Source of the DNA: Bacteroidota bacterium
GTDB lineage: Bacteria > Bacteroidota > Bacteroidia > Chitinophagales > Chitinophagaceae
DNA length: 64,000 nt
Assembly: GCA_028875875.1 (NCBI GenBank)
Contig: JAGWUV010000019.1
Location: 1-64,000, forward strand
Reading direction: 5' to 3'
Each line of letters starts with the position of its first letter. Within the stretch, counting starts at the first letter, position 1. Positions 1-64,000 of the stretch are shown piece by piece. A program made the position numbers and the translations under genes. Under the pieces are notes generated by a model. The model was given only the letters and a program-made list of their open reading frames with translations. It ran no database searches and had not been told where the DNA came from.

Positions 1-19
1 TCAATAAACTCCCTTCCTT

Positions 20-39
20 CGCAAATACATGAACGTTGG
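20..39 (+). repeat. Left copy of direct repeat flanking the esterase gene
   Basis: The copy consists of CGCAAAT (20-26), five variable bases, then AACGTTGG (32-39). The same two blocks with the same five-base gap occur at 1192-1211, so the esterase gene lies between two direct repeats about 1.17 kb apart. This could be a cassette boundary (attC-like), which is an inference; canonical attC core sites are not recognisable. Confidence 0.5.
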
Positions 40-77
40 TGCTCATTTTACGGACGTCGTTCATAAGATATAATTTA

Positions 78-160
78 TGACAACAAAAGAACCAGATAAT
101 ACAGCATTGCGTACAGCTTTATGGCGAGCATTACACACTAAAGGCTCAAAAAAAATATGA
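78..160 (+). pseudogene. Possible frameshifted N-terminal remnant of a SAM-dependent methyltransferase
   Basis: From the ATG at 78 the translation begins MTTKEPDNTALRTA and then runs into an unrelated frame. Shifting frame at about 119 continues with LWRALHTKG before a stop at 158-160. The combined pattern (D-N-T-A, R-T-A, L-W-R-A-L-H) resembles the N-terminus of the COG3315/LCMT-like class I SAM-dependent methyltransferases. Only about 27 codons remain, so it would be a decayed fragment. The similarity is from memory and the piece is short; it may be chance. Confidence 0.3.
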
Positions 161-372
161 GCATTAAATTAGGTGACAGTTCGCTGGTATTAGACTTCAG
201 CAACAAATTAACTTCAGTTCAAACACGAAGCTGCAAATTGAACAACAAAATAACCAATCAACTTCTATAACTTTAAGCATCATCCGTTCTAACTGGACGT
301 ATTTCCAATACCATCTAACGCAAATGCGAGAATGCTAACTATAATTTTTTGTGATAACAATACTTTTTATTT

Positions 373-1143
373 ATGAAAATTATTAAACCCATCATTTTAG
401 TAGCTACCATCCTGATGACCTTTAATTCTTTTGCTCAAGAATCTCTTTTTAGTCCAATGAAATATTCCAATGGAAAGGGAGACACATTAAATTATAGACT
501 GCTTTTCCCAGACTATGATACTATAAGGAAATATCCATTAGTGATTTTTTTACACGGTTCCGGGGAAAGAGGAAGTGACAATTTAGCCCAATTAAAATGG
601 GGTGTATCCAATTTTGCGACAGACTACAACATGAAAATGTATCAAGCTTTTGTTTTAGCCCCTCAATGCCCTAAAGGTAAATCTTGGGATAGCTTTAGTC
701 GGGATGGCAAATTCGAATACAACGACACCGCTTCACAAATTGGGAACCTGCTATTTGAACTTATTAACTCAACTATTAAAAATTATAGGATTGATACCAA
801 TCGTATTTATATAACTGGTTTATCGATGGGAGGTATTGGAACTTTTGACTTAATTACAAGGCATCCTAATTTGTTTGCTGCAGCAGCACCCGTCTGTGGT
901 TTTGGAGATACTTCAAAAGCAAGCGTATTTAAACATATTCCCATTTGGATTTTTCATGGTGCAGAGGATGCTGCTATAAATCCCCGAGTTTCATTAGACA
1001 TGGTTTATGCCTTGTCTAAAGCAGGTGCACATCCCGGATATACACAATATCCTGCTGTAGGGCATTTTGCCTGGTTAGCTGCATATAGCGACCCCATGTT
1101 TTTTGAATGGCTTTTCAAACAAAATAAAGCCAACAATAAATGA
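373..1143 (+). CDS. Secreted alpha/beta-hydrolase (predicted peptidase/esterase)
   Basis: A 256-residue exported hydrolase. Residues 1-21 form a signal peptide ending FNSFAQ. The alpha/beta-hydrolase fold shows an oxyanion region FLHGSGERG near residue 60, the nucleophile elbow GLSMGG with Ser151, a candidate acid Asp199 in GAEDAA, and His231 in VGHFAW. This is the layout of phospholipase/carboxylesterase-like predicted peptidases (COG4099 type). It probably acts on an ester or peptide in the periplasm or outside the cell; the substrate is unknown. It stands alone between two direct repeats and is followed by a bidirectional terminator. Confidence 0.8.
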   Translation: MKIIKPIILVATILMTFNSFAQESLFSPMKYSNGKGDTLNYRLLFPDYDTIRKYPLVIFLHGSGERGSDNLAQLKWGVSNFATDYNMKMYQAFVLAPQCPKGKSWDSFSRDGKFEYNDTASQIGNLLFELINSTIKNYRIDTNRIYITGLSMGGIGTFDLITRHPNLFAAAAPVCGFGDTSKASVFKHIPIWIFHGAEDAAINPRVSLDMVYALSKAGAHPGYTQYPAVGHFAWLAAYSDPMFFEWLFKQNKANNK

Positions 1144-1191
1144 TAAAATTGTAGCAAAGAAAGGTATTAAAGCAAAGTTGGCAGACTGGAA

Positions 1192-1211
1192 CGCAAATGC
1201 TTTAACGTTGG
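1192..1211 (+). repeat. Right copy of direct repeat flanking the esterase gene
   Basis: CGCAAAT (1192-1198), five bases, AACGTTGG (1204-1211), matching the copy at 20-39. An 8-base inverted repeat, TTAAAGCA (1167-1174) and TGCTTTAA (1198-1205), folds the sequence just before the AACGTTGG block, which is reminiscent of the folded recombination sites of integron cassettes. Confidence 0.5.
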
Positions 1212-1335
1212 CAGTATTCTCATAATACTAATACTATTCTACAGGCCTACGGCCTATGCTGATTTGTAGTTTGCCTCTTTCCCATCCTTTCCTCCCGTAA
1301 AAAGCTCATACCAAAAGCTTCATACTTTGCATATA

Positions 1336-1367
1336 ATAAAAATCCCCGCATTGCCGGGGATTTTTAT
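1336..1367. terminator. Bidirectional intrinsic terminator
   Basis: A GC-rich stem, ATCCCCG and CGGGGAT around a short loop, is flanked by an A-run on the left and a T-run on the right. It sits between the plus-strand esterase and the minus-strand receptor gene and can serve both. Confidence 0.85.
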
Positions 1368-1393
1368 TATTCCTATTCTCAATCATCCAAAAC

Positions 1394-3871
1394 TTATCCG
1401 TTCTGACCACCGGTATTTACCCTGCTTTGTTCATCAAGCGAAGCGCCTTTTCTTCTTTGCGGTGCTGCCTGCAAAGGCTTCCCAAACTTATAGGTAAACG
1501 TAATGATCACTCTCCTGTTATCCCACTTAGAATTTATTTCCGTGAAAAAAGTATTCATGGTTGTGGTTCCATGAAAATGCATGAGATAAAAGGGGTCTCT
1601 TACATTCACTCTTATTGAACCTTTATTTTTCAGTATTTGCTTGCCACCTCCTATTGAAAACATCCCCATCGGATCTGCAAGGATCACACTACTTACTAAA
1701 TTTTTAGAATTATAAAAACCACTGATCTCACCACTCCATCCTTTTCCAAAATTGAATTGATTGCTGATATTTCCTGAATAACCTGTATAACTTACATCCA
1801 CCGGTTGCTGGGCGATAACACCTACAAACCTGTTATTATATACATTACCAAATACATTCAGGCTCCACCATTTTAGTAACTGTTTATTGTAATTGATGGC
1901 AAGGCCAATGTTATAATTAGAAGCGATATTATCTTTTGTTTGATAGGTAATATAGTTCTCACCCGATTTTTGCGTTAGCAGTATATCATTGATGATATTG
2001 CTGGTAACCGTGTAATTCGCAGAAACATTTAGCTGTCCTTTGTAATTGTAGCCCAACTCTACATTATGACTGAACTGGGGTTGCAGGTTAGGGTTTCCTT
2101 CCTGGTAAGTATACCTGTCGAGCAAATATTGAAAAGGATTCAGATCCTGGTAACCGGGCCTTTCCAAACGCCTGCCATAGCTTACGGAGAAAGTATGTTT
2201 ATCGTTCTTAGCATAACTGAAGTAAGCAGTAGGGAACAGCTGAATATAATTTCTATCAAAGGAACTGTTCTTTATCACCTGGTCTCCTTTTGCTATTGTT
2301 TGTTCTGCACGTACACCTAATTGCATCTTGAATTTTTTCCATTGCTTATTTACATTTACATACGCCGCATTGATATTTTCCTTGTAGATAAAATGATTAC
2401 TACGTGTTGTATCAGACAGCCATTTTTGAGAAGGCTGATCATACGCAGTATAAATCGCATTGTTATCTGTTGTTACATAACTCGATTTGATCCCCGCTTC
2501 CAGCTTTACATCTTTAGCCAAAGGTTTTGAATAGTCTGCCTTAAAACTGTAAATATTAATGCGTGCCGGCAGGTATCCATTCAGTAAATAGGGATCCTCT
2601 ACCAGATTATTGTTATTATCATACAAATAGTTGTCAGAGTATTGCCTTCCGTCTGTATTGTAGAATATGTAATCTGCATCAGCGGTTAATTCCCCACCCT
2701 TACTATCCGTGAGTTGTCGAAGGTTCACATTAAATCCAACATTGGTCCACGGATCTTTGGTAGATGAAGATGATGCATTGTATTGAACGAACTGATGTAT
2801 ACTATCGTAAATATTTGATACGCCTGATGTACTGAATTGCCTGTTATCAACAGACCCTGATACCAGCACACCAATAGTTGTTTTTTTAGATGCATAATAA
2901 TCAGCCCCCAGTTTAAACTCATGCGGATAACCGGTAAACTTACCGAACGTATTTTGATCAAAGTACCTGTTGTATGCACTGTTTTCATCTTTCCTGAAAC
3001 TGCGATAGATATTAATATCATTAAAGCCTACCCAATTCGAGTACCCATAGTTGCCAAAAAGGTTAAGCTTATTCTTTCTCCAGTTGAAATTTATACTATT
3101 GGTATTTTTAAAGTATTGGGCAAAAATGGCGCTGGCACTAATATTCGCATTAAAGCCATTGGCTTTGTTCTTCTTGGTTTTGATATTAATAACCCCTGAG
3201 TTGCCGGCAGCATCATATTTAGAAGATGGCTGTGTCATAATCTCCACCTGGTCTAACTGGTTAGCAGGCAGGTTTCTGAGATAATTCGATAAATCCTTTC
3301 CACTCAGGTATGCCGGTTTCCCATCCAGTAAAATAACAACACCCTGCTTGCCTTTCAGATTAATGTTATCATTATTATCAATGGTTATACCCGGCGATTT
3401 CTCAAGAATTTCTAAAGCAGAGAGGCCTGTATTGGTGGGAGAAGCATCTACATTCACAACAGTTTTATCCAGCTTATTTTCAATAAAAGGTTTGGGCTTA
3501 GCAGCGGCTACCGTTACTTCACCCAGGTTATTGGCCTGTACTTCAAGCTTAAATGGTGCTAATGTAATAGCGTTATGGATTGCACTAATCGTAAACACTT
3601 TCCCCGAATAAACAGCATAGCCCAATGCGTTGGTACGTACAAAATAACTGCCTAAGGGTACTTTACTAAATTCAAATTCACCTGATTTATTGGTTATCGC
3701 AGACCGGGTAACAGATGAATCTTTTTCTTTTAATAACAATACAGTGGTGTTTTCAATCGGCTTATCATTGTTACTTCTTATAGCTCCGGTAATACTCCCC
3801 ACCTGTTGCTGTGCTAAACCATGCAACACAAAGCCTAACCAACAGGCACAAACAGCGATCACTTTTTTCAT
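1394..3871 (-). CDS. Outer-membrane TonB-dependent-receptor-like barrel protein
   Basis: An 825-residue outer-membrane protein. A signal peptide (to about residue 21, ending GLAQ) is followed by a CarboxypepD_reg-like beta-sandwich (about 27-110), a TonB-type plug (about 120-235, with the VVILLDGKPAYLSG region) and a long beta-barrel of the OMP_b-brl_3 type with many aromatic-ended strands. It probably imports an unknown ligand with ExbB/ExbD/TonB energy. The frame opens at a TTG two codons upstream, but the ATG at 3871, giving MKKVIAV, is the natural start. No SusD-like partner or sigma/anti-sigma pair is adjacent. Confidence 0.85.
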   Translation of the reverse strand: MKKVIAVCACWLGFVLHGLAQQQVGSITGAIRSNNDKPIENTTVLLLKEKDSSVTRSAITNKSGEFEFSKVPLGSYFVRTNALGYAVYSGKVFTISAIHNAITLAPFKLEVQANNLGEVTVAAAKPKPFIENKLDKTVVNVDASPTNTGLSALEILEKSPGITIDNNDNINLKGKQGVVILLDGKPAYLSGKDLSNYLRNLPANQLDQVEIMTQPSSKYDAAGNSGVINIKTKKNKANGFNANISASAIFAQYFKNTNSINFNWRKNKLNLFGNYGYSNWVGFNDINIYRSFRKDENSAYNRYFDQNTFGKFTGYPHEFKLGADYYASKKTTIGVLVSGSVDNRQFSTSGVSNIYDSIHQFVQYNASSSSTKDPWTNVGFNVNLRQLTDSKGGELTADADYIFYNTDGRQYSDNYLYDNNNNLVEDPYLLNGYLPARINIYSFKADYSKPLAKDVKLEAGIKSSYVTTDNNAIYTAYDQPSQKWLSDTTRSNHFIYKENINAAYVNVNKQWKKFKMQLGVRAEQTIAKGDQVIKNSSFDRNYIQLFPTAYFSYAKNDKHTFSVSYGRRLERPGYQDLNPFQYLLDRYTYQEGNPNLQPQFSHNVELGYNYKGQLNVSANYTVTSNIINDILLTQKSGENYITYQTKDNIASNYNIGLAINYNKQLLKWWSLNVFGNVYNNRFVGVIAQQPVDVSYTGYSGNISNQFNFGKGWSGEISGFYNSKNLVSSVILADPMGMFSIGGGKQILKNKGSIRVNVRDPFYLMHFHGTTTMNTFFTEINSKWDNRRVIITFTYKFGKPLQAAPQRRKGASLDEQSRVNTGGQNG

Positions 3872-4058
3872 AAACAAATGGTTTGGTAAAACAATGGAGC
3901 TAAGTTGAAAGAATTGGATTGGGTAGAATAGTAAAAGAAGGACAAACGGAAACTTTCGTAGATTAATGGGAATTTAAGGAGGCAGTGTAAGGACAGCGGT
4001 ATCCCTGCCAAGAGAACACATAGCGGAAGAGAACCTGTTTAAATTGGTTGGCTTCTGT

Positions 4059-4066
4059 TATTTTTG
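4059..4066 (+). promoter_or_regulatory. Probable -7 promoter element upstream of yebC
   Basis: TATTTTTG matches the Bacteroidota -7 consensus TAnnTTTG. The -33 region has only a weak GTTT about 18 bases upstream. Transcription would start near 4072 and leave a leader of about 90 bases before the ATG at 4163. Confidence 0.5.
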
Positions 4067-4162
4067 CAATCGCTTATCTGTTAGAGCCAGATGCATTGGG
4101 CAGGTGTAACAGTAACATTGCTGGTATTGCCCATCACAATCATTATAAAACGTATTATTAAA

Positions 4163-4885
4163 ATGGGACGGATTTTTGAAGTTAGAAAGGCCACCATGTT
4201 TGCCCGTTGGGACAGGATGGCAAAACAGTTTACCCGTATTGGAAAAGAGATTGCCATTGCTGTAAAAGCCGGCGGACCGGACCCTGCTACAAATCCTGCA
4301 TTGAGAAGATGTATGCAGAATGCCAAGAGTGTGAACATGCCCAAAGACCGTGTGGAAGCAGCGATCAAGAGAGCCCAGGGAAAGGAAATGGATAATTATG
4401 AAGAAATCTTATACGAAGGCTATGCTCCTCATGGTGTTGCAATTCTTGTTGAAACAGCAACCGATAACCATGTAAGAACAGTGGCTAATGTAAAAAGCCA
4501 TTTTAATAAAGGTGGTGGTGCATTAGGCAACAGTGGCAGCGTTAGCTTCCAGTTTAAAAAAATGGGTGTATTTAAATTGAAACCGGAAGGATTGGATATA
4601 GAAGAACTGGAATTAGAACTGATAGATTTTGGCCTGGAAGAATTAGGCGAAAGTACTGATGATAATGGTAACCCTATTGTAGTACTGCGTTGTGCTTTCG
4701 TTGATTTTGGCAAACTGCAAAAAGCCCTGGAAGACAAAAATATCACCCCGTTAAGTGCCGAGATAGAATGGATTCCTTCAACCACAGTACCTGTTACAGA
4801 TGAGCAGGCGGAAGAAGTGAGTAAACTTATTGAACGTTTAGAGCAAGATGATGATGTAAGCAAAGTATTCCATAATATGGGATAA
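4163..4885 (+). CDS. YebC/PmpR family regulator or translation factor
   Basis: A 240-residue YebC-family protein. The start [21 protein letters not shown] corresponds to the family N-terminus, with the basic, conserved region [19 protein letters not shown], the [16 protein letters not shown] helix, the [14 protein letters not shown] strand and the [14 protein letters not shown] motif. Family members have been described as transcriptional regulators and more recently as ribosome-associated factors easing translation of difficult sequences; which applies here cannot be read from the sequence. The frame is open 24 codons further upstream, but that part is unlike the family and lies in the leader, so the ATG at 4163 was chosen. 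Confidence 0.92.
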
Positions 4886-4951
4886 TTAGGTTTCAGAAAC
4901 AACTTAAAGAAAGAGATGCTGTTAATTATAGCATCTCTTTTAATTTCAGAT

Positions 4952-5371
4952 ATGTCTTATAACCCATCTTCAGAACATCCTGTTATTTTATTTGACGGTA
5001 TTTGCAACCTTTGTTGCAACAGTGTTCAATGGATCATCAAACGGGATACACAAGCAGTTTTCCGGTTCGCCTCTTTACAAAGTGAAGCAGGGAAAAAACT
5101 AATGGCCGATTATCCCACGAGTTCGCAAATACAAAACTCATTCTTCTTAATTCAAACCGGGAAACTATACAACCGATCCACAGCCGCTATTCATGTTGTA
5201 AAACAGCTTTCTTTTCCATGGCGTTTGCTGTATGCATTCATTATCATACCACTCCCCATTCGCAATGCAGTATATAATTTTATCGCAAAGAACCGTTATA
5301 ATTGGTTTGGGAAAAAAGAGATTTGCTGGGTACCTACACCGGAGCTTAAAAAGCTATTCTTAGATGCATAA
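4952..5371 (+). CDS. DCC family thiol-disulfide oxidoreductase-like protein (DUF393)
   Basis: A 139-residue protein of the DUF393/DCC family. After HPVILFDGICNLCCNSVQW comes the diagnostic D-G-x-C-x-x-C pattern (Asp15, Cys18, Cys21), then the FRFASLQSEAGKKL segment typical of the family. A thioredoxin-like fold with redox-active cysteines is expected, but the physiological substrate is not known. The ATG at 4952 gives a normal family N-terminus; the longer frame from 4916 would add a short hydrophobic stretch unlike the family. A terminator follows directly. Confidence 0.85.
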   Translation: MSYNPSSEHPVILFDGICNLCCNSVQWIIKRDTQAVFRFASLQSEAGKKLMADYPTSSQIQNSFFLIQTGKLYNRSTAAIHVVKQLSFPWRLLYAFIIIPLPIRNAVYNFIAKNRYNWFGKKEICWVPTPELKKLFLDA

Positions 5372-5398
5372 AAAAGCCTCTTACAAAAGAGGCCTTTC
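5371..5398. terminator. Bidirectional intrinsic terminator
   Basis: The stem GCCTCTT / AAGAGGC has a short ACAA loop and is flanked by A-rich and T-containing tracts. It lies between the convergent DCC gene and the E1 dehydrogenase gene. Confidence 0.8.
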
Positions 5399-5418
5399 AT
5401 TATTGTTTTTACAAAAAG

Positions 5419-7809
5419 CTATTCGTTCACCATTTGTTTGATCACATTATAAATATCTTCAGCATTGGGTTTGCTGAAATAGTCTCCGTCACTACCATAA
5501 GCAGGTCTGTGTGCCTGTGCTGTAATGGTTCTGGGTGCTACATCGAGCCATTGGTAACCGCCCTGTTCTTCCATCACTATATTGAACATATAGGCAGCAG
5601 CACCTCCCGGTACATCTTCATCAACAAATACAATACGATTGGTTTTCTTTAAAGAATCGAGAATGGTATGTTTCAGATCGAATGGCAGTAAGGTTTGTAC
5701 ATCGATCACTTCACAGCTGATATTGATCTTCTCCAACCTGTCAGCCGCCTCCTGTATAATACGAAGGATAGAACCGTAGGATACAACCGTAATATCTGTC
5801 CCTTCCCTGATCACTTCAGGAACACCTAACGGCACCGTATATTCCAACAGATTAGCAGGTAATTTTTCTTTCAACCGATATCCGTTCAGACATTCAATAA
5901 CAATTGCAGGATCATTACCCTGCAGCAGTGTATTGTACATACCAACGGCCTGTACCATATTACGGGGAACACATACATACATACCCCGCAAAGCATTAAT
6001 AATCATTCCCATTGGACTTCCGCTGTGCCATATTCCCTCCAGGCGATGGCCACGTGTACGAATAATCACAGGGCAACTTTGCTGGCCATAAGTACGATAA
6101 TGTGTGGTTGCGGCATCATCACTTAAAGGTTGCAAACCATAGAGGAGGTAATCTAAATACTGGATTTCAGCAATAGGCCTCAATCCTCTCAATGCCATAC
6201 CTATTGCCTGCCCCATGATGGTAAGCTCACGGATACCGGTATCAAAAATGCGGTTATTACCATGTTTTGTTTGTAACCCGGCAAATCCCTGGTTCACATC
6301 ACCTATATAACCAACATCTTCTCCAAATGCAAAAACTTTGGGATTATGAGAAAATAAAGCATCGAAGTATTTATTCAGTACTTCGTAACCATTTACCTGC
6401 TGGGCATCGAAAGGCACGAGCGGCCTTACTTCCTCAACACGCAACGCACTTTTGGGACCTTCGTTGTACAAATGCGTGTTGTACATTTTTTTATTTAACT
6501 CCAGTAAATAATTATGATATGCCTGTACCTCTGCTAAAGATGGAGATTGTGGCGCTGTTTCTATTGCCAGGTTCAAAGTACGCAAAACATCCCGGCGTAA
6601 AGGCTCCACATTGCTTCGCAATTCTGTAGCCAGCTGTTGCAACTGGTTATAAGACTCCATATCGCTTACCACCATTCCGTTGATCAGCTCTATTGTTGTA
6701 TTAACCTGCTCCCTTATAGGTGCCAGGAATTTCTCCCAGGCCCTTGCCTTTGCTTCTTTCACGTGATGCTTAACTGCATAATCTATCTCGCTTAATTCAT
6801 CATGTGTAGCAATACTGTGACCCACGATCCATTCTCTGAATTTTTTAATGCAATCCCATTCTCTCTCCCATTCCAGGCGTTTAGGATCTTTATATCTTTC
6901 ATGGCTACCACTGGTGGAGTGGCCTTGCGGCTGCGTTACTTCTTCTACATGAAATATAGCAGGCGTATGCGTTTCTCTTATTTTTTGCAGGCCTTCTTCA
7001 AACACTTCACACATACCGGCATAATCCCAGGCTTTAACTTTATGAATCTGTATTCCGTTTGTATTGGCCTCTTTTTCAAATCCTCTCAAGGCTTCTGAAA
7101 TGGATCCTTTCGTGGTTTGATATGAAGTAGGAACAGAAATTCCATATCCATCATCCCAAACAAATACAGCTAAAGGAACCTGCAAAACCCCGGCAGCATT
7201 GATAGCCTCCCAAAACTGCCCTTCGCTGGTTGAAGCATCTCCGATAGTGCAGAAACAAATTTCATTTCCATTGTGGCTGAGGTTATCAAAACGTTGCAGC
7301 TCTCTTGTATTCCTAAAACATTTAGAAGCGAATGCCATTCCCAATGCACGGGGCATCTGACCAGCCGTAGGGGCAATATCAGAGGACATATTCTTTCTAT
7401 TGGCTAAATCCAACCAGTTACCATTTTCATCTACGAAACGGGTTGCAAAATGAGAAACCATTTGCCTGCCAGCACTAAAAGGATCATGGTTTACATCAGG
7501 ATCGGCAAACAGTTGTGCAAAAAACTGTTCCACACTGGCAAGTCCGCTGGCAAACATAAAAGTCTGATCGCGGTAATAGCCGCTTCTAAAATCACCGGCC
7601 TGGAAGAATTTGGCCATAGCTATCTGCGCCACCTCCTTACCATCTCCAAAAATGCCAAACTTGGCCTTACCCGTTAGCACTTCACGACGGCCCAACAGGC
7701 TGGCTTCCCTGCTCAGCATGGCTATCCGGTAGTCTTCCAGCACCTGATTTCTGAATCCTTCGTAAGAGAGCATATCATCTTTATATGCCAAGGTAATAGA
7801 TTGTTCCAT
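5419..7809 (-). CDS. Fused alpha/beta 2-oxoacid dehydrogenase E1 component
   Basis: A 796-residue thiamine-diphosphate enzyme joining both E1 subunits of a branched-chain 2-oxoacid (or pyruvate-type) dehydrogenase. Residues about 20-400 are E1-alpha, with the ThDP/Mg motif beginning GDASTSEG and the VWDDGYGISVPT region. Residues about 465-790 are E1-beta, with FGEDVGYIGDVNQGF, the E-x-Q-Y-x-D-Y-L region and a transketolase C-terminal domain. It decarboxylates a 2-oxoacid and passes the acyl group to the E2 lipoyl domain. E2 and E3 genes are not nearby. The ATG at 7809 (MEQSITL) is preferred to the TTG at 7830. Fused E1 proteins of this size are common in Bacteroidota. Confidence 0.9.
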   Translation of the reverse strand: MEQSITLAYKDDMLSYEGFRNQVLEDYRIAMLSREASLLGRREVLTGKAKFGIFGDGKEVAQIAMAKFFQAGDFRSGYYRDQTFMFASGLASVEQFFAQLFADPDVNHDPFSAGRQMVSHFATRFVDENGNWLDLANRKNMSSDIAPTAGQMPRALGMAFASKCFRNTRELQRFDNLSHNGNEICFCTIGDASTSEGQFWEAINAAGVLQVPLAVFVWDDGYGISVPTSYQTTKGSISEALRGFEKEANTNGIQIHKVKAWDYAGMCEVFEEGLQKIRETHTPAIFHVEEVTQPQGHSTSGSHERYKDPKRLEWEREWDCIKKFREWIVGHSIATHDELSEIDYAVKHHVKEAKARAWEKFLAPIREQVNTTIELINGMVVSDMESYNQLQQLATELRSNVEPLRRDVLRTLNLAIETAPQSPSLAEVQAYHNYLLELNKKMYNTHLYNEGPKSALRVEEVRPLVPFDAQQVNGYEVLNKYFDALFSHNPKVFAFGEDVGYIGDVNQGFAGLQTKHGNNRIFDTGIRELTIMGQAIGMALRGLRPIAEIQYLDYLLYGLQPLSDDAATTHYRTYGQQSCPVIIRTRGHRLEGIWHSGSPMGMIINALRGMYVCVPRNMVQAVGMYNTLLQGNDPAIVIECLNGYRLKEKLPANLLEYTVPLGVPEVIREGTDITVVSYGSILRIIQEAADRLEKINISCEVIDVQTLLPFDLKHTILDSLKKTNRIVFVDEDVPGGAAAYMFNIVMEEQGGYQWLDVAPRTITAQAHRPAYGSDGDYFSKPNAEDIYNVIKQMVNE

Positions 7810-7983
7810 CCAACAAAAATAAATATTCAATCTTCATTTGAAAGAGGTTTCCTGCAAGTGTGAGAAATATCATCTTTACTTATTTCAGAGGTTTACAGCC
7901 GCTTTCTGTTTTCGTTTAATTTTATTAATTATTAACAAGGTTGAATTGAATAATCAATAATTTTAGCTTTTAAAATTTATACT

Positions 7984-8439
7984 ATGAAACAATTTGCTTT
8001 ACTAATGGTAGGTGTACTATTGTTTTCGGCCACATGGGCCCAAAACAATAACCAGCCAAAAGATTTCACTAAGGTTTTCGAGGTTAAAAATGCGGAATAC
8101 GATTTTGGCAAAATACCATTTGGAAAAGCTGTGGAATATGAAGTGAGCGTGAAAAATATTAGTCATGATACCGCCACTTTAGATAATGTTCAGGTTGGCT
8201 GCGGATGCACTACTCCGAAATACGAAAAAGGAAAGAAATTTGCACCGGGAGAAACCGTAAAAATTGTACTTGGCTTTAATGGCGGAACAATGGGGGCCTT
8301 TACAAAATACGTTACTATTTTCCTGAATGGAAATACATTAAGCAAACAACTGTTATTTAAAGGGGAAACCTATACAGCGCCAGCGAACCCGGCGCCAGCA
8401 AACAGTGCGATTCAAAAATTAAAACCGGCAAACTCTTAA
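7984..8439 (+). CDS. Secreted DUF1573 domain protein (first of a pair)
   Basis: A 151-residue exported protein. A signal peptide ends near residue 20 (SATWAQ). The DUF1573 domain, an immunoglobulin-like fold, follows, with NAEYDFGKIPFGKAVEY and the hallmark GCGCTTP at residues 72-78. The tail is rich in Pro and Ala. It is the first gene of a probable two-gene operon, 20 bases upstream of a paralogue. DUF1573 proteins are abundant in Bacteroidota envelopes, and their function is not established. Confidence 0.85.
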   Translation: MKQFALLMVGVLLFSATWAQNNNQPKDFTKVFEVKNAEYDFGKIPFGKAVEYEVSVKNISHDTATLDNVQVGCGCTTPKYEKGKKFAPGETVKIVLGFNGGTMGAFTKYVTIFLNGNTLSKQLLFKGETYTAPANPAPANSAIQKLKPANS

Positions 8440-8459
8440 ACAAATAAAACACTGTATTT

Positions 8460-8828
8460 ATGAAAAGTATTTTAATCGGAATTTTTTGTTTTTTAAGTGT
8501 GGTAAGTTTCGGACAAGCTCCTGCACAATTCAGCACAGTTAAACATTCATTTGGGAAGATCAAGCAGAATATACCTGCGAGTTATGTATTTACTTTTAAA
8601 AACATAACATCCAAACCCATTGTAATTGAAGTAGCAACAGCCGAATGCGGATGCACAACACCAGAATATCCCAAAGCACCGATAGCAAAGGGACAGGAAG
8701 GAAAAATAAAAGTTACCTATAACGCAGTAAATCCGGGCACTTTCACAAAAAAGGTGCATGTGAAGTTTGCAGGTGAAGACCAACCGGTAACCCTGGAAAT
8801 CGACGGTGAAGTAGTTACAGCGAAATAA
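8460..8828 (+). CDS. Secreted DUF1573 domain protein (second of a pair)
   Basis: A 122-residue exported protein with a signal peptide (to about residue 19, SFGQA) and one DUF1573 domain. The motif ECGCTTP at residues 62-68 matches GCGCTTP of its upstream neighbour, and both have the H/D-FGKI strand near the start of the domain. The two probably arose by tandem duplication and are co-transcribed. A terminator follows at 8847. Confidence 0.85.
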   Translation: MKSILIGIFCFLSVVSFGQAPAQFSTVKHSFGKIKQNIPASYVFTFKNITSKPIVIEVATAECGCTTPEYPKAPIAKGQEGKIKVTYNAVNPGTFTKKVHVKFAGEDQPVTLEIDGEVVTAK

Positions 8829-8846
8829 AATTTCATTTACTGTACA

Positions 8847-8878
8847 TAAAAAGGATCGCTAATGAAGCGATCCTTTTT
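8847..8878. terminator. Bidirectional intrinsic terminator
   Basis: The stem GGATCGCT / AGCGATCC with an A-run on the left and a T-run on the right separates the DUF1573 pair from the convergent proS gene. Confidence 0.85.
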
Positions 8879-8901
8879 ATGTTTTGATGACTCCAGTATT
8901 A

Positions 8902-10380
8902 TTAATACGCTCTCGCAAAAAGAACTCTTTGCGTTGAGGGTTTGCCGGAAAAAACACAAGTACCATTTTCTTGCTCGTTATTCAAAGGAATACAGCGAAT
9001 GGTAGCTTTTGTAAGCTCTTTGATTTTATCTTCAGTTTCAGGGGTACCATCCCAATGAGCGGCAATAAAGCCTCCTTTTTCATCCAGGAGTTTTACAAAT
9101 TCATCCCATGAATCTGCTTTGGTAATATGAGCATCGCGGTATGCCTTGGCTTTGTTGAACATGCTTTCCTGTATATCGTCAAGCAGGTTTTTGATATACG
9201 TAGCAATACCATCCATACTTACGCTTATTTTTTCTTTGGTATCTCTCCTGGCCACTTCTATAACATTATTTTCAAGGTCCCTTGCGCCGATAGCGAGACG
9301 AACAGGTACACCCTGCATTTCGTACTGGGCAAATTTCCAGCCAGGGCGGTTGTTGTCGCTATCATCAAATTTCACTGAAATACCCATGGCCTTCAGTTCT
9401 TTGGTAATACCATTCACCTTTTCAGCAATGGCTTTCAATTGTTCCTCTCCTTTAAATATGGGAACAATTACCACTTGCAATGGAGCGATCTTTGGAGGAA
9501 GCACCAGGCCATCATCATCGCTGTGCGTCATTACTAAACCACCGATTAACCGGGTACTTACTCCCCAGCTGGTGGCCCACACATAATCAAGCTTGTTTTC
9601 TTTATCGCTAAACTTCACATCAAAAGCCTTGGCAAAGTTTTGGCCAAGGAAGTGAGAAGTTCCCGCCTGTAATGCTTTGCCATCCTGCATCAATGCTTCA
9701 ATGCAATAGGTATCTTCAGCCCCAGCAAATCTTTCATTAGCTGTTTTCACTCCTTTGATCACAGGTACCGCCATCCAATTCTCTGCAAAATCGGCATATA
9801 CTTCCAGCATTTTTTCAGCCTCTTCAATAGCCTCCTGTTTGGAACTATGCGCTGTGTGGCCTTCCTGCCAAAGAAACTCGGCAGTACGTAAAAACAATCT
9901 TGTTCTCATTTCCCATCTTACCACATTGGCCCATTGGTTGACAAGAATAGGGAGATCACGGTACGATTGTATCCAGCCTTTGTAGGTATTCCAGATGATC
10001 GCTTCACTGGTAGGACGTACTACCAATTCTTCTTCCAGCTTGGCTTCCGGATCAACGATCAGTTTGCCTTTATTATCAGGATCGGTTTTTAAACGATAGT
10101 GTGTTACTACCGCACATTCTTTCGCAAAACCCTCTGCATTTTTCTCTTCTGCTTCAAACAAGCTTTTGGGTACAAACAGCGGGAAATAAGCATTAACATG
10201 CCCTGTTTCCTTGAACATACGGTCCAGCGCATCTCTCATATTTTCCCATAAAGCAAAACCATATGGCTTTATTACCATGCAGCCCCGAACGGCACTATAA
10301 TCTGCCAATCCTGCTTTGATGATCAAATCATTATACCACTGAGCGTAATCCTGCTGGCGAGAGGTTATTTCTTTTCCCAT
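8902..10380 (-). CDS. proS: Prolyl-tRNA synthetase, archaeal/eukaryotic type
   Basis: A 492-residue class II synthetase that charges tRNA-Pro. It is the short type without the bacterial editing insertion. Motif 2 is visible in [20 protein letters not shown], followed by EGHTAH. The anticodon-binding domain follows (about 290-400), and a C-terminal zinc-binding-like domain ends with the Ala-Tyr tail characteristic of this type. It is monocistronic, divergent from the lipoprotein gene at 10537. On the minus strand a TTTG and an ATTATTTG box about 21 bases apart upstream could be its promoter. Confidence 0.96.
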
Positions 10381-10536
10381 TTCTTTTGTTTGCTTGCTTT
10401 AATTATAGCGTTTGTTTAACAAATAATGCCGGGTTAAAATGTTTGCGGCAAATGATTTGCTGCGTTTATGTAATACATTTTTCAGCATCGCAAATGTATG
10501 TAACTTCACATTAAATAACAGCTCAAACCATTTGAT

Positions 10537-11304
10537 ATGAAAAACAGATTTCTACCTATACTCTGTGCAGCCTGCTTACTGGCAAGTTGTTCAACTACAT
10601 ATCAATCCACCCAAACTCCCGATGATCTTTATTATTCGCCTACAAGAGGCGTTAGGGAAGAAAGAATAGAAGACAAGCAAACGGACCGTTATGAAGATTA
10701 CCTTAGCAGTAATGATGACCGCTACCTGTGGATGAAAGTACAAAACCGTCAGCTATGGAGCAGTATTGATGATTATTCGTATTGGTATGACAGCCGCTAT
10801 GATTTTGCCAACAACTACTATAACGATTACTACAATAACGGTTTCTACCTGAATATAGGATGGTATAATGGTTGGAATAACTATCTGTGGAACAATTATT
10901 ACTCATGGAATACACCATATTATGGATGGTGGTATACCCCAGCCTGTACTGTAATTGGTTATAAAAATCCCAGAGTAGGTACTGTATCAACCAGCTATTT
11001 ATCAGCCTATTTAAACAAGAATTATAATAACGCTAATTATTTTTCCAATTTCAGCAGAAAGTTCAATAACGCTAACTACGCAACCGGAACGAATAATTTC
11101 GGTTCACTGATGAAACGAGTTTTCAGTACTGCCTCTTCAGGAAGCACCTCACAATGGAGCACCCCCGTGAGAACATTTGCACCTGTAAATAATGGATCAA
11201 CGTATTCACCACCCGCTACCAGCAGTAGCGCCGGCGGAAGAAGTGGTGGATATGGTAGCACAGGCAGCAGCAGTGGTGGCGGAAGAGGATCTAGAGGCAA
11301 CTAA
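10537..11304 (+). CDS. Aromatic-rich lipoprotein of unknown function
   Basis: A 255-residue predicted lipoprotein. The signal sequence ends in the lipobox LASC (Cys18). A charged, disorder-like segment with many Asp, Glu and Arg follows (about 30-65). Residues about 70-150 are extraordinarily rich in Tyr, Asn and Trp. The C-terminal 60 residues are Ser/Gly/Thr-rich and probably unstructured. No enzymatic motif is visible and I do not recognise the family. The next gene, an outer-membrane barrel, starts 56 bases downstream, so the two may be co-transcribed. Confidence 0.75.
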   Translation: MKNRFLPILCAACLLASCSTTYQSTQTPDDLYYSPTRGVREERIEDKQTDRYEDYLSSNDDRYLWMKVQNRQLWSSIDDYSYWYDSRYDFANNYYNDYYNNGFYLNIGWYNGWNNYLWNNYYSWNTPYYGWWYTPACTVIGYKNPRVGTVSTSYLSAYLNKNYNNANYFSNFSRKFNNANYATGTNNFGSLMKRVFSTASSGSTSQWSTPVRTFAPVNNGSTYSPPATSSSAGGRSGGYGSTGSSSGGGRGSRGN

Positions 11305-11360
11305 ATTCAATACCAGCAAAGCCCCAATAGAAAAGGAAATTTTAAAGAAAGAACATTCGC

Positions 11361-12893
11361 ATGAAAAAAATTTTACTACTGCTTTCTTCTCTAATTAGCA
11401 TACACGCCTTTGCCCAATTGCCTGAAGATGCTTTAAGAAGTGCATGGTTTACACAAAATGGGTCTGCAAGAAGTATAGCCGTTGGTGGCGTGATGGCTTC
11501 GCTGGGTGGCGATATCTCGGCTGCACATGTGAACCCCGCAGGATTGGGTTTATATAAAACAAGAGAAGTAGTTATTAGTCCGGGATTATTTCTAAACAAC
11601 AATAAATTGAATTACAGAGGAACCGATTCGGCCAATCATGCCAATAACATGGCCTACGGAACTTCGGGAATTGTATTGGGTACTCCGGCACGTTACAAAG
11701 ACAGCAAATGGACGAGTAGCGCATTTTCCTTCACCGTTAATGAACTGGCCAGTTATAACAACCACATTCAATTCAGCGGATTCAACAATATGAGCTCATT
11801 CAGCGAGCAATACCTGGAAGAGCTGGTGAGAGACCGTGCCGATACCAACGCAGCATTGAGCAATTATATTTTTGGCTCCTCATTAGCATTCAGAACCTTT
11901 TTGATTGATACATTAACCGGCCCCGGAGGAACGATTGCAGGTTACAAAAGCATGGTACCCATTTCCACCGGTGTGATGCAATCGTATGATGCAACCACCA
12001 GAGGCGGGTATCATGAAGTAGCATTAGGCTTTGCAGGCAATATGGCCGATAAACTCTACCTGGGAGCCTCTGTTACCATTCCTATCGTTTCTTATTCCAG
12101 GGACCTGGTGTACACAGAAAAAGATGCCATCAATGATCCTAATAACAACTTTTCTTATTTCACTTACAAAGAAAGTTTCACTTCCACAGGTTATGGTGTT
12201 GGAATGAAACTGGGTATGATCTACAAACCCAAAGAATTTTGGAGAGTCGGCTTTGCATTTCACACCCCGCAATTCATCAGCTTTACCGATGAAATAAGAT
12301 CTTCTATCGAAGCCAATACTGAATCTTATGCAGGGCTTCGCAAAGAAACCAGCGATAATTTAAACAGCGGAAATCCCGGAACAAGAAAATATGACCTGCT
12401 CACTCCCTGGCGTGCTATTGCCAGTGCCAGCTATGTATTCAGGCAAGTAGAAAACACACATAAACAAAGAGCTTTTTTAAGTGCAGATATTGAATATGTT
12501 AATTACCGAGGTGCCCGGTTTTCTATACAAGACAAGAATGACGCTACCGGGAAAGCTTATCTGCAACAAGTAAACAGTACGCTGAAAGATTATTACAAAG
12601 GCAATGTGAATATTAAGTTAGGAGGAGAATTGAAATTTGATCCCTGGATGTTCAGATTGGGAGGAGCTTATTATGGGAGTCCTTATGCATCCAGCGATAT
12701 CAAGGCCGACCGCCTTGTTCTGAGTAGTGGCGTGGGATACAGGAATCATGGTATTTTCATTGACCTGACTTATGCCTACACTTTTGTAAAAGATGCCGTT
12801 TTCCCTTATTATCTTGCTGATAAGCCAAATACTTTTGCCGAAGAGAATGGCAATAAAGGGACTGTATTACTTACGTTCGGTTTTAAATTCTAA
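11361..12893 (+). CDS. Outer-membrane transport-like protein (OMPP1/FadL-like)
   Basis: A 510-residue exported beta-barrel protein. After a signal peptide (to about residue 18, IHAFAQ) comes the region GSARSIAVGGVMASLGGDIS followed by NPAGLGLYKTREV. This N-terminal pattern (small residues, then N-P-A-G-L) is shared with the FadL/TodX-type family of Bacteroidota. The rest is a series of amphipathic strands and the last residues (LLTFGFKF) end in Phe, as outer-membrane barrels do. A role in uptake of hydrophobic compounds is inferred from the family only. Confidence 0.75.
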   Translation: MKKILLLLSSLISIHAFAQLPEDALRSAWFTQNGSARSIAVGGVMASLGGDISAAHVNPAGLGLYKTREVVISPGLFLNNNKLNYRGTDSANHANNMAYGTSGIVLGTPARYKDSKWTSSAFSFTVNELASYNNHIQFSGFNNMSSFSEQYLEELVRDRADTNAALSNYIFGSSLAFRTFLIDTLTGPGGTIAGYKSMVPISTGVMQSYDATTRGGYHEVALGFAGNMADKLYLGASVTIPIVSYSRDLVYTEKDAINDPNNNFSYFTYKESFTSTGYGVGMKLGMIYKPKEFWRVGFAFHTPQFISFTDEIRSSIEANTESYAGLRKETSDNLNSGNPGTRKYDLLTPWRAIASASYVFRQVENTHKQRAFLSADIEYVNYRGARFSIQDKNDATGKAYLQQVNSTLKDYYKGNVNIKLGGELKFDPWMFRLGGAYYGSPYASSDIKADRLVLSSGVGYRNHGIFIDLTYAYTFVKDAVFPYYLADKPNTFAEENGNKGTVLLTFGFKF

Positions 12894-12918
12894 TGATCAC
12901 TTCATACTTTAATACTAC

Positions 12919-12946
12919 CAAAGCAACCGTAACAAGGTTGCTTTTT
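12919..12946 (+). terminator. Intrinsic terminator
   Basis: The stem AAAGCAACC / GGTTGCTTT followed by T residues, 26 bases after the stop of the barrel protein gene, ends that transcript before the gamma-glutamyltransferase gene. Confidence 0.8.
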
Positions 12947-12981
12947 AGCTTAACACAGTAACGAATTTCTTATCTTCAGGT

Positions 12982-14703
12982 ATGAAAAAACAATTCATTT
13001 CTTTCATTGCACTCGGTATACTTATTTCACCGGCAGTTCTTTCTCAAAGCATTGTGGGTGCTGGAAAAGCAGTAGACCCGTATCATTATACCAGTATTAA
13101 AACAGCCACCTTTTCAAAAGTAGCTGTTGCATCTGCCCATCCGCTAGCCAGCCTGGCGGGAGCAGCGATGATGAAACAGGGCGGCAATGCTTTTGATGCA
13201 GCTATCACTACGCAATTAGTATTGGCAGTGGTTTACCCCGGCGCCGGTAATATTGGTGGAGGTGGTTTTTTGGTGGCAAGAAAAAAAGATGGAGAAAACA
13301 TCAGTATTGATTTTCGTGAAACCGCACCGGCCCACGCCGGCAGAGATATGTACCTTGATAAAAACGGTAATGCCCAAACCGATCTTTCTCAAAATGGCCG
13401 ATTGGCGGTAGGCGTTCCGGGTTCAGTAGCCGGGCTATTTGCTACGTTGCCTTATGCCAAGCTTCCCTTCAAACAACTCATTCAGCCCGCCATTGACATT
13501 GCCGAAAAAGGTTTTGTGATCACTGCCCGGGAAGCAGCCGGCTTAAATGCTACCCGTGAGGCCTTTCTCAAGAATAGTTCAGCACCTTCTGCGTTTGTAA
13601 AAGTAACGCCATGGAAAGCCGGAGATACCCTGATACAGAAAGATCTTGCCGAAACATTAAAACGTATCCGTGATAAAGGGCAAAGCGGTTTTTATGAAGG
13701 TAAAACAGCAGAATTGATTGTTGAAGAAATGAAAAAAGGGCATGGCATCATCACAATGGAAGATCTAAAAAATTATAAAGTCAAATTCAGAAAGGCACTC
13801 GTATTTCCTTATAAAAAATATAGTATCATAGGTATGCCTCCGCCAAGCAGCGGAGGTATCATAGTTTGGCAAATGATGAAGATGATAGAGCATAAGCCAA
13901 TAGCTAGCTATGGTTTTCAATCAGCCAAAAGCGTTCAGTTAATGGTGGAAACAGAAAGACGTGCTTTTGCTGACAGAGCCGAGCATATGGGTGATCCTGA
14001 TTTCTGGAAAGTGCCTTTACAAACCTTAACCAGCGATAGTTATATACAGTCCAGGATGGCTGATTATGATAGCACCAAAGCCACGCCCAGCAAATACGTA
14101 CAAGCCGGAAAAATTAAAGAGAGCGAAGAAACCACACATATCAGTATTATTGATAGTGATGGAAACATGGTTACCATTACTACCACTTTAAACGGTGGCT
14201 ATGGAAGCAGAACTGTAGTTGCCGGGGCGGGTTTTTTACTGAACAATGAAATGGATGATTTTAGCATTAAACCGGGTGTTCCTAATATGTACGGGGCCAT
14301 AGGTGGAGAAGCCAATGCCATACAACCCGGTAAAAGAATGTTAAGTTCTATGACACCTACTTTGGTGTTAGATAAAAACAAACAACCTTTGATGGTTTGT
14401 GGTACACCCGGAGGCACTACGATACCTACGTCTGTGTATCAAACACTGGTGAATGTTCTTGAATTTAACATGAGTGCTACCGACGCAGTGAACAAGCCTA
14501 AATTTCATCACCAATGGCTGCCTGATGTTGTTTATGTAGAGCCTGGCTTCCCTAAAAATATAAGAGACCAGTTACAACAAATGGGATATTCTTTTATTGA
14601 AAGACCAGCTATAGGCCGAACTGAAGTGATCAAAATTTTAAAAGATGGCAAACGGGAAACTGCTGCTGATAGCCGCGGTGATGATAGCGTAGCAGGATTC
14701 TAA
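12982..14703 (+). CDS. ggt: Gamma-glutamyltransferase (glutathione hydrolase)
   Basis: A 573-residue periplasmic enzyme, made as a proenzyme and self-cleaved into two subunits. A signal peptide ends near residue 22. The large subunit carries the GGNAFDAAI and GNIGGGGFLV regions and RETAPAHA, which binds the glutamyl carboxylate. The autoprocessing site is ETTHIS with Thr384 expected to become the N-terminal nucleophile of the small subunit, followed by NGGYGSRTV and LLNNEMDDFS. The oxyanion region SSMTPT is present. It releases glutamate from glutathione and related peptides. Length and motifs fit the family. Confidence 0.95.
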   Translation: MKKQFISFIALGILISPAVLSQSIVGAGKAVDPYHYTSIKTATFSKVAVASAHPLASLAGAAMMKQGGNAFDAAITTQLVLAVVYPGAGNIGGGGFLVARKKDGENISIDFRETAPAHAGRDMYLDKNGNAQTDLSQNGRLAVGVPGSVAGLFATLPYAKLPFKQLIQPAIDIAEKGFVITAREAAGLNATREAFLKNSSAPSAFVKVTPWKAGDTLIQKDLAETLKRIRDKGQSGFYEGKTAELIVEEMKKGHGIITMEDLKNYKVKFRKALVFPYKKYSIIGMPPPSSGGIIVWQMMKMIEHKPIASYGFQSAKSVQLMVETERRAFADRAEHMGDPDFWKVPLQTLTSDSYIQSRMADYDSTKATPSKYVQAGKIKESEETTHISIIDSDGNMVTITTTLNGGYGSRTVVAGAGFLLNNEMDDFSIKPGVPNMYGAIGGEANAIQPGKRMLSSMTPTLVLDKNKQPLMVCGTPGGTTIPTSVYQTLVNVLEFNMSATDAVNKPKFHHQWLPDVVYVEPGFPKNIRDQLQQMGYSFIERPAIGRTEVIKILKDGKRETAADSRGDDSVAGF

Positions 14704-14736
14704 GCAGCTTGCAACTAAACGGTAAAAACAAAAAAC

Positions 14737-15279
14737 ATGTCAATAGAAAAAGATTTTTTAGGAAGTGTTATTAAACGTTTCAAAAGTTATAAAGACTTAG
14801 GTGACAAAACATTTGAGCAGTTGGATGAAAAAGATTTTTTCATCCAACCTAATGCATACAGCAATAGTATTGCTATTATTATACAACACCTGTATGGTAA
14901 TATGCTGAGCAGATGGACCAATTTCTTAACAGAAGATGGGGAAAAAGAATGGCGAAAGAGAGATGCTGAATTTGAGACGATGCAATGCAGCAAGCAAGAC
15001 TTACTCTCCTTTTGGAATGAAGGATGGAACTGCCTTTTACAAACATTAGAAAGTTTGCGTGAAGAGGATCTGAATAAAATAGTTCATATCAGAACGGAAC
15101 CACTAACAGTTGTTGATGCGATCATCAGGCAGTTGGCCCACTATTCCTCACACGTTGGACAAATTATTTATATCGGAAGATGGATCAAAGAGGATAAATG
15201 GGCATCTTTAAGCGTACCGAAAGGCCAAAGCGATGCCTACAATGAAAGCATGAAAAAAAGAGAATTTAAACAGCCATAA
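14737..15279 (+). CDS. DinB-like protein (DUF1572 type)
   Basis: A 180-residue protein with the four-helix bundle pattern of the DinB/YfiT superfamily. It begins MSIEKDFLGSVIKRFKSYKD and has histidines in positions typical of the metal site: His in IIQHLYGNM (around residue 47) and the helix QLAHYSSHVGQIIYIGRW (around 131-148). Members are often metal-dependent, thiol-related enzymes, but this one's reaction is unknown. It starts 33 bases after ggt and ends 3 bases before the next gene, which suggests an operon. Confidence 0.8.
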   Translation: MSIEKDFLGSVIKRFKSYKDLGDKTFEQLDEKDFFIQPNAYSNSIAIIIQHLYGNMLSRWTNFLTEDGEKEWRKRDAEFETMQCSKQDLLSFWNEGWNCLLQTLESLREEDLNKIVHIRTEPLTVVDAIIRQLAHYSSHVGQIIYIGRWIKEDKWASLSVPKGQSDAYNESMKKREFKQP

Positions 15280-15282
15280 TCC

Positions 15283-15942
15283 ATGAAAAAATTTGGAGTA
15301 GCGTTCGACCTTGATGGAACAATGATTGATAACAATGCATATCACATTCTTTCATGGCAGGAATTTTACAAACGCAGAAACCGCAGTTTTACCACTGAAG
15401 AATTTATTCAGCACTTTAACGGTAAAACTAATGCGGATGTATTAAAATATGTTTTTGAAGGGCCTTTGAGTTCGGAAGAGATTGATCGTTATACCAATGA
15501 GAAGGAAGAGATTTACCGGGAAATATATAAACCCCACATTAAACCTGTGAATGGTCTTATTGGCTTATTAGATCAGTTACAAGCATTACAGGCACCAATG
15601 GTCATTGCTACATCAGGCATCCCTGTTAACATTGAATATATGTTTGAGAATATACCCGTGAGAAAATATTTTATGGATGTGATCAATTCTACTCATATCA
15701 CTCATGGCAAGCCGCATCCTGAAATATACCAGGTAGCGGCACTGCGAATGCAGCTTAACCCGTCTCAATGTATTGCTTTCGAGGATTCTGTTGCGGGTGT
15801 ACAATCGGCTACTGATGCAGGTTTTAAGACCGTTGCTTTAACAACAACACATCAACGGGAAGAACTGCAACACGCCGATCTTATCGTTACCGATTTTACA
15901 GAAATTTCAATTGAAAAACTATTCAAATTATTGGAAGCATAA
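15283..15942 (+). CDS. HAD-superfamily hydrolase, beta-phosphoglucomutase-like
   Basis: A 219-residue HAD hydrolase. Motif I is FDLDGTMIDN (nucleophile Asp9, general acid Asp11), motif II is IATSG, and motif III/IV is seen in KPHPEIY and FEDSVAGVQSA. A helical cap lies between motifs I and II (about residues 15-90), as in the phosphatase/beta-phosphoglucomutase group. It dephosphorylates or isomerises a small phosphorylated metabolite; the substrate cannot be told. It lies 3 bases after the DinB-like gene and is probably co-transcribed with it. Confidence 0.88.
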   Translation: MKKFGVAFDLDGTMIDNNAYHILSWQEFYKRRNRSFTTEEFIQHFNGKTNADVLKYVFEGPLSSEEIDRYTNEKEEIYREIYKPHIKPVNGLIGLLDQLQALQAPMVIATSGIPVNIEYMFENIPVRKYFMDVINSTHITHGKPHPEIYQVAALRMQLNPSQCIAFEDSVAGVQSATDAGFKTVALTTTHQREELQHADLIVTDFTEISIEKLFKLLEA

Positions 15943-15989
15943 ACAAAACTTTTCCTTAAAACTCCCGTTTATGCAATACTGGTACTGAA

Positions 15990-16021
15990 TTTGACTATAG
16001 CAGCGGGATAGTTTACTTTTA
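15990..16021 (+). promoter_or_regulatory. Probable promoter of the tamB-like gene
   Basis: TTTG at 15990-15993 and TACTTTTA at 16014-16021 (7 of 8 to TAnnTTTG) are separated by 20 bases, the expected Bacteroidota spacing. Transcription would begin near 16028, about 15 bases before the CTG proposed as the start codon and about 50 before the TTG at 16079. Confidence 0.45.
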
Positions 16022-16042
16022 CCGAATAAAACCTTCACCTCT

Positions 16043-19000
16043 CTGAAGAAAGTTTTTAAAATATTCCGTTACACTTTTTTGGTAGTTATCGCCATTCTAT
16101 TGCTGGCTTTTATTGCCATACAAACCAGTTATGTGCAAAATTGGCTGGTAGGCTTTGCTACAAAAAAATTATCTGCACAACTGGGAACAGAAGTACGTAT
16201 AAAAAACATAAACCTTTCCCTACTCAACAAACTGAATATGGAAGGTGTATTGGTTCGGGATAAACAAAAAGATACCATTCTCTACGCAGGTGCATTAAAA
16301 GTTAGGATTACAGATTGGTTTTTTCTGAAAGACCGGGCAGAGTTGAAATACCTGGGCCTTGAAGATGCTGTTGTTAAAATGCAAAGAAAAGATTCTACCT
16401 GGAACTTTAAATTCATCATCGATCACTTTGCATCTTCATCTCCCAAACAAAAAAAGAAAAGTGGCGGCATCGAACTAAATCTCAAAAAGGTAGACCTTAA
16501 GAATGTTTCCTTTATCAAAAATGATCAGTGGCGTGGCGAATTAATGACGGCAAAAGTGGGTAGCATGTTATTGGATGCCGATAATATCAACCTGAACAAA
16601 AGCATCTTTAATATCAATGAAATAACACTTGATAAACCTTTCTTTTCTATACAGGATATTCCGGAATTAAGACCTGACTCTATTCACAAAAGAGATCATA
16701 TGGCTCCATTGATAGATACCGGCTTGCAAATGAACCCTGGAGACCTAATGGTAAAGATGAATAAACTCACAATCAAAAATGGAACCCTGGAAATACATGG
16801 CAACCAGGAAGCTCCTGTTTCTTATTTCGATGGAAGTCATCTTGTATTCAATAAACTCAATGCTACTTTCGAACACTTTGTACTAAATAAGGATACTTTG
16901 CGTTCAGACATAGATATCAATGCAAAGGAAAGATGCGGCTTGGATGTAAAAAGATTGAAAGCGAAGTTGCATATCACACCCCATATTATGGAGTTTGCAA
17001 GCTTAGACTTGCAAACTAATAAAAGCAGACTGGGTGATTATTATGCAATGAAGTTCAAAGCCTTCAATCATGATTTCGGTGAATATATTGATGATGTGAT
17101 CATGGATGCAAAATTTAAAGATGCGAAAGTATACAGTGATGATATTGCCTTTTTTGCTCCCGAGCTAAAATCATGGAAACAGGAAGCAACCGTTAGCGGC
17201 ATATTCCTGGGAACAGTAGCAGATTTCAACGTTAAAAATTTATTCATTAAATCAGGTGGCAAATCTTACGTTAGCACTCCTCATTACTCAATGAAAGGGC
17301 TACCGTACCTTGATAAAACCATTATTGATTTTTCAAACGGAACCATCAAAACAAACTATAGCGATGTTGCCTCTTTTGCCCCTGTAGTAAAAGATGTGAA
17401 AGTGCCAGATCTTGTAGCGCTTGGAGATATACTTTTCAAGGGAGATTTTAAAGGAACATTTATCAACTTCAGTACCAATGGTGTTCTTACCTCAAGCCTG
17501 GGTGGCGTTACAGCAAATGTAACCATGCAGTTACCCAAAAGAAAAGATGCAACCTATTCAGGGTCCATCACTACTAATCATTTTAATATTGGTAAATTCC
17601 TGGAAACCGACCAGCTAGGTTACGTAGATTTTAGCGGTAAAATATCGGGCAGCAATTTTTCAGTTGATAAATTAAAAACCAGTATTGAAGGTAAGATCAG
17701 CTCTCTCGACTTCAATGGCTATAACTATTCAAACATCACCACTAACGGAACTTTTCAAAAAAAATATTTCAATGGTGAAGTAAAAATTGACGACCCTAAT
17801 CTTGATTTTGACAGCAATATTGAAGTTGATCTAAGCAAGGCCGATCCTTCATTCAATATTTTGGGAGATATCGTAAAATCAAATTTAAAAGAACTGAATT
17901 TTGCTAATAAAAAGCTACAACTAACAGGATTACTCGACGTGAATTTTACCGGTAAAAACATTGATAAATTTTTAGGTACCGCTAAATTTTTAAACGCCAA
18001 TATAAAATCTGAGGAAACAGAGTTAAGCTTCGATTCGCTTACCCTCACTTCTATATATATAGATTCTGTAAAATACCTGAAGCTGGCCAGTAACGAGATC
18101 AATGGTTCTATCAGCGGAGAATTTACAATTCTGGATCTGCCCAATAGTTTCCAATCTTTCCTGCACCAGTACTATCCATCATATTTCGCCGCTCCACGTA
18201 CTATCAGCAACGCTCAAAAGTTCAACTTATCGCTCAAAACAAATTACATAGAACCATATCTTAAGTTATACGATAAAAGGCTTGAAGGCTTTAATGATGC
18301 AGATATCAGCAGCTATGTAAACACTAAGGATAATATTTTCAACCTATCGGTAAAACTTCCTTATGGAAAATACAAGAAGTATTCTATTACCGGAACAGAC
18401 TTGCAGGTAAAAGGCAATAACAAAAAAGTGGATTTAAACGGACAAGTTGCAAGTATACAGGTTAGTGATAGTTTGAGCTTCCCTAATACTTTCATTAAAA
18501 TAAGTGCAGGAAACGACCACTCACTTGTATCATTAAAAACAAGTGCCAGCAATGCTTTGAATGAAGCAAGTTTAAATGCAGATGTTTTTACATTGGAAGA
18601 TGGCGTACGGATTCACTTCAATCCGTCTTCTTTTGTTTTGAATGATAAAAAATGGAACCTTGAAAAGCAAGGTGAAATTGTGGTGAGACGAAATTTTGTT
18701 GGAGCACAAAATGTAAAATTTTCTCAAGGCTTTCAGGAGATAACAGTTGAAACGGAAGAAGAAGATGGAGGTAATATTAATAACCTGGTAGTTAATTTGA
18801 AAAATGTTGTATTGGGTGATATTACTTCTCTTTTTATGAAAGAACCCAAACTGGAGGGAATGGCCACCGGTAATATTCATCTGCGTGATTTCTATGGGCC
18901 ATTCAATGTTGAAGCAGATATCAATACACAACAATTCAGGTTCAACGATGATTCTGTAGGAATTGTAGGATTAAAAGCCAATTACAACGCTAAAGACGGG

Positions 19001-20848
19001 AAAATCAATTTTAATGTGATAGCACCTGACCAGGAATACAATATTGCAGCAGATGGTTATTACAATATAAAAGACTCTACGGGGAACCCTTTACGTACTG
19101 TAATTAACTTAAAACATACCAAGATTAATTTTATACAGCAGTTCTTAACCGATATATTCAGTGATTTGAATGGTTATGGAACCGGGCAGTTAACAATTGC
19201 CGGCAATCCAAATTCACCGGATTTGCTGGGAGATATTTATTTGGAAAAAGCAGGACTAAAAGTGAATTATACTCAAGTATACTACAATATCGATTCTGCA
19301 CGTATAAAATTCGAAGATGACGGTATAGACTTTGGTGAATTTTTTATTCATGATGAACGAAAAAACAAAGCACTTATAAAAGGCAAACTATATGAAAAGC
19401 AGTTCAAGCACATGGTATTTGATTTCGATATGTTTACCAACAAACTTTTAATGCTGGATACAAAGCCGAAAGACAATCCACAGTTTTACGGTAAAGCAAT
19501 AGGCAAGGCTGCGTTAAGTTTTAAAGGTCCGGAGAATAAAGCCGTGATGACAGTTATTGCTGAAGCTAACGATACTTCTCATATTTTTATTCCTAACTCA
19601 TCCAGCAAAGAAAGTGGTGAAGCTGATTTCATTGTATTCAAACAAGTAGGAACTGAAATGGAGTCGATGCAGTCACAAAGCAATTTCAACCTTTCGGTAG
19701 ACCTTGATCTTACAGCCAATAATAAAGTAAATATTGATGTGATCTTAGATCCGCTCAGCGGCGATGTTATCAAAGCTACAGGTAACGGCCACCTTCGTAT
19801 TAAAGCCGGCACAACCGACCCATTAACTATCCGCGGAAGATATAATATTGAAAACGGCCGCTACGATTTCAATTTCCAATCACTTATCCGAAAGCCTTTT
19901 ATTATGAAGGCGGATGCAGGTAATTATATAGAATGGAATGGAGATCCTTTCAATGCTGATATTCATGTTGATGCCCAATACACTGCCGATAACATAAGTA
20001 CCAAAGATTTACTTAGTTCGCAATCATTGCAATCAACTTCAGCTCAATCTTCGTTACAAAGTGCCAGCACTTACCGCGGACAGGTATTTGTGATCGCATC
20101 ATTGCGTAATAAACTCAGTAAGCCTGATATCAGTTTCAAGCTTGATTTCCCTCAGGGTAGCCCGATTAAGAATGATGCCAACTTTGCAGACTTCTTAAGT
20201 GTAATTGAAAAAGAACAGAATGAAATGCTGAAACAGGTTACCTACCTTATTGTTCTTGATCGTTTTGCACCCTACGGCGAAGCAGGCAATGCCAACACTA
20301 ATTTCACCAACATAGGCGTGAATACTATCTCACAAATACTTACAAGAGAACTGAATAAAACCATTTCAAATCTTTTATACAAACTAACGAAAGATAAAAG
20401 TTTACATTTTGATCTTGGGTCATCTGTGTACAGCAGTGCAGATATTTTTTCTAATGGTATTAGCGCCAACACAAATACACTCGACAGAAGCACACTTAAT
20501 TTCAAAATCGGTAAAAGCTTTTTCAACGATAACATCATTGTAACCTTTGGTGGCGATCTCGATTTTAATTTAACGGCTTCTACTACTCAAACAGGCAACC
20601 TGCAATGGTTACCCGATTTGAATGTTGAAATTGTTCTTACTAAAGATAAAAAACTAAGAGCCCTGATCTTTAGTAAAAACAGTCTTGATGTGAACGGCAC
20701 CACTCTAGGCAGGCGCAACAGGCAAGGTGTAGGTTTATCATACAAAAGAGATTTTGAAAAAATATTTGGTACTAAAGAAGATGAAATTCAATTCAAAAGT
20801 CCAACCGATAATGGCAAGAACAACAACCCAGGCAATGATGGAGATTAA
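16043..20848 (+). CDS. TamB-like translocation/assembly protein (DUF490)
   Basis: A very large envelope protein, 1601 residues if started at CTG 16043. An N-terminal basic anchor (KKVFKIFRY) and one membrane helix are followed by an AsmA/TamB-like start (TSYVQNWLVGFATKKLSAQLG), over a thousand residues of repetitive beta-strands, and the C-terminal DUF490 domain (about residues 1150-1560) with GNGHLRIKAGTTDPL, IENGRYDF and ADIHVDAQY. TamB-like proteins form hydrophobic grooves spanning the periplasm and are linked to outer-membrane protein assembly or lipid transport. No ATG or GTG exists in frame near the N-terminus. TTG at 16079 would cut the basic anchor and start inside the membrane helix, so CTG 16043 is preferred. 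No TamA gene is adjacent. Confidence 0.85.
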   Translation: MKKVFKIFRYTFLVVIAILLLAFIAIQTSYVQNWLVGFATKKLSAQLGTEVRIKNINLSLLNKLNMEGVLVRDKQKDTILYAGALKVRITDWFFLKDRAELKYLGLEDAVVKMQRKDSTWNFKFIIDHFASSSPKQKKKSGGIELNLKKVDLKNVSFIKNDQWRGELMTAKVGSMLLDADNINLNKSIFNINEITLDKPFFSIQDIPELRPDSIHKRDHMAPLIDTGLQMNPGDLMVKMNKLTIKNGTLEIHGNQEAPVSYFDGSHLVFNKLNATFEHFVLNKDTLRSDIDINAKERCGLDVKRLKAKLHITPHIMEFASLDLQTNKSRLGDYYAMKFKAFNHDFGEYIDDVIMDAKFKDAKVYSDDIAFFAPELKSWKQEATVSGIFLGTVADFNVKNLFIKSGGKSYVSTPHYSMKGLPYLDKTIIDFSNGTIKTNYSDVASFAPVVKDVKVPDLVALGDILFKGDFKGTFINFSTNGVLTSSLGGVTANVTMQLPKRKDATYSGSITTNHFNIGKFLETDQLGYVDFSGKISGSNFSVDKLKTSIEGKISSLDFNGYNYSNITTNGTFQKKYFNGEVKIDDPNLDFDSNIEVDLSKADPSFNILGDIVKSNLKELNFANKKLQLTGLLDVNFTGKNIDKFLGTAKFLNANIKSEETELSFDSLTLTSIYIDSVKYLKLASNEINGSISGEFTILDLPNSFQSFLHQYYPSYFAAPRTISNAQKFNLSLKTNYIEPYLKLYDKRLEGFNDADISSYVNTKDNIFNLSVKLPYGKYKKYSITGTDLQVKGNNKKVDLNGQVASIQVSDSLSFPNTFIKISAGNDHSLVSLKTSASNALNEASLNADVFTLEDGVRIHFNPSSFVLNDKKWNLEKQGEIVVRRNFVGAQNVKFSQGFQEITVETEEEDGGNINNLVVNLKNVVLGDITSLFMKEPKLEGMATGNIHLRDFYGPFNVEADINTQQFRFNDDSVGIVGLKANYNAKDGKINFNVIAPDQEYNIAADGYYNIKDSTGNPLRTVINLKHTKINFIQQFLTDIFSDLNGYGTGQLTIAGNPNSPDLLGDIYLEKAGLKVNYTQVYYNIDSARIKFEDDGIDFGEFFIHDERKNKALIKGKLYEKQFKHMVFDFDMFTNKLLMLDTKPKDNPQFYGKAIGKAALSFKGPENKAVMTVIAEANDTSHIFIPNSSSKESGEADFIVFKQVGTEMESMQSQSNFNLSVDLDLTANNKVNIDVILDPLSGDVIKATGNGHLRIKAGTTDPLTIRGRYNIENGRYDFNFQSLIRKPFIMKADAGNYIEWNGDPFNADIHVDAQYTADNISTKDLLSSQSLQSTSAQSSLQSASTYRGQVFVIASLRNKLSKPDISFKLDFPQGSPIKNDANFADFLSVIEKEQNEMLKQVTYLIVLDRFAPYGEAGNANTNFTNIGVNTISQILTRELNKTISNLLYKLTKDKSLHFDLGSSVYSSADIFSNGISANTNTLDRSTLNFKIGKSFFNDNIIVTFGGDLDFNLTASTTQTGNLQWLPDLNVEIVLTKDKKLRALIFSKNSLDVNGTTLGRRNRQGVGLSYKRDFEKIFGTKEDEIQFKSPTDNGKNNNPGNDGD

Positions 20849-20861
20849 TAGAATGGCAAAC

Positions 20862-22397
20862 CTATTTTAAAAGCGGAGGAGGAAGTAATTTACAATCCTT
20901 CATTCGGTATACATAAAAATAACGTACAACTTTCCCTGACCGATATTGATTAATCACAACAGGCTTTTCTATCGTTTCAAAATAAGCAGCATATTCTTTC
21001 ACAGGATCAAAAGGCAAATTGGATGCAGTAATGCAATAGGCATCATCATGTAATTGTAATGGTTTTCTTTCTTTATTCAGCCAGGCAAATTTGTGTAAAT
21101 CATCCAGTAACCCAACACCCAATACACGTTGATGTGTTTTAGTTGCAACATACTTTTCAATATGAGCCCCGGGAAACCACTTATTTACAACAATAGGTGC
21201 ATCCGCTTTCATTCTCCCTGCAGCAATATCTTCTCTTTCTATTTGGGCAAATTTTTTTCCGAAAGCATCCCATCCATTCAAATCCAGTGTAGGACAATAT
21301 TCGCCATAATTCTCCTTATCCTGGCTACCAAAATTTCTCGGTGCATAATTAGAAAGCAAAGAACCTGCGATCAGAACAAATAAAACCAATCCCCCGGCCC
21401 ATTTTACTACCGTTGGATATTTTTTTTGTGCTCTTACATCAAGGTATTGAGCAGTCACAAAAAATAAAGGAATATAGGCAGGTCCGCTCCAATGCGGTAA
21501 TGTATCATTGAATAATGCAACGCCCCAAAACAATGCGATCATCGGCAAGCTCATGCATAAACTCCATACCGCTAGTGCTGACGAAAATGTTTTCTGCTTT
21601 CTCAGCAACGCTATTAAAGAAGCAACTACCAACACAAATACAATTGGATTCTGATAAGCGAATTCTCCCAATATTTCACGCAGCAAAGAATCCCACATTA
21701 CCTGGTGATGCGTTACTCTCTCCGAATGAAATTTATAAGTGATAAAATCGTTTTGAATATTCCAATAAACGATAGGAATAAGGCATAACAAAGTGATCAT
21801 CACAGCAACATACAATCTCCAATTGAGCAACCATTTTATTCTTTTCAATAAAATAAAAAAACCAAATCCGGCCCACAAATACAAGCCATGCACTTTACTC
21901 AATGCTGCCAAACCTATAAGTAATCCTAACAACACCCAGGAACCTGTTTTATTTACTTCATTACGAATGATCATTCGGCACATGATATACAAAGAAGCTG
22001 TCCAGAATGGTATTTGCGGCGAATCGGGTAAAATAAATAAACCGGCAATAACACCAGTGTACACAGAACAATTGAACAACAAGGCTGCATACCAGGCGGT
22101 ACGCTCATTATGCATCATTGCTACCGTGTTAAAAACAAATATTGAAGAAAGCACACACCCCGTTATAGCTCCAAGTCTAATGGCAACATCACTTAACCAA
22201 TGCAAATTGAAAGTGGTTAACTGTATCAGCAAACCCACCATTGGTGGATGATCAAAATGATTCCAGTCGGGCTGCAATGCATACGTATAATAGTACACTT
22301 CATCATTGCCCAGTTCAACAGATCCGGCAATCACAAGTTTGATCAATGCAACAATAGCAAGAAAAACATACAATTGTTTTCTATACTGAGAAGTCAT
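20862..22397 (-). CDS. GT39-family membrane glycosyltransferase (ArnT/PMT-like)
   Basis: A 511-residue polytopic membrane protein. The first periplasmic loop holds GNDEVYYYTYAL and then WNHFDHPPMVG, the acidic and D-H-P-P signatures of dolichyl/undecaprenyl-phosphate sugar transferases (PMT_2, glycosyltransferase family 39). About 10 to 11 hydrophobic helices follow, with a soluble C-terminal part of about 110 residues. It probably transfers a sugar from a lipid carrier to an envelope acceptor. It ends 13 bases from the convergent tamB-like gene; the aroQ start lies upstream on the same strand, 23 bases away, so aroQ and this gene may be co-transcribed. Confidence 0.85.
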   Translation of the reverse strand: MTSQYRKQLYVFLAIVALIKLVIAGSVELGNDEVYYYTYALQPDWNHFDHPPMVGLLIQLTTFNLHWLSDVAIRLGAITGCVLSSIFVFNTVAMMHNERTAWYAALLFNCSVYTGVIAGLFILPDSPQIPFWTASLYIMCRMIIRNEVNKTGSWVLLGLLIGLAALSKVHGLYLWAGFGFFILLKRIKWLLNWRLYVAVMITLLCLIPIVYWNIQNDFITYKFHSERVTHHQVMWDSLLREILGEFAYQNPIVFVLVVASLIALLRKQKTFSSALAVWSLCMSLPMIALFWGVALFNDTLPHWSGPAYIPLFFVTAQYLDVRAQKKYPTVVKWAGGLVLFVLIAGSLLSNYAPRNFGSQDKENYGEYCPTLDLNGWDAFGKKFAQIEREDIAAGRMKADAPIVVNKWFPGAHIEKYVATKTHQRVLGVGLLDDLHKFAWLNKERKPLQLHDDAYCITASNLPFDPVKEYAAYFETIEKPVVINQYRSGKVVRYFYVYRMKDCKLLPPPLLK

Positions 22398-22420
22398 AAA
22401 CTGTAGGTAATAATGAGGAG

Positions 22421-22843
22421 TTATTTTCTTTCAACCAGCCATTTCACAGCAAGTTCATACCCTTGCAAACCCAGGCCAATAATGCTTCCTGCGGCTTTAG
22501 CCGATACATGAGATATCTTCCTGAACTCTTCCCTTGCATGTACGTTCGAAATGTGTACTTCAACAACGGGTGCCTTGATCGCAGCAATAGCATCACCAAT
22601 GGCTACTGAAGTATGCGTATAACCTCCCGGGTTCATTACAATGCCATCAAATTCAAAACCTACACGCTGCAATTCGTTGATCAACTCTCCTTCCACATTG
22701 CTTTGAAAATAGCTGAACGTCACAGTAGGAAAAGCAGTTTTCAATGTTTCAAAATACTCCTCAAACGATGTATTTCCGTACACTCCCGGCTCTCTCTTTC
22801 CTAAGAGATTTAAGTTAGGGCCATTGATGATCGCTATTTTCAT
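22421..22843 (-). CDS. aroQ: 3-dehydroquinate dehydratase, type II
   Basis: A 140-residue cytosolic enzyme of the shikimate pathway that dehydrates 3-dehydroquinate to 3-dehydroshikimate. The start MKIAIINGPNLNLLGKREP is the type II signature. The GVYGN segment carries the catalytic Tyr. VMNPGGYTHTSVA binds substrate, and VEVHISNVHAREEFR supplies the catalytic His and Arg. The upstream TTG at 22852 would add three residues; the ATG at 22843 fits the family. A structured intergenic region (22877-23048) lies between carA and this gene. Confidence 0.95.
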   Translation of the reverse strand: MKIAIINGPNLNLLGKREPGVYGNTSFEEYFETLKTAFPTVTFSYFQSNVEGELINELQRVGFEFDGIVMNPGGYTHTSVAIGDAIAAIKAPVVEVHISNVHAREEFRKISHVSAKAAGSIIGLGLQGYELAVKWLVERK

Positions 22844-22876
22844 CTGCAACAATTTTAAGCTTTAGCCTATAAAACT

Positions 22877-22932
22877 AAGCATGATAAAGTTTTCATTTCA
22901 TTTTTTCTTGTAACGAAAACCTTATCATGCTT
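22877..22932 (-). other. Long hairpin between carA and aroQ
   Basis: The arms 22877-22897 and 22912-22932 are 21-base inverted repeats with two mismatches. In the minus-strand RNA both mismatches become G-U pairs, so the transcript in the direction of carA and aroQ can form an uninterrupted 21-bp stem with a 14-base loop. No long T-run follows, so it is not a typical terminator. A second small hairpin, CAATCAC / GTGATTG (22937-22953), lies just beside it. Confidence 0.6.
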
Positions 22933-22961
22933 GTTCCAATCACTTGGTGATTGTATTATTT

Positions 22962-23048
22962 TGATACCAGGTTTAGTATTTCATGGCATCGTTCCTTGCG
23001 TCGCAATCCTTTCATCTGCATCACTTCGTGCAGCTTATCACTGTACTA
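22962..23048 (-). repeat. Degenerate copy (f) of the two-box intergenic repeat
   Basis: On the minus strand, TTGCGACGCAAG (core at 22995-23008 region) is followed after 23 bases by CCTGGTATCA (22962-22971). The core TGCGACGCA is shared exactly with the other five copies, and the spacing to the second box falls in the same range. An AGTACA block lies further upstream than usual, near 23043-23048, separated from the core by extra hairpin-forming sequence. Confidence 0.5.
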
Positions 23049-23067
23049 AAGTTTTTCCAACCATTCT

Positions 23068-24168
23068 TTAGTTCTTATTCATCATCGCAACAAAGTTGTC
23101 AAATAAATATCTTGAATCATGCGGACCAGGAGTAGATTCAGGGTGATATTGTACACTGAATGCAGGCTTATCTTTCAAGCGTATACCCTCAATACTTTCA
23201 TCATTCAGGTTCACATGTGTTACCTCAACATTCGGATGATTACGTACCGCTTCAGGATCAACACCAAATCCATGGTTCTGTGTAGTAATCTCACACTGGC
23301 CGGTAATAATATTTTTTACAGGATGGTTCAGTCCCCTATGGCCGTGGTGCATTTTAAAAGTAGGAATACCATTCGCCAAAGCTAACAACTGATGGCCCAG
23401 GCAAATTCCAAACACAGGCTTATTTTCATTCAATAATCCCTTTACTGTTTCAACCGCATAAGGTAATGCCGCCGGATCACCAGGACCATTAGAGATGAAA
23501 TATCCGTTTGCATTAAACTCTTTCAAACGGGCTAAGCTTGTGCTCGCCGGGTGTACCCTTACATAAGCACCACGTTCTACCAGACAATTCAAGATATTCC
23601 TTTTTACCCCAAAATCAAGTACAGCAACTCTTAACGCGGCATTCACATCACCCAACTCATATTCTTTTGTTGTACTTACTTCACTGGCCAGATCAAGTCC
23701 GTCCATATTTGGGCACTTGGCCAGTTCTTTCTTCAATACTTCAATATCCAATATTTCAGAAGAAATGATACAGTTCATAGCACCTTTGGTTCTGATATGT
23801 GCTACGAGGGCTCTTGTATCAACATCCTCTATTGCAATAATATTATTAGCAACCAGGTATTCTTGCAAGGAGCCGTTTGCCTGAATACGACTGTACTGTT
23901 CTTCAAGATTTCGGCCTATCAACCCCCTGATCTTTACACTATTACTTTCTACATCAGAATTTTTTACACCATAGTTTCCGATGTGAACTTTATTCATAAT
24001 CAATACCTGTCCGGTATAACTTGGGTCTGTAAAGACTTCCTGGTAACCGGTCATCCCCGTATTGAAGCATATTTCTCCGGAGGTTGTACCTTTTTGTCCG
24101 AAGGAAAAACCATAAAATACGTGGCCGTCTTCCAATAATAAAACTGCGGGTTGCTTAGTGTTGGGCAT
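23068..24168 (-). CDS. carA: Carbamoyl-phosphate synthase small (glutaminase) subunit
   Basis: A 366-residue enzyme subunit that releases ammonia from glutamine for carbamoyl phosphate, used in pyrimidine and arginine synthesis. The CPSase small-chain domain is at about 6-135 (FNTGMTGYQEVFTDPSY). The class I glutamine amidotransferase domain is at about 180-360, with the nucleophile Cys256 in GICLGHQ, and the His-Glu pair in VQYHPEST. It follows rplQ on the same strand after a terminator, an order common in Bacteroidota. The large subunit carB is not in the window. Confidence 0.96.
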   Translation of the reverse strand: MPNTKQPAVLLLEDGHVFYGFSFGQKGTTSGEICFNTGMTGYQEVFTDPSYTGQVLIMNKVHIGNYGVKNSDVESNSVKIRGLIGRNLEEQYSRIQANGSLQEYLVANNIIAIEDVDTRALVAHIRTKGAMNCIISSEILDIEVLKKELAKCPNMDGLDLASEVSTTKEYELGDVNAALRVAVLDFGVKRNILNCLVERGAYVRVHPASTSLARLKEFNANGYFISNGPGDPAALPYAVETVKGLLNENKPVFGICLGHQLLALANGIPTFKMHHGHRGLNHPVKNIITGQCEITTQNHGFGVDPEAVRNHPNVEVTHVNLNDESIEGIRLKDKPAFSVQYHPESTPGPHDSRYLFDNFVAMMNKN

Positions 24169-24262
24169 CTCTAAAAATTATTTCAAAAATTGTTTTGCAA
24201 AGAAAGAACGATAATTCTATTTACAGTTCAACAAAAGGAAAAACTTTTCCTCAATTACATAA

Positions 24263-24293
24263 AAAAGGCAGAACCTTTACAAGTTCTGCCTTT
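24263..24293 (-). terminator. Terminator of the ribosomal protein-rpoA cluster
   Basis: The stem AAAGGCAGAAC / GTTCTGCCTTT lies 26 bases after the rplQ stop on the minus strand and is followed by a run of T residues in that direction. It separates the cluster from carA. Confidence 0.85.
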
Positions 24294-24318
24294 ATATAAA
24301 GTGATTGAAAACATCTGT

Positions 24319-24849
24319 TTATTCAGCAGCTTTTTCTTCAGAAGATGTCGCTTCCGGTGCCTGTGCTTCTTCAGCAGCAGGAGCAGCTTCTGTAGTAGCT
24401 TTCTTACGGCTACCACCTGAACGACGGGTTTTCTTAGCAGGCTCAGCAGTTTTCGCAACTGTTTTACCGTAGATCTCATTAAAGTCTACCAGTTCAATCA
24501 TTGCTTGTTCAGCGTTATCACCCACACGAATACCTAATTTCAGGATGCGTGTATATCCACCCGGACGAGAAGCAATTTTAGGTCCCACCACTGTAAATAA
24601 TTCTTTTACAGCAGCTTTATCCTGCAGGTAGCTAAACACTACTCTGTGCTGGTGGCTAATCTGATCTTTGGTTTCACCTTTCTTAGTTTTAGTTAATAAA
24701 GGTTCAACGTAAGTACGTAAAGCTTTAGCTTTAGCCAAAGTGGTTACAATACGCTTGTGCGTAATTAACTGGCTAGCCAAATTTGCCAGCAATGCTTCTC
24801 TGTGTGCCTTTTTACGGCCGAGATTGTTGATTTTGTCTCCGTGACGCAT
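24319..24849 (-). CDS. rplQ: 50S ribosomal protein L17 with C-terminal extension
   Basis: A 176-residue large-subunit protein located near the exit tunnel. The L17 core ([20 protein letters not shown], then [12 protein letters not shown]) occupies about residues 1-120. The remaining 55 residues are Ala/Glu/Lys-rich and low in complexity ([18 protein letters not shown] and an acidic tail), longer than the 120-130 residues usual elsewhere; extensions like this occur in Bacteroidota. It is the last gene of the cluster. Confidence 0.97.
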
Positions 24850-24932
24850 GACGATTTTTGTTTTATATCTTGTACCGTGTCAGGAATTACAAGATGTGAA
24901 TAATAGCCTTTCGCTTGTAGAGCTACAGGCTC

Positions 24933-25934
24933 TTAGTTATCTAAATTATCTAAACCCAATTTTTGCAGATCCATTCCGAAACTTAAACCTCTTTCTGTTA
25001 ACACCTGCTCAATTTCGCTTAAAGATTTCTGACCAAAGTTTCTGAACTTCATCAGGTCTTCTTGCTCATACTGAACCAGTTCGCTTAAGCTGTTGATCTT
25101 AGCAGCTTTCAAACAGTTGAAGGCACGAACTGAAAGATCTAAATCTTCCAATGGAGTTTTCAGCACTTTACGCAATTGCAAAATTTGCTCATCTACTACA
25201 TCTTCTTTCTTATCTTCTTTGTTATCGAAAGTGATGTTTTCATCAGTAATGATCATCAGGTGCTGGATCAAAATACGAGAGGCTTGTTTCACTGCTTCCT
25301 CAGGATGAATAGTCCCATCAGTTGCAACATCTAAAACCAGTTTCTCATAGTCAGTTCTTTGCTCCACACGATAATTTTCGATCGCATATTTCACATTCTT
25401 GATTGGAGTGTGAATAGAATCGATCGCTATGTATCCGAATGGAGATTCTTTTTGTTTGTTCTCCTCTGCAGGAACATAACCGCGGCCTTTGGCAACAGTC
25501 AATTCAATGTCCAGTTTAGAAGAGCTATCCATTGTACAGATCACCAGTTCAGGGTTCATTACCTGGAAGTTTTGAGAAACTTCACCCAGCATACCGGCAG
25601 TAAATTCTGTACGACCTTTAATTGATAAAGTTAATTTCTCGCTTGCCACATCATGCTCCACATTCTTCTTAAAACGCACCTGCTTCAGGTTCAGAATCAT
25701 TTCTGTAACATCTTCAGTTACGCCTTTAATAGTAGCGAACTCATGGTCTACGCCCTCAATTTTAATACCCACAATGGCATATCCTTCAAGGCTGCTTAAC
25801 AGTACCCTGCGTAAAGCATTACCAATAGTTAAACCATATCCGGGTTCAAGCGGACGAAACTCAAATTGTCCTTCAAAATCAGTTGCTTTCTGTAAAACGA
25901 TTTTGTCAGGCTTCTGGAAGTTTAAAATGGCCAT
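24933..25934 (-). CDS. rpoA: DNA-directed RNA polymerase alpha subunit
   Basis: A 333-residue subunit that nucleates RNA polymerase assembly and contacts promoter DNA and activators. The N-terminal dimerisation domain (to about 230) has [21 protein letters not shown] flexible linker leads to the C-terminal domain (about 250-325) with the helix-hairpin-helix region [20 protein letters not shown]. The ATG at 25934 ([11 protein letters not shown]) is chosen; the frame extends 25 codons upstream but those residues do not belong to the family. Confidence 0.97.
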
Positions 25935-26050
25935 TTTTAACTCCGTATTTTTTTGATTGATTGATATTGTTACCGGCTTCTGCACTTGTAGCATCGGCGG
26001 TTGTGTCACTCACTTGTACGTCCCAAACTATACTCAGCTAAGCGTTAGGC

Positions 26051-26656
26051 TTACTTAGAGTACAATTCTACGATCAGTTGTTCCTTGATGTTTTCAGGAA
26101 CACTTTCTCTTTCAGGATAAGTGATAAATGTACCTTTCTTCTCAGTTTCATTCCAGTCTACCCAGCTGAACTTAGGGTTCTTGCCACGAGACTTACTGGT
26201 GATAGAAGAATTACCTTCACTCTTTGCTTTATAAGCAATGATATCACCGGGTTTGCATGAATAAGAAGGAACATTCATTATCTCACCGTTAACGGTAATG
26301 TGTTTGTGAGCAACTAACTGCCTTGCTTCGGGTCGAGAAGCTACTAACCCTAAACGGTAAACCACATTATCTAAACGGGCTTCCAATAATTTGATCAGGT
26401 TTTCACCGGTAACACCTTTTAAGCGGGCAGCTTCTTCAAATGTTTTACGGAATTGACGCTCCAATACACCGTACGTGTATTTGGCCTTTTGTTTTTCTTT
26501 CAGCTGTAAAGCATACTCGCCAAGGCTTTTACGCTTACGAGCAGCACCATGCTGACCGGGAGGGTTGCTGTTTTTAGTCAACCATTTTCCGTTGCCTAAA
26601 ATGGGCTCACCGAAAATTCTGGAGATTTTGGTCTTTGGACCAGTGTAACGTGCCAT
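26051..26656 (-). CDS. rpsD: 30S ribosomal protein S4
   Basis: A 201-residue small-subunit assembly protein that binds 16S rRNA. The start MARYTGPKTKISRIFGEP and the NPPGQHGAARKRKSLGEYALQ segment are typical, and the S4 RNA-binding domain (RLDNVVYRLGLVASRPEARQ) starts at about residue 92. The N-terminal zinc-binding cysteines of some S4 proteins are absent (C-minus type). A gap of 164 bases with a terminator-like hairpin separates it from rpsK. Confidence 0.97.
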   Translation of the reverse strand: MARYTGPKTKISRIFGEPILGNGKWLTKNSNPPGQHGAARKRKSLGEYALQLKEKQKAKYTYGVLERQFRKTFEEAARLKGVTGENLIKLLEARLDNVVYRLGLVASRPEARQLVAHKHITVNGEIMNVPSYSCKPGDIIAYKAKSEGNSSITSKSRGKNPKFSWVDWNETEKKGTFITYPERESVPENIKEQLIVELYSK

Positions 26657-26774
26657 AATGTTTATTTCATTTCGATTTTTTTAGACTTCGTTGCTGCAAT
26701 CGGTGAAAAATCGTAAAAAATTAATTGCGCAACCTTTTGATAAATGAAACCGTATTGGCTCAATATGTTATAAA

Positions 26775-26809
26775 AAGTACGAAGCAGCTTTAAAGCATAC
26801 TTCGTACTT
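26775..26809 (-). terminator. Terminator-like hairpin between rpsK and rpsD
   Basis: AAGTACGAAG (26775-26784) pairs with CTTCGTACTT (26800-26809). In the minus-strand transcript this 10-bp stem starts 11 bases after the rpsK stop codon and is followed by a run of five U residues. It could stop or attenuate transcription inside the ribosomal cluster. Confidence 0.55.
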
Positions 26810-26820
26810 AAATATTCTAA

Positions 26821-27231
26821 TTATACTCTTCTCTTCTTAGGAGGACGGCAACCATTATGAGGAAGCGGAGTAATATCTTTGATAGACGTTACTTCAATAC
26901 CACTTTGTGCCACCTGGCGGATAGCACCTTCCCTACCTGAACCAGGTCCTTTTACAAATACATCCACACGCTTTAAACCGGCTTCCAGAGCTACTTTAGC
27001 AGCATCAGCAGCAGCCATTTGTGCAGCGTAGGGAGTGTTCTTTTTAGATCCACGAAATCCCATTTTACCTGCAGACGACCAGCTGATTACTTGTCCTTGC
27101 TTGTTAGTGAAAGCGATAATAATGTTGTTGAATGTTGCATTGATACGTACTTCTCCTGCAGCATCAACCTTAACGATTCTTTTTTTGGCAGCGGCTTTAG
27201 CGCTGTTTTGTGCTTTTGCTGTTTTAGCCAT
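26821..27231 (-). CDS. rpsK: 30S ribosomal protein S11
   Basis: A 136-residue small-subunit platform protein. The S11 core is clear: [53 protein letters not shown] and the C-terminal [13 protein letters not shown]. The ATG at 27231 gives [17 protein letters not shown], a basic N-terminal tail; the longer frame from 27279 reads through intergenic sequence. It lies between rpsM and rpsD. Confidence 0.97.
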
Positions 27232-27358
27232 AATTGTTTGTTGAGGTAATCTTCTAAAATATCCCGCCTCCTTTTCCAATTTTAATCGGAACTATCCAGC
27301 GGTTTTATAAAAAACCAAAAGCTCATAGCAAGGAGCTAGGAGCTTAAGGCATTTATTT

Positions 27359-27739
27359 CTATTTCTTAGGAGCCTTTTTCTTACCGGCCACTGTTTTACG
27401 TTTCCCTTTACGTGTACGGCTATTGGTTTTCGTACGCTGACCACGAACAGGCAAACCTTTTCTATGGCGGAGACCACGGTAGCAGGCGATATCAAGCAAA
27501 CGCTTGATGCTCATTTGCACTTCACTTCTCAAAGCACCTTCTACCTTAAACTCACTATTAATGATGTTACGGATAGCAGCCTGCTCATCATCATTCCACT
27601 GGCTTACTTTCTTATCAAAATCAATACCTGCTTTGGCAAGAATGTATTGAGCTGTAGAACGGCCAATACCATAGATATAGGTAAGACCAATTTCACCTCT
27701 TTTATTCTTTGGTAAGTCAATACCGGCAATACGAGCCAT
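27359..27739 (-). CDS. rpsM: 30S ribosomal protein S13
   Basis: A 126-residue small-subunit head protein that contacts P-site tRNA and bridges the subunits. It starts [19 protein letters not shown], has [20 protein letters not shown] and the C-terminal [22 protein letters not shown] with a basic tail. The gap to rpsK contains short inverted repeats (AAGCTC/GAGCTT and GGTTTT/AAAACC) of uncertain role. Confidence 0.97.
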
Positions 27740-27781
27740 AATTCTATTTTAAATTTTCAATTACTGTTTTTTACAAATTAA

Positions 27782-27898
27782 TTATCCCTGACGCTGTTTG
27801 AATCGGGGATTTTTTTTGTTGATCACATACAGCTTTCCTTTTCTCTTCACGATCTTACAGTCTGCACTGCGTTTTTTAATGGAAGCTCTAACTTTCAT
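27782..27898 (-). CDS. rpmJ: 50S ribosomal protein L36
   Basis: A 38-residue protein, [20 protein letters not shown] at the start and ending NPRFKQRQG, that fits L36 in length and sequence. Only one cysteine remains where zinc-binding L36 proteins have three cysteines and a histidine, so this is the zinc-free (C-minus) type. It sits in the usual place between infA and rpsM. Confidence 0.93.
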
Positions 27899-27924
27899 AA
27901 TATTTAATATTTAACTATCAGCAA

Positions 27925-28143
27925 TTATTTATACCTGAAAATAATTCTACCCCTGCTCAAATCGTATGGACTCATCTCAACTCCTACTTTATCGCCAGGC
28001 AAAATTCTGATGTAGTGCATCCTCATTTTCCCTGAGATGGTAGCCAAAATTTCGTGGCCATTTTCCAATTTAACCCTGAACATAGCATTACTTAATGCTT
28101 CCAGGATAATTCCATCTTGCTTAATTAGTGGTTGTTTGGACAT
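27925..28143 (-). CDS. infA: Translation initiation factor IF-1
   Basis: A 72-residue single OB-fold factor that blocks the A site during initiation. It begins [20 protein letters not shown] and has [20 protein letters not shown] and the [19 protein letters not shown] region, all diagnostic. It is the first gene of the minus-strand cluster infA-rpmJ-rpsM-rpsK-rpsD-rpoA-rplQ. The secY and map genes that often precede it are not here; uvrA lies upstream on the same strand. Confidence 0.97.
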
Positions 28144-28159
28144 ACAATTTTTGGGGCTG

Positions 28160-28167
28160 CAAAGATA
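28160..28167 (-). promoter_or_regulatory. Probable -7 promoter element of the infA cluster
   Basis: On the minus strand TATCTTTG matches TAnnTTTG perfectly. Transcription would start near 28153, leaving a leader of only about 10 bases before infA. The -33 region is a weak TTTC. Confidence 0.5.
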
Positions 28168-28259
28168 TACGTATGCATCCGAATTATGAAAATTTTACTG
28201 AAAAAATTCTAAAACTTGTTCAGAAAGCCAACATTTCGGGGCAAAACTACCTGATTATA

Positions 28260-31079
28260 TTACAAAAAACGGCCTGTGTGGCTTTCTTTAACCTTCTTCA
28301 GATCCCTGGGCGCTCCGGCATAAACCAGACTCCCCCCGGCATCACCGGCTTCTGGCCCAAGATCTATTAGCCAATCGGCCGATTTCAGCACGTCCGTATT
28401 ATGCTCTATTACAATCAAGGAATGCCCCTGCTCTATTAAAGCATTGAAAGAGGCGAGCAGTTTTTTGATATCATGAAAATGTAAACCGGTAGTAGGCTCG
28501 TCGAAGATAAACAACACGTGCCCATGCCCTTTACCTTTACCCAGAAAGGAAGCAAGTTTTACCCTTTGCGCCTCTCCACCGGATAAGGTATCGGAAGATT
28601 GCCCCAACTTTACATACCCCAAGCCCACATCCTGCAAGGGCTGTATGGCATTTTTAATATTTTTTTCTTCAGCAAAGAACTCAATGGCTTCATCCACACT
28701 CATTTCCAATACATCAAACACACTCTTTCCTTTGTACTGTACCTCCAATACTTCCTCCTTAAATCTTTTACCCCCGCACACTTCACAGGTTAAATGCACA
28801 TCAGCCAGAAATTGCATTTCTACGATCTGTTCACCTTCACCCTTACAGGCATCGCAACGGCCTGCATCTACGTTAAATGAAAAATGTTTGGGCTGAAACC
28901 CTCTTATTTTAGAAAGCGGCTGTTTGGCGAACAGGTCTCTTATTTCATCATAAGCCTTTATATAAGTAACCGGATTACTGCGTGAAGATTTCCCAATAGG
29001 GTTTTGATCTACCATCTCTATCTGCGTGATATAATCCACGTCACCACTGATGATTTTATGATGCCCTACTTTATCAACAAATTCACCTTTCATCTTTTTC
29101 AAAGCAGGGTATAAAATCTGTTTGATCAATGTTGTTTTACCACTACCACTCACCCCGCTAACTACACACAAAAGGTTCAGCGGAAATTCAACCGTGATAT
29201 TTTTCAGATTGTTCTGGCGGGCAGCCTCCACTTTTATACTTCTGTTCCACTTTCTTGCTTGTTTAGGCGGATCGATCGTTAAGCTGCCACTCAAATACTT
29301 TCCCGTTAAGCTCTCAGGATTAGCAATAATCTGATCATAATTTCCCTGAGCAATAACATTTCCTCCTAAATGAGAAGCCAATGGCCCCATATCAATAATG
29401 TGATCTGCTTCCCGCATCATCATCTCATCATGCTCCACCACAACCACTGTATTCCCAAGATCACGCAAAGATTTCAGCACACTGATCAACCTTTCCGTAT
29501 CTCTTGAATGCAAACCAATCGACGGCTCATCTAAAATGTATAATGAGTTGGTTAGATTAGATCCAAGGCTTCGTGTTAGCTGGATACGCTGGCTTTCACC
29601 TCCACTTAATGAATTGGCCAAACGGCTAAGAGTCAAATATCCTAACCCAACATCTAATAATGTTTGCAGGCGCTGATGAATTTCTATCAGGATACGTTTA
29701 GCAATTTGCTGATCATGTTCACTCAACTTCAGTTGATCAAACCACTGCTTTAAATCCCTTACCTGCCATTCGCAAAGTTCTCCAATATGTTTACCCCCTA
29801 CCTTTACATACAAAGCCTCTTTTCGCAAGCGATACCCTTTACAATCCGTACAGGTTGTTCTGCCTCTGTAACGGCTTAACAAAACGCGGTACTGCACTTT
29901 GTATAAATTCTGTTCAACCTCTTTAAAAAAATCATCTATACCATAAGCATTGCCCAAGCCTTTCCAAAGCTGCTTATACTGCTCTTCTGAAAGGTCTGCA
30001 ATAGGTTTATGTATGGGAAATCCTTTTGCATTTTTAACGAATTGCTCCCTCCACCAACCCAACTTTTCACCTTTCCAGGGAGCTACAGCCCCTTCATACA
30101 CACTTAATCTTTTATCTGGAATTACAAGATCTTCATCAATACCTAAAACCTGACTAAAACCTTCGCAGGTAGGGCATGCACCGTATGGATTATTGAATGA
30201 AAATAAATTAGGAACAGGCTCTTCAAACTGAATACCATCCAATTCAAATTTATTACTGAACTGAAGTTGTTTCTTTCCATCCACTTCAATCAGCATTTCC
30301 CCTTCACCTTCATAAAAAGCTGTTCCAATTGAATCACTCAACCTGTGCAGATCATCTTCATCAAATTCTTTCACTACGATTCTGTCAACCAAAACATACG
30401 TAGCAGCTATCGCGATCTTCTTTTTCAATTGTTTATCATCCAGTTCAAGAACTTCTTCAATTCTCATCACTTCTCCACTTGCCGCATAAATCCTGCTAAA
30501 ACCTTTCTGCATCAATATATTCAACTCCTCCCTTGTATCACGCTTTGCATGTTGTTTGAAAGGAACAAGTATCAATACTCTACTACCATTGACAAGAGAC
30601 TGAATATGTTTTACTACATCGGCCACATCATCTTTTTTCACTTCTCTTCCACTTACCGGAGATATTGTTTTTCCGATCCTGGCGAAAAGTAGTCTTAAAT
30701 AATCGTAGATCTCCGTCATACTTCCTACCGTACTTCTCGGAGTTCTCGTGATCACTTTTTGCTCAATCGCAATAGCGGGACATAATCCTTTTATATAATC
30801 AACATCAGGCTTTACCATCCTGGCCATAAACTGCCTGGCATAAGCACTCAGGCTTTCTGCATATCGGCGCTGCCCTTCGGCAAATAAAGTATCGATAGTT
30901 AAAGAAGATTTGCCACTACCACTTACTCCTGTTACTACAATGAACTTATTTCTAGGAAAAGCAACGGTTACATTTTTCAAATTATGTACACGGGCTCCTT
31001 TTACAAGAATTGTGTCCTCGCTATTAAAATCGTTGAGAGGCTTCTGTTTTTTATTTTTTATCGTAGATGTGTCTGCCAT
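28260..31079 (-). CDS. uvrA: Excinuclease ABC subunit A
   Basis: A 939-residue DNA-damage sensor of nucleotide excision repair that loads UvrB. It has two ABC ATPase modules: Walker A GVSGSGKSS (about residue 50) and GVSGSGKTT (about 645), with signature motifs NSLSGGESQRIQL and DTLSGGEAQRVKL. Zinc-binding clusters appear as ACPTCEG, CTDCKG, CDACKG and CEVCGG. The ATG at 31079 gives MADTSTIKNKK; the ORF extends 11 codons upstream through a hydrophobic, unrelated stretch. It is divergent from the sigma factor gene. Confidence 0.97.
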   Translation of the reverse strand: MADTSTIKNKKQKPLNDFNSEDTILVKGARVHNLKNVTVAFPRNKFIVVTGVSGSGKSSLTIDTLFAEGQRRYAESLSAYARQFMARMVKPDVDYIKGLCPAIAIEQKVITRTPRSTVGSMTEIYDYLRLLFARIGKTISPVSGREVKKDDVADVVKHIQSLVNGSRVLILVPFKQHAKRDTREELNILMQKGFSRIYAASGEVMRIEEVLELDDKQLKKKIAIAATYVLVDRIVVKEFDEDDLHRLSDSIGTAFYEGEGEMLIEVDGKKQLQFSNKFELDGIQFEEPVPNLFSFNNPYGACPTCEGFSQVLGIDEDLVIPDKRLSVYEGAVAPWKGEKLGWWREQFVKNAKGFPIHKPIADLSEEQYKQLWKGLGNAYGIDDFFKEVEQNLYKVQYRVLLSRYRGRTTCTDCKGYRLRKEALYVKVGGKHIGELCEWQVRDLKQWFDQLKLSEHDQQIAKRILIEIHQRLQTLLDVGLGYLTLSRLANSLSGGESQRIQLTRSLGSNLTNSLYILDEPSIGLHSRDTERLISVLKSLRDLGNTVVVVEHDEMMMREADHIIDMGPLASHLGGNVIAQGNYDQIIANPESLTGKYLSGSLTIDPPKQARKWNRSIKVEAARQNNLKNITVEFPLNLLCVVSGVSGSGKTTLIKQILYPALKKMKGEFVDKVGHHKIISGDVDYITQIEMVDQNPIGKSSRSNPVTYIKAYDEIRDLFAKQPLSKIRGFQPKHFSFNVDAGRCDACKGEGEQIVEMQFLADVHLTCEVCGGKRFKEEVLEVQYKGKSVFDVLEMSVDEAIEFFAEEKNIKNAIQPLQDVGLGYVKLGQSSDTLSGGEAQRVKLASFLGKGKGHGHVLFIFDEPTTGLHFHDIKKLLASFNALIEQGHSLIVIEHNTDVLKSADWLIDLGPEAGDAGGSLVYAGAPRDLKKVKESHTGRFL

Positions 31080-31341
31080 AAATATTTCAACAAATAAACA
31101 CAATAAAAGCAATTATGTTTCGTTACCGATTTGAAAATTGTGAATATTGTGTTCAACTAAATTTTAGTTTTCAACAAGCTCTGTTAAACTTTGCTTAACC
31201 AATAAAGCTAACTAATTTCAAATTCGAAAATTGATTTTATTCTGCCAATATAATATCGCTTTATTTAGGCACTCATTTCAATTTTCCCTATCCAATTATC
31301 CTATTATTTTTTAAAGGAGTTTCTTAAAAAACCTTACCACT

Positions 31342-31920
31342 ATGAAACCGCTACAACAGGCGTTGGATACGGAATTAATCCGTTCATTCCAGGAGGGCAA
31401 CCAGTTGGCCCTTGAAATATTGATCAATAGATACAAGGAGAAAATATTCTCTTCTATATTCTTTTTGGTGAAAGACAAGCACCTTGCAGAAGACCTATTT
31501 CAGGAAGTTTTTATTAAAGTGATTGATACGCTAAAAAGCAATCGCTATAATGAAGAAGGCAAGTTTTTGCAGTGGGCCTTACGCATATCGCACAATTTAT
31601 GCGTTGATTACTTTAGGAAGATTAAACGCACCAGAGTAATAAACAGCGATAGTACTGATGTATTTGAAAACCTTACTACGCAGCTTGAAACGGCAGATAC
31701 AAGACTTGTAACCAGTCAAACTCACCATAAACTTAAGCTGATGTTAGATTATCTTCCCCAGGAACAAAGGGAAGTGATTGTGTTAAGGCACTATGCAGAT
31801 ATGAGTTTTAAAGAGATTGCAGAGATCACCAACACCAGTATAAACACTGCATTAGGCCGTATGCGTTATGGTTTGATCAATCTCAGAAAGATGATGACCG
31901 AAAACCAGATTGCTTTGTAA
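31342..31920 (+). CDS. RNA polymerase sigma factor, ECF type
   Basis: A 192-residue group 4 (ECF) sigma-70 factor. Region 2 (about 15-85) contains DKHLAEDLFQEVFIKVI and the -10-binding helix WALRISHNLCVDYFRK. Region 4 (about 130-185) has LPQEQREVIVLRHYADMSFK and a helix-turn-helix EIAEITNTSINTALGRMRYG. No anti-sigma factor gene follows; a strong terminator stands right after the stop. The regulon is unknown. Confidence 0.92.
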   Translation: MKPLQQALDTELIRSFQEGNQLALEILINRYKEKIFSSIFFLVKDKHLAEDLFQEVFIKVIDTLKSNRYNEEGKFLQWALRISHNLCVDYFRKIKRTRVINSDSTDVFENLTTQLETADTRLVTSQTHHKLKLMLDYLPQEQREVIVLRHYADMSFKEIAEITNTSINTALGRMRYGLINLRKMMTENQIAL

Positions 31921-31940
31921 ATGACACAAGTTCTTTTAAT

Positions 31941-31970
31941 AAAAAATCCGGCTGTTTAGCCGGATTTTTT
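31941..31970. terminator. Bidirectional intrinsic terminator
   Basis: A perfect 13-bp stem, AAAAAATCCGGCT / AGCCGGATTTTTT, with a 4-base loop, between the sigma factor gene and the convergent dsbD gene. Confidence 0.92.
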
Positions 31971-31971
31971 A

Positions 31972-33918
31972 TTATTTCTTATTGAATGTATCATAACCGC
32001 ATTGCAACCATTGAACATACTCTTTTGCATCTGGCGTATACCCAACCGGTGCATTCACTAATTGTTGTTCACTGTTCAAAATAACATATAAAGGTTGCGT
32101 TACCTGATTAAAATTCTCCGCCTGGAAAGTAGCCCATTTATCGCCTATCGTTACAATATCTTTCATATTACCTTCTTTAGTCTTGTACCCGTTCATACGC
32201 TGCTCCACAGGTAATTTTTGTTTATCATCAACATATAATGATACGAGAATAAAATGTTCTTTGATGTAATTATATACTTCCGGCTTGGTCCACACATTCT
32301 CTTCCATCTTCCTGCAATTCACACAAGCCCATCCGGTAAAATCTACCAGCAATGCCTTATGCTGTTCTTTCGCCATTTGCAACGCCTTTTCATAATCATT
32401 CACCACATCAGCCTCTAATCCTTTGCCAAGAACATTCTCCTTCCCGTAAATGCTGTAGCTCAATGGCGGAGGAAAGCCGCTTAACAATTGAAGGTTAGCA
32501 TACTTCGTTTGTGTAATACCCGGGATTAGATATAATGTAAAAAGTAAAGCAATTACACCCGCCACTTTTCTTCCTGCCCCGATCTTCATGCCCTTATAAT
32601 CATGAGGCAACCGGAGCAATCCAAAAAGATACAACGTTAACGCCCCCCCCGTTACAATCCATACGGCGAAGAAAACTTCTCTTTTCAAAATACCCCAATG
32701 CATTACCAGGTCTGCATTAGATAAAAATTTAAATGCCAGCGCTACTTCTACAAAAGCCAGTACTTTTTTAACCGTATCCAACCATCCGCCAGACTTGGGT
32801 AATGACTGTAACCAATTGGGGAAAATAGCAAATAAGCCAAAAGGCAAAGCTAAAGCAAAACCAAAACCAGCAAGACCAGCTGTAAGTTGCCATGCGCCAC
32901 CACTTAATGAACCTACCAGTAAAGAACCCAGGATAGGACCGGTACATGAAAAAGATACGATGGCTAAAGTTAAGGCCATAAAAAAGATACCCCCAACACT
33001 TCCCAATCCGCTTTTGGAATCTGCCTTGTTGGCAATATTACTGGGGAGTGTGATCTCGTAAAACCCAAAGAATGAAATAGAGAAAGCAATAAAAATGATA
33101 AAGAAGATAATATTAAGCCAACTGTTGGTAGAAATATTATTAAAAATTTCAGGCTGAACATTACCCAACACATGGAAAGGCACGCTTGCCAAAACATAGA
33201 TAAGAAAAATAAAAAAACCGTATAAAATACCATTGCGAACTGCCTGTTTTTTGTTGCCCGAACGTTTGGTAAAAAAAGAAACAGTTACAGGGATCATTGG
33301 GAATACGCAAGGGGTAAGTAACGCAATTAATCCTCCCAAGAAGCCTAACAACAATACCGTAATAAAACCATCATCCTTTACTACAGTCTTTTTACCACAA
33401 TCGGTTATCGGATGATCAATATCGATAGAAGTAAGCTTTATATTTTGAACAGATGCAGCAGCTGCTCCACCTTCCAGGTTTACTGTATTACTTAGTTCTA
33501 CAGAATGAAATTCGTTTCCTTTACCTGTAAAAGCAGTAATGGTTATTTTCAATGAGGCTGGAACAAAACCATCTATACGAACCGTTTGTTTTGCTGTAAC
33601 AGTACCGGTATAAACATTTACCTTTTTGTTTTCAAATATCGGGTCGGCAACTACGGAAGCAGGCTGCACAAAGCTAATTTCACCCGCAGGTTTCACCTTT
33701 TCATAATCATACGTAAATTGAACAGATTGAAGGCCATCAACAGTTGGATTGGCACCATACAAATGCCACCCTGCCTGTACCTGACCGACAGCACTTATTT
33801 CATAAGTTTTATCGCCGGTCTTTTTCGCACTTACTGTAAATTGAAGCGTACTGTCGCTTTGAGAGAATACAATGCCACTTGCCAGCACAAAGGCAAGAAA
33901 AAGAATAACTTTCTTCAT
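31972..33918 (-). CDS. dsbD: Thiol:disulfide interchange protein DsbD-like
   Basis: A 648-residue inner-membrane protein that carries electrons from cytosolic thioredoxin to the periplasm. After a signal peptide comes an nDsbD-like domain (about 25-150), then about eight membrane helices with redox cysteines Cys205 (LTPCVFPM) and Cys326 (FSCTGP), then a C-terminal thioredoxin-like domain with Cys533-Val-Asn-Cys536. The N-terminal domain lacks the cysteine pair expected around residues 128-140. A separate nDsbD-like protein with both cysteines is encoded 11 bases upstream. A run of eight G residues in the coding strand (32643-32650) interrupts the otherwise AT-rich gene. Confidence 0.92.
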   Translation of the reverse strand: MKKVILFLAFVLASGIVFSQSDSTLQFTVSAKKTGDKTYEISAVGQVQAGWHLYGANPTVDGLQSVQFTYDYEKVKPAGEISFVQPASVVADPIFENKKVNVYTGTVTAKQTVRIDGFVPASLKITITAFTGKGNEFHSVELSNTVNLEGGAAAASVQNIKLTSIDIDHPITDCGKKTVVKDDGFITVLLLGFLGGLIALLTPCVFPMIPVTVSFFTKRSGNKKQAVRNGILYGFFIFLIYVLASVPFHVLGNVQPEIFNNISTNSWLNIIFFIIFIAFSISFFGFYEITLPSNIANKADSKSGLGSVGGIFFMALTLAIVSFSCTGPILGSLLVGSLSGGAWQLTAGLAGFGFALALPFGLFAIFPNWLQSLPKSGGWLDTVKKVLAFVEVALAFKFLSNADLVMHWGILKREVFFAVWIVTGGALTLYLFGLLRLPHDYKGMKIGAGRKVAGVIALLFTLYLIPGITQTKYANLQLLSGFPPPLSYSIYGKENVLGKGLEADVVNDYEKALQMAKEQHKALLVDFTGWACVNCRKMEENVWTKPEVYNYIKEHFILVSLYVDDKQKLPVEQRMNGYKTKEGNMKDIVTIGDKWATFQAENFNQVTQPLYVILNSEQQLVNAPVGYTPDAKEYVQWLQCGYDTFNKK

Positions 33919-33929
33919 AAGGCTATGCT

Positions 33930-34382
33930 TTACTGCAATGAAATATCAAAAGATTTTTTGGTAGGCGGCAAGCATTGTTCATCATCGCAAACCATATATT
34001 CCACTGTTCCGGAAACATTGGTTTTTGCATTGCCTTTCAACTTAACGGTTTGTGTAAAAACAACTTTATCGGAGTAATACAAAACATTTGTTTTGAAGTT
34101 GTTGTCATACACCTTAACCAGTTTGCCAGTTTCCTTCGCTTTTCCTTGAAAGACAAGTAAAGGGTTAGTTCTAAAAGTGAAATTCGTAGGAACCGGGCCA
34201 CCACTTCCGGTATTCTGAGAATAGATATGCCAGGGTTTTTCAACGGTAGCGGTCATTACCAATTCATACATGCCTGAACCTTTTTTAACTGCCCGGTATG
34301 TCCAGCTCACAGGATTTTTAGCTTGCGCAAATAAGCTGTTGCATGCAACAATCATAAAAACAGCCAGCAAAACTTTTTTCAT
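33930..34382 (-). CDS. Stand-alone periplasmic nDsbD-like domain protein
   Basis: A 150-residue exported protein with a signal peptide (to about residue 20, SLFAQ) and one DsbD-alpha-like domain, including VEKPWHIYSQN and the redox motif Cys132-DDEQ-Cys137 (VEYMVCDDEQCLPP). In DsbD this domain takes electrons from the membrane part and passes them to periplasmic partners. Since the adjacent DsbD has a cysteine-less copy, this protein may provide the active shuttle domain in trans. It lies 11 bases upstream of dsbD and is surely co-transcribed. Confidence 0.85.
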   Translation of the reverse strand: MKKVLLAVFMIVACNSLFAQAKNPVSWTYRAVKKGSGMYELVMTATVEKPWHIYSQNTGSGGPVPTNFTFRTNPLLVFQGKAKETGKLVKVYDNNFKTNVLYYSDKVVFTQTVKLKGNAKTNVSGTVEYMVCDDEQCLPPTKKSFDISLQ

Positions 34383-34392
34383 ATTTATGTTT

Positions 34393-35052
34393 TTAATTCA
34401 ATCCCAGGAATTCAAATACCTTCTTCCCATCCAAATTGTTAAGTAAGGCAGATGTAGCCCTTTCAGGGTGCGGCATCATGCCAAACACATTTCCTTCTTT
34501 ATTACGGATACCTGCAATATTCCTTACAGCTCCGTTAGGATTAAATTGTGTGTCTATCAGTCCGGCAGCATCAGAATAACGGAAAATCACCTGGTTATTC
34601 TTTTCCAATTCATCCAATACCGCATCATTAGCAAAATATCTTCCTTCGCCATGTGCAATTGGAATTTTTAAAGCCCCGGTTGCATTGTTACTGATGTATA
34701 CATTTTTACAAATAAATTGCTGGTTAGCATTTTGTAGTAAAACACCGGGTAACAAATGACTTTCACATAAAATTTGGAAACCATTACAAACGCCCAATAC
34801 TTTTCCTCCCATTTTAGCAAAATCTATAACACTTTGCATCATTGGACTAAAACGGGCAATCGCCCCACAACGCAAGTAATCCCCGTAAGAAAATCCTCCT
34901 GGCAGAACGATACAATCTTCCGTAGAAAACATACTCAGGTCTTTGTCTTTATGCCAAAGCATGATTACTTCTTTATTCAAATCATTTTGCAGTGCATCCT
35001 GCATGTCTCTATCGCAATTAGAACCGGGGAATACAACTACTCCAAACTTCAT
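34393..35052 (-). CDS. purQ: Phosphoribosylformylglycinamidine synthase, glutaminase subunit
   Basis: A 219-residue class I glutamine amidotransferase subunit of FGAM synthase in purine synthesis. It begins MKFGVVVFPGSNCDRD, has the PGGFSYGDYLRCGAIA region, the nucleophile Cys89 in VLGVCNGFQIL and the His-Glu pair in MMPHPERA. It supplies ammonia to PurL, which is not in the window. It lies 10 bases upstream of the nDsbD-like gene, so the three genes may share a transcript although their functions differ. Confidence 0.95.
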   Translation of the reverse strand: MKFGVVVFPGSNCDRDMQDALQNDLNKEVIMLWHKDKDLSMFSTEDCIVLPGGFSYGDYLRCGAIARFSPMMQSVIDFAKMGGKVLGVCNGFQILCESHLLPGVLLQNANQQFICKNVYISNNATGALKIPIAHGEGRYFANDAVLDELEKNNQVIFRYSDAAGLIDTQFNPNGAVRNIAGIRNKEGNVFGMMPHPERATSALLNNLDGKKVFEFLGLN

Positions 35053-35103
35053 GAATTATCGATTTTAGGCCGTAAAGGTAACATTGCCTTAGAAAAAGAA
35101 AGG

Positions 35104-36087
35104 CTAATTTTTAATCAAGACCCAATTTGTGTGGATAATGATGGCTGCTGCCAATAAAAAAAGCAAATTGGGCAATAAAGTTCGCTTAGGATATAAATAA
35201 CCACAAGAAATAAATGCGGATAGGGGAATAAGTAACGTTATTACCGATTGAATCCCGGCCTTGCTGAAAACAAAAGGCAAAGGCAGCATTGCCAACAACA
35301 TAACGAGCATTACACTCCAGTTCTTACGGATGTTAATCACCATACGACTGTTATACGATTGCCAATATGCGAAGCCGAACAGCAACAATACAAAAAGCCC
35401 GGCCAGGGAAATCCAAAGCCAAATATCTGGTTGAATAAAATGTATACCGGGGTGAACATCCGGAATAAATCTTGGCAACTCGGCTATATGATCTGTAAGG
35501 TACAAGCCCGAAAAAAGGAAATAGAAAGGAAGAAGGATGCCTGATAATAAAATCATCCATTCAGAAAGCCGAAATGGCCGTACAACCGCAAGTGTGAACA
35601 GTATTACCGGAATAAGGATTGCCGTAGGATGATAAGAAAGAATAGAAACGCCTACAATCAACCCTGTATTGAATAATTGTGTTTTGGGGGAAGGATGATT
35701 GTATAACCTAACCAGTTTTATAACTATCCAAATGATAAAGGTATTGGCCAGCAAAGCAGCAGTTATAGTACACCACTGAGGGATAAATGCCGTAAGCAGG
35801 ATATATGCCATAGCTGTTGTGGTGTTATTATGTTGAAACATCCTGGCCTCATTCAACACAAAATTGAATCTTATGGCTTGCAATACAACAACCGCCAAGT
35901 AAATAAAAAACAAAAAATCAGCCTGTAAGGGTTGAATATACCGGCGCAGCAGCAAAGACAGCAAGCCATCATCTTCAACCAGCATTAACTGAGGAGCGGT
36001 AATAAAAAAGTGGGCATGTACTGCCACACACAATACCAACAGGAAAAAGTAGGCACTAACAGATTTATCTCTGAAAAAAATTACCAT
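35104..36087 (-). CDS. Polytopic membrane protein, DUF6427-like
   Basis: A 327-residue membrane protein with about ten hydrophobic helices and short loops. The N-terminal region (MVIFFRDKSVSAYFFLLVL) and the general hydropathy fit the DUF6427 family found in Bacteroidota. No catalytic motif is visible and the function is unknown. It begins 17 bases after the stop of the gene at 36105-37637 on the same strand and is probably in the same operon. Confidence 0.7.
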   Translation of the reverse strand: MVIFFRDKSVSAYFFLLVLCVAVHAHFFITAPQLMLVEDDGLLSLLLRRYIQPLQADFLFFIYLAVVVLQAIRFNFVLNEARMFQHNNTTTAMAYILLTAFIPQWCTITAALLANTFIIWIVIKLVRLYNHPSPKTQLFNTGLIVGVSILSYHPTAILIPVILFTLAVVRPFRLSEWMILLSGILLPFYFLFSGLYLTDHIAELPRFIPDVHPGIHFIQPDIWLWISLAGLFVLLLFGFAYWQSYNSRMVINIRKNWSVMLVMLLAMLPLPFVFSKAGIQSVITLLIPLSAFISCGYLYPKRTLLPNLLFLLAAAIIIHTNWVLIKN

Positions 36088-36104
36088 TAAGTAAATATAA
36101 AGTA

Positions 36105-37637
36105 TCAGAGCTCTACTTTAGCAAAGCAGGTATAAGTTCTGTATTGAACAGGAACGATAAACTGCCTTAGACCGGTTTGCTTGGCCTGACGAGGCATAAA
36201 ATCATAACCACGATCTAAATTTTTTAGGGTAGGAACGCGGGTTAACTGACCATCAGGCGAAATATTTTGCTCAGAAAAGATTTGCTGCCTTTTCTCAGGT
36301 ACGTTAAAAAAGAAATGGAGTTGATCGCCGGTATTGATTAAGCCATAGCCGATAAAATTATCTGAATTATCATCGTACTGAGATTTTTGGATGATGTTAC
36401 TCCATTCCATTTTCCCATCATTACCAAATGAAAGTACTGCAATATCATCCGCATAATACCTTGTAATATTGCCATAGCCACCATACCCATAGCGATACCA
36501 GGGATAATAGTATCCGCCCCATCCAAAACCTGAACCATAGTAATAATTGTAAGGCGATAAGAAAGGAGAGCCATATAAATAATCCCAACGGCTAAGATTA
36601 GAACCCCGGGAAGAGGTATAAACAGATTCCGCAGCAATTAAGAATCCACCATCTTTCCTCATAATAATGTTTTGAAGAAAGTAATCATTAAAAGCACCTT
36701 TTACACTATTCTCACCTTTAGCTTCAGCCCTTAGTTCATCTGAAAAAATAGTATTTCCTGCAAACATTTGCATTGCTGAATTTTTATCCCACATGTAACT
36801 ATACAAGCCTTCAATATTTCCTCTGCGCTGTTTACTGTAAAAAGAAGTGATAAGATAATGTTTGTTGGCATTATCCACTTTCAGCCGAACATCGTCGAGA
36901 TATAAATTTGTTATTCGTAAATCAGTTTCAGTTGCTACATCACTCATCAAAGGTTTAGTTAGCAGGCTCAACCTTGTGATGTTATCATTTTGTGCAGTTC
37001 CCCAAGCTCTTACAAATGCAATATCTCCATCATTATCTACCTGAAACTCGGTAAGAAAATCATTACGCTCCGGCATATTCACTCCGAAAACAGATCTGTG
37101 CAATAACTGCATATCCTTATCAAACTCAACAGTGGTTACATAATGCAACTTGTCGTTTTTACTATTGATTTTAAAGACCAGTATCTTTTGCTTGTCCTCG
37201 CTGTTTAAAACCGTATAAATTTTATTGCTGGCAGCAAAAGCAAGATTGGTTGTATCAAGTTGAACAGGATCACCCATATTCTTGCCATCAGGCCCAATTT
37301 TTTGGGCCATACAATACACTACATTTCGTTTTTGAAACTGATAGAACATGTAGAAAAAATCGGGATAAGCGAGGAAGTCGGCATTGAAAATACGATCCGG
37401 GATATTATCGATCCTTTGCTTGGCCGTCATCTTCATATCCTGATCATAGACCGCTATGTAATGAACATCCCTGTAATTTTTATATACAAGAAAATTATCG
37501 TTCAACTTTCCGATGATCTCATAATTCGTATTGCGGAGGTCATCCCTGTCGGGATCCGAATAAGTTATTTGTTGAGCAGGCACACTCCCAATTAAAGCAA
37601 CTGCGAAAATCAACGATAGAAACAAACCCTTTTTCAT
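36105..37637 (-). CDS. Exported protein of unknown function with Tyr/Gly-rich insert
   Basis: A 510-residue protein with a signal peptide (to about residue 21, GSVPAQ). Much of the chain alternates short beta-strand-like segments (for example NFLVYKNYRDVHYIAVYDQDMK), which would suit a propeller or other all-beta fold. Around residues 335-375 there is a low-complexity insert very rich in Tyr, Gly and Trp. I do not recognise a family with confidence. The upstream gap to kup is 162 bases and divergent. Confidence 0.65.
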   Translation of the reverse strand: MKKGLFLSLIFAVALIGSVPAQQITYSDPDRDDLRNTNYEIIGKLNDNFLVYKNYRDVHYIAVYDQDMKMTAKQRIDNIPDRIFNADFLAYPDFFYMFYQFQKRNVVYCMAQKIGPDGKNMGDPVQLDTTNLAFAASNKIYTVLNSEDKQKILVFKINSKNDKLHYVTTVEFDKDMQLLHRSVFGVNMPERNDFLTEFQVDNDGDIAFVRAWGTAQNDNITRLSLLTKPLMSDVATETDLRITNLYLDDVRLKVDNANKHYLITSFYSKQRRGNIEGLYSYMWDKNSAMQMFAGNTIFSDELRAEAKGENSVKGAFNDYFLQNIIMRKDGGFLIAAESVYTSSRGSNLSRWDYLYGSPFLSPYNYYYGSGFGWGGYYYPWYRYGYGGYGNITRYYADDIAVLSFGNDGKMEWSNIIQKSQYDDNSDNFIGYGLINTGDQLHFFFNVPEKRQQIFSEQNISPDGQLTRVPTLKNLDRGYDFMPRQAKQTGLRQFIVPVQYRTYTCFAKVEL

Positions 37638-37756
37638 TGTATGAGATATTTACAAAATCAAATGTAAGTTAGCTGAATATTTCATAACAATATTTTAAAC
37701 TAACAAACGGAAGTTTTGCTTGTTAAACAGATGTTATTTTGAAACCGAAATTCTTC

Positions 37757-37764
37757 TACATTTG
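37757..37764 (+). promoter_or_regulatory. Possible -7 element upstream of kup
   Basis: TACATTTG is a perfect TAnnTTTG. The best upstream TTTG (37738-37741) is only 15 bases away, shorter than the usual 19 to 21, so the assignment is tentative. Confidence 0.35.
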
Positions 37765-37799
37765 TTATGACTACAGTTACCAAAACCTAAATCATAGCT

Positions 37800-39770
37800 G
37801 TGAGCAAGCAAATCAATAAAGCCTCTTTAGCAGGTCTTATCATCGCATTGGGTATTATTTACGGCGACATTGGAACCTCTCCCTTATATGTACTAAATGC
37901 TATCATAAAAGACAGGGTTATTACTGAAGAACTTATACTCGGGAGTTTATCTTGTATCATCTGGACACTAACGCTACAAACCACCGTAAAATATGTTATC
38001 CTCACCTTGAAGGCTGATAACAAAGGGGAGGGTGGTATTTTTAGTTTGTATGCATTGGTTCGCCGCAGAAAAAAATGGTTGGTAATGCCTGCCATGTTAG
38101 GTGGCGCTGCTCTTTTAGCAGATGGAATCATCACTCCACCTATTTCTGTAACATCTGCCGTAGAAGGATTAAAGCAATTACCCAAACTGAACATTGTTGA
38201 AGGAGATCCGATTATTGTTTACATAGTTATTGGCATTCTGACGTTGCTCTTTTTTGTACAGCAATTCGGAACAGCTTCTATCGGAAAACTATTTGGTCCC
38301 ATCATGGCCGTATGGTTTACTATGCTTGCTGTTTTAGGATCGTCTCATTTGTTGGATGATATTGGAATATTCAAAGCATTGAGTCCACACTACGCCATCA
38401 AACTGCTTACTACTTACCCTAAAGGTTTCTGGATATTGGGGGCCGTATTCCTTTGTACCACAGGTGCAGAGGCATTGTACAGCGACCTTGGCCATTGTGG
38501 CAAAGACAATATTCGTTTTTCATGGATCTATGTAAAGGTTTGCCTGATATTGAATTACCTGGGGCAAGGTGCATGGTTATTGGCTATGCATAACCACCAG
38601 GTGATCAGTGCAACCATGGTTGACAACGGCTTTAATGCCTTTTACGGTGTAATGCCGCAATGGTTTAAACTAGCGGGCATTATCATTGCCACTACAGCCG
38701 CTATTATTGCGAGCCAGGCATTAATATCGGGTTCTTTTACACTGATCAGTGAAGCATTGCGATTGAACTTATGGCCTAAGATGAAAGTGAATTATCCTAC
38801 TGAAGAAAAAGGACAACTGTACATTCCCGGCATCAATCTTCTATTGTATATCGGCTGCGTGGGCATCGTTTTGTTCTTTCAAAAATCATCCAACATGGAA
38901 GCAGCGTACGGCCTTGCTATCACCATGTGTATGATCAGTACATCCATCCTTTTTGCTAACTTCCTGGTTAGCCACAGGGTAGTTCCTTTTTGGATATACT
39001 TGTACCTGGCAGTTTATTTATCCATTGAGATTTCTTTCCTCATTGCTAATCTTGAAAAATTCCCACACGGTGGTTATGTAACATTAATTGTAGGTGGTGC
39101 ACTGTTTACCGTTATGTATGTTTGGTTCAGAAGCCGAAAGATCAAAAACAGGTATGTTGAATTTGTTCGTCTTAGCCATTACATCCCCATGCTTAAGCAG
39201 CTGAGTGATGACACTAGTATTCCCAAGTTTTCTACACACCTGGTGTATATGACCAGTGCCAATAATCCTAAAGAAATAGAACATAAGATCATCTATTCTA
39301 TTCTAAACAAAAAACCTAAACGGGCAGATATTTATTGGTTTATCCACGTAGAAGTCCTTGACGATCCATACACATGTGAATATTCGGTAGATCATATCAT
39401 GGAGAATGATATTATTCGTGTTGAGTTCAGGCTTGGATTCAGGGTAGAACAACGCATTAATCTTATGTTCAGAAAAGTGGTACAGGATCTTGTTGCCAAT
39501 AAAGAAGTTGATATCACCAGTCGTTATGAAAGTTTAGAAAGAAATAATATCACAGGCGACTTCCAGTTTATTGTAATGGAAAAATTCTTAAGTCAGGATA
39601 ATGAGTTACCAGTGGTTGAAAGAATGATCATGAAATTATATTTCTGGCTGAAAGAAATCAGCTTAAGCGAAGAAAGAGGTTTTGGTTTGGATATCAGTAC
39701 TGTAACCATTGAAAAATACCCATTAATTGTTGCACCAGTTACTAACCTAAACCTTAAGAGAATTAGATAA
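37800..39770 (+). CDS. kup: KUP family potassium uptake protein
   Basis: A 656-residue K+/H+ symporter-type transporter. It begins with NKASLAGLIIALGIIYGDIG and TSPLYVL, the family signature, and has about twelve membrane helices to residue 445, with motifs GEGGIFSLYALVRR and GAEALYSDLGHCGK. A cytoplasmic C-terminal domain of about 200 residues follows. Translation starts at GTG 37800; the only nearby in-frame ATG (37767) is followed by a stop after seven codons. No regulatory gene is adjacent. Confidence 0.95.
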   Translation: MSKQINKASLAGLIIALGIIYGDIGTSPLYVLNAIIKDRVITEELILGSLSCIIWTLTLQTTVKYVILTLKADNKGEGGIFSLYALVRRRKKWLVMPAMLGGAALLADGIITPPISVTSAVEGLKQLPKLNIVEGDPIIVYIVIGILTLLFFVQQFGTASIGKLFGPIMAVWFTMLAVLGSSHLLDDIGIFKALSPHYAIKLLTTYPKGFWILGAVFLCTTGAEALYSDLGHCGKDNIRFSWIYVKVCLILNYLGQGAWLLAMHNHQVISATMVDNGFNAFYGVMPQWFKLAGIIIATTAAIIASQALISGSFTLISEALRLNLWPKMKVNYPTEEKGQLYIPGINLLLYIGCVGIVLFFQKSSNMEAAYGLAITMCMISTSILFANFLVSHRVVPFWIYLYLAVYLSIEISFLIANLEKFPHGGYVTLIVGGALFTVMYVWFRSRKIKNRYVEFVRLSHYIPMLKQLSDDTSIPKFSTHLVYMTSANNPKEIEHKIIYSILNKKPKRADIYWFIHVEVLDDPYTCEYSVDHIMENDIIRVEFRLGFRVEQRINLMFRKVVQDLVANKEVDITSRYESLERNNITGDFQFIVMEKFLSQDNELPVVERMIMKLYFWLKEISLSEERGFGLDISTVTIEKYPLIVAPVTNLNLKRIR

Positions 39771-39800
39771 TCAGCCGATTCATTCACAATACGAACTAAA

Positions 39801-40325
39801 TCAATTCGGTGGCGGGTTAATGCCCACCCAAAACTGTATATAGTTTACAACTCTTGCATCTACAGGAACCAGATTCACTAATCCGGGCTTCCAAAAAGGC
39901 ATATCCATCAACATTTTGCCAATGATTGACTGATAATAGTTTTTCTTCTCATCAAAGTATCTTACAATTTTATAGCCGCTGCTCTTAGCATACTTTGTAG
40001 AACCAATATGTAAGAACTCAGGCCTGTAGATACTGCCTTCCTTAGTAATAATAAAAGAAAAATATACCCTGAGATATTTTCCGGTATCACCTCTTTGTAT
40101 CGCATAGGTAAGTACACTATCCATTCCTTCGAAATGAGTAAAGCAGTAACGCAGAGCTGAATCTAGCCCCATCGGGAATATAGGAGGATATTGCATCCTG
40201 CTCGCTTCAAACACATTACCATATGCCGTACGTACTAACTCAACGTTCATATTAGGTCGGCCTCTTTGAGCAAGCAAGCCTTCTGAAAAAAGAATAAATA
40301 AGAAACATGCAAGCAGGGTTCTCAT
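39801..40325 (-). CDS. Exported protein with TonB C-terminal-like domain
   Basis: A 174-residue protein with a signal peptide (MRTLLACFLFILFSEGLLAQ). The C-terminal half resembles a TonB C-terminal domain: VYFSFIITKEGSIYRPEF, then MLMDMPFWKPGLVNLVPVDA and VNYIQFWV, the pattern in which W-x-P-G precedes a strand with conserved Val. No N-terminal membrane anchor or proline-rich linker is present, so it is not a classical TonB. The ATG at 40325 is preferred over the TTG at 40331. Function unknown. Confidence 0.65.
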   Translation of the reverse strand: MRTLLACFLFILFSEGLLAQRGRPNMNVELVRTAYGNVFEASRMQYPPIFPMGLDSALRYCFTHFEGMDSVLTYAIQRGDTGKYLRVYFSFIITKEGSIYRPEFLHIGSTKYAKSSGYKIVRYFDEKKNYYQSIIGKMLMDMPFWKPGLVNLVPVDARVVNYIQFWVGINPPPN

Positions 40326-40359
40326 GACCAATAATTTTTACTAATATAAATAAAAATTA

Positions 40360-41076
40360 TTACGATACTTTGAAGGCAACAAAATAGTAGTTGTTTGCAG
40401 CGGCGATCAATTCCAGGTTAATGTAATAAGACTGAACAAAATCAAGATATGCCTTGAACTCATGTGTAGGCACTACAAACTCATCAAAGAAAATGATGTC
40501 TCCCTTCTTTAGATATGGAGCCAAAGAACTTAATGCGTATAACGTTGCTGAATATAAATCGGCATCCATCATTATTACATTCCGCTTAGCGGTATCCAAT
40601 TGCCTCACAAACGGCGGAACTGTTTGCTGGAATAAACCTTTCAAAAATGTTCCTCTCTGATCATCAATTTTTGGTAATTCATGGTTACTGCTGAATGCCC
40701 CTTTCTTAAACGGTCCCCAATCTTCAGGCAATCCATCAAATGTGTCAAAACCATAAAAAGAGCTATCTGTATGTTTATTTTTTTCGAGCCACCATTTAAA
40801 TGATTCACCCCAAGCTACACCAAACTCAAGGTAATTGATCGGTTCATTGCCAAGGTTCTCTTTATCTATTACCCATTCGTACATTTTCTTTCGGCGCTGG
40901 TAATCCCACTTACAGGGAAAATCGTTATATGTAACTTTCTTATTTTGATAAGCCCATTGAGAGAATCGTGTTAAATAATATAAATTAGCTAATGCTCCAC
41001 TGAAGAAACCGAACACACGATGCAACTGCAAAGCAATAAAGAGCATTTTTGTATACCTGATAATAAATAATTTCAT
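40360..41076 (-). CDS. TylF/MycF-like class I SAM-dependent methyltransferase
   Basis: A 238-residue protein. The core has YLEFGVAWGESFKWWLEKN as the SAM-binding glycine-rich strand, FYGFDTFDGLPEDWGPFKKG, which is typical of TylF-family macrocin O-methyltransferases, and the metal/substrate region NVIMMDADLYSATLYAL with IIFFDEFVVPTHE. TylF enzymes methylate sugar hydroxyls; in non-antibiotic genomes relatives act on glycans or are uncharacterised. The N-terminal 35 residues are hydrophobic and basic and may associate with the membrane. No glycan cluster is nearby. Confidence 0.82.
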   Translation of the reverse strand: MKLFIIRYTKMLFIALQLHRVFGFFSGALANLYYLTRFSQWAYQNKKVTYNDFPCKWDYQRRKKMYEWVIDKENLGNEPINYLEFGVAWGESFKWWLEKNKHTDSSFYGFDTFDGLPEDWGPFKKGAFSSNHELPKIDDQRGTFLKGLFQQTVPPFVRQLDTAKRNVIMMDADLYSATLYALSSLAPYLKKGDIIFFDEFVVPTHEFKAYLDFVQSYYINLELIAAANNYYFVAFKVS

Positions 41077-41150
41077 TTGACCGATTTTTCTGAAACATCC
41101 TACTGGCGGACATGAATTGATGCAGATGGCAAAGAAAAGCTTTTCAAAGT

Positions 41151-42086
41151 TTATACGGGCAACACTACAGACTTTTTATTCTTTCTTAACCGTTCCGGAA
41201 CTACAGCAAGCACCTCTTGTTTCAATGCTTCAACCAGCCTGCGTTTAATGAAGGTGCGATGCATTACCAAGCTTATCTCTCTTACAGGAACAGGTGGCTT
41301 GAAATGTCGTAACTGGTTTTGCTGTTTTACAGTCATATCAATTGTGGCCAGTTCCGGCAGAATGGTAATTCCATCATACAAGTCAACCATTCTTCTCAAT
41401 GTTTCTAAACTACCTGCTTCGTATTGAAAATTATTTCCATCTGAACCTGTTTTCCTTAACTCACATAAATTCATAATCTGTGAACGAAAGCAATGCCCTT
41501 CTTCCAATAACCATAATTTATTGGGGTCAATATCCTTAGGCAGAACATAATTTTTTTTAAATGCTTCATTGCTTTTTGAAACATAAGCCATCAATTCTTC
41601 ATAAAACAAGGGCTCCTCTTTTATTCCCGGATCATTTAGCGGAGTTACCAATATACCTGCATCTATTCTTCCATCTTTTAATCTTTCTATTAAAATATCC
41701 GTCGTTAATTCATTTACCTGCAGCTTTACATGCGGATATTTTTTGGTGAAGGAATGAATGAACAGGGGTAGCAGATATGGAGCTAAAGTTGGGATGACAC
41801 CTATTTTTAGTTCACCATTTACAATCCCTTTTTTTGAATCAATCAACTCTAATAACAAATTCTTTTCAGCAACAACCCTCCTCGCCTGCTCAATAATATC
41901 AACCCCTGCTTCGGTTGGTAACACAGGCTGCTTACTGCGATCAAATATTTTCACAACCAACTCTTCTTCCAGCTTTTGTATCTGCATGCTTAGTGTAGGT
42001 TGTGTAACAAAACAGGCTTCAGCAGCAGCAGCAAAATGCCTGTGCGTATCAACAGCGATGATATATTCCAATTGAACCAATGTCAT
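41151..42086 (-). CDS. oxyR: LysR-family regulator OxyR
   Basis: A 311-residue LysR-type regulator. The N-terminal helix-turn-helix is MTLVQLEYIIAVDTHRHFAA followed by the recognition helix TQPTLSMQIQKLEEEL. The effector domain (about 90-300) contains the redox pair Cys199 (EEGHCFRSQ) and Cys208 (MNLCEL), at the same numbers as the peroxide-sensing cysteines of E. coli OxyR. It should activate peroxide-defence genes when these cysteines form a disulfide. No catalase, Dps or peroxiredoxin gene is next to it. Confidence 0.92.
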   Translation of the reverse strand: MTLVQLEYIIAVDTHRHFAAAAEACFVTQPTLSMQIQKLEEELVVKIFDRSKQPVLPTEAGVDIIEQARRVVAEKNLLLELIDSKKGIVNGELKIGVIPTLAPYLLPLFIHSFTKKYPHVKLQVNELTTDILIERLKDGRIDAGILVTPLNDPGIKEEPLFYEELMAYVSKSNEAFKKNYVLPKDIDPNKLWLLEEGHCFRSQIMNLCELRKTGSDGNNFQYEAGSLETLRRMVDLYDGITILPELATIDMTVKQQNQLRHFKPPVPVREISLVMHRTFIKRRLVEALKQEVLAVVPERLRKNKKSVVLPV

Positions 42087-42194
42087 TCGATAAGATTTAT
42101 CTATGAAAATATAAAATTAATCGATTTTACTGATACTAATTAAACTCTGACATTTGCTGCTTCAAAAAAATATGCTGTTTGAGTATAGATTCCC

Positions 42195-42224
42195 CAAGCC
42201 ACCTTTCGTAATGAAGGGTGGCTT
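42195..42224. other. Hairpin downstream of the LD-carboxypeptidase gene
   Basis: AAGCCACC pairs with GGTGGCTT around a loop with further partial pairing. It lies 22 bases after the LD-carboxypeptidase stop on the minus strand. No U-run follows on that strand, so terminator function is uncertain. Confidence 0.4.
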
Positions 42225-42245
42225 CTTTAAATCCTCCGTTAAGGA

Positions 42246-43157
42246 TCATCGAACTTCTTTCAACTCTACTTTTTTACTACCTACATTAAGTTCGTACTCT
42301 ACACCGATTTTCAAGGCATAATTGTTTGTTGCATGACTAACAGGAAAATCAAAACAAACAGGATAGGCATATTCTTTAACATGATGATGAATAACAGAAA
42401 GTACTTCTTCGCCAAAAGGGATAACCGTATCTTTCATTTCCGTAAAACCGCCAATAATAAGCCCTGCAAGGTTTTGCAGCATCCCACTTCTTTTTAATTG
42501 GATCATCATTCGGTCTACGTTGTAAATATATTCGCCTACATCTTCCAAAAATAAAATCGCATTCTTGGTTTGATAAGCCGATACCGATCCTATACTATGT
42601 GCCAACAAGGATAAATTTCCTCCGACTAAAGCTCCACTTGCCTTTCCTGATCTGTTTAACACATGAACATCACATGCATACTTAGCACTAACGCCCCGCA
42701 ATGCTTTTTTCAATGATTGAACAAATTCATTCTCAGAACCGCCATCATTAAAAGCAGCCGCCATGGGTGCATGCAGCGTTGCAATTTTAAGCTTTTGATA
42801 AATATGAGCGTGCAATAACGTGATATCACTAAAACCAATGATCCACTTGGGCTTTTTCTTAAATTTCTTAAAATCAATTGCATCAATGATCCTGCTCAGT
42901 CCATAACCACCGCGGGCACAAAGCACAGCATTCACCATATTATCATCGAGCATTTCCTGTAGGTCTTGTAATCGCTCGTCATCCGTACCCGAAAAATAAT
43001 GAAACTGGCTACCCAAGGTTTTGCCTATCTTAACCTTATAACCCCACTGCTGCAACACTTCTATACAGGTCTTTGCCTTTTCAAAGGGCATATACCCGGA
43101 AGGGCAAACGATGGCAATGGTATCTCCTTTTTTAAGGTATGGCGGAATGGTGATCAT
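42246..43157 (-). CDS. LD-carboxypeptidase, peptidase family S66
   Basis: A 303-residue serine peptidase of the LdcA/MccF family. It begins with PPYLKKGDTIAIVCPSGYMP, has the VLCARGGYGLSRIIDAID region characteristic of the S66 active-site loop, GGNLSLLAHSIGS, FLEDVGEYIYNVDRM with the catalytic Glu candidate, and DFPVSHATNN with the His. It trims the terminal D-Ala from tetrapeptides in peptidoglycan recycling, in the cytoplasm. Divergent from metG; 134 bases separate the two starts. Confidence 0.92.
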   Translation of the reverse strand: MITIPPYLKKGDTIAIVCPSGYMPFEKAKTCIEVLQQWGYKVKIGKTLGSQFHYFSGTDDERLQDLQEMLDDNMVNAVLCARGGYGLSRIIDAIDFKKFKKKPKWIIGFSDITLLHAHIYQKLKIATLHAPMAAAFNDGGSENEFVQSLKKALRGVSAKYACDVHVLNRSGKASGALVGGNLSLLAHSIGSVSAYQTKNAILFLEDVGEYIYNVDRMMIQLKRSGMLQNLAGLIIGGFTEMKDTVIPFGEEVLSVIHHHVKEYAYPVCFDFPVSHATNNYALKIGVEYELNVGSKKVELKEVR

Positions 43158-43197
43158 GGAACAATATTATTGAAAATCGGCTTCACCAGCATTTACT

Positions 43198-43205
43198 TAC
43201 TTTTG
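43198..43205 (+). promoter_or_regulatory. Probable -7 promoter element of metG
   Basis: TACTTTTG matches TAnnTTTG perfectly. A transcript from about 43212 would have a leader of about 80 bases that includes the whole two-box repeat at 43236-43286. A clear -33 TTTG at the right distance was not found. Confidence 0.45.
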
Positions 43206-43235
43206 CAATCCTTCTTTGCCGCCATTTGCTCAACA

Positions 43236-43286
43236 GTACAAGTGTGCGACGCAACGAAGCTGATTACAGAACAAAAGACGGTTACC
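43236..43286 (+). repeat. Copy (a) of the two-box intergenic repeat, metG leader
   Basis: Box 1 is GTACAAGTGTGCGACGCAAC (43236-43255); box 2 is GACGGTTACC (43277-43286), 21 bases later. Box 2 ends 5 bases before the metG ATG, so the element lies in the untranslated leader in the direction of the gene. Confidence 0.8.
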
Positions 43287-43291
43287 TAAAC

Positions 43292-45406
43292 ATGACAACT
43301 CCTAAAAGATACCTGGTTACATCGGCATTACCTTATGCCAACGGCTTAAAACATATTGGCCATTTGGCCGGTGCCTATATTCCGGCTGATATTTATGTTC
43401 GTTACCTGAAAGCCCAGCAACGCGATGTAGTGTTTGTTTGCGGTAGTGATGAACACGGAACAGCCATTCCGATACAGGCGATGAAGGAGGGTACAACAGC
43501 TCAGTCCATCATTGACAAATACCACCCGATCATTGAACAAAACTTCAAAGATCTCGGTATTCAGTTTGATATTTACCACAGAACCTCTGCGCCTATTCAT
43601 CACGAAACAGCACAGGAATTTTTTTCAGTGCTGAACAATAACGGAGACCTTGAAATAAAGGAAACAGAGCAGTATTATGATGAAGAAGCTAAAACCTTCT
43701 TGGCTGACAGGTTTATTAAAGGCACCTGCCCGAATTGCGGTCATGATAGTGCTTTTGGCGACCAATGTGAAAAATGCGGCAAGAGCCTGAGCCCGGATGA
43801 ACTGATCAACCCAATCTCTACATTAAGCGGCAAAGCACCGGTGAAAAAAGCTACCAAACATTGGTACCTGCCATTGAATAAACATGAAGATTTTTTACGT
43901 GAGTGGATTTTGAAAGAACATAAAGATGATTGGAGAAGCACTGTAGTGGGGCAATGCAAAAGCTGGATTGATGGCGGCCTGCAACCACGTGCCGTTACAA
44001 GAGATCTTGACTGGGGTATTAAAGTTCCGGTGAAAGATGCGGAAGGAAAAGTGCTGTATGTTTGGTTCGATGCACCCATCGGCTACATTTCTGCCACCAA
44101 GCAATGGGCATTAGACAATGAAAAAGACTGGAAGCCTTACTGGTATGATGCAGATACCAAAATGGTACATTTTATCGGGAAAGATAACATCGTATTCCAT
44201 TGTATCATCTTCCCGGTAATGCTGAAACTGCATGGTAATATTTTACCGGCCAATGTTCCTGCCAATGAGTTTATGAATCTGGAAGGAGATAAAATGAGTA
44301 CCAGCAGGGGATGGAGCATTGAAATGGATGATTACATTAACGACTGGATAAAAAAAGATAATGGCGGTGCTGCCATGGCAGATGTGCTGCGTTATTATTT
44401 AACACAAATTGCTCCTGAAACAAAAGATAGTGAGTTTACCTGGAAAGGTTTCCAGGATGCCAACAACAGCGAGTTGGTAAGCATATTTGGAAATTTCGTG
44501 AACAGAACTTTTGTGCTGATGCATAAGCTATGCAATGGCAAAGTACCTCCCTTCCACAATGATTTAATTGATGATACTGATAAAGAATTAATAGCAAACA
44601 TCAAGCAAACTACCGCAACAGTTGAACGCTTGCTGGAAGACTATAAATTCCGTGAAGCATTGTTTGAAGTGATTGATTTAGCTAGAAAAGGAAATCAATA
44701 CCTGCAAAAGAAAGAGCCCTGGAAAAAAGTAGCAACCGGTGAACAACAACTAATAGATAACAGTTTACACCTTTGCTTACAATTAACTGCCAACCTGGCT
44801 ATTCTTATCAACCCGTTCTTACCCTTCACAGCACAAAAAATGCTGCACATGATGAAGGTGGTAGAAAAAATGCTGGAATGGCAAAATGCGGGTTCTCTAA
44901 ATTTGTTGAGAACAGGCTACAGTTTACGTGCTCCTGAATTGTTATTCAGAAAAATAGAAGATGAAGAGATTACGGCACAATTAGAAAAGTTGAAACAGAA
45001 GTCAGCCGCTAACCGTCAACCGTCAACTGATAATCAAAACGAAGCAGCTAGTGCAAAAAAGGAAACACAAAACCTGAAACCAGAAATCGTGTTCGATGAT
45101 TTTGCCAAGATAGATCTTCGTATTGGAACCATTGTGGCAGCAGAGAAAGTGGAGAAAGCAGATAAACTGCTGAAACTATCGGTAGATCTGGGTTTTGAAA
45201 CAAGAACCATTGTTTCAGGGATTGCCCTTCATTTTAAACCGGAAGAAATCGTAGGCAAACAAGTTACTGTTGTTGTAAACCTTGCTCCCCGCAAAATGCG
45301 AGGCATTGAAAGCAACGGTATGATATTGATGGCTGAAGATCAAAGTGGGAAACTACATTTCGTAAATCCTGCCTCCCCTATTAATAACGGAAGCACAGTA
45401 AGCTAA
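43292..45406 (+). CDS. metG: Methionyl-tRNA synthetase
   Basis: A 704-residue class I synthetase. The catalytic domain begins RYLVTSALPYANGLKHIGHL (HIGH motif), has a zinc knuckle CPNCGHDSAFGDQCEKCGK, and KMSTS near residue 335. A helical anticodon-binding domain follows (about 370-560). After a low-complexity linker (about 568-598) comes a C-terminal Trbp111-like tRNA-binding domain (FAKIDLRIGTIVAAEKVEKA) that promotes dimerisation. The ATG at 43292 is chosen; the frame from 43226 would translate the intergenic repeat. Confidence 0.97.
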   Translation: MTTPKRYLVTSALPYANGLKHIGHLAGAYIPADIYVRYLKAQQRDVVFVCGSDEHGTAIPIQAMKEGTTAQSIIDKYHPIIEQNFKDLGIQFDIYHRTSAPIHHETAQEFFSVLNNNGDLEIKETEQYYDEEAKTFLADRFIKGTCPNCGHDSAFGDQCEKCGKSLSPDELINPISTLSGKAPVKKATKHWYLPLNKHEDFLREWILKEHKDDWRSTVVGQCKSWIDGGLQPRAVTRDLDWGIKVPVKDAEGKVLYVWFDAPIGYISATKQWALDNEKDWKPYWYDADTKMVHFIGKDNIVFHCIIFPVMLKLHGNILPANVPANEFMNLEGDKMSTSRGWSIEMDDYINDWIKKDNGGAAMADVLRYYLTQIAPETKDSEFTWKGFQDANNSELVSIFGNFVNRTFVLMHKLCNGKVPPFHNDLIDDTDKELIANIKQTTATVERLLEDYKFREALFEVIDLARKGNQYLQKKEPWKKVATGEQQLIDNSLHLCLQLTANLAILINPFLPFTAQKMLHMMKVVEKMLEWQNAGSLNLLRTGYSLRAPELLFRKIEDEEITAQLEKLKQKSAANRQPSTDNQNEAASAKKETQNLKPEIVFDDFAKIDLRIGTIVAAEKVEKADKLLKLSVDLGFETRTIVSGIALHFKPEEIVGKQVTVVVNLAPRKMRGIESNGMILMAEDQSGKLHFVNPASPINNGSTVS

Positions 45407-45419
45407 CATCATAAAAGAC

Positions 45420-45463
45420 AATAGGCAATAGACGATTGTAAAAAATCAGAACTATTGCCTATT
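45420..45463. terminator. Possible bidirectional terminator hairpin
   Basis: AATAGGCAATAG (45420-45431) pairs perfectly with CTATTGCCTATT (45452-45463) across a 20-base loop. It lies between the convergent metG and small-subunit dehydrogenase genes. The stem is AT-rich and lacks a long T-run, so it may be inefficient. Confidence 0.5.
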
Positions 45464-45481
45464 CATCTTTATCACTTACTA

Positions 45482-46147
45482 TTAAGCTTTGTCAAAGCTC
45501 ACACACTCTTTCAGTTCTTTTTCAGAATAACTTAAGCCATATTGTTTCAATACATCATCAGGTACACCGTTCCATTGGTTAGGCTGGTTACCGGCATAAC
45601 CTATATCCTTTACACCCATTTCAGATGTATAAAAACCTGTGGCAACAATGTTCCTTAACGTATTAAAAAAGGCAACACCCTGCGCCAACTCAGGTTTGGC
45701 TTTTTCAGGCCAGGCAATATCATCTACCACCTGCATCTGCTGCTGGTGATCGCAACTGATGAATGGTTTTTCGAATCGTTTTAAACATTGCAGATCCAAC
45801 CAGCGTAACCCGCCTTTCAATGGTGTTTGCAACTCAGTTTTCTCCTTCACAATAAAAGCTATGAAGTCGTGTACCTTTGCATCCGAAGCACTTCCACTAA
45901 TCTCATCTTTCGGAATAATAATATCTTCCAGTACAATGATCGTTTTCATTTCATGATCAGTAAAGAAAGCAGGTTCAGCCATCACTTTATCGTAAGCGGC
46001 CTTTTCTTCCTGCATCCGGTTTAACCCTGCAAAAGCATCGGCCTTGGCATCAGGGTGTTGATCACCATTGGTTTTGCAGGCTTCCAGCACAGCTCCCGCT
46101 GAAAGTGTTCCGATCACCAATGCTTTAATGGATTTTCGTCTGTCCAT
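45482..46147 (-). CDS. Gluconate 2-dehydrogenase subunit 3-like protein
   Basis: A 221-residue exported small subunit of a membrane-bound GMC-type dehydrogenase. It begins MDRRKSIKALVIGTLSAGAV and ends the leader at LEAC, so it looks like a twin-arginine signal with a lipobox. The DUF1955/gluconate dehydrogenase subunit 3 pattern follows: FFTDHEMKTIIVLEDIIIPKD, then HDFIAFIVKEK. It probably helps export and anchor the FAD subunit encoded directly upstream. A repeat element lies in the 87-base gap between the two genes. Confidence 0.85.
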   Translation of the reverse strand: MDRRKSIKALVIGTLSAGAVLEACKTNGDQHPDAKADAFAGLNRMQEEKAAYDKVMAEPAFFTDHEMKTIIVLEDIIIPKDEISGSASDAKVHDFIAFIVKEKTELQTPLKGGLRWLDLQCLKRFEKPFISCDHQQQMQVVDDIAWPEKAKPELAQGVAFFNTLRNIVATGFYTSEMGVKDIGYAGNQPNQWNGVPDDVLKQYGLSYSEKELKECVSFDKA

Positions 46148-46160
46148 AATTTCTTTTTTA

Positions 46161-46213
46161 GGTTACCAACTTGGGTAAGTTATTTCGGCAACTGTTGCGT
46201 CGCACTCTTCTAC
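46161..46213 (-). repeat. Copy (c) of the two-box intergenic repeat
   Basis: On the minus strand box 1 ends GTAGAAGAGTGCGACGCAAC (46194-46213, one base different from consensus) and box 2 is GTTGGTAACC (46161-46170), 23 bases later. The element fills the gap between the GMC oxidoreductase and subunit 3 genes, in their direction, ending 13 bases before the subunit 3 ATG. Confidence 0.75.
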
Positions 46214-46234
46214 TGCAGCAACAATAGCAACTGT

Positions 46235-47974
46235 TTATAAATTATGTTTCTTCATTTCATCAACAATGAATTCGCTTGTACGCATAGACAACGCAAGGAT
46301 CGTCCATGTGATATTCTTATCCGCCTGCGAAACAAACGGGCCACCATCTACGCAGAATAAGTTTTTACAATCATGTGCCTGGCACCATTTATTCAAAGCC
46401 GATGTTTTAGGATCATTACCCATCCGCACCGTTCCTGCTTCATGAATAATATTTCCCGGATTGGATAACCCGTAATTATTATGCGGACCATCATCATCTC
46501 CCCATGTTATTACAGCTCCCATTTCATGCATGATCTCACGAAATGTTTCTTTCATATGTTTCGCCTGCTTAATCTCATAATCACTCCATGAAGTATTAAA
46601 TCTCAAAACAGGAATGCCATATTTATCAACTGTACTCGGATCTATTTCGCAATAGCTATCCCTTCTCGCAATACCTTCGCCTCTTCCTGCCATACCCACA
46701 CTTGCCCCGTAAAAGAAACGGTAGTCTTCTTTCAGCGAAGCACCGTAACCTCCGGCCTCTTTCTTTTTCCCGTTCACTACATACTTACCATTCATGTTTT
46801 GCACGTTCCATCCAAAACCATAGGCTGGTTGTTCCATACCTCCCCAATATTCAATATGATAACCACGGGGGAAATCTAATTTTTTATTATCCAGCCACCA
46901 GGGTGTGTACACATGCATACCGCCCACCCCATCTTCGTTGTACCGTTTTCTTCCGAATAATTGTGGCAATACGCCACCAATTGCAGCACCTGTAGAATCG
47001 TGCAGGTATCTTCCCACTACATCGCTTGAATTGGCAAGTCCGTTAGGATGGCGCTGCGATTTGGAATTGAGCATTAAACGGGCACTCTCACAGGCACTGG
47101 CTGCCAGGATAACGGTTCTACCCATCACCTGGTATTCCTGCATATCAGTTTTATTGATATAAGAAACACCGGTAGCCAGCCCATCTTTATTGGTAAGCAC
47201 TTCACGGGCCATGGCTTGGGTAACAAGATCTACATTACCCGTTTCTAGTGCAGGTTTAATGAGTACGGATGAAGAAGAAAAATCGCCGTATATTTTACAG
47301 CTTCTGCCGCATTGACCACAGAAAAAACATTGTCCTCTTTCTTTGTTAACAGGTTTTGTTAAGATAGACAACCGGGAAGGTATAACAGGTATATTAATGC
47401 CAGTTGCTGCTTTTTTGATCATTAATTCATGCAACCTTGGTTTGGGGGGAGGAAGAAAAATACCATCCGGATCATTTGCCAATCCCTCGTTCGTTCCAAA
47501 TACACCAATCAGGCGATCAATCTTATCGTAATAAGGTTTGATGTCTTCATAACCTATTGGCCAATCATCTCCCAAACCATCGATACTTCTCCTTTTAAAA
47601 TCTTTTGGTCCAAAACGCAGTGATATTCTGCCCCAGTGATTGGTTCTCCCACCTACCATTCTGGCACGCCACCATTCCCACTTGGTATCATTGGCATGGG
47701 TGTAAGGCTCACCATCAATTTCCCATCCCCAGTAACAACCATCAAAATCGCCGAATGGCCTGAACTTGGTACTGGCGCCTCTTCTTGGAGACTCCCAGGG
47801 ATTTTTTAACTGGTTCGAATCTTTTGCCGGGTCAAAATCAGCTCCGGCCTCTAATAAACAAACTTTTAAACCGGCTTTGGCCAATACATAAGCGGCCATA
47901 CCGCCACCGGCTCCAGAGCCAACAATAACAGCATCGTACTGCTTGGGTTGCTTTTTAATTTGAAGATCTTCCAT
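46235..47974 (-). CDS. GMC-family FAD oxidoreductase (gluconate 2-dehydrogenase-like large subunit)
   Basis: A 579-residue flavoprotein. The FAD-binding motif is YDAVIVGSGAGGGMAAYVLA with LLEAGADF. It has the GGRTNHWGRISLRF region, a cysteine cluster FCGQCGRSCK, and the C-terminal GMC_oxred_C domain with HEAGTVRMG and the active-site His/Asn region. It oxidises a polyol or sugar acid in the periplasm and would pass electrons to the respiratory chain. Its partner subunit 3 follows on the same strand. A cytochrome c subunit, present in the three-subunit enzymes, is not in the window. The ATG at 47974 is preferred over TTG 47986. Confidence 0.88.
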   Translation of the reverse strand: MEDLQIKKQPKQYDAVIVGSGAGGGMAAYVLAKAGLKVCLLEAGADFDPAKDSNQLKNPWESPRRGASTKFRPFGDFDGCYWGWEIDGEPYTHANDTKWEWWRARMVGGRTNHWGRISLRFGPKDFKRRSIDGLGDDWPIGYEDIKPYYDKIDRLIGVFGTNEGLANDPDGIFLPPPKPRLHELMIKKAATGINIPVIPSRLSILTKPVNKERGQCFFCGQCGRSCKIYGDFSSSSVLIKPALETGNVDLVTQAMAREVLTNKDGLATGVSYINKTDMQEYQVMGRTVILAASACESARLMLNSKSQRHPNGLANSSDVVGRYLHDSTGAAIGGVLPQLFGRKRYNEDGVGGMHVYTPWWLDNKKLDFPRGYHIEYWGGMEQPAYGFGWNVQNMNGKYVVNGKKKEAGGYGASLKEDYRFFYGASVGMAGRGEGIARRDSYCEIDPSTVDKYGIPVLRFNTSWSDYEIKQAKHMKETFREIMHEMGAVITWGDDDGPHNNYGLSNPGNIIHEAGTVRMGNDPKTSALNKWCQAHDCKNLFCVDGGPFVSQADKNITWTILALSMRTSEFIVDEMKKHNL

Positions 47975-48070
47975 ATAGCCTTGCAAAATTCGTTAGATAA
48001 GCTATGAATGTATTAAATTTTGTAACGCCATTCTTTTCTTTTACAGATTAAAAAAACATGAATGAAATTA

Positions 48071-48103
48071 GTTGCATAACTAACCATTTTTTAATTAGCT
48101 TTG
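48071..48103 (+). promoter_or_regulatory. Probable promoter of the 3-hydroxyacyl-CoA dehydrogenase gene
   Basis: GTTG (48071-48074) and TAGCTTTG (48096-48103, perfect TAnnTTTG) are 21 bases apart. Transcription would start near 48110, giving a leader of about 18 bases before the ATG at 48128. Confidence 0.55.
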
Positions 48104-48127
48104 GTTTACTCAAAAACGCTTGTTTTT

Positions 48128-50506
48128 ATGAAACGAATCATTAAAAAAGTTGCGGTATTAGGGAGCGGAGTTATGGGCAGCCGCATTGCCTGTCATTTTG
48201 CTGGTACTGGCCTCCAGGTGTTGTTGCTGGACATGGTTACGAAAGGCGCTGAAGAAAGTACTAAACCAACCGAACGAAATAAGCTGGTAAACGATGCCTT
48301 GCAGGCAGCTGTTACAAGTAATCCTTCCCCGGTTTTTACCAAAGAGGTATTGAAACGCATCACTACCGGCAATTTTGATGATAACATGAAAGATATTGCC
48401 ACAGCAGACTGGATCATTGAGGTTGTGGTGGAACGACTGGACATTAAACAACTGGTGTATGAAAAAGTGGAGCAGTTTAGAAAACCGGGTACATTAATAA
48501 CTTCTAACACATCGGGCATTCCCATCCATCTTTTAAGTGAGGGAAGAAGTGAAGATTTTAAAAAACATTTTTGCGGAACACACTTCTTTAATCCGCCGCG
48601 ATACCTTAGGCTCTTGGAGATCATACCTACACCTGGCACCGATCCTGCGGTGATTGATTTTTTAATGCATTATGGTGACCTCTACCTGGGAAAAACTACT
48701 GTTTTATGTAAAGACACACCGGCATTCATTGCCAACCGTATTGGTGTTTTCAGCATCATGAGCATTTTTCATATCATGGAAAAAATGGGATTGACCATAG
48801 ATGAAATTGATGCTCTCACAGGGCCTATTATCGGGAGGCCCAAATCTGCCACTTTCCGAACTGCCGATGTGGTGGGCATAGATACCTTGGTGAAAGTTGC
48901 AAAAGGAGTTGCGGAGAACTGCCCTGATGATGAAGCAAGGGATATTTTTTCAATTCCTGCCTGGCTGGAAAAAATGGTAGCTAATAATTGGCTGGGTGAT
49001 AAAACAGGTCAGGGATTTTTCAAAAAAGAAAAAAGTAAAGACGGGAAGAAAGACATACAGGTACTTAACCTTTCCAATTTTGAATACGAACCCCGTAAAA
49101 AACCAAAGTTTGCAACTGTTGAAACTGCAAAACCAGTTGATGACCTGAGGCAAAAGTTAAAAGTGTTGGTAGCCGGAACAGATAAAGCTGGAGAATTTTA
49201 CCGCTCCTTTCATTATGCACTGTTTTCCTATATCTCTCACAGGATCCCGGAAATATCTGATGAACTGTACCGGGTGGATGATGCCATGAAAGCAGGCTTT
49301 GGCTGGGAGATCGGGGCATTTGAAACATGGGATGTATTAGGCCTTGCCAAAACAACGGAAGCCCTCAAAGCAGCAGGATATAGTGTTGCAGCATGGACGG
49401 AAGAAATGATCGCCAATGGTTTTACTTCTTTTTATAAGGTTGAAAATGGCAAACGCCTGTGCTATGATGTGGCTACCAAAAATTACAAAGCCATTCCGGG
49501 CGGAGACAATTTCATCATCTTACACAACCATGCAGACAAGCTTCTCTGGAAGAACAGTGCTTGCAAACTCTATGATATAGGAAACGATGTAGCCGGGCTG
49601 GAATGGAATACCAAAATGAACAGTATTGGCGGCGAAGTGCTGGAAGGCATTCAGAAATCAATCGCTATAGCTGAAGAAAAATTCAAAGGATTGGTAATTG
49701 CGAATGAAGGCGCCAACTTCAGTGCAGGCGCAAATGTTGGGATGATCTTCATGTATGCGATTGAACAGGATTATGATGAACTTGATATAGCTATTCGTAT
49801 GTTTCAGAATACCATGATGCGGGTACGGTATTCTTCTGTTCCGGTGGTTACAGCACCCCATGGCTTAACACTGGGTGGGGGTTGTGAGTTGAACCTGCAT
49901 GCAGATAAAGTTTGTGCAGCCGCTGAGACTTATATCGGATTGGTTGAATTGGGTGTAGGCTTAATTCCCGGCGGTGGTGGCACCAAAGAATTTGTACTTA
50001 GGGCCAGCGATGAGCTGCACAATGATGAACCGGAAACTATTACACTGAAAGACAGGTTCTTTTCAATTGCAACAGCAAAAGTAGCTACTTCTGCACACGA
50101 AGCTTTTGATATGGGCATACTTCGCAAAGGGCATGATGAAGTGGTAATGAATATTGAAAGAAGGATCGCAGAGGCTAAAAAGAGCGTTATTGAATTATTT
50201 GATGCCGGTTATGTTACACCGCAACAAAGAAAAGATATTAAAGTACTCGGCAAACTTGGCCTGGGTGCTATGCTTGCAGGCATCAATGGTATGTGGCGGG
50301 CAGGTTATGCAACAGACCACGATACCTTGGTTGCCCGAAAGCTTGCTTATGTAATGTGTGGAGGAGATTTAAGCGAACCAACTTTGGTTTCTGAACAATA
50401 TTTATTAGATTTGGAAAGGGAGGCTTTTTTAAGTTTATGTGGCGAAAGAAAAACGCTGGAAAGAATACAAAGTGTTTTAACCAGTGGAAGACCAATTCGT
50501 AATTAG
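48128..50506 (+). CDS. 3-hydroxyacyl-CoA dehydrogenase / enoyl-CoA hydratase fusion
   Basis: A 792-residue beta-oxidation enzyme. The NAD-binding domain comes first (KKVAVLGSGVMGSRIACHFA), then the 3HCDH C-terminal domain with GTHFFNPPRYLRLLEIIPT and DTPAFIANRIG. The crotonase domain follows at about residues 480-690, with the oxyanion-hole region NFSAGANVGM and HGLTLGGGCEL. This order is the reverse of E. coli FadB. It hydrates enoyl-CoA and oxidises the product to 3-oxoacyl-CoA. A thiolase and acyl-CoA dehydrogenase, often in the same operon, are missing here; a terminator follows. The ATG at 48128 fits; the longer frame starts at TTG. Confidence 0.93.
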   Translation: MKRIIKKVAVLGSGVMGSRIACHFAGTGLQVLLLDMVTKGAEESTKPTERNKLVNDALQAAVTSNPSPVFTKEVLKRITTGNFDDNMKDIATADWIIEVVVERLDIKQLVYEKVEQFRKPGTLITSNTSGIPIHLLSEGRSEDFKKHFCGTHFFNPPRYLRLLEIIPTPGTDPAVIDFLMHYGDLYLGKTTVLCKDTPAFIANRIGVFSIMSIFHIMEKMGLTIDEIDALTGPIIGRPKSATFRTADVVGIDTLVKVAKGVAENCPDDEARDIFSIPAWLEKMVANNWLGDKTGQGFFKKEKSKDGKKDIQVLNLSNFEYEPRKKPKFATVETAKPVDDLRQKLKVLVAGTDKAGEFYRSFHYALFSYISHRIPEISDELYRVDDAMKAGFGWEIGAFETWDVLGLAKTTEALKAAGYSVAAWTEEMIANGFTSFYKVENGKRLCYDVATKNYKAIPGGDNFIILHNHADKLLWKNSACKLYDIGNDVAGLEWNTKMNSIGGEVLEGIQKSIAIAEEKFKGLVIANEGANFSAGANVGMIFMYAIEQDYDELDIAIRMFQNTMMRVRYSSVPVVTAPHGLTLGGGCELNLHADKVCAAAETYIGLVELGVGLIPGGGGTKEFVLRASDELHNDEPETITLKDRFFSIATAKVATSAHEAFDMGILRKGHDEVVMNIERRIAEAKKSVIELFDAGYVTPQQRKDIKVLGKLGLGAMLAGINGMWRAGYATDHDTLVARKLAYVMCGGDLSEPTLVSEQYLLDLEREAFLSLCGERKTLERIQSVLTSGRPIRN

Positions 50507-50540
50507 TTTTTTATTCCTAATAAAGCACATGAGAAGGAAT

Positions 50541-50577
50541 GGCGTCGGGATTTTTCCCGGCGCTTTTTTATTTTTCT
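50541..50577 (+). terminator. Intrinsic terminator
   Basis: The stem GCGTCGGGA / TCCCGGCGC (one G-T pair) is followed by CTTTTTTATTTTT, 35 bases after the stop of the fusion gene. Confidence 0.9.
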
Positions 50578-50693
50578 AATCATACCAAACATTAACAGCT
50601 ACATCAGCCGAGAATAAAGTCAACGTTACAAAGGCACATACTTGCATATAAGAAAATTTGTTTCTATCTTATACGCTCACCAAAACCTTAGTT

Positions 50694-51230
50694 ATGAAAA
50701 GTTTACTCTTGCCTTGCCTGGGTATTTTATTATTCTCAGCCTGTAATAATAAACCAGCAGCAACAACACCTCCTAAAGACACCACTACTGCTTCCATTGA
50801 TCTACCGTATCCCATAAATTACAGTTCCGATTTCGAAATTGCAGATAAGAAATATGTGAAATCTGTTTTAGAACTATGGAAAGACTACCAGGATAACACC
50901 TTGCAAAACGGGTTAAGTAAATTTGCCGATACAGTTACCTTCAAAACAGCTTCCGGTACAGTAATCAAAAACACTAAAGATTCGGTTACTGCAATGGTAG
51001 CAGCACAACGCAGTAAGTTTTCATCGGTTGCACACAGTATAGACGTAGCACTTGCCCTGCACCCAAAAGGGAAAGACGAAATATGGGTTTGCGTTTGGGG
51101 TAAAGAAGTAGATGCAATGAAAGATGGAAAGAAAGATTCAGTACTATTAAATGAAAACTGGATGTTTGATAAAAATGGGAAAATTGCATATCTAGAACAA
51201 TATGCCGCCAAAGAGGTAGCAAAACACTAA
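50694..51230 (+). CDS. Lipoprotein with an NTF2/SnoaL-like domain
   Basis: A 178-residue predicted lipoprotein. The ATG at 50694 gives MKSLLLPCLGILLFSACNNK, with lipobox FSAC at the expected distance; the longer frame starts at TTG 50658. After a Thr/Pro-rich linker (about 20-45), a domain of about 125 residues includes YVKSVLELWKDYQDNTLQNG, then FADTVTF and a C-terminal ENWMFDKNGKIAYLEQY, the strand-and-helix order of NTF2-like proteins. The function is unknown. Confidence 0.72.
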   Translation: MKSLLLPCLGILLFSACNNKPAATTPPKDTTTASIDLPYPINYSSDFEIADKKYVKSVLELWKDYQDNTLQNGLSKFADTVTFKTASGTVIKNTKDSVTAMVAAQRSKFSSVAHSIDVALALHPKGKDEIWVCVWGKEVDAMKDGKKDSVLLNENWMFDKNGKIAYLEQYAAKEVAKH

Positions 51231-51249
51231 TCAGTAGGGGGAAAACCAG

Positions 51250-51287
51250 AAAACATTTTGGGAATTAATTTTCTCAAAATGTTTTTT
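51250..51287. terminator. Bidirectional intrinsic terminator
   Basis: AAAACATTTTG (51250-51260) pairs with CAAAATGTTTT (51275-51285), flanked by A and T tracts, between the convergent lipoprotein and exbD genes. The right side touches the exbD stop codon. Confidence 0.75.
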
Positions 51288-51690
51288 ATTTCACACCATT
51301 ATTATCTACTGCCATTACCGGCGTAGCACCCAGCTTCTTAATCACCTGCATTACTTTAATGGCTGTGCCAAGATGAGATGTACTATCGCCGTTAATTACT
51401 ACGGAAGGTTTATCGGTTTCTTTTGCCAGGAATTCTTTAAGCTCAAATTCCAGTTGTTCAAACGGAATGGCTTTTTGACCAATATAAATCTGCTGGTTCT
51501 TATCTACCGTGATCACCACGGTTTGTTTAGCCTTAGTATCGCTTTTCGCCTTTGGATTGGATACTTTGATCACATTAGGATTGGCCAGGGTAGATACAAT
51601 TAGAAAGAACAACAGAAGAATGAACAAAATATCATTCAATGCACCGGTATGCATTTCAGGATGTGCTCTTAATCTACTTCTTATGTTCAT
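51286..51690 (-). CDS. exbD: ExbD/TolR family biopolymer transport protein
   Basis: A 134-residue protein with a short cytoplasmic N-terminus, one membrane helix (LNDILFILLLFFLIVSTLA) that holds the conserved Asp near residue 20, and a periplasmic domain ending in VMQVIKKLGATPVMAVDN. With ExbB it forms a proton channel that energises TonB or a Tol-type partner. It lies 114 bases downstream of exbB on the same strand, with a repeat copy in between. Confidence 0.9.
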   Translation of the reverse strand: MNIRSRLRAHPEMHTGALNDILFILLLFFLIVSTLANPNVIKVSNPKAKSDTKAKQTVVITVDKNQQIYIGQKAIPFEQLEFELKEFLAKETDKPSVVINGDSTSHLGTAIKVMQVIKKLGATPVMAVDNNGVK

Positions 51691-51726
51691 TATAATTTAT
51701 TTCAAAAAGTTGAATGAAGCACCGCA

Positions 51727-51778
51727 GTACAAGAGTGCGACGCAACGATGTTTAATTTATATGCTACAGCCGGGTACC
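51727..51778 (+). repeat. Copy (b) of the two-box intergenic repeat, antisense to exbB-exbD
   Basis: Box 1 is GTACAAGAGTGCGACGCAAC (51727-51746), the consensus form; box 2 is GCCGGGTACC (51769-51778), 22 bases later. It is the only one of the six copies pointing against the neighbouring genes. Confidence 0.8.
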
Positions 51779-51804
51779 CTCTTACTAAAAAAATGCAGCA
51801 TTAT

Positions 51805-52509
51805 TTATCTTGTTGGCTCCTGCAGTACATCGATAAACTCTGCACTTGCTACTTCCATTTTATTGGCTGTTTTGTCGATCTGTGTACTTAAAAAATTATG
51901 ACCCACATATGCTATTAATCCAATGATCAAACCCGAAGCACTCGTTACCATTTTAGTGTAAATACCGCCTGCAATGGTGTTTAATGTATACTCGCCGGTG
52001 GAAGCAATGCCGTAAAACAATTGCACCATACCCACTATGGTTCCAAGAAAACCGAACATAGGGGCAATACCCGCAACGAGGGATAGAATATTCAAGTTAC
52101 GCTCCATTTTGTACATCTCCAGCTTTCCTACATTTTCCATGCTTTTTTCAATAGCATCGATGGGTTTACCAATACGCTGAATACCCTTGTCAATCATTCT
52201 TGCAACTGGATTATCCGTATTTTTTGCCAGGCTACGGGCTGCACTAATATTGCCGGTGATAATATTATCGCGTATGATACTCATGAAATTCGCTTCTATT
52301 TTAGAAGCTTTACTGATGGCCAGTAGTCGCTCAAAAAAAACAAACACAGTAGCTATAAGCAATACATACAGGGGATACATGATCCAGCCGCCCTTCTGCA
52401 ACAGATCCCACATAGAAATTTTTTCGGGCATCTGCGGTACAGCAGCCGCGGCTGCTTTATGAACTGTATCTGCAATAGTTGCAACCCCAGCCTGCAGTAT
52501 GTAAAACAT
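51805..52509 (-). CDS. exbB: ExbB/TolQ/MotA family proton channel protein
   Basis: A 234-residue inner-membrane protein with three membrane helices (about 40-60, 130-155, 170-195). The MotA/TolQ/ExbB signature is seen in SLVAGIAPMFGFLGTIVGMV and GGIYTKMVTSASGLIIGLIA. The cytoplasmic loop between helix 1 and 2 carries many charged residues. It assembles with ExbD. No tonB gene is adjacent. A terminator separates it from the SPFH gene upstream. Confidence 0.9.
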   Translation of the reverse strand: MFYILQAGVATIADTVHKAAAAAVPQMPEKISMWDLLQKGGWIMYPLYVLLIATVFVFFERLLAISKASKIEANFMSIIRDNIITGNISAARSLAKNTDNPVARMIDKGIQRIGKPIDAIEKSMENVGKLEMYKMERNLNILSLVAGIAPMFGFLGTIVGMVQLFYGIASTGEYTLNTIAGGIYTKMVTSASGLIIGLIAYVGHNFLSTQIDKTANKMEVASAEFIDVLQEPTR

Positions 52510-52548
52510 GAGTTTAAATTTTGTGATTGGCTAAATTACTGAATACGC

Positions 52549-52594
52549 AAAAGAACGGCCAGCCTGTGAATAAAATTGCATGACCGTTCTTTTT
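52549..52594 (-). terminator. Probable terminator of the SPFH protein gene
   Basis: AAAAGAACGG and CCGTTCTTTT pair across a 25-base loop with some further pairing. It is followed by T residues on the minus strand and lies about 35 bases after the SPFH stop codon. Confidence 0.65.
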
Positions 52595-52628
52595 TAGGAA
52601 AGCTTTTACACAAATGCGTGAAATTACC

Positions 52629-53567
52629 TTAGCTGTTAGTAAGGTTATTGTTTTTCATCTTCATCATCGCTATGATCTGTTGCATATTTTTTTCCATTCC
52701 TTCAGGACTGCCATCGAGGAAGATAACATTGCCTTTTCCTACTTCGGCAAAGTTTTTAATGGCTTCTGTCCACATGCTAAATAAAATTACATTAGTATCT
52801 AAATTAGCCTGTTTCATTTGTTCTGCCGCTTGGCTCATACCCCTTGCTACTTCTTCGCGGAACAATGCAACACCCTGGCCCCGCAAACGAGCAGCTTCTT
52901 TTTCTGCTTCGGCAGAAATTTTAATAGCATTACCTTCTGCTTCAGCAGCTTTTGTTTTAGTGATCAATAAAGCCTGGCCTTCATTTTCAGCAGCTGCTTT
53001 TAAATTATTGGAAGCCACTACTTTGCTCATACTCTCCATCACAGCCTGGTCGAAAGTGATATCATTAATCTGAAGATCCTGTAAATGATATCCCCAATCT
53101 TCAAGTGAATGATCTATCTGTTCTTTTACAAACTCAACAATTTCTCTTCTCAGCAATAAGATCTCTGCTTGTTTTTTTGTTGCCACAAATGCACGGATAG
53201 AACCTTCTACCGTTCTTACCAATGCCTGCATCAGGTCTTTATCACTGATAAATTTGAATGCTACTTTTTTGATGGTTTCTTCATCCGCATTCATTACCGA
53301 ATACAACAGCATGCTTTTGAAATACACATTGGCCTGATCGATAGTAACCGCCTGAAACTCTAATTCTACCGACCTATTTTGAATACTGATAGTGCGATAC
53401 ACATTCTCGATAATGGGTATCTTAAAATTTAAGCCGGGCCTTAAGATGCGTTGATATTTTCCAAACATCGTGATTACAGCAATATTGCCCTGGGTAACAG
53501 ATACCAATCCACTGAAAACAATAAAGGCAATGACTATCACCCACCAAAAATTGACTAAGAATTGCAT
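52629..53567 (-). CDS. SPFH/Band 7 (slipin-like) membrane protein
   Basis: A 312-residue protein with one N-terminal membrane helix (about 5-25) and an SPFH domain (MFGKYQRILRPGLNFKIPII through about residue 210). A coiled-coil, Ala/Glu-rich segment follows (AAENEGQALLITKTKAAEAE) and a C-terminal part predicted to help oligomerise. These proteins form ring scaffolds in membranes and often control protease activity; no NfeD-type partner is adjacent. Its gene lies downstream of pepT, 66 bases away. Confidence 0.88.
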   Translation of the reverse strand: MQFLVNFWWVIVIAFIVFSGLVSVTQGNIAVITMFGKYQRILRPGLNFKIPIIENVYRTISIQNRSVELEFQAVTIDQANVYFKSMLLYSVMNADEETIKKVAFKFISDKDLMQALVRTVEGSIRAFVATKKQAEILLLRREIVEFVKEQIDHSLEDWGYHLQDLQINDITFDQAVMESMSKVVASNNLKAAAENEGQALLITKTKAAEAEGNAIKISAEAEKEAARLRGQGVALFREEVARGMSQAAEQMKQANLDTNVILFSMWTEAIKNFAEVGKGNVIFLDGSPEGMEKNMQQIIAMMKMKNNNLTNS

Positions 53568-53633
53568 AAAACTATTTTTTAGAAAGGTAATGATTTGTTA
53601 TTCAAACACCCTCATTTTGCATTAAAATAATTT

Positions 53634-54878
53634 CTAACTTTTTTCTTCCCATACTTTTACCAGCGATACCAGCATGGTAACAGCCTGCTCCATATCTCTC
53701 ACACCAATCCACTCTTTTTTACTGTGTATCGCTTGCATTCCCGTAAATAAATTAGGACAGGGTAATCCCATAAAACTCAACCGGCTGCCATCTGTGCCGC
53801 CACGAATAGGCTCTTTGATACTTTTTAATCCGCAACGATCATAGGCCAGTTCTGCATATTGCACAACCTGCGGATGTTCGTCCAGCACTTCTTTCATATT
53901 ACGGTACTGTTCCTGCACTTCAAATTCAAAGTAAGCTTTGGGATGTTTTTCCATAACATTCATCACCAATGCTTTCAGTTGTTGCTCGTATACAGCAAGT
54001 TTTTTTGTTTCAAAATCTCGGATAATAAATTCGATCGTTGCTTTTTCGGTAATTCCATTTACACTCACCGGGTGAATAAACCCTTCTCTTCCTTCCGTTG
54101 TTTCAGGACTCAATTCTACCGGCAGCACAGCCAATATCTCACCTGCGATCTTCAAAGCATTTACCATTTTCCCTTTCGCCGTTCCGGGATGAGCAATCAC
54201 CCCATGAATGGTAAGCACCACACCATCTGCACTAAAGGTCTCATCTTCCAGCGTACCCAACTCACCACCATCCAATGTATACCCAAAATCAGCACCCAAT
54301 TTTTGCAGGTCAAGTTTTGCAGTTCCCCTTCCTACTTCTTCATCAGGTGTAAATAATATTTTGATCTCTCCATGTGGCACTTCAGGATGTGAGGTTAAAA
54401 AGTGAGCCATATCCATAATGATAGAAACACCTGCTTTATCATCGGCACCTAACAACGTAAGTCCGCTGGCCGTTATAATATCACTCCCAATATGTTTTTT
54501 TAGGTAAGGATATTCTTTTACACTTAACACCTGTGTAATATCATCCGGCAGTACAATATCTTCTCCATTATAATTTTTATGCAAGAGGGGTTTCACATTG
54601 GTTCCGCTGCAATCAGGAGCTGTATCAACATGACTGCAAAAACAGATCACCGGAACTTTTTTATCAATATTTGATGGGATGGTGGCATACACATAACCAT
54701 AGTCATCCATATGCGCATCTGTAATGCCCATAACTTTTAATTCATCCGCCAGAATTTGTGATAAGTTTTTTTGTTTCTCGGTAGAAGGAAATGTATCACT
54801 ATGAGGATCACTTTGTGTGTCCACCTGTACATACCTCATAAAACGTTCACTCACTGTAAATAAGTAATCTTTCAGCAT
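53634..54878 (-). CDS. pepT: Peptidase T (tripeptide aminopeptidase)
   Basis: A 414-residue cytosolic metallopeptidase of family M20. Metal-binding residues are in CFCSHVDTAPDCSG (His, Asp), TLLGADDKAGVS (bridging Asp) and FTPDEEVGRGTAKLD (catalytic Glu and metal Glu), and the dimerisation domain is at about 210-310. IRGGTDGSRLSFMGLPCPNL is the substrate-binding loop near the C-terminus. It removes the N-terminal residue from tripeptides. Size and motifs match PepT closely. Confidence 0.95.
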   Translation of the reverse strand: MLKDYLFTVSERFMRYVQVDTQSDPHSDTFPSTEKQKNLSQILADELKVMGITDAHMDDYGYVYATIPSNIDKKVPVICFCSHVDTAPDCSGTNVKPLLHKNYNGEDIVLPDDITQVLSVKEYPYLKKHIGSDIITASGLTLLGADDKAGVSIIMDMAHFLTSHPEVPHGEIKILFTPDEEVGRGTAKLDLQKLGADFGYTLDGGELGTLEDETFSADGVVLTIHGVIAHPGTAKGKMVNALKIAGEILAVLPVELSPETTEGREGFIHPVSVNGITEKATIEFIIRDFETKKLAVYEQQLKALVMNVMEKHPKAYFEFEVQEQYRNMKEVLDEHPQVVQYAELAYDRCGLKSIKEPIRGGTDGSRLSFMGLPCPNLFTGMQAIHSKKEWIGVRDMEQAVTMLVSLVKVWEEKS

Positions 54879-54925
54879 AATAGGTTCGCATTAAACGTAA
54901 ATAGTAATCACCAAAAATAACAACA

Positions 54926-54953
54926 ACGCCCCGATGAAATTTCACCGGGGCGC
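54926..54953 (-). terminator. Intrinsic terminator of the FKBP gene
   Basis: The stem CGCCCCG / CGGGGCG with inner pairing GAAATTTC is followed on the minus strand by GTTGTTGTTATTTTT, about 23 bases after the FKBP stop. Confidence 0.85.
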
Positions 54954-54976
54954 TATTATGATTATTTCATTTTAAA

Positions 54977-55432
54977 CTAAGGCATAATGATCAGCGGGCT
55001 ACCACCTTTAATCTCTACCAGTTCAAGATCAAATATGAGGTCTTTTCCTGCCAGCGGATGGTTAGCATCCAGTATAACCACTTCCTCTTTTACTTCTACG
55101 ATCACCACAGGAAAACTTTGTCCGGCACTATTGCTCATGCTCAGTTGCATTCCCACTTCAGGCGTCATATCTTCAGGGAAACGGTTACGTGGAAACTCCA
55201 TGATCATTTCTTCCTGTACCGGACCATACGCTTCCATAAAAGGAATATGAATTGTTTTTTTCTCCCCTACCGCCATACCTGTAACACCTTCATCAAATCC
55301 GGCGATCACCATGCCACCGCCCACTTCAAACTCAAGTGGTTCGCGGCCTGCAGACGAATCAAAGGTAGTACCATCTTCCAATTTTCCATGATAGTGGATT
55401 TTAATAGTATCACCTTTCTTAACTTGTTGCAT
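54977..55432 (-). CDS. FKBP-type peptidyl-prolyl isomerase, SlyD-like
   Basis: A 151-residue isomerase. The FKBP fold is split by an IF (insert-in-flap) domain as in SlyD: KGDTIKIHYHGKLEDGTTFD, then GMVIAGFDEGVTGMAVGEKK, and the insert (about 65-130) with EEMIMEFPRNRFPEDM, and finally HPLAGKDLIFDLELVEIK. The His-rich metal-binding tail of E. coli SlyD is absent. It has no signal peptide, so it acts on nascent or folding proteins in the cytoplasm. Confidence 0.92.
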   Translation of the reverse strand: MQQVKKGDTIKIHYHGKLEDGTTFDSSAGREPLEFEVGGGMVIAGFDEGVTGMAVGEKKTIHIPFMEAYGPVQEEMIMEFPRNRFPEDMTPEVGMQLSMSNSAGQSFPVVIVEVKEEVVILDANHPLAGKDLIFDLELVEIKGGSPLIIMP

Positions 55433-55458
55433 ACAATTTTTTTTAAGTAAAATAATTA

Positions 55459-55510
55459 AGTAACCGGCTTCTTATCTTTTCTCAGCACCTGTTGCGTCGC
55501 ACCCTTGTAC
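55459..55510 (-). repeat. Copy (d) of the two-box intergenic repeat, FKBP leader
   Basis: On the minus strand box 1 is GTACAAGGGTGCGACGCAAC (55491-55510); box 2 is GCCGGTTACT (55459-55468), 22 bases later. A possible promoter, TTG and TACTTTG 20 bases apart (55561-55590), lies upstream, so the element is likely within the transcribed leader. Confidence 0.75.
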
Positions 55511-55626
55511 AGAAGAATATCCCGCAGCAACCAATTAAAAACAACAGCCGATTAGGGTGCCAAAGTACGCCGATACTGCCAATTGCACAAGTTAAATTCA
55601 ATATCTTACAAGCCTAAATCACTGGT

Positions 55627-56877
55627 ATGAAAATCTTAGCTGCGATCTGCTTTATGCTTTCATTCGTTTTGGCAACGGCGCAAAAATCTTCTATTCTTCC
55701 CGGCGCTTACAGAACGGAATCTTATTTGCCTTTACTCAAAGGCAAGCGTGTAGCGGTTTTTGCAAACCATACAGCTACTATTGGCAAAACACATCTTGTA
55801 GATTCCTTACAAAAACTGGGTATCAATATTGTTGTGGCATTTGGCCCCGAACATGGCTTCAGAGGCACAGCAGACGCTGGTGAAAAAGTAGATAATTACA
55901 CTGACGCCGCCACCGGCATTCCGGTGATATCACTCTATGGGAAAAAAAGGAAACCTTCAGCTGAAGATCTTAAGAATGTAGATATCATGCTATTCGATAT
56001 TCAGGATGTAGGCACCCGCTTTTATACTTTCATTTCTTCCTTGCAGGAATACATGGAATCAGCTTTCGAAAACAGTAAGCCACTTATCATTCTCGACCGC
56101 CCTAATCCAAATGGATTTTATGTTGACGGTCCGGTACTTGATACAGCCTACAGAAGCTTTATCGGGATGCAGCCCGTACCCATCGTATATGGTATGACGT
56201 TGGGTGAATACGCAAGGATGATCACAGGTGAAGGATGGCTTTCTTCCCGAGTGGCCAATGAAAAATACCGGTATTATCTCAGGGCAAAGCATTCAAAAGA
56301 TACCGCCTTTCATTTCCTGGTGATCAAGTGCAGCGGCTATACGCATAAAAGCAAATACATACTGCCTGTAAAACCATCACCCAACTTACCCGACATGGCT
56401 TCGGTGTACTGGTATGCCAGTAATTGTTTCTTCGAAGGAACGGTACTAAGTGAGGGCCGTGGCACACCACATCCCTTCTGCATTTTCGGGCATCCATCCC
56501 TTCCCCCTTCGCTGTATGCCTTCACACCCGTTAGCACCGACGGCGCAAAAGATCCTAAACTAAAAAACCGGCAATGCTATGGATGGAATCTCTACGGCAA
56601 CAATGCTGAAGTACTGCATTCCATCAATAATCAAATTCAACTCAGCTATTTATTGGAAGCTTACCGGCTGTTTCCCGATAAAGAACATTTCTTTCTTCCT
56701 AGCAAAAGCAATGCTCCTACGGCTTCATTTTTTAATAAACTTGCCGGCAGCAATCGATTGATGGAACAGATAAAAGCAGAAAAAACAGAAGCTGAAATAA
56801 GGGCCAGCTGGCAACCCCAGTTAGATACTTTTAAAAAAATAAGGAAGAAATATTTGTTATATACAGATTTTGAATAG
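55627..56877 (+). CDS. namZ: Exo-beta-N-acetylmuramidase NamZ-like (DUF1343)
   Basis: A 416-residue exported glycosidase. The signal peptide ends near residue 19 (LATAQ). DUF1343 features are KGKRVAVFANHTATIGKTHL, AFGPEHGFRGTADAGEKVDN, MLFDIQDVGTRFYTFISS and YTHKSKYILPVKPSPNLPDM with the segment SEGRGTPHPF. NamZ-type enzymes remove terminal MurNAc residues from peptidoglycan fragments, which suits cell-wall recycling or scavenging. The stop codon directly abuts the tRNA-Gly gene on the opposite strand. Confidence 0.9.
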   Translation: MKILAAICFMLSFVLATAQKSSILPGAYRTESYLPLLKGKRVAVFANHTATIGKTHLVDSLQKLGINIVVAFGPEHGFRGTADAGEKVDNYTDAATGIPVISLYGKKRKPSAEDLKNVDIMLFDIQDVGTRFYTFISSLQEYMESAFENSKPLIILDRPNPNGFYVDGPVLDTAYRSFIGMQPVPIVYGMTLGEYARMITGEGWLSSRVANEKYRYYLRAKHSKDTAFHFLVIKCSGYTHKSKYILPVKPSPNLPDMASVYWYASNCFFEGTVLSEGRGTPHPFCIFGHPSLPPSLYAFTPVSTDGAKDPKLKNRQCYGWNLYGNNAEVLHSINNQIQLSYLLEAYRLFPDKEHFFLPSKSNAPTASFFNKLAGSNRLMEQIKAEKTEAEIRASWQPQLDTFKKIRKKYLLYTDFE

Positions 56878-56950
56878 AGCGGAAAACGGGACTCGAACCC
56901 GCCACCTTCAGTTTGGGAAACTGATGCTCTACCGGATGAGCTATTTCCGC
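56878..56950 (-). tRNA. tRNA-Gly (anticodon CCC)
   Basis: The minus strand folds as a full cloverleaf. Acceptor arms are GCGGAAA and TTTCCGC, the D-arm has GCTC/GAGC, the anticodon arm is TCAGT-TTCCCAA-ACTGA, and the T-arm is GCGGG-TTCGAGT-CCCGT. The anticodon CCC reads glycine GGG codons and base 73 is U, as in bacterial tRNA-Gly. The CCA end is not encoded. The 3' end of the tRNA gene touches the stop codon of the namZ gene, which is on the other strand. Confidence 0.95.
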
Positions 56951-56999
56951 TGGTTGAAAGTGTTAAGATACAAAAGATTTTCACTCCTACATTTGCGGC

Positions 57000-57938
57000 A
57001 TGAACTATAAAGACCTGAGAATTATTTTTATGGGAACGCCTGAATTTGCCGTTGCTTCACTGGATGCATTGGTACAGGCAGAATGTAATATTGTTGCTGT
57101 GGTTACAGCTCCCGATAAGCCCGCCGGCCGTGGCATGAAGCTTACTGAAAGTGCTGTAAAAAAGTATGCCGTTGAAAAAGGCTTACCGGTTCTTCAACCA
57201 GAAAAGCTGAAAAACCCTGAGTTCATAGAAAACTTACATTCACTCAATGCTGATATACAAGTTGTAGTAGCTTTCAGAATGTTACCCGAAATAGTATGGA
57301 ATATGCCATCTATGGGCACCATCAATGTACATGGCTCTCTATTACCGCAATACCGTGGAGCAGCACCTATCAACTGGGCAGTGATCAACGGAGAAAAAGA
57401 AACAGGTGTTACTACTTTTAAACTGCAACATGCTATAGATACAGGCGATATTTTATTACAAAAAAGTTTTCCTATCGGTGAAGATGATACTGCTGGCGAA
57501 GTGCATGACACTATGAAAATGATCGGCGCTGAATTATTGGTTGAAACGATTAAAGGCCTGGCAGATGGCAGCTTGAAAGAAGTTAGCCAATCTTCTGTTA
57601 TCAACAATGCTTCTGCTGAATTGCATCATGCTCCCAAAATATTCACCGAAACCTGTGAGATACACTGGAACAAAACCTGCGAAGAGATACACAATTTAAT
57701 CAGAGGCCTATCCCCTTTCCCCGGCGCCTTTACACATGTAGAGGGAAAAATGCTGAAAGTATTTAAAAGCAAGAAAGAGATCACCTCGCACAAACACAAT
57801 ACCGGCGAAGTAATCAGCGATGCTAAAACCTTCTTGAAATTTGCTTGCAGCAATGGTTACATCCATATACTGGAATTACAGCTGGAAGGAAAGAAAAGAA
57901 TGCTGACCCAAGATTTTTTAAGGGGAAACAGATTATAA
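57000..57938 (+). CDS. fmt: Methionyl-tRNA formyltransferase
   Basis: A 312-residue enzyme that formylates initiator Met-tRNA using 10-formyl-THF. The N-terminal Rossmann domain (about 1-190) has MGTPEFAVASLDAL, the catalytic region VVAFRMLPEIVWNMP, HGSLLPQYRGAAPINWAVIN with the active His, and a C-terminal OB-like domain (about 210-310). A TACATTTG box (56988-56995) lies just before the ATG, which would leave almost no leader if used. Confidence 0.96.
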   Translation: MNYKDLRIIFMGTPEFAVASLDALVQAECNIVAVVTAPDKPAGRGMKLTESAVKKYAVEKGLPVLQPEKLKNPEFIENLHSLNADIQVVVAFRMLPEIVWNMPSMGTINVHGSLLPQYRGAAPINWAVINGEKETGVTTFKLQHAIDTGDILLQKSFPIGEDDTAGEVHDTMKMIGAELLVETIKGLADGSLKEVSQSSVINNASAELHHAPKIFTETCEIHWNKTCEEIHNLIRGLSPFPGAFTHVEGKMLKVFKSKKEITSHKHNTGEVISDAKTFLKFACSNGYIHILELQLEGKKRMLTQDFLRGNRL

Positions 57939-57956
57939 CAATGGAACACAAAAGCA

Positions 57957-58748
57957 TTAACGTAATCCCATCATAGAGGTCATTGGGTATCTTACATTCC
58001 TGTACTGCATCATATCAACCTTTACGCTTCCAACAACAATAGGACTTTCAATGCGAACAGGAATATGATTGGCATCGTCTGTTACCCAAACCTCCATCTT
58101 TTCTCCACCGGAGAAAATAGTACCCTTTACGAGAAGCGGTTTAAACCTGATGGCCCTGAAACGGCCATATTTGGTTTTAACAACTTCCTTGCCCATATAG
58201 CGAATGTATAATGGATAGACTTCGTTATCCAGGAACATATCGAATGGAATTTTATCTCCGGGTTTATACCTGTTGAAATCAATATTTCTGGCATAATAGA
58301 TGGAGCTCAAAACATCCTGGATGCAATTGGGAACTTTAAATACGCCTTTCGTTGTAATGGCAGTATTATTCTGCTGGTTAAAAGTTACATTCTCATAAGT
58401 TTTATAGCCGCCTTCGTCTACATTCCTGATAAATTTATAAGGTTGTAAAGTAGCCGTATCAAAATAAGTTTCATAACGGTCTCTTACTTTGAATATCCAA
58501 TCATAGCTTGGGTTTGACGAACCAGTCCCAATTACATGATATACGGGTTTGTTGTTATACTTTTCTTCCGCAACGGAGAAATTAGCAGAACCGGCATTTA
58601 CATACATCCCCACCACAGAGTAAAAAATGGTATAGGAAATACTTTCCCCATTCTGAAAAGCAAAGTTCCGAATGCCACAAAAATCATCTCCGGCCCAGAG
58701 GGGAAACCAACTTCCAACAGCTATTAGTAATACGATAATTTTTTTCAC
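57957..58748 (-). CDS. Exported DUF3108 domain protein
   Basis: A 263-residue protein of the DUF3108 family. Its strands follow FRVRDRY-like and IPVRIESPIVVGSVKVD patterns, and it has no known catalytic residues. The GTG at 58748 gives MKKIIVLLIAVGSWFPLWA, a normal signal peptide, and starts 5 bases after the flippase-like stop. Taking TTG/ATG from 58775 would instead overlap that gene by 23 bases and precede the signal peptide with nine extra residues, so the GTG is preferred. Function unknown; family proteins are envelope-located. Confidence 0.75.
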   Translation of the reverse strand: MKKIIVLLIAVGSWFPLWAGDDFCGIRNFAFQNGESISYTIFYSVVGMYVNAGSANFSVAEEKYNNKPVYHVIGTGSSNPSYDWIFKVRDRYETYFDTATLQPYKFIRNVDEGGYKTYENVTFNQQNNTAITTKGVFKVPNCIQDVLSSIYYARNIDFNRYKPGDKIPFDMFLDNEVYPLYIRYMGKEVVKTKYGRFRAIRFKPLLVKGTIFSGGEKMEVWVTDDANHIPVRIESPIVVGSVKVDMMQYRNVRYPMTSMMGLR

Positions 58749-58752
58749 GCTC

Positions 58753-59739
58753 TTATTTCTTAAAAAGTCTAACACCTAATATAAACAAACTTCCTGCCAC
58801 AGCCGGCATCACACGGTTGATCATCCAAATACCGGTTGCCGAGAAAACAATTCCAAGTGTATTACCACTCAGCAGGCCTAATAATTGTATACTTACTTCC
58901 CCCCGTAATCCCAACTCAGCCAAAGCAATACTTGGAACGATTGCCAGTATCAAAAACATCACACACACCATCCAGCACACCGACCAGGCATCCGCTTCCA
59001 CTTTAAAAACCTGTAACAATAATAAGTATTGCACTACAAAAACTACGTATCTGATTACCGAAAGGATTAAAATTCTTGTTAATTCCTTCCAGTGCAGTTG
59101 TTCTAACTTTTCTATCAGGTAAACAAACCTTGACATAAACGGCAACCGTTCTACAATTTTTGTTACCCATGATAATGAATAATAGAACAGGAGCAGTACA
59201 ATAGTAATCAACAGCAATAACCACATCATACCATCAATCCAAAACACCGAAAACCCTTTAAAGTTCCCTGAAGATCCCAGAATGGTGTTTTTCATGAACA
59301 AAAGACCTATTAAACCGATGGCAAAAGTAGTTATGATCTGTGCCATACTGCCTACAATGGTTAAAGAAACGGCACGTAACCTGTTCCCTTCATGCAGATA
59401 CATCACACGGCCCACATATTCACCAACATTATTTACGGTATTGATAGCAAAAGCCTGCCCGGAGAATACTGCACGAAAAGCTTTTAAAAAAGATATCCTT
59501 TCAACGTCGTATATCAACAATTGCCATTTGCGGGTTTCAATGCCCCAGTTCACAAACATCAGTACCAGCACAGTTAACACTTTCCACCAATCTGGCCCTG
59601 TTAAACTCTGCACCATTGCCTTCCAGGTCTGGTGCAAATCTTTTTGTTGTAATACCTGGTGGCGGATGGAAAAAAGCAGCCAGATAAATAATATCGGGCC
59701 AAGGAAATAATTCAGGAATATTTTTAAGCGTTTATTCAG
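58753..59739 (-). CDS. Flippase-like/lysylphosphatidylglycerol synthase TM-type membrane protein
   Basis: A 328-residue membrane protein if started at CTG 59739. Six to eight hydrophobic helices occur, with FSGQAFAINTVNNVGEYVGR and the LAIVPSIALAELGLRGEVSI region typical of the UPF0104/LPG_synthase_TM family, which moves or modifies lipid-linked compounds. The only in-frame ATG/GTG/TTG-type start near the N-terminus is TTG 59637, which would remove the first helix and its basic anchor NKRLKIF. The CTG at 59739 (or 59742) restores both and gives the usual family length. The only ATG nearby, at 59749, opens a five-codon frame in another phase. Confidence 0.8.
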   Translation of the reverse strand: MNKRLKIFLNYFLGPILFIWLLFSIRHQVLQQKDLHQTWKAMVQSLTGPDWWKVLTVLVLMFVNWGIETRKWQLLIYDVERISFLKAFRAVFSGQAFAINTVNNVGEYVGRVMYLHEGNRLRAVSLTIVGSMAQIITTFAIGLIGLLFMKNTILGSSGNFKGFSVFWIDGMMWLLLLITIVLLLFYYSLSWVTKIVERLPFMSRFVYLIEKLEQLHWKELTRILILSVIRYVVFVVQYLLLLQVFKVEADAWSVCWMVCVMFLILAIVPSIALAELGLRGEVSIQLLGLLSGNTLGIVFSATGIWMINRVMPAVAGSLFILGVRLFKK

Positions 59740-59823
59740 CAGAATGCATTTTTCTATTACAAAGAACGGAGGAATAGCGCAGATAGAAAAACATGTGCAG
59801 GGAAACCACTATTTTCACCACCA

Positions 59824-60387
59824 ATGAGTAAGAGCAATATTATTTTAGGAATTGATCCGGGAACACAACTTATGGGCTATGCCTTGCTGAAAACAGAAGG
59901 TAATAAAGCCCAGGTTTTATTGATGGATGTACTAAAGCTCACTTCTCATAAGGATATTTATCAAAGGCTGGAAAAGATACACACCAAAGTAGCGGAACTA
60001 ATTACCTTATACAGACCATCAACTTTTGCTATCGAAGCTCCTTTCTTTGGAAAGAATGTACAAAGTATGCTTAAACTAGGAAGGGCACAAGGCGTGGCCA
60101 TCGCAGCTGCGATGCAGGCCGGGCTTCAGGTTACAGAATACTCACCCAAAAAGGTAAAACAATCTATAACAGGAAATGGCAATGCCGATAAAGACCAGGT
60201 ATGGCGCATGTTACAACGCATCTTAAGTATTGATGAAAAACCCCAGTACTTCGATGCAACAGACGCCCTGGCTGTTGCACTATGCCATCATTATCAAACA
60301 TCTTCCCCCTTAGGTAATGCTACCAAAGGTTTCAAAGGCTGGGATGATTTTCTGAAGAAAAATGAACACAGGATCGTAAAGAAATAG
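59824..60387 (+). CDS. ruvC: Holliday junction resolvase RuvC
   Basis: A 187-residue endonuclease that resolves recombination junctions with RuvAB. Acidic catalytic residues are visible in ILGIDPGTQLMGYA (Asp), AIEAPFFGKNVQSML (Glu) and DATDALAVALCHH (Asp, Asp). The basic region PKKVKQSITGNGNADKDQV contacts DNA. It is divergent from the flippase-like gene. Neither ruvA nor ruvB is in the window. Confidence 0.96.
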   Translation: MSKSNIILGIDPGTQLMGYALLKTEGNKAQVLLMDVLKLTSHKDIYQRLEKIHTKVAELITLYRPSTFAIEAPFFGKNVQSMLKLGRAQGVAIAAAMQAGLQVTEYSPKKVKQSITGNGNADKDQVWRMLQRILSIDEKPQYFDATDALAVALCHHYQTSSPLGNATKGFKGWDDFLKKNEHRIVKK

Positions 60388-60394
60388 CGCCTTC

Positions 60395-60784
60395 TTACAG
60401 GTAACTTACAATCTTTTCCTGCACTTCCTTCAGTTGTGCAGGTGTTACTTTCATTTTATGAGCAAGGGCATTCATATCTCCCATACCATTCATCGGCAAT
60501 AAATGAATATGTGCATGCGGTACTTCAAAGCCAATGGTAATAATGTTTACACGATCACAGCCGTAAGCCTGCTGAACGGCTTTGGCAATCGGTTGTGCAA
60601 AAGCAAGGATGCCTTGCAGATAATCAGTAGGCAGATCAAACAAACGATCCACTTCTATTTTAGGAACCACCAGTGTATGTCCCGGCGCAGAAGGGAAAAT
60701 GTCTAAAAAAGCATAGAATCGATCATCTTCAGCGATTTTATAAGAAGGGATTTCCCCGGCAATAATTTTTGAAAAGAGTGTCAT
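60395..60784 (-). CDS. HIT family hydrolase
   Basis: A 129-residue HIT protein. It begins MTLFSKIIAGEIPSYKIAED, has FLDIFPSAPGHTLVVPK and the histidine triad VPHAHIHLLPM near residue 98, where the middle His is the nucleophile. Members hydrolyse nucleoside phosphoramidates or dinucleotides (HinT type). It ends 8 bases from the convergent ruvC stop. Confidence 0.93.
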   Translation of the reverse strand: MTLFSKIIAGEIPSYKIAEDDRFYAFLDIFPSAPGHTLVVPKIEVDRLFDLPTDYLQGILAFAQPIAKAVQQAYGCDRVNIITIGFEVPHAHIHLLPMNGMGDMNALAHKMKVTPAQLKEVQEKIVSYL

Positions 60785-60848
60785 AACAAATTTTTTCCAG
60801 CTGCAAAATAATCATCCTTTTCATGCGTTGTATAAGAAACTCACTACC

Positions 60849-60932
60849 ATGAGAAATTCATTAGTGTCGTTTAAATTATTCTTGTACGGAATGGGCCTGC
60901 TGTATTTTTTACTCATGCTCACCTTACAATAG
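60849..60932 (+). CDS. Small hydrophobic protein, 27 residues (candidate)
   Basis: ATG at 60849 opens a 27-codon frame, MRNSLVSFKLFLYGMGLLYF at the start, followed by LLMLTLQ and a TAG. It would be a single-pass membrane peptide with a basic N-terminus. A hairpin terminator follows after about 30 bases, which suits a short transcript. It lies between the HIT and greA genes on the opposite strand to both. No ribosome binding site is evident and I do not recognise a family, so expression is uncertain. Confidence 0.4.
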   Translation: MRNSLVSFKLFLYGMGLLYFLLMLTLQ

Positions 60933-60960
60933 CGTACTAACCTATCGTTCGAATAAACAA

Positions 60961-60993
60961 AAGCCCCACCGCAAAGCGGCAGGGCTTTTTTTC
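60961..60993. terminator. Bidirectional intrinsic terminator
   Basis: AAAGCCC and GGGCTTT with inner stem CCGC/GCGG, followed by T residues on the plus strand and A residues on the other side. It serves greA on the minus strand, and the candidate small gene on the plus strand. Confidence 0.88.
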
Positions 60994-61009
60994 TTCAATA
61001 AATTATCCA

Positions 61010-61477
61010 TTAAATAGTAATCTCTTCAACCTTAAATTTGATCATACCTGTTGGTGCCTGCACTTCTGCAACTTCTCCTTTAGACTTCCCCAGTAAACCT
61101 TTCCCAATAGGTGAAGAAGCAGAAATTTTTCCGGCTTTTAAATCAGCCTCTTTCTCTCCAACAATCTGGTACGTAACCGTTTTTTTAGTTGCCACATTGG
61201 TAATGGTAACCTTGGTTAATATAGCCACTCTACTCGTATCAATGGTACCCGGATCCACAATTTTGGCAGTAGCAATAGCCCCTTCTAATTGTTTAATCTT
61301 AGCTTCCAGCAAACCTTGCGCCTCCTTAGCAGAGTCATACTCAGCATTCTCTTTCAAATCACCTTTTTCACGGGCTTCCGCAATTGCTTTGGAAGCAGCC
61401 GGCCTGTCTATCGTTTTCATGCGATGAAGCTCTTCCTTCATCTTCTCAAAAGTCTCTTTAGTTACGTATTCACTCAT
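61010..61477 (-). CDS. greA: Transcription elongation factor GreA
   Basis: A 155-residue factor that rescues backtracked RNA polymerase by stimulating transcript cleavage. The N-terminal coiled coil (about 1-75) includes TKETFEKMKEELHRMKTIDR and the tip acidic residues in GDLKENAEYDSAKEAQG. The C-terminal FKBP-like domain (about 80-155) has SPIGKGLLGKSKGEVAEVQ. The ATG at 61477 gives MSEYVTKE, the family N-terminus. A promoter and a terminator-like hairpin lie in its leader. Confidence 0.96.
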   Translation of the reverse strand: MSEYVTKETFEKMKEELHRMKTIDRPAASKAIAEAREKGDLKENAEYDSAKEAQGLLEAKIKQLEGAIATAKIVDPGTIDTSRVAILTKVTITNVATKKTVTYQIVGEKEADLKAGKISASSPIGKGLLGKSKGEVAEVQAPTGMIKFKVEEITI

Positions 61478-61495
61478 AATCTTTGTTTTAAAAGA

Positions 61496-61534
61496 GATAA
61501 AAAAAATACAACGCCACAAGAACTTGCAGCGTTG
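61496..61534 (-). promoter_or_regulatory. Terminator-like attenuator in the greA leader
   Basis: In the minus-strand RNA, CAACGC (with CAAG inside) pairs with CTTG and GCGTTG, hairpin 61509-61534. The two internal UG/UG positions can form tandem wobble pairs, giving a 12-bp stem in principle. A run of eight U residues follows (61499-61506 region). The hairpin stands between the probable promoter (61544-61574) and the greA ATG at 61477. Confidence 0.65.
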
Positions 61535-61543
61535 CAGTACCTA

Positions 61544-61574
61544 CAAAAATAATAATTCTACTCAAAAAATCAAC
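61544..61574 (-). promoter_or_regulatory. Probable promoter of greA
   Basis: On the minus strand GTTG (61571-61574) and TATTTTTG (61544-61551, perfect TAnnTTTG) are 19 bases apart. Transcription would start near 61537, giving a leader of about 60 bases with the attenuator hairpin within the first 30. Confidence 0.6.
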
Positions 61575-61610
61575 TCCACAAAATGATTTTTTCCTATGTG
61601 AGCCAGACTG

Positions 61611-61649
61611 AAGTACCCCGGGCAGCTTCGTTGCGTCGCACTCTTATAC
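61611..61649 (-). repeat. Copy (e) of the two-box intergenic repeat
   Basis: On the minus strand box 1 is GTATAAGAGTGCGACGCAAC (61630-61649) and a box-2-like CCCGGGGTACTT (61611-61622) follows after only about 7 bases, shorter than in the other copies. It lies upstream of the greA promoter, so it is not in the transcript from that promoter. Confidence 0.65.
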
Positions 61650-61670
61650 ACCTTGTTCAATCATCGGCTT

Positions 61671-62597
61671 TTATATATCCAGTTTATCCAGCACTACTTT
61701 AGCCATTTTATAAAATGCTTCATGACTATACCCTGCCGTATGCGGGGTAATCAGTACATTGGATTGTTCCAACAACCAATCCAACTGTTCTTTTTCCTTA
61801 GCGCTGTAAGACGAAAGATCTTCGTTCTCCAGTACATCAAGCCCGGCCGCTTTAATTTGTTTTTGTTCCAGTGCTGCCACCAAAGCCGCTGTATCCATTA
61901 CTTTACCACGGCACATGTTCAAAAAATAAGGCTGCCGCTTCAATGCACTAAAAAATGCTGCATCGGCATAATGATACGTCTCCTCCGTTAACGGCACATG
62001 AAAACTGATCACATCGGCATAACGCTGAATTTGTTCCAGGTTAGCTTCATGAATATATCCTTTGGCAAAACCAGACACGTATTTATCATAACCCAGCACC
62101 GTCACATCGAAGGAAGCCAGCAGTTTCGCAAAAGCACTTCCGTTGTTACCAAAACCAATGATACCTACAGTTTTACCCGACAACTCATCTCCCCTGTTGG
62201 CATCACGTATCCACTTCCCTTCTTTTATTTCCTGGAAACTACTGCTGATCTTATTCATCAGGTTCAAGAGCAATCCTAAAGCATGTTCCGCCACAGCATT
62301 GCGATTCCCTTCCGGGCTGCTTACACACTTAATACCCTTGCTTGCTGCATAAGCCACATCAATTTGTTCCATACCGCTGCCCAAACGTCCTATCCACTTC
62401 AATGCCGATGCCCTATCCAACATAGCTTTATCAATGGCCAGTTTGGTGGTAACAATTAACCCTTCTGCAATATCAATGATCGCATAAAGATCATCATACT
62501 GTATACCAGGCTGATAAATCACTTCATAGCCTTTAGCATCCAGTTGTTCTAACAAAAAAGGATGGCACTTAGCCGTAAGGATCACTTTTTTCTTCAC
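61671..62597 (-). CDS. D-isomer-specific 2-hydroxyacid dehydrogenase
   Basis: A 308-residue NAD-dependent dehydrogenase. The Rossmann motif is [17 protein letters not shown] (about residue 147). Active-site residues are the Arg in NMCRGKVMD, the Glu in LDVLENED and the His in [10 protein letters not shown]. The substrate may be phosphoglycerate, glyoxylate or another 2-oxoacid; the sequence does not say, and a C-terminal ACT domain is absent. Translation starts at GTG 62597, 11 bases after the rsmA stop, so the two are probably co-transcribed. Confidence 0.88.
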
Positions 62598-62608
62598 AAT
62601 ACAATAGT

Positions 62609-63367
62609 TTAATTTGTCATGGTAAACGTCAATGCCGCAAAATCTGCCACACTTAACTGTTCTGCTCTTTTATTAAAAATCTCATCCTGTAATTGTTCAT
62701 CTGTAAATAAACTTCGGGTAGCATTACGCAATGTTTTCCTGCGTTGATTAAATGCTGCTTTTACCAATTGGAAAAAAGCCTTCTCGCTTTTCATTGCAGC
62801 AACTTCTTTCTTCACCTTCAAACGGATCACCCCACTCATTACTTTGGGAGGTGGATTAAAACAACCCGGCGGCACATCAAACAAATACTCCACATCATAA
62901 AACGCTTGTATTAACACACTGATCACACCATATACTTTATTACCAGGATGTGCAGCCACTCGCTGTGCCACTTCCTTCTGAAACATGCCTATCACTATTG
63001 GCACCTGCTCCCTCCATTCCAGCACTTTAAATAAAATCTGGGAAGAAATGTTATAAGGAAAATTGCCCACCACAGTAAAGCTTCCTTCGAAAGGAGCATT
63101 AATATCCAGGAAACTTTTATGAATGATCTTGCCTTGTAAAGCAGGGTATGTTTTTTCAAGGTACTGCACTTTTTCTTCATCCAGTTCTACCGCTTTAAAA
63201 TCAATGGAAGGCAATTTCAGCAAGTGTTTGGTTAGTGCACCGCCACCGGGCCCCACTTCCAGCAATTGCGTAAAAGTATCGTCCTGCAAGGCTGCTACAA
63301 TCTTTCGGCAGATATTCTCATCCCGCAAAAAATGCTGTCCCAACGATTTCTTGAGCGTGTACTCCAT
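62609..63367 (-). CDS. rsmA: 16S rRNA dimethyladenosine transferase
   Basis: A 252-residue SAM-dependent enzyme that dimethylates two adjacent adenines in helix 45 of 16S rRNA. The start [19 protein letters not shown] and [16 protein letters not shown] (SAM motif I), the catalytic NFPYNIS (motif IV) and the C-terminal [11 protein letters not shown] all fit. It is divergent from pdxA; in enterobacteria the two genes are in the same operon. Confidence 0.97.
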
Positions 63368-63482
63368 AGCGGCAAAAGTAAGCGCTAAACAGGTAGTGGC
63401 AATTACCGGTATTTTTCCACCACCCTTATCTCCTGCACCGCACTAACGCAATCTCCTTAACTTTACGCATCAAAATTTTAGC

Positions 63483-64000
63483 ATGAGCCACGAACAACAC
63501 AAACCTGTTATCGGATTTAGCTGCGGCGACCTGAATGGTATCGGAATAGAACTGATCATCAAATCCCTCGCCGACCATCGAATTCTCGATATATGTACCC
63601 CTGTTGTTTTTGCCAGCAATAAAAGCATTAATTTCTACCGCAAGAGTTTACCCGATATCAACTTCTCTTACAACAGTACAAAGGAGTTATCCAAGATCAG
63701 CCATAAACAGGTGAATATTGTTAATTGCTGGGAAGAAGAAGTAGCCATCACACCCGGCACCCTAAATGAAACCGGTGGCAAATATGCATTGATCTCATTG
63801 CAATATGCCGTTAAAGCATTGAAAGAAGGACAAATCCAGGCACTGGTTACAGCACCCATTCATAAAAAAAATATACAGTCTGCCGAATTTAACTATAGTG
63901 GCCACACTCCATACCTGAAAGCCGAGTTCGGCGTGGAAGATGTTGTTATGCTAATGGTGGCAGAGAATATGCGGGTAGGCTTGGTTACGGAGCATGTTCC
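63483..64000 (+). CDS. pdxA: 4-hydroxythreonine-4-phosphate dehydrogenase, 5' part
   Basis: The first 172 codons of a gene cut off by the window end. The start MSHEQHKPVIGFSCGDLNGI with NGIGIELIIKSL corresponds to the family's G-D-x-x-G-I-G region; APIHKKNIQ and FNYSGHTPYLKAEF carry metal and substrate ligands (His). PdxA oxidises 4-phosphohydroxy-L-threonine for pyridoxal phosphate synthesis. A weak TAACTTTA box lies about 22 bases upstream of the ATG. Confidence 0.93.
   Translation, partial: MSHEQHKPVIGFSCGDLNGIGIELIIKSLADHRILDICTPVVFASNKSINFYRKSLPDINFSYNSTKELSKISHKQVNIVNCWEEEVAITPGTLNETGGKYALISLQYAVKALKEGQIQALVTAPIHKKNIQSAEFNYSGHTPYLKAEFGVEDVVMLMVAENMRVGLVTEHV

Follow-up and report, generated by a model that had tools for sequence, protein, structure and literature searches.

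A short DNA word, termed box 1 (GTACAAGWGTGCGACGCAAC) and set in an intergenic element of about 80 bp, occurs from zero to about two thousand times per genome in one family of bacteria, the Chitinophagaceae, and is protected from mutation at most of the sites compared, so that it is probably read by an unknown DNA-binding protein. The window in which it was first noticed comprises the 64,000 nucleotides at positions 1 to 64,000 of contig JAGWUV010000019.1 (assembly GCA_028875875.1). According to the original prediction six intergenic sites of the window share two boxes at a fixed spacing, most of them pointing towards the next gene downstream, and this observation is confirmed. The element is, however, larger than the proposed two boxes within 50 bp, box 2 is weak, and one copy was missed.

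Box 1 (GTACAAGAGTGCGACGCAAC) was found with no or one mismatch at five of the six proposed sites (43236, 51727 and, on the minus strand, 46194, 55491 and 61630), whereas 100 shuffles of the sequence gave none. The sixth site (22962-23048) shares only the core TGCGACGCAA, in the context GATGAAAGGATTGCGACGCAAG, but it is a full-length match to the profile. This profile HMM, which was built from 103 copies, detected seven end-to-end copies in the window with E-values of 1.3e-14 to 1.6e-8, while the next hit had an E-value of 1.5 and the reversed window gave nothing below 2.8. Judged by the ends and starts of the open reading frames all seven copies lie between genes, two of them touching a neighbour by one or two bases (the metG-like start at 43292 and the stop at 61671), and six of seven point in the direction of their 3' neighbour.

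The copy at 43215-43292 (+; E 3e-13; box 1 at 43236-43255 with one mismatch) is located between a gene on the minus strand (42246-43157) and a metG-like gene starting at 43292, the latter being putatively named from its N-terminus. The copy at 46155-46227 (-; E 1.3e-14; box 1 at 46194-46213) lies between genes assigned by Pfam to a GMC oxidoreductase (46235-47986, -) and the gluconate 2-dehydrogenase subunit 3 (45482-46147, -). The copy at 51706-51780 (+; E 2.1e-13) carries an exact box 1 at 51727-51746 and is found between ExbB-like (51805-52509, -) and ExbD-like (51286-51690, -) genes, also according to Pfam; it points against both of them and is the one exception in orientation. The copy at 55453-55530 (-; E 2.3e-13; box 1 at 55491-55510) occupies a divergent gap and points to a gene for an FKBP-type isomerase (54977-55432, -; Pfam). 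The copy at 61597-61672 (-; E 2.1e-9; box 1 at 61630-61649) has a shortened spacer and lies between a 2-hydroxyacid dehydrogenase gene (61671-62597, -; Pfam) and the gene at 61010-61519 (-). The copy at 22956-23036 (-; E 6.7e-10) is of a variant type, GATGAAAGGAT-TGCGACGCAA, with its core at 22996-23005, and is located between carA (23068-24168, -) and a class II dehydroquinase gene (22421-22852, -; Pfam). The seventh copy, which was absent from the original prediction, is found at 25963-26041 (-; E 1.6e-8) between rpsD (26051-26656, -) and rpoA, as supported by the Pfam S4 and RpoA assignments, and has a diverged box 1, GTACAAGTGAGTGACACAAC (26000-26019).

The genome from which the window derives (G000; 3.53 Mb, 74 contigs) contains 82 copies of box 1 within three mismatches, whereas the reversed pattern has none. 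The 11-base core occurs 124 times within one mismatch against 27 times in the control. From this genome we extracted 103 distinct copies with the exact ten-base core, identical copies being counted once. Their alignment revealed a weak GCTGAATA-like stretch, a strong box 1, a spacer, a weaker AGCCGGTAAC and an A-tract. Although these copies were chosen by the exact core, only three of the 82 hits have a change in the core while the outer positions of box 1 vary freely. Few copies lie inside genes called with our own simple gene models: 37 of 385 in a survey of several records (10 of 103 in G000, 8 of 55 in genome G004 and 19 of 227 in others), 3 of 65 in a second set, and 7 of 96 in stretches of copy-rich genomes, where 79 were intergenic and 10 unresolved. 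A scarcity of further copies, or an equal frequency inside genes, had been named beforehand as grounds for discarding the repeat, and neither was observed.

The element appears to be specific to the family. Of 294 genomes of the window's family 160 have a match within one mismatch and 68, counted by hand, have ten or more; single matches may be due to chance, since the reversed pattern also finds one or two in a few genomes. The highest counts are 1,972, 1,571, 1,426, 1,415, 1,119 and 889, with the strands near balance. In a sample of 296 genomes of the class, the six with a match are among the eight family members, and none of the 288 others has a match. Named records with the motif include at least Segetibacter, Terrimonas, Foetidibacter, Pinibacter, Paracnuella, Limnovirga, Lacibacter and Flavisolibacter and many records titled Chitinophagaceae. 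Within one genus (g5) 6 of 18 genomes, several of the 18 being incomplete, have no copy while two have 164 and 156. A 78-nt consensus gave no match in plasmid or phage collections. In viral contigs 21 stretches hold the 17-mer, of which by eye 13 are full elements and 8 chance matches; four of the 13 are the same region, the genes of which look phage-like by eye.

The constraint on box 1 was measured between two close species, G010 and G043. For 31 G010 copies aligned to G043 the mismatch rate was 0.017 in the core (n 300, about 5 changes), 0.044 in CAAGWG, 0.15 in the 5' half, 0.167 in the spacer, 0.176 in the box 2 region, 0.128 and 0.103 in the flanks and 0.091 farther out. The reverse comparison of 32 copies gave 0.006 (n 320), 0.031, 0.129, 0.139, 0.126, 0.119, 0.080 and 0.082, respectively. 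In these comparisons the stretch L333 and one site of the stretch L367 had no ortholog, and the partner of L350 ran off a contig and adds gaps only. Fisher's exact test on counts derived from these rates gave p 2.5e-14, and the protected footprint extends from about -9 to +10. Since the copies were chosen for an intact core in one species, the rate is that of change away from an intact copy, and at least one orthologous site has decayed (L353/L408). Consensus bases at informative columns outside box 1 change less than other bases (25 of 315 against 38 of 181), but low-information columns show a similar, smaller trend (40 of 368 against 89 of 497), so that this is only weak evidence for a weaker extended motif ending in the A-tract.

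Several sites are shared between genera. Of 30 G010 stretches retrieved, 21 match retrieved G043 element stretches, and the unmatched ones, compared using pieces of 18 of the 60 stretches of both genomes, mostly have an element, sometimes mutated, at the orthologous place; four listed places (contigs C27 and C35 of G010, C78 and C121 of G043) were left out of the retrieval by place. In the same comparison a 160-base piece proved 100% identical between L393 (G010, C28) and L367 (G043, C13), although the two species are otherwise about 91% alike, which may indicate recent transfer or contamination. Genes next to G000 elements recur next to elements of G043 and G010 more than other genes of the same stretches do: at 45% identity or more, 15 of 62 match 193 adjacent G043 genes against 3 matching 185 non-adjacent ones, and for G010 the counts are 10 against 3 of 61. 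The two sets overlap, and 1 of 11 non-adjacent G010 genes also hit a G000 adjacent gene. Side and orientation agree in 13 of 16 (G043) and 9 of 11 (G010) listed rows; the window copy at 43215 is one of the exceptions, as its neighbour 42246-43157 also lies beside an element in G010 and G043 but in the opposite relative orientation. At the shared sites inspected the core of box 1 is the same while the halves differ, sometimes switching between GCTGAATAG-type and GATGCCATGAAA-type modules. At the site upstream of ftsK (L039:4180-4260, L330 and L374) a DnaA-box-like TTATCCAC and ATCCACA flank box 1 in three genomes. Repeated insertion at a preferred place could mimic shared sites, but it does not explain the constraint between G010 and G043.

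There is also evidence of copying. Pairs of elements closer than 250 bp are divergent in 28 of 29 cases and convergent in one, with no tandem pair (p 3e-16), although none of these pairs is in G000 and single copies predominate; in stretches of copy-rich genomes 14 pairs are divergent and one convergent. Several G004 doublets seem by eye to share their centres (L211/L213/L226 and L209/L214/L215). Pairs at least 70% identical outside box 1 number 26 of 1,485 in G004, 17 of 3,160 in genomes G207, G160 and G097, 28 of 21,528 in a mixed set, 2 of 5,050 in G000 and 0 of 528 in G010, whereas shuffled columns give 0.14, 0.04, 0.02, 0.04 and 0.00, respectively; the excess is real copying in G004 and is also seen in the group g72. 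The 5' and 3' halves are unlinked in four sets (Mantel r 0.008-0.040, p at least 0.18) and weakly linked in the mixed set (0.068). In some G004 copies (L209-L228, e.g. L211:8440-8515 and the minus strand of L213 near 18958) a second repeat, CCTTCCCACCGGGAAGGTCGGGATGGGCC, or GCGCCTGACGGCGC hairpins sit directly on the 5' end of the element, and a box like CTACGCTTCGGTAAAAGCT precedes copies in several copy-rich genomes (L097, L103, L111, L117, L129, L135, L145, L419 and L423).

Taken together, our analysis shows that box 1 is kept nearly unchanged at orthologous sites of two species and that a set of sites is shared between genera while the rest of the element evolves about as fast as its flanks, that there is no conserved RNA fold and no single orientation to genes across genomes, and that copy numbers run from 0 to about 2,000 with strands near balance. 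From this we infer, with moderate confidence, that a family-specific DNA-binding protein recognises box 1 on duplex DNA around the odd dyad TGCGACGCA, with weaker help from the flanking GCTGAATA and GCCGGTAAC motifs and the A-tract, and that the site, kept by selection or drive, serves a genome-wide DNA process rather than control of the adjacent gene; both binding and function are inferred from sequence alone. The two leading uses are a REPIN-like sequence population with an unproven mobiliser and an uptake-signal-like self-recognition sequence. In this view copies were spread in part by copying of the element and of divergent doublets. The interpretation given in the original prediction, a folded RNA, a protein-binding site or a small mobile repeat, is therefore partly supported: the protein-binding site fits best, with about 20 constrained bases and a dyad core, the mobile repeat is partly supported because copying is evident although nearly all G010/G043 sites that could be compared are shared, and the folded RNA is not supported. 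A 20-base word that is protected at most compared copies, fills close to half of the intergenic gaps in sampled copy-rich stretches and was found in one family only points to an unknown DNA-binding protein with a genome-wide role.

Several findings do not fit easily. No binding protein was found, the search for co-occurring proteins being confined to Y1 transposases, and the gene clusters next to the element (at most the first 40 listed) looked like housekeeping genes by eye and gave no hint of an autoregulated binder. The absence of sites in 6 of 18 genomes of genus g5 would require loss of the protein there. Half-modules such as GATGCCATGAAA, which are shared by several genera, are not expected of a pure binding motif. 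Uptake signals explain why sites are kept whatever their neighbour and REPIN-like populations explain the copying and the doublets, but neither fits all facts.

Among the possible uses of the site, a REPIN- or MITE-like non-autonomous mobile sequence population remains the leading, though tentative, alternative. In this scenario a transposase, possibly a Y1 enzyme that some genomes have since lost or another kind, would copy the element or its divergent doublet at a low rate, box 1 would be the transposase site and copies would mostly be inherited vertically. Besides the doublets and the near-identical copies, this is in line with the range of copy numbers within one genus, with the occurrence in viral contigs, and with the region upstream of trpB (named by eye), where G004 and G033 have an element that G028, G026 and G023 lack. 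In a phage pair (L290 and L295) homology begins at the element's 5' end apart from a 52-base stretch farther upstream, and one phage has an extra small gene between divergent copies; this was the one case of a gene cassette bracketed by divergent copies. However, the protection of box 1 alone at orthologous single copies is not predicted by neutral decay, the halves are unlinked within genomes, and G010 and G043 show no clean empty site. Doublets have inverted ends but single copies do not, and no clear target duplication was seen by eye. In the part of the divergent pairs that was inspected, which did not include the Y1 loci described below, no transposase was seen, and the open reading frames look by eye like ordinary chromosomal or phage genes rather than an autonomous transposon.

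A link to Y1 transposases is unproven rather than excluded. No Y1 match was detected in G000, in G156 (1,571 copies), in G056 or in G043, and Y1 counts do not follow copy number in genus g5, where none of 30 Y1 loci holds the exact core TGCGACGCA and 2 hold a profile match. In a second set 7 of 29 loci hold the exact core and 10 a profile match, the 10 all being among 16 loci from element-bearing genomes, so that 12 of the 59 Y1 loci hold elements in total. For the 16 loci, 4.6 are expected from the copy numbers, or 6.0 to 8.8 if the profile finds 1.5 to 3 times as many copies, so that P runs from 0.001 to 0.32 and the excess is modest and model-dependent. In L448:548-2198 (G097) and L457:1129-2358 (G305) the Y1 stretch lies between two divergent copies, as RAYT genes do between REPs, the stretch in L457 being broken by stops.

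REP/REPIN sequences with RAYT transposases (PMC3116915, PMC8049555, PMC6006769) are likewise dispersed and intergenic, reach hundreds of copies or more, form inverted doublets and persist vertically for long; they differ from the element in that the latter has no stem-loop, is about 80 bp long, has one box protected at orthologous sites and lacks Y1 enzymes in some copy-rich genomes. The CGTC-tagged REPs (PMC3733652) are short repeats without a dedicated transposase that form inverted dimers and were reported in five phyla including Bacteroidetes, but they are palindromes with an unpaired CGTC at one end. In the alignment of 103 copies we found neither a GTAG nor a CGTC tag at one end, CGTC occurring only inside the core on the complementary strand, and there is no stem. 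BOX, ERIC, RUP and MITE elements are modular intergenic repeats of about 100 bp with variable flanking modules, whereas no terminal inverted repeat or target duplication was noticed in single copies of the element, and its box 1 is under constraint. In searches of an open-licence library no description of the element was found, including in PMC3733652, PMC12306157, PMC8049555 and PMC6006769; the nearest lead is a Bacteroidetes subclass of Y1 proteins whose genes are flanked by atypical structures with copies elsewhere (PMC6006769). If the element is a REPIN-like population, it may be one that persists without a RAYT.

The other leading use, proposed with low confidence, is that box 1 is a DNA-uptake (self-recognition) signal of the whole family, carried also by some of its phages and amplified to about 2,000 copies in some genera, uptake machinery preferring DNA with box 1 and transformation keeping the sites intact. 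DNA uptake sequences are described for Pasteurellaceae and Neisseria (PMC2346458). Such signals are abundant, with strands near balance, a protected core with weaker flanks and an A/T tract, and even spacing. The element shares with them a frequency far above chance on both strands and a core protected at nearly every compared site whatever the neighbour; the weaker extended motif that ends in an A-tract, the unlinked halves in four of five sets and the restriction to one family would also fit. In 18 stretches of four copy-rich genomes, 66 of 143 gaps of at least 60 bp hold an element and the spacing is somewhat more even than shuffled (CV 0.56; null mean 0.71, 95% range 0.58-0.89), but this rests on 48 spacings, and in G004 the 88 exact copies are uneven by tenths of the chromosome (p 0.0006). 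Uptake signals are often located in genes, in Haemophilus mostly so, whereas many copies inside genes are not seen here, and the 80-bp consensus, the shared half-modules, the copied doublets and the near-identical copies are unlike uptake signals. A literature search on natural competence in this family was dominated by papers on Bacteroidota in general. If box 1 were an uptake signal, it would presumably extend that phenomenon to a new phylum.

A local regulatory or chromosome-architecture site, used at each copy by a transcription factor, a terminator-type roadblock or a nucleoid protein, seems still less likely. The site-by-site conservation would agree with it, and 3' ends often abut the stop codon or terminator T-tract of an opposing gene. 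Copies in tandem gaps favour the direction of the genes in G000 (47 with and 23 against, p 0.006) and lean the same way in G010 (12 and 9) and G043 (15 and 7), but not in G004 (17 and 16) or the other records (63 and 70), so that without G010 and G043 the pooled count is 127 of 236 (p 0.27). Moreover, no shared function of the neighbouring genes is evident by eye, close to half of the gaps are occupied in copy-rich stretches, and genomes of the same genus do without the element.

A folded RNA or riboswitch-like leader is very unlikely despite the fixed box order and the position just upstream of start codons in many G000 copies, since the consensus fold is only a 5-bp stem within the core (mean z-score -0.26), the 45 strongest column pairs in 397 copies (effective 387) all lie within ten columns, so that no long-range covariation is apparent, and both orientations to genes occur. 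One G033 copy (L310, upstream of trpB) has 27-28 extra bases in the core whose ends could still pair, but as only this and one other insertion variant (L097) were noticed, a variable-length, attC-like hairpin was rejected. A short open reading frame within the element was rejected by eye because its stops vary. At gathering thresholds Rfam gave no match to the element, its only match in the window being a tRNA gene at 56878-56950 (-).
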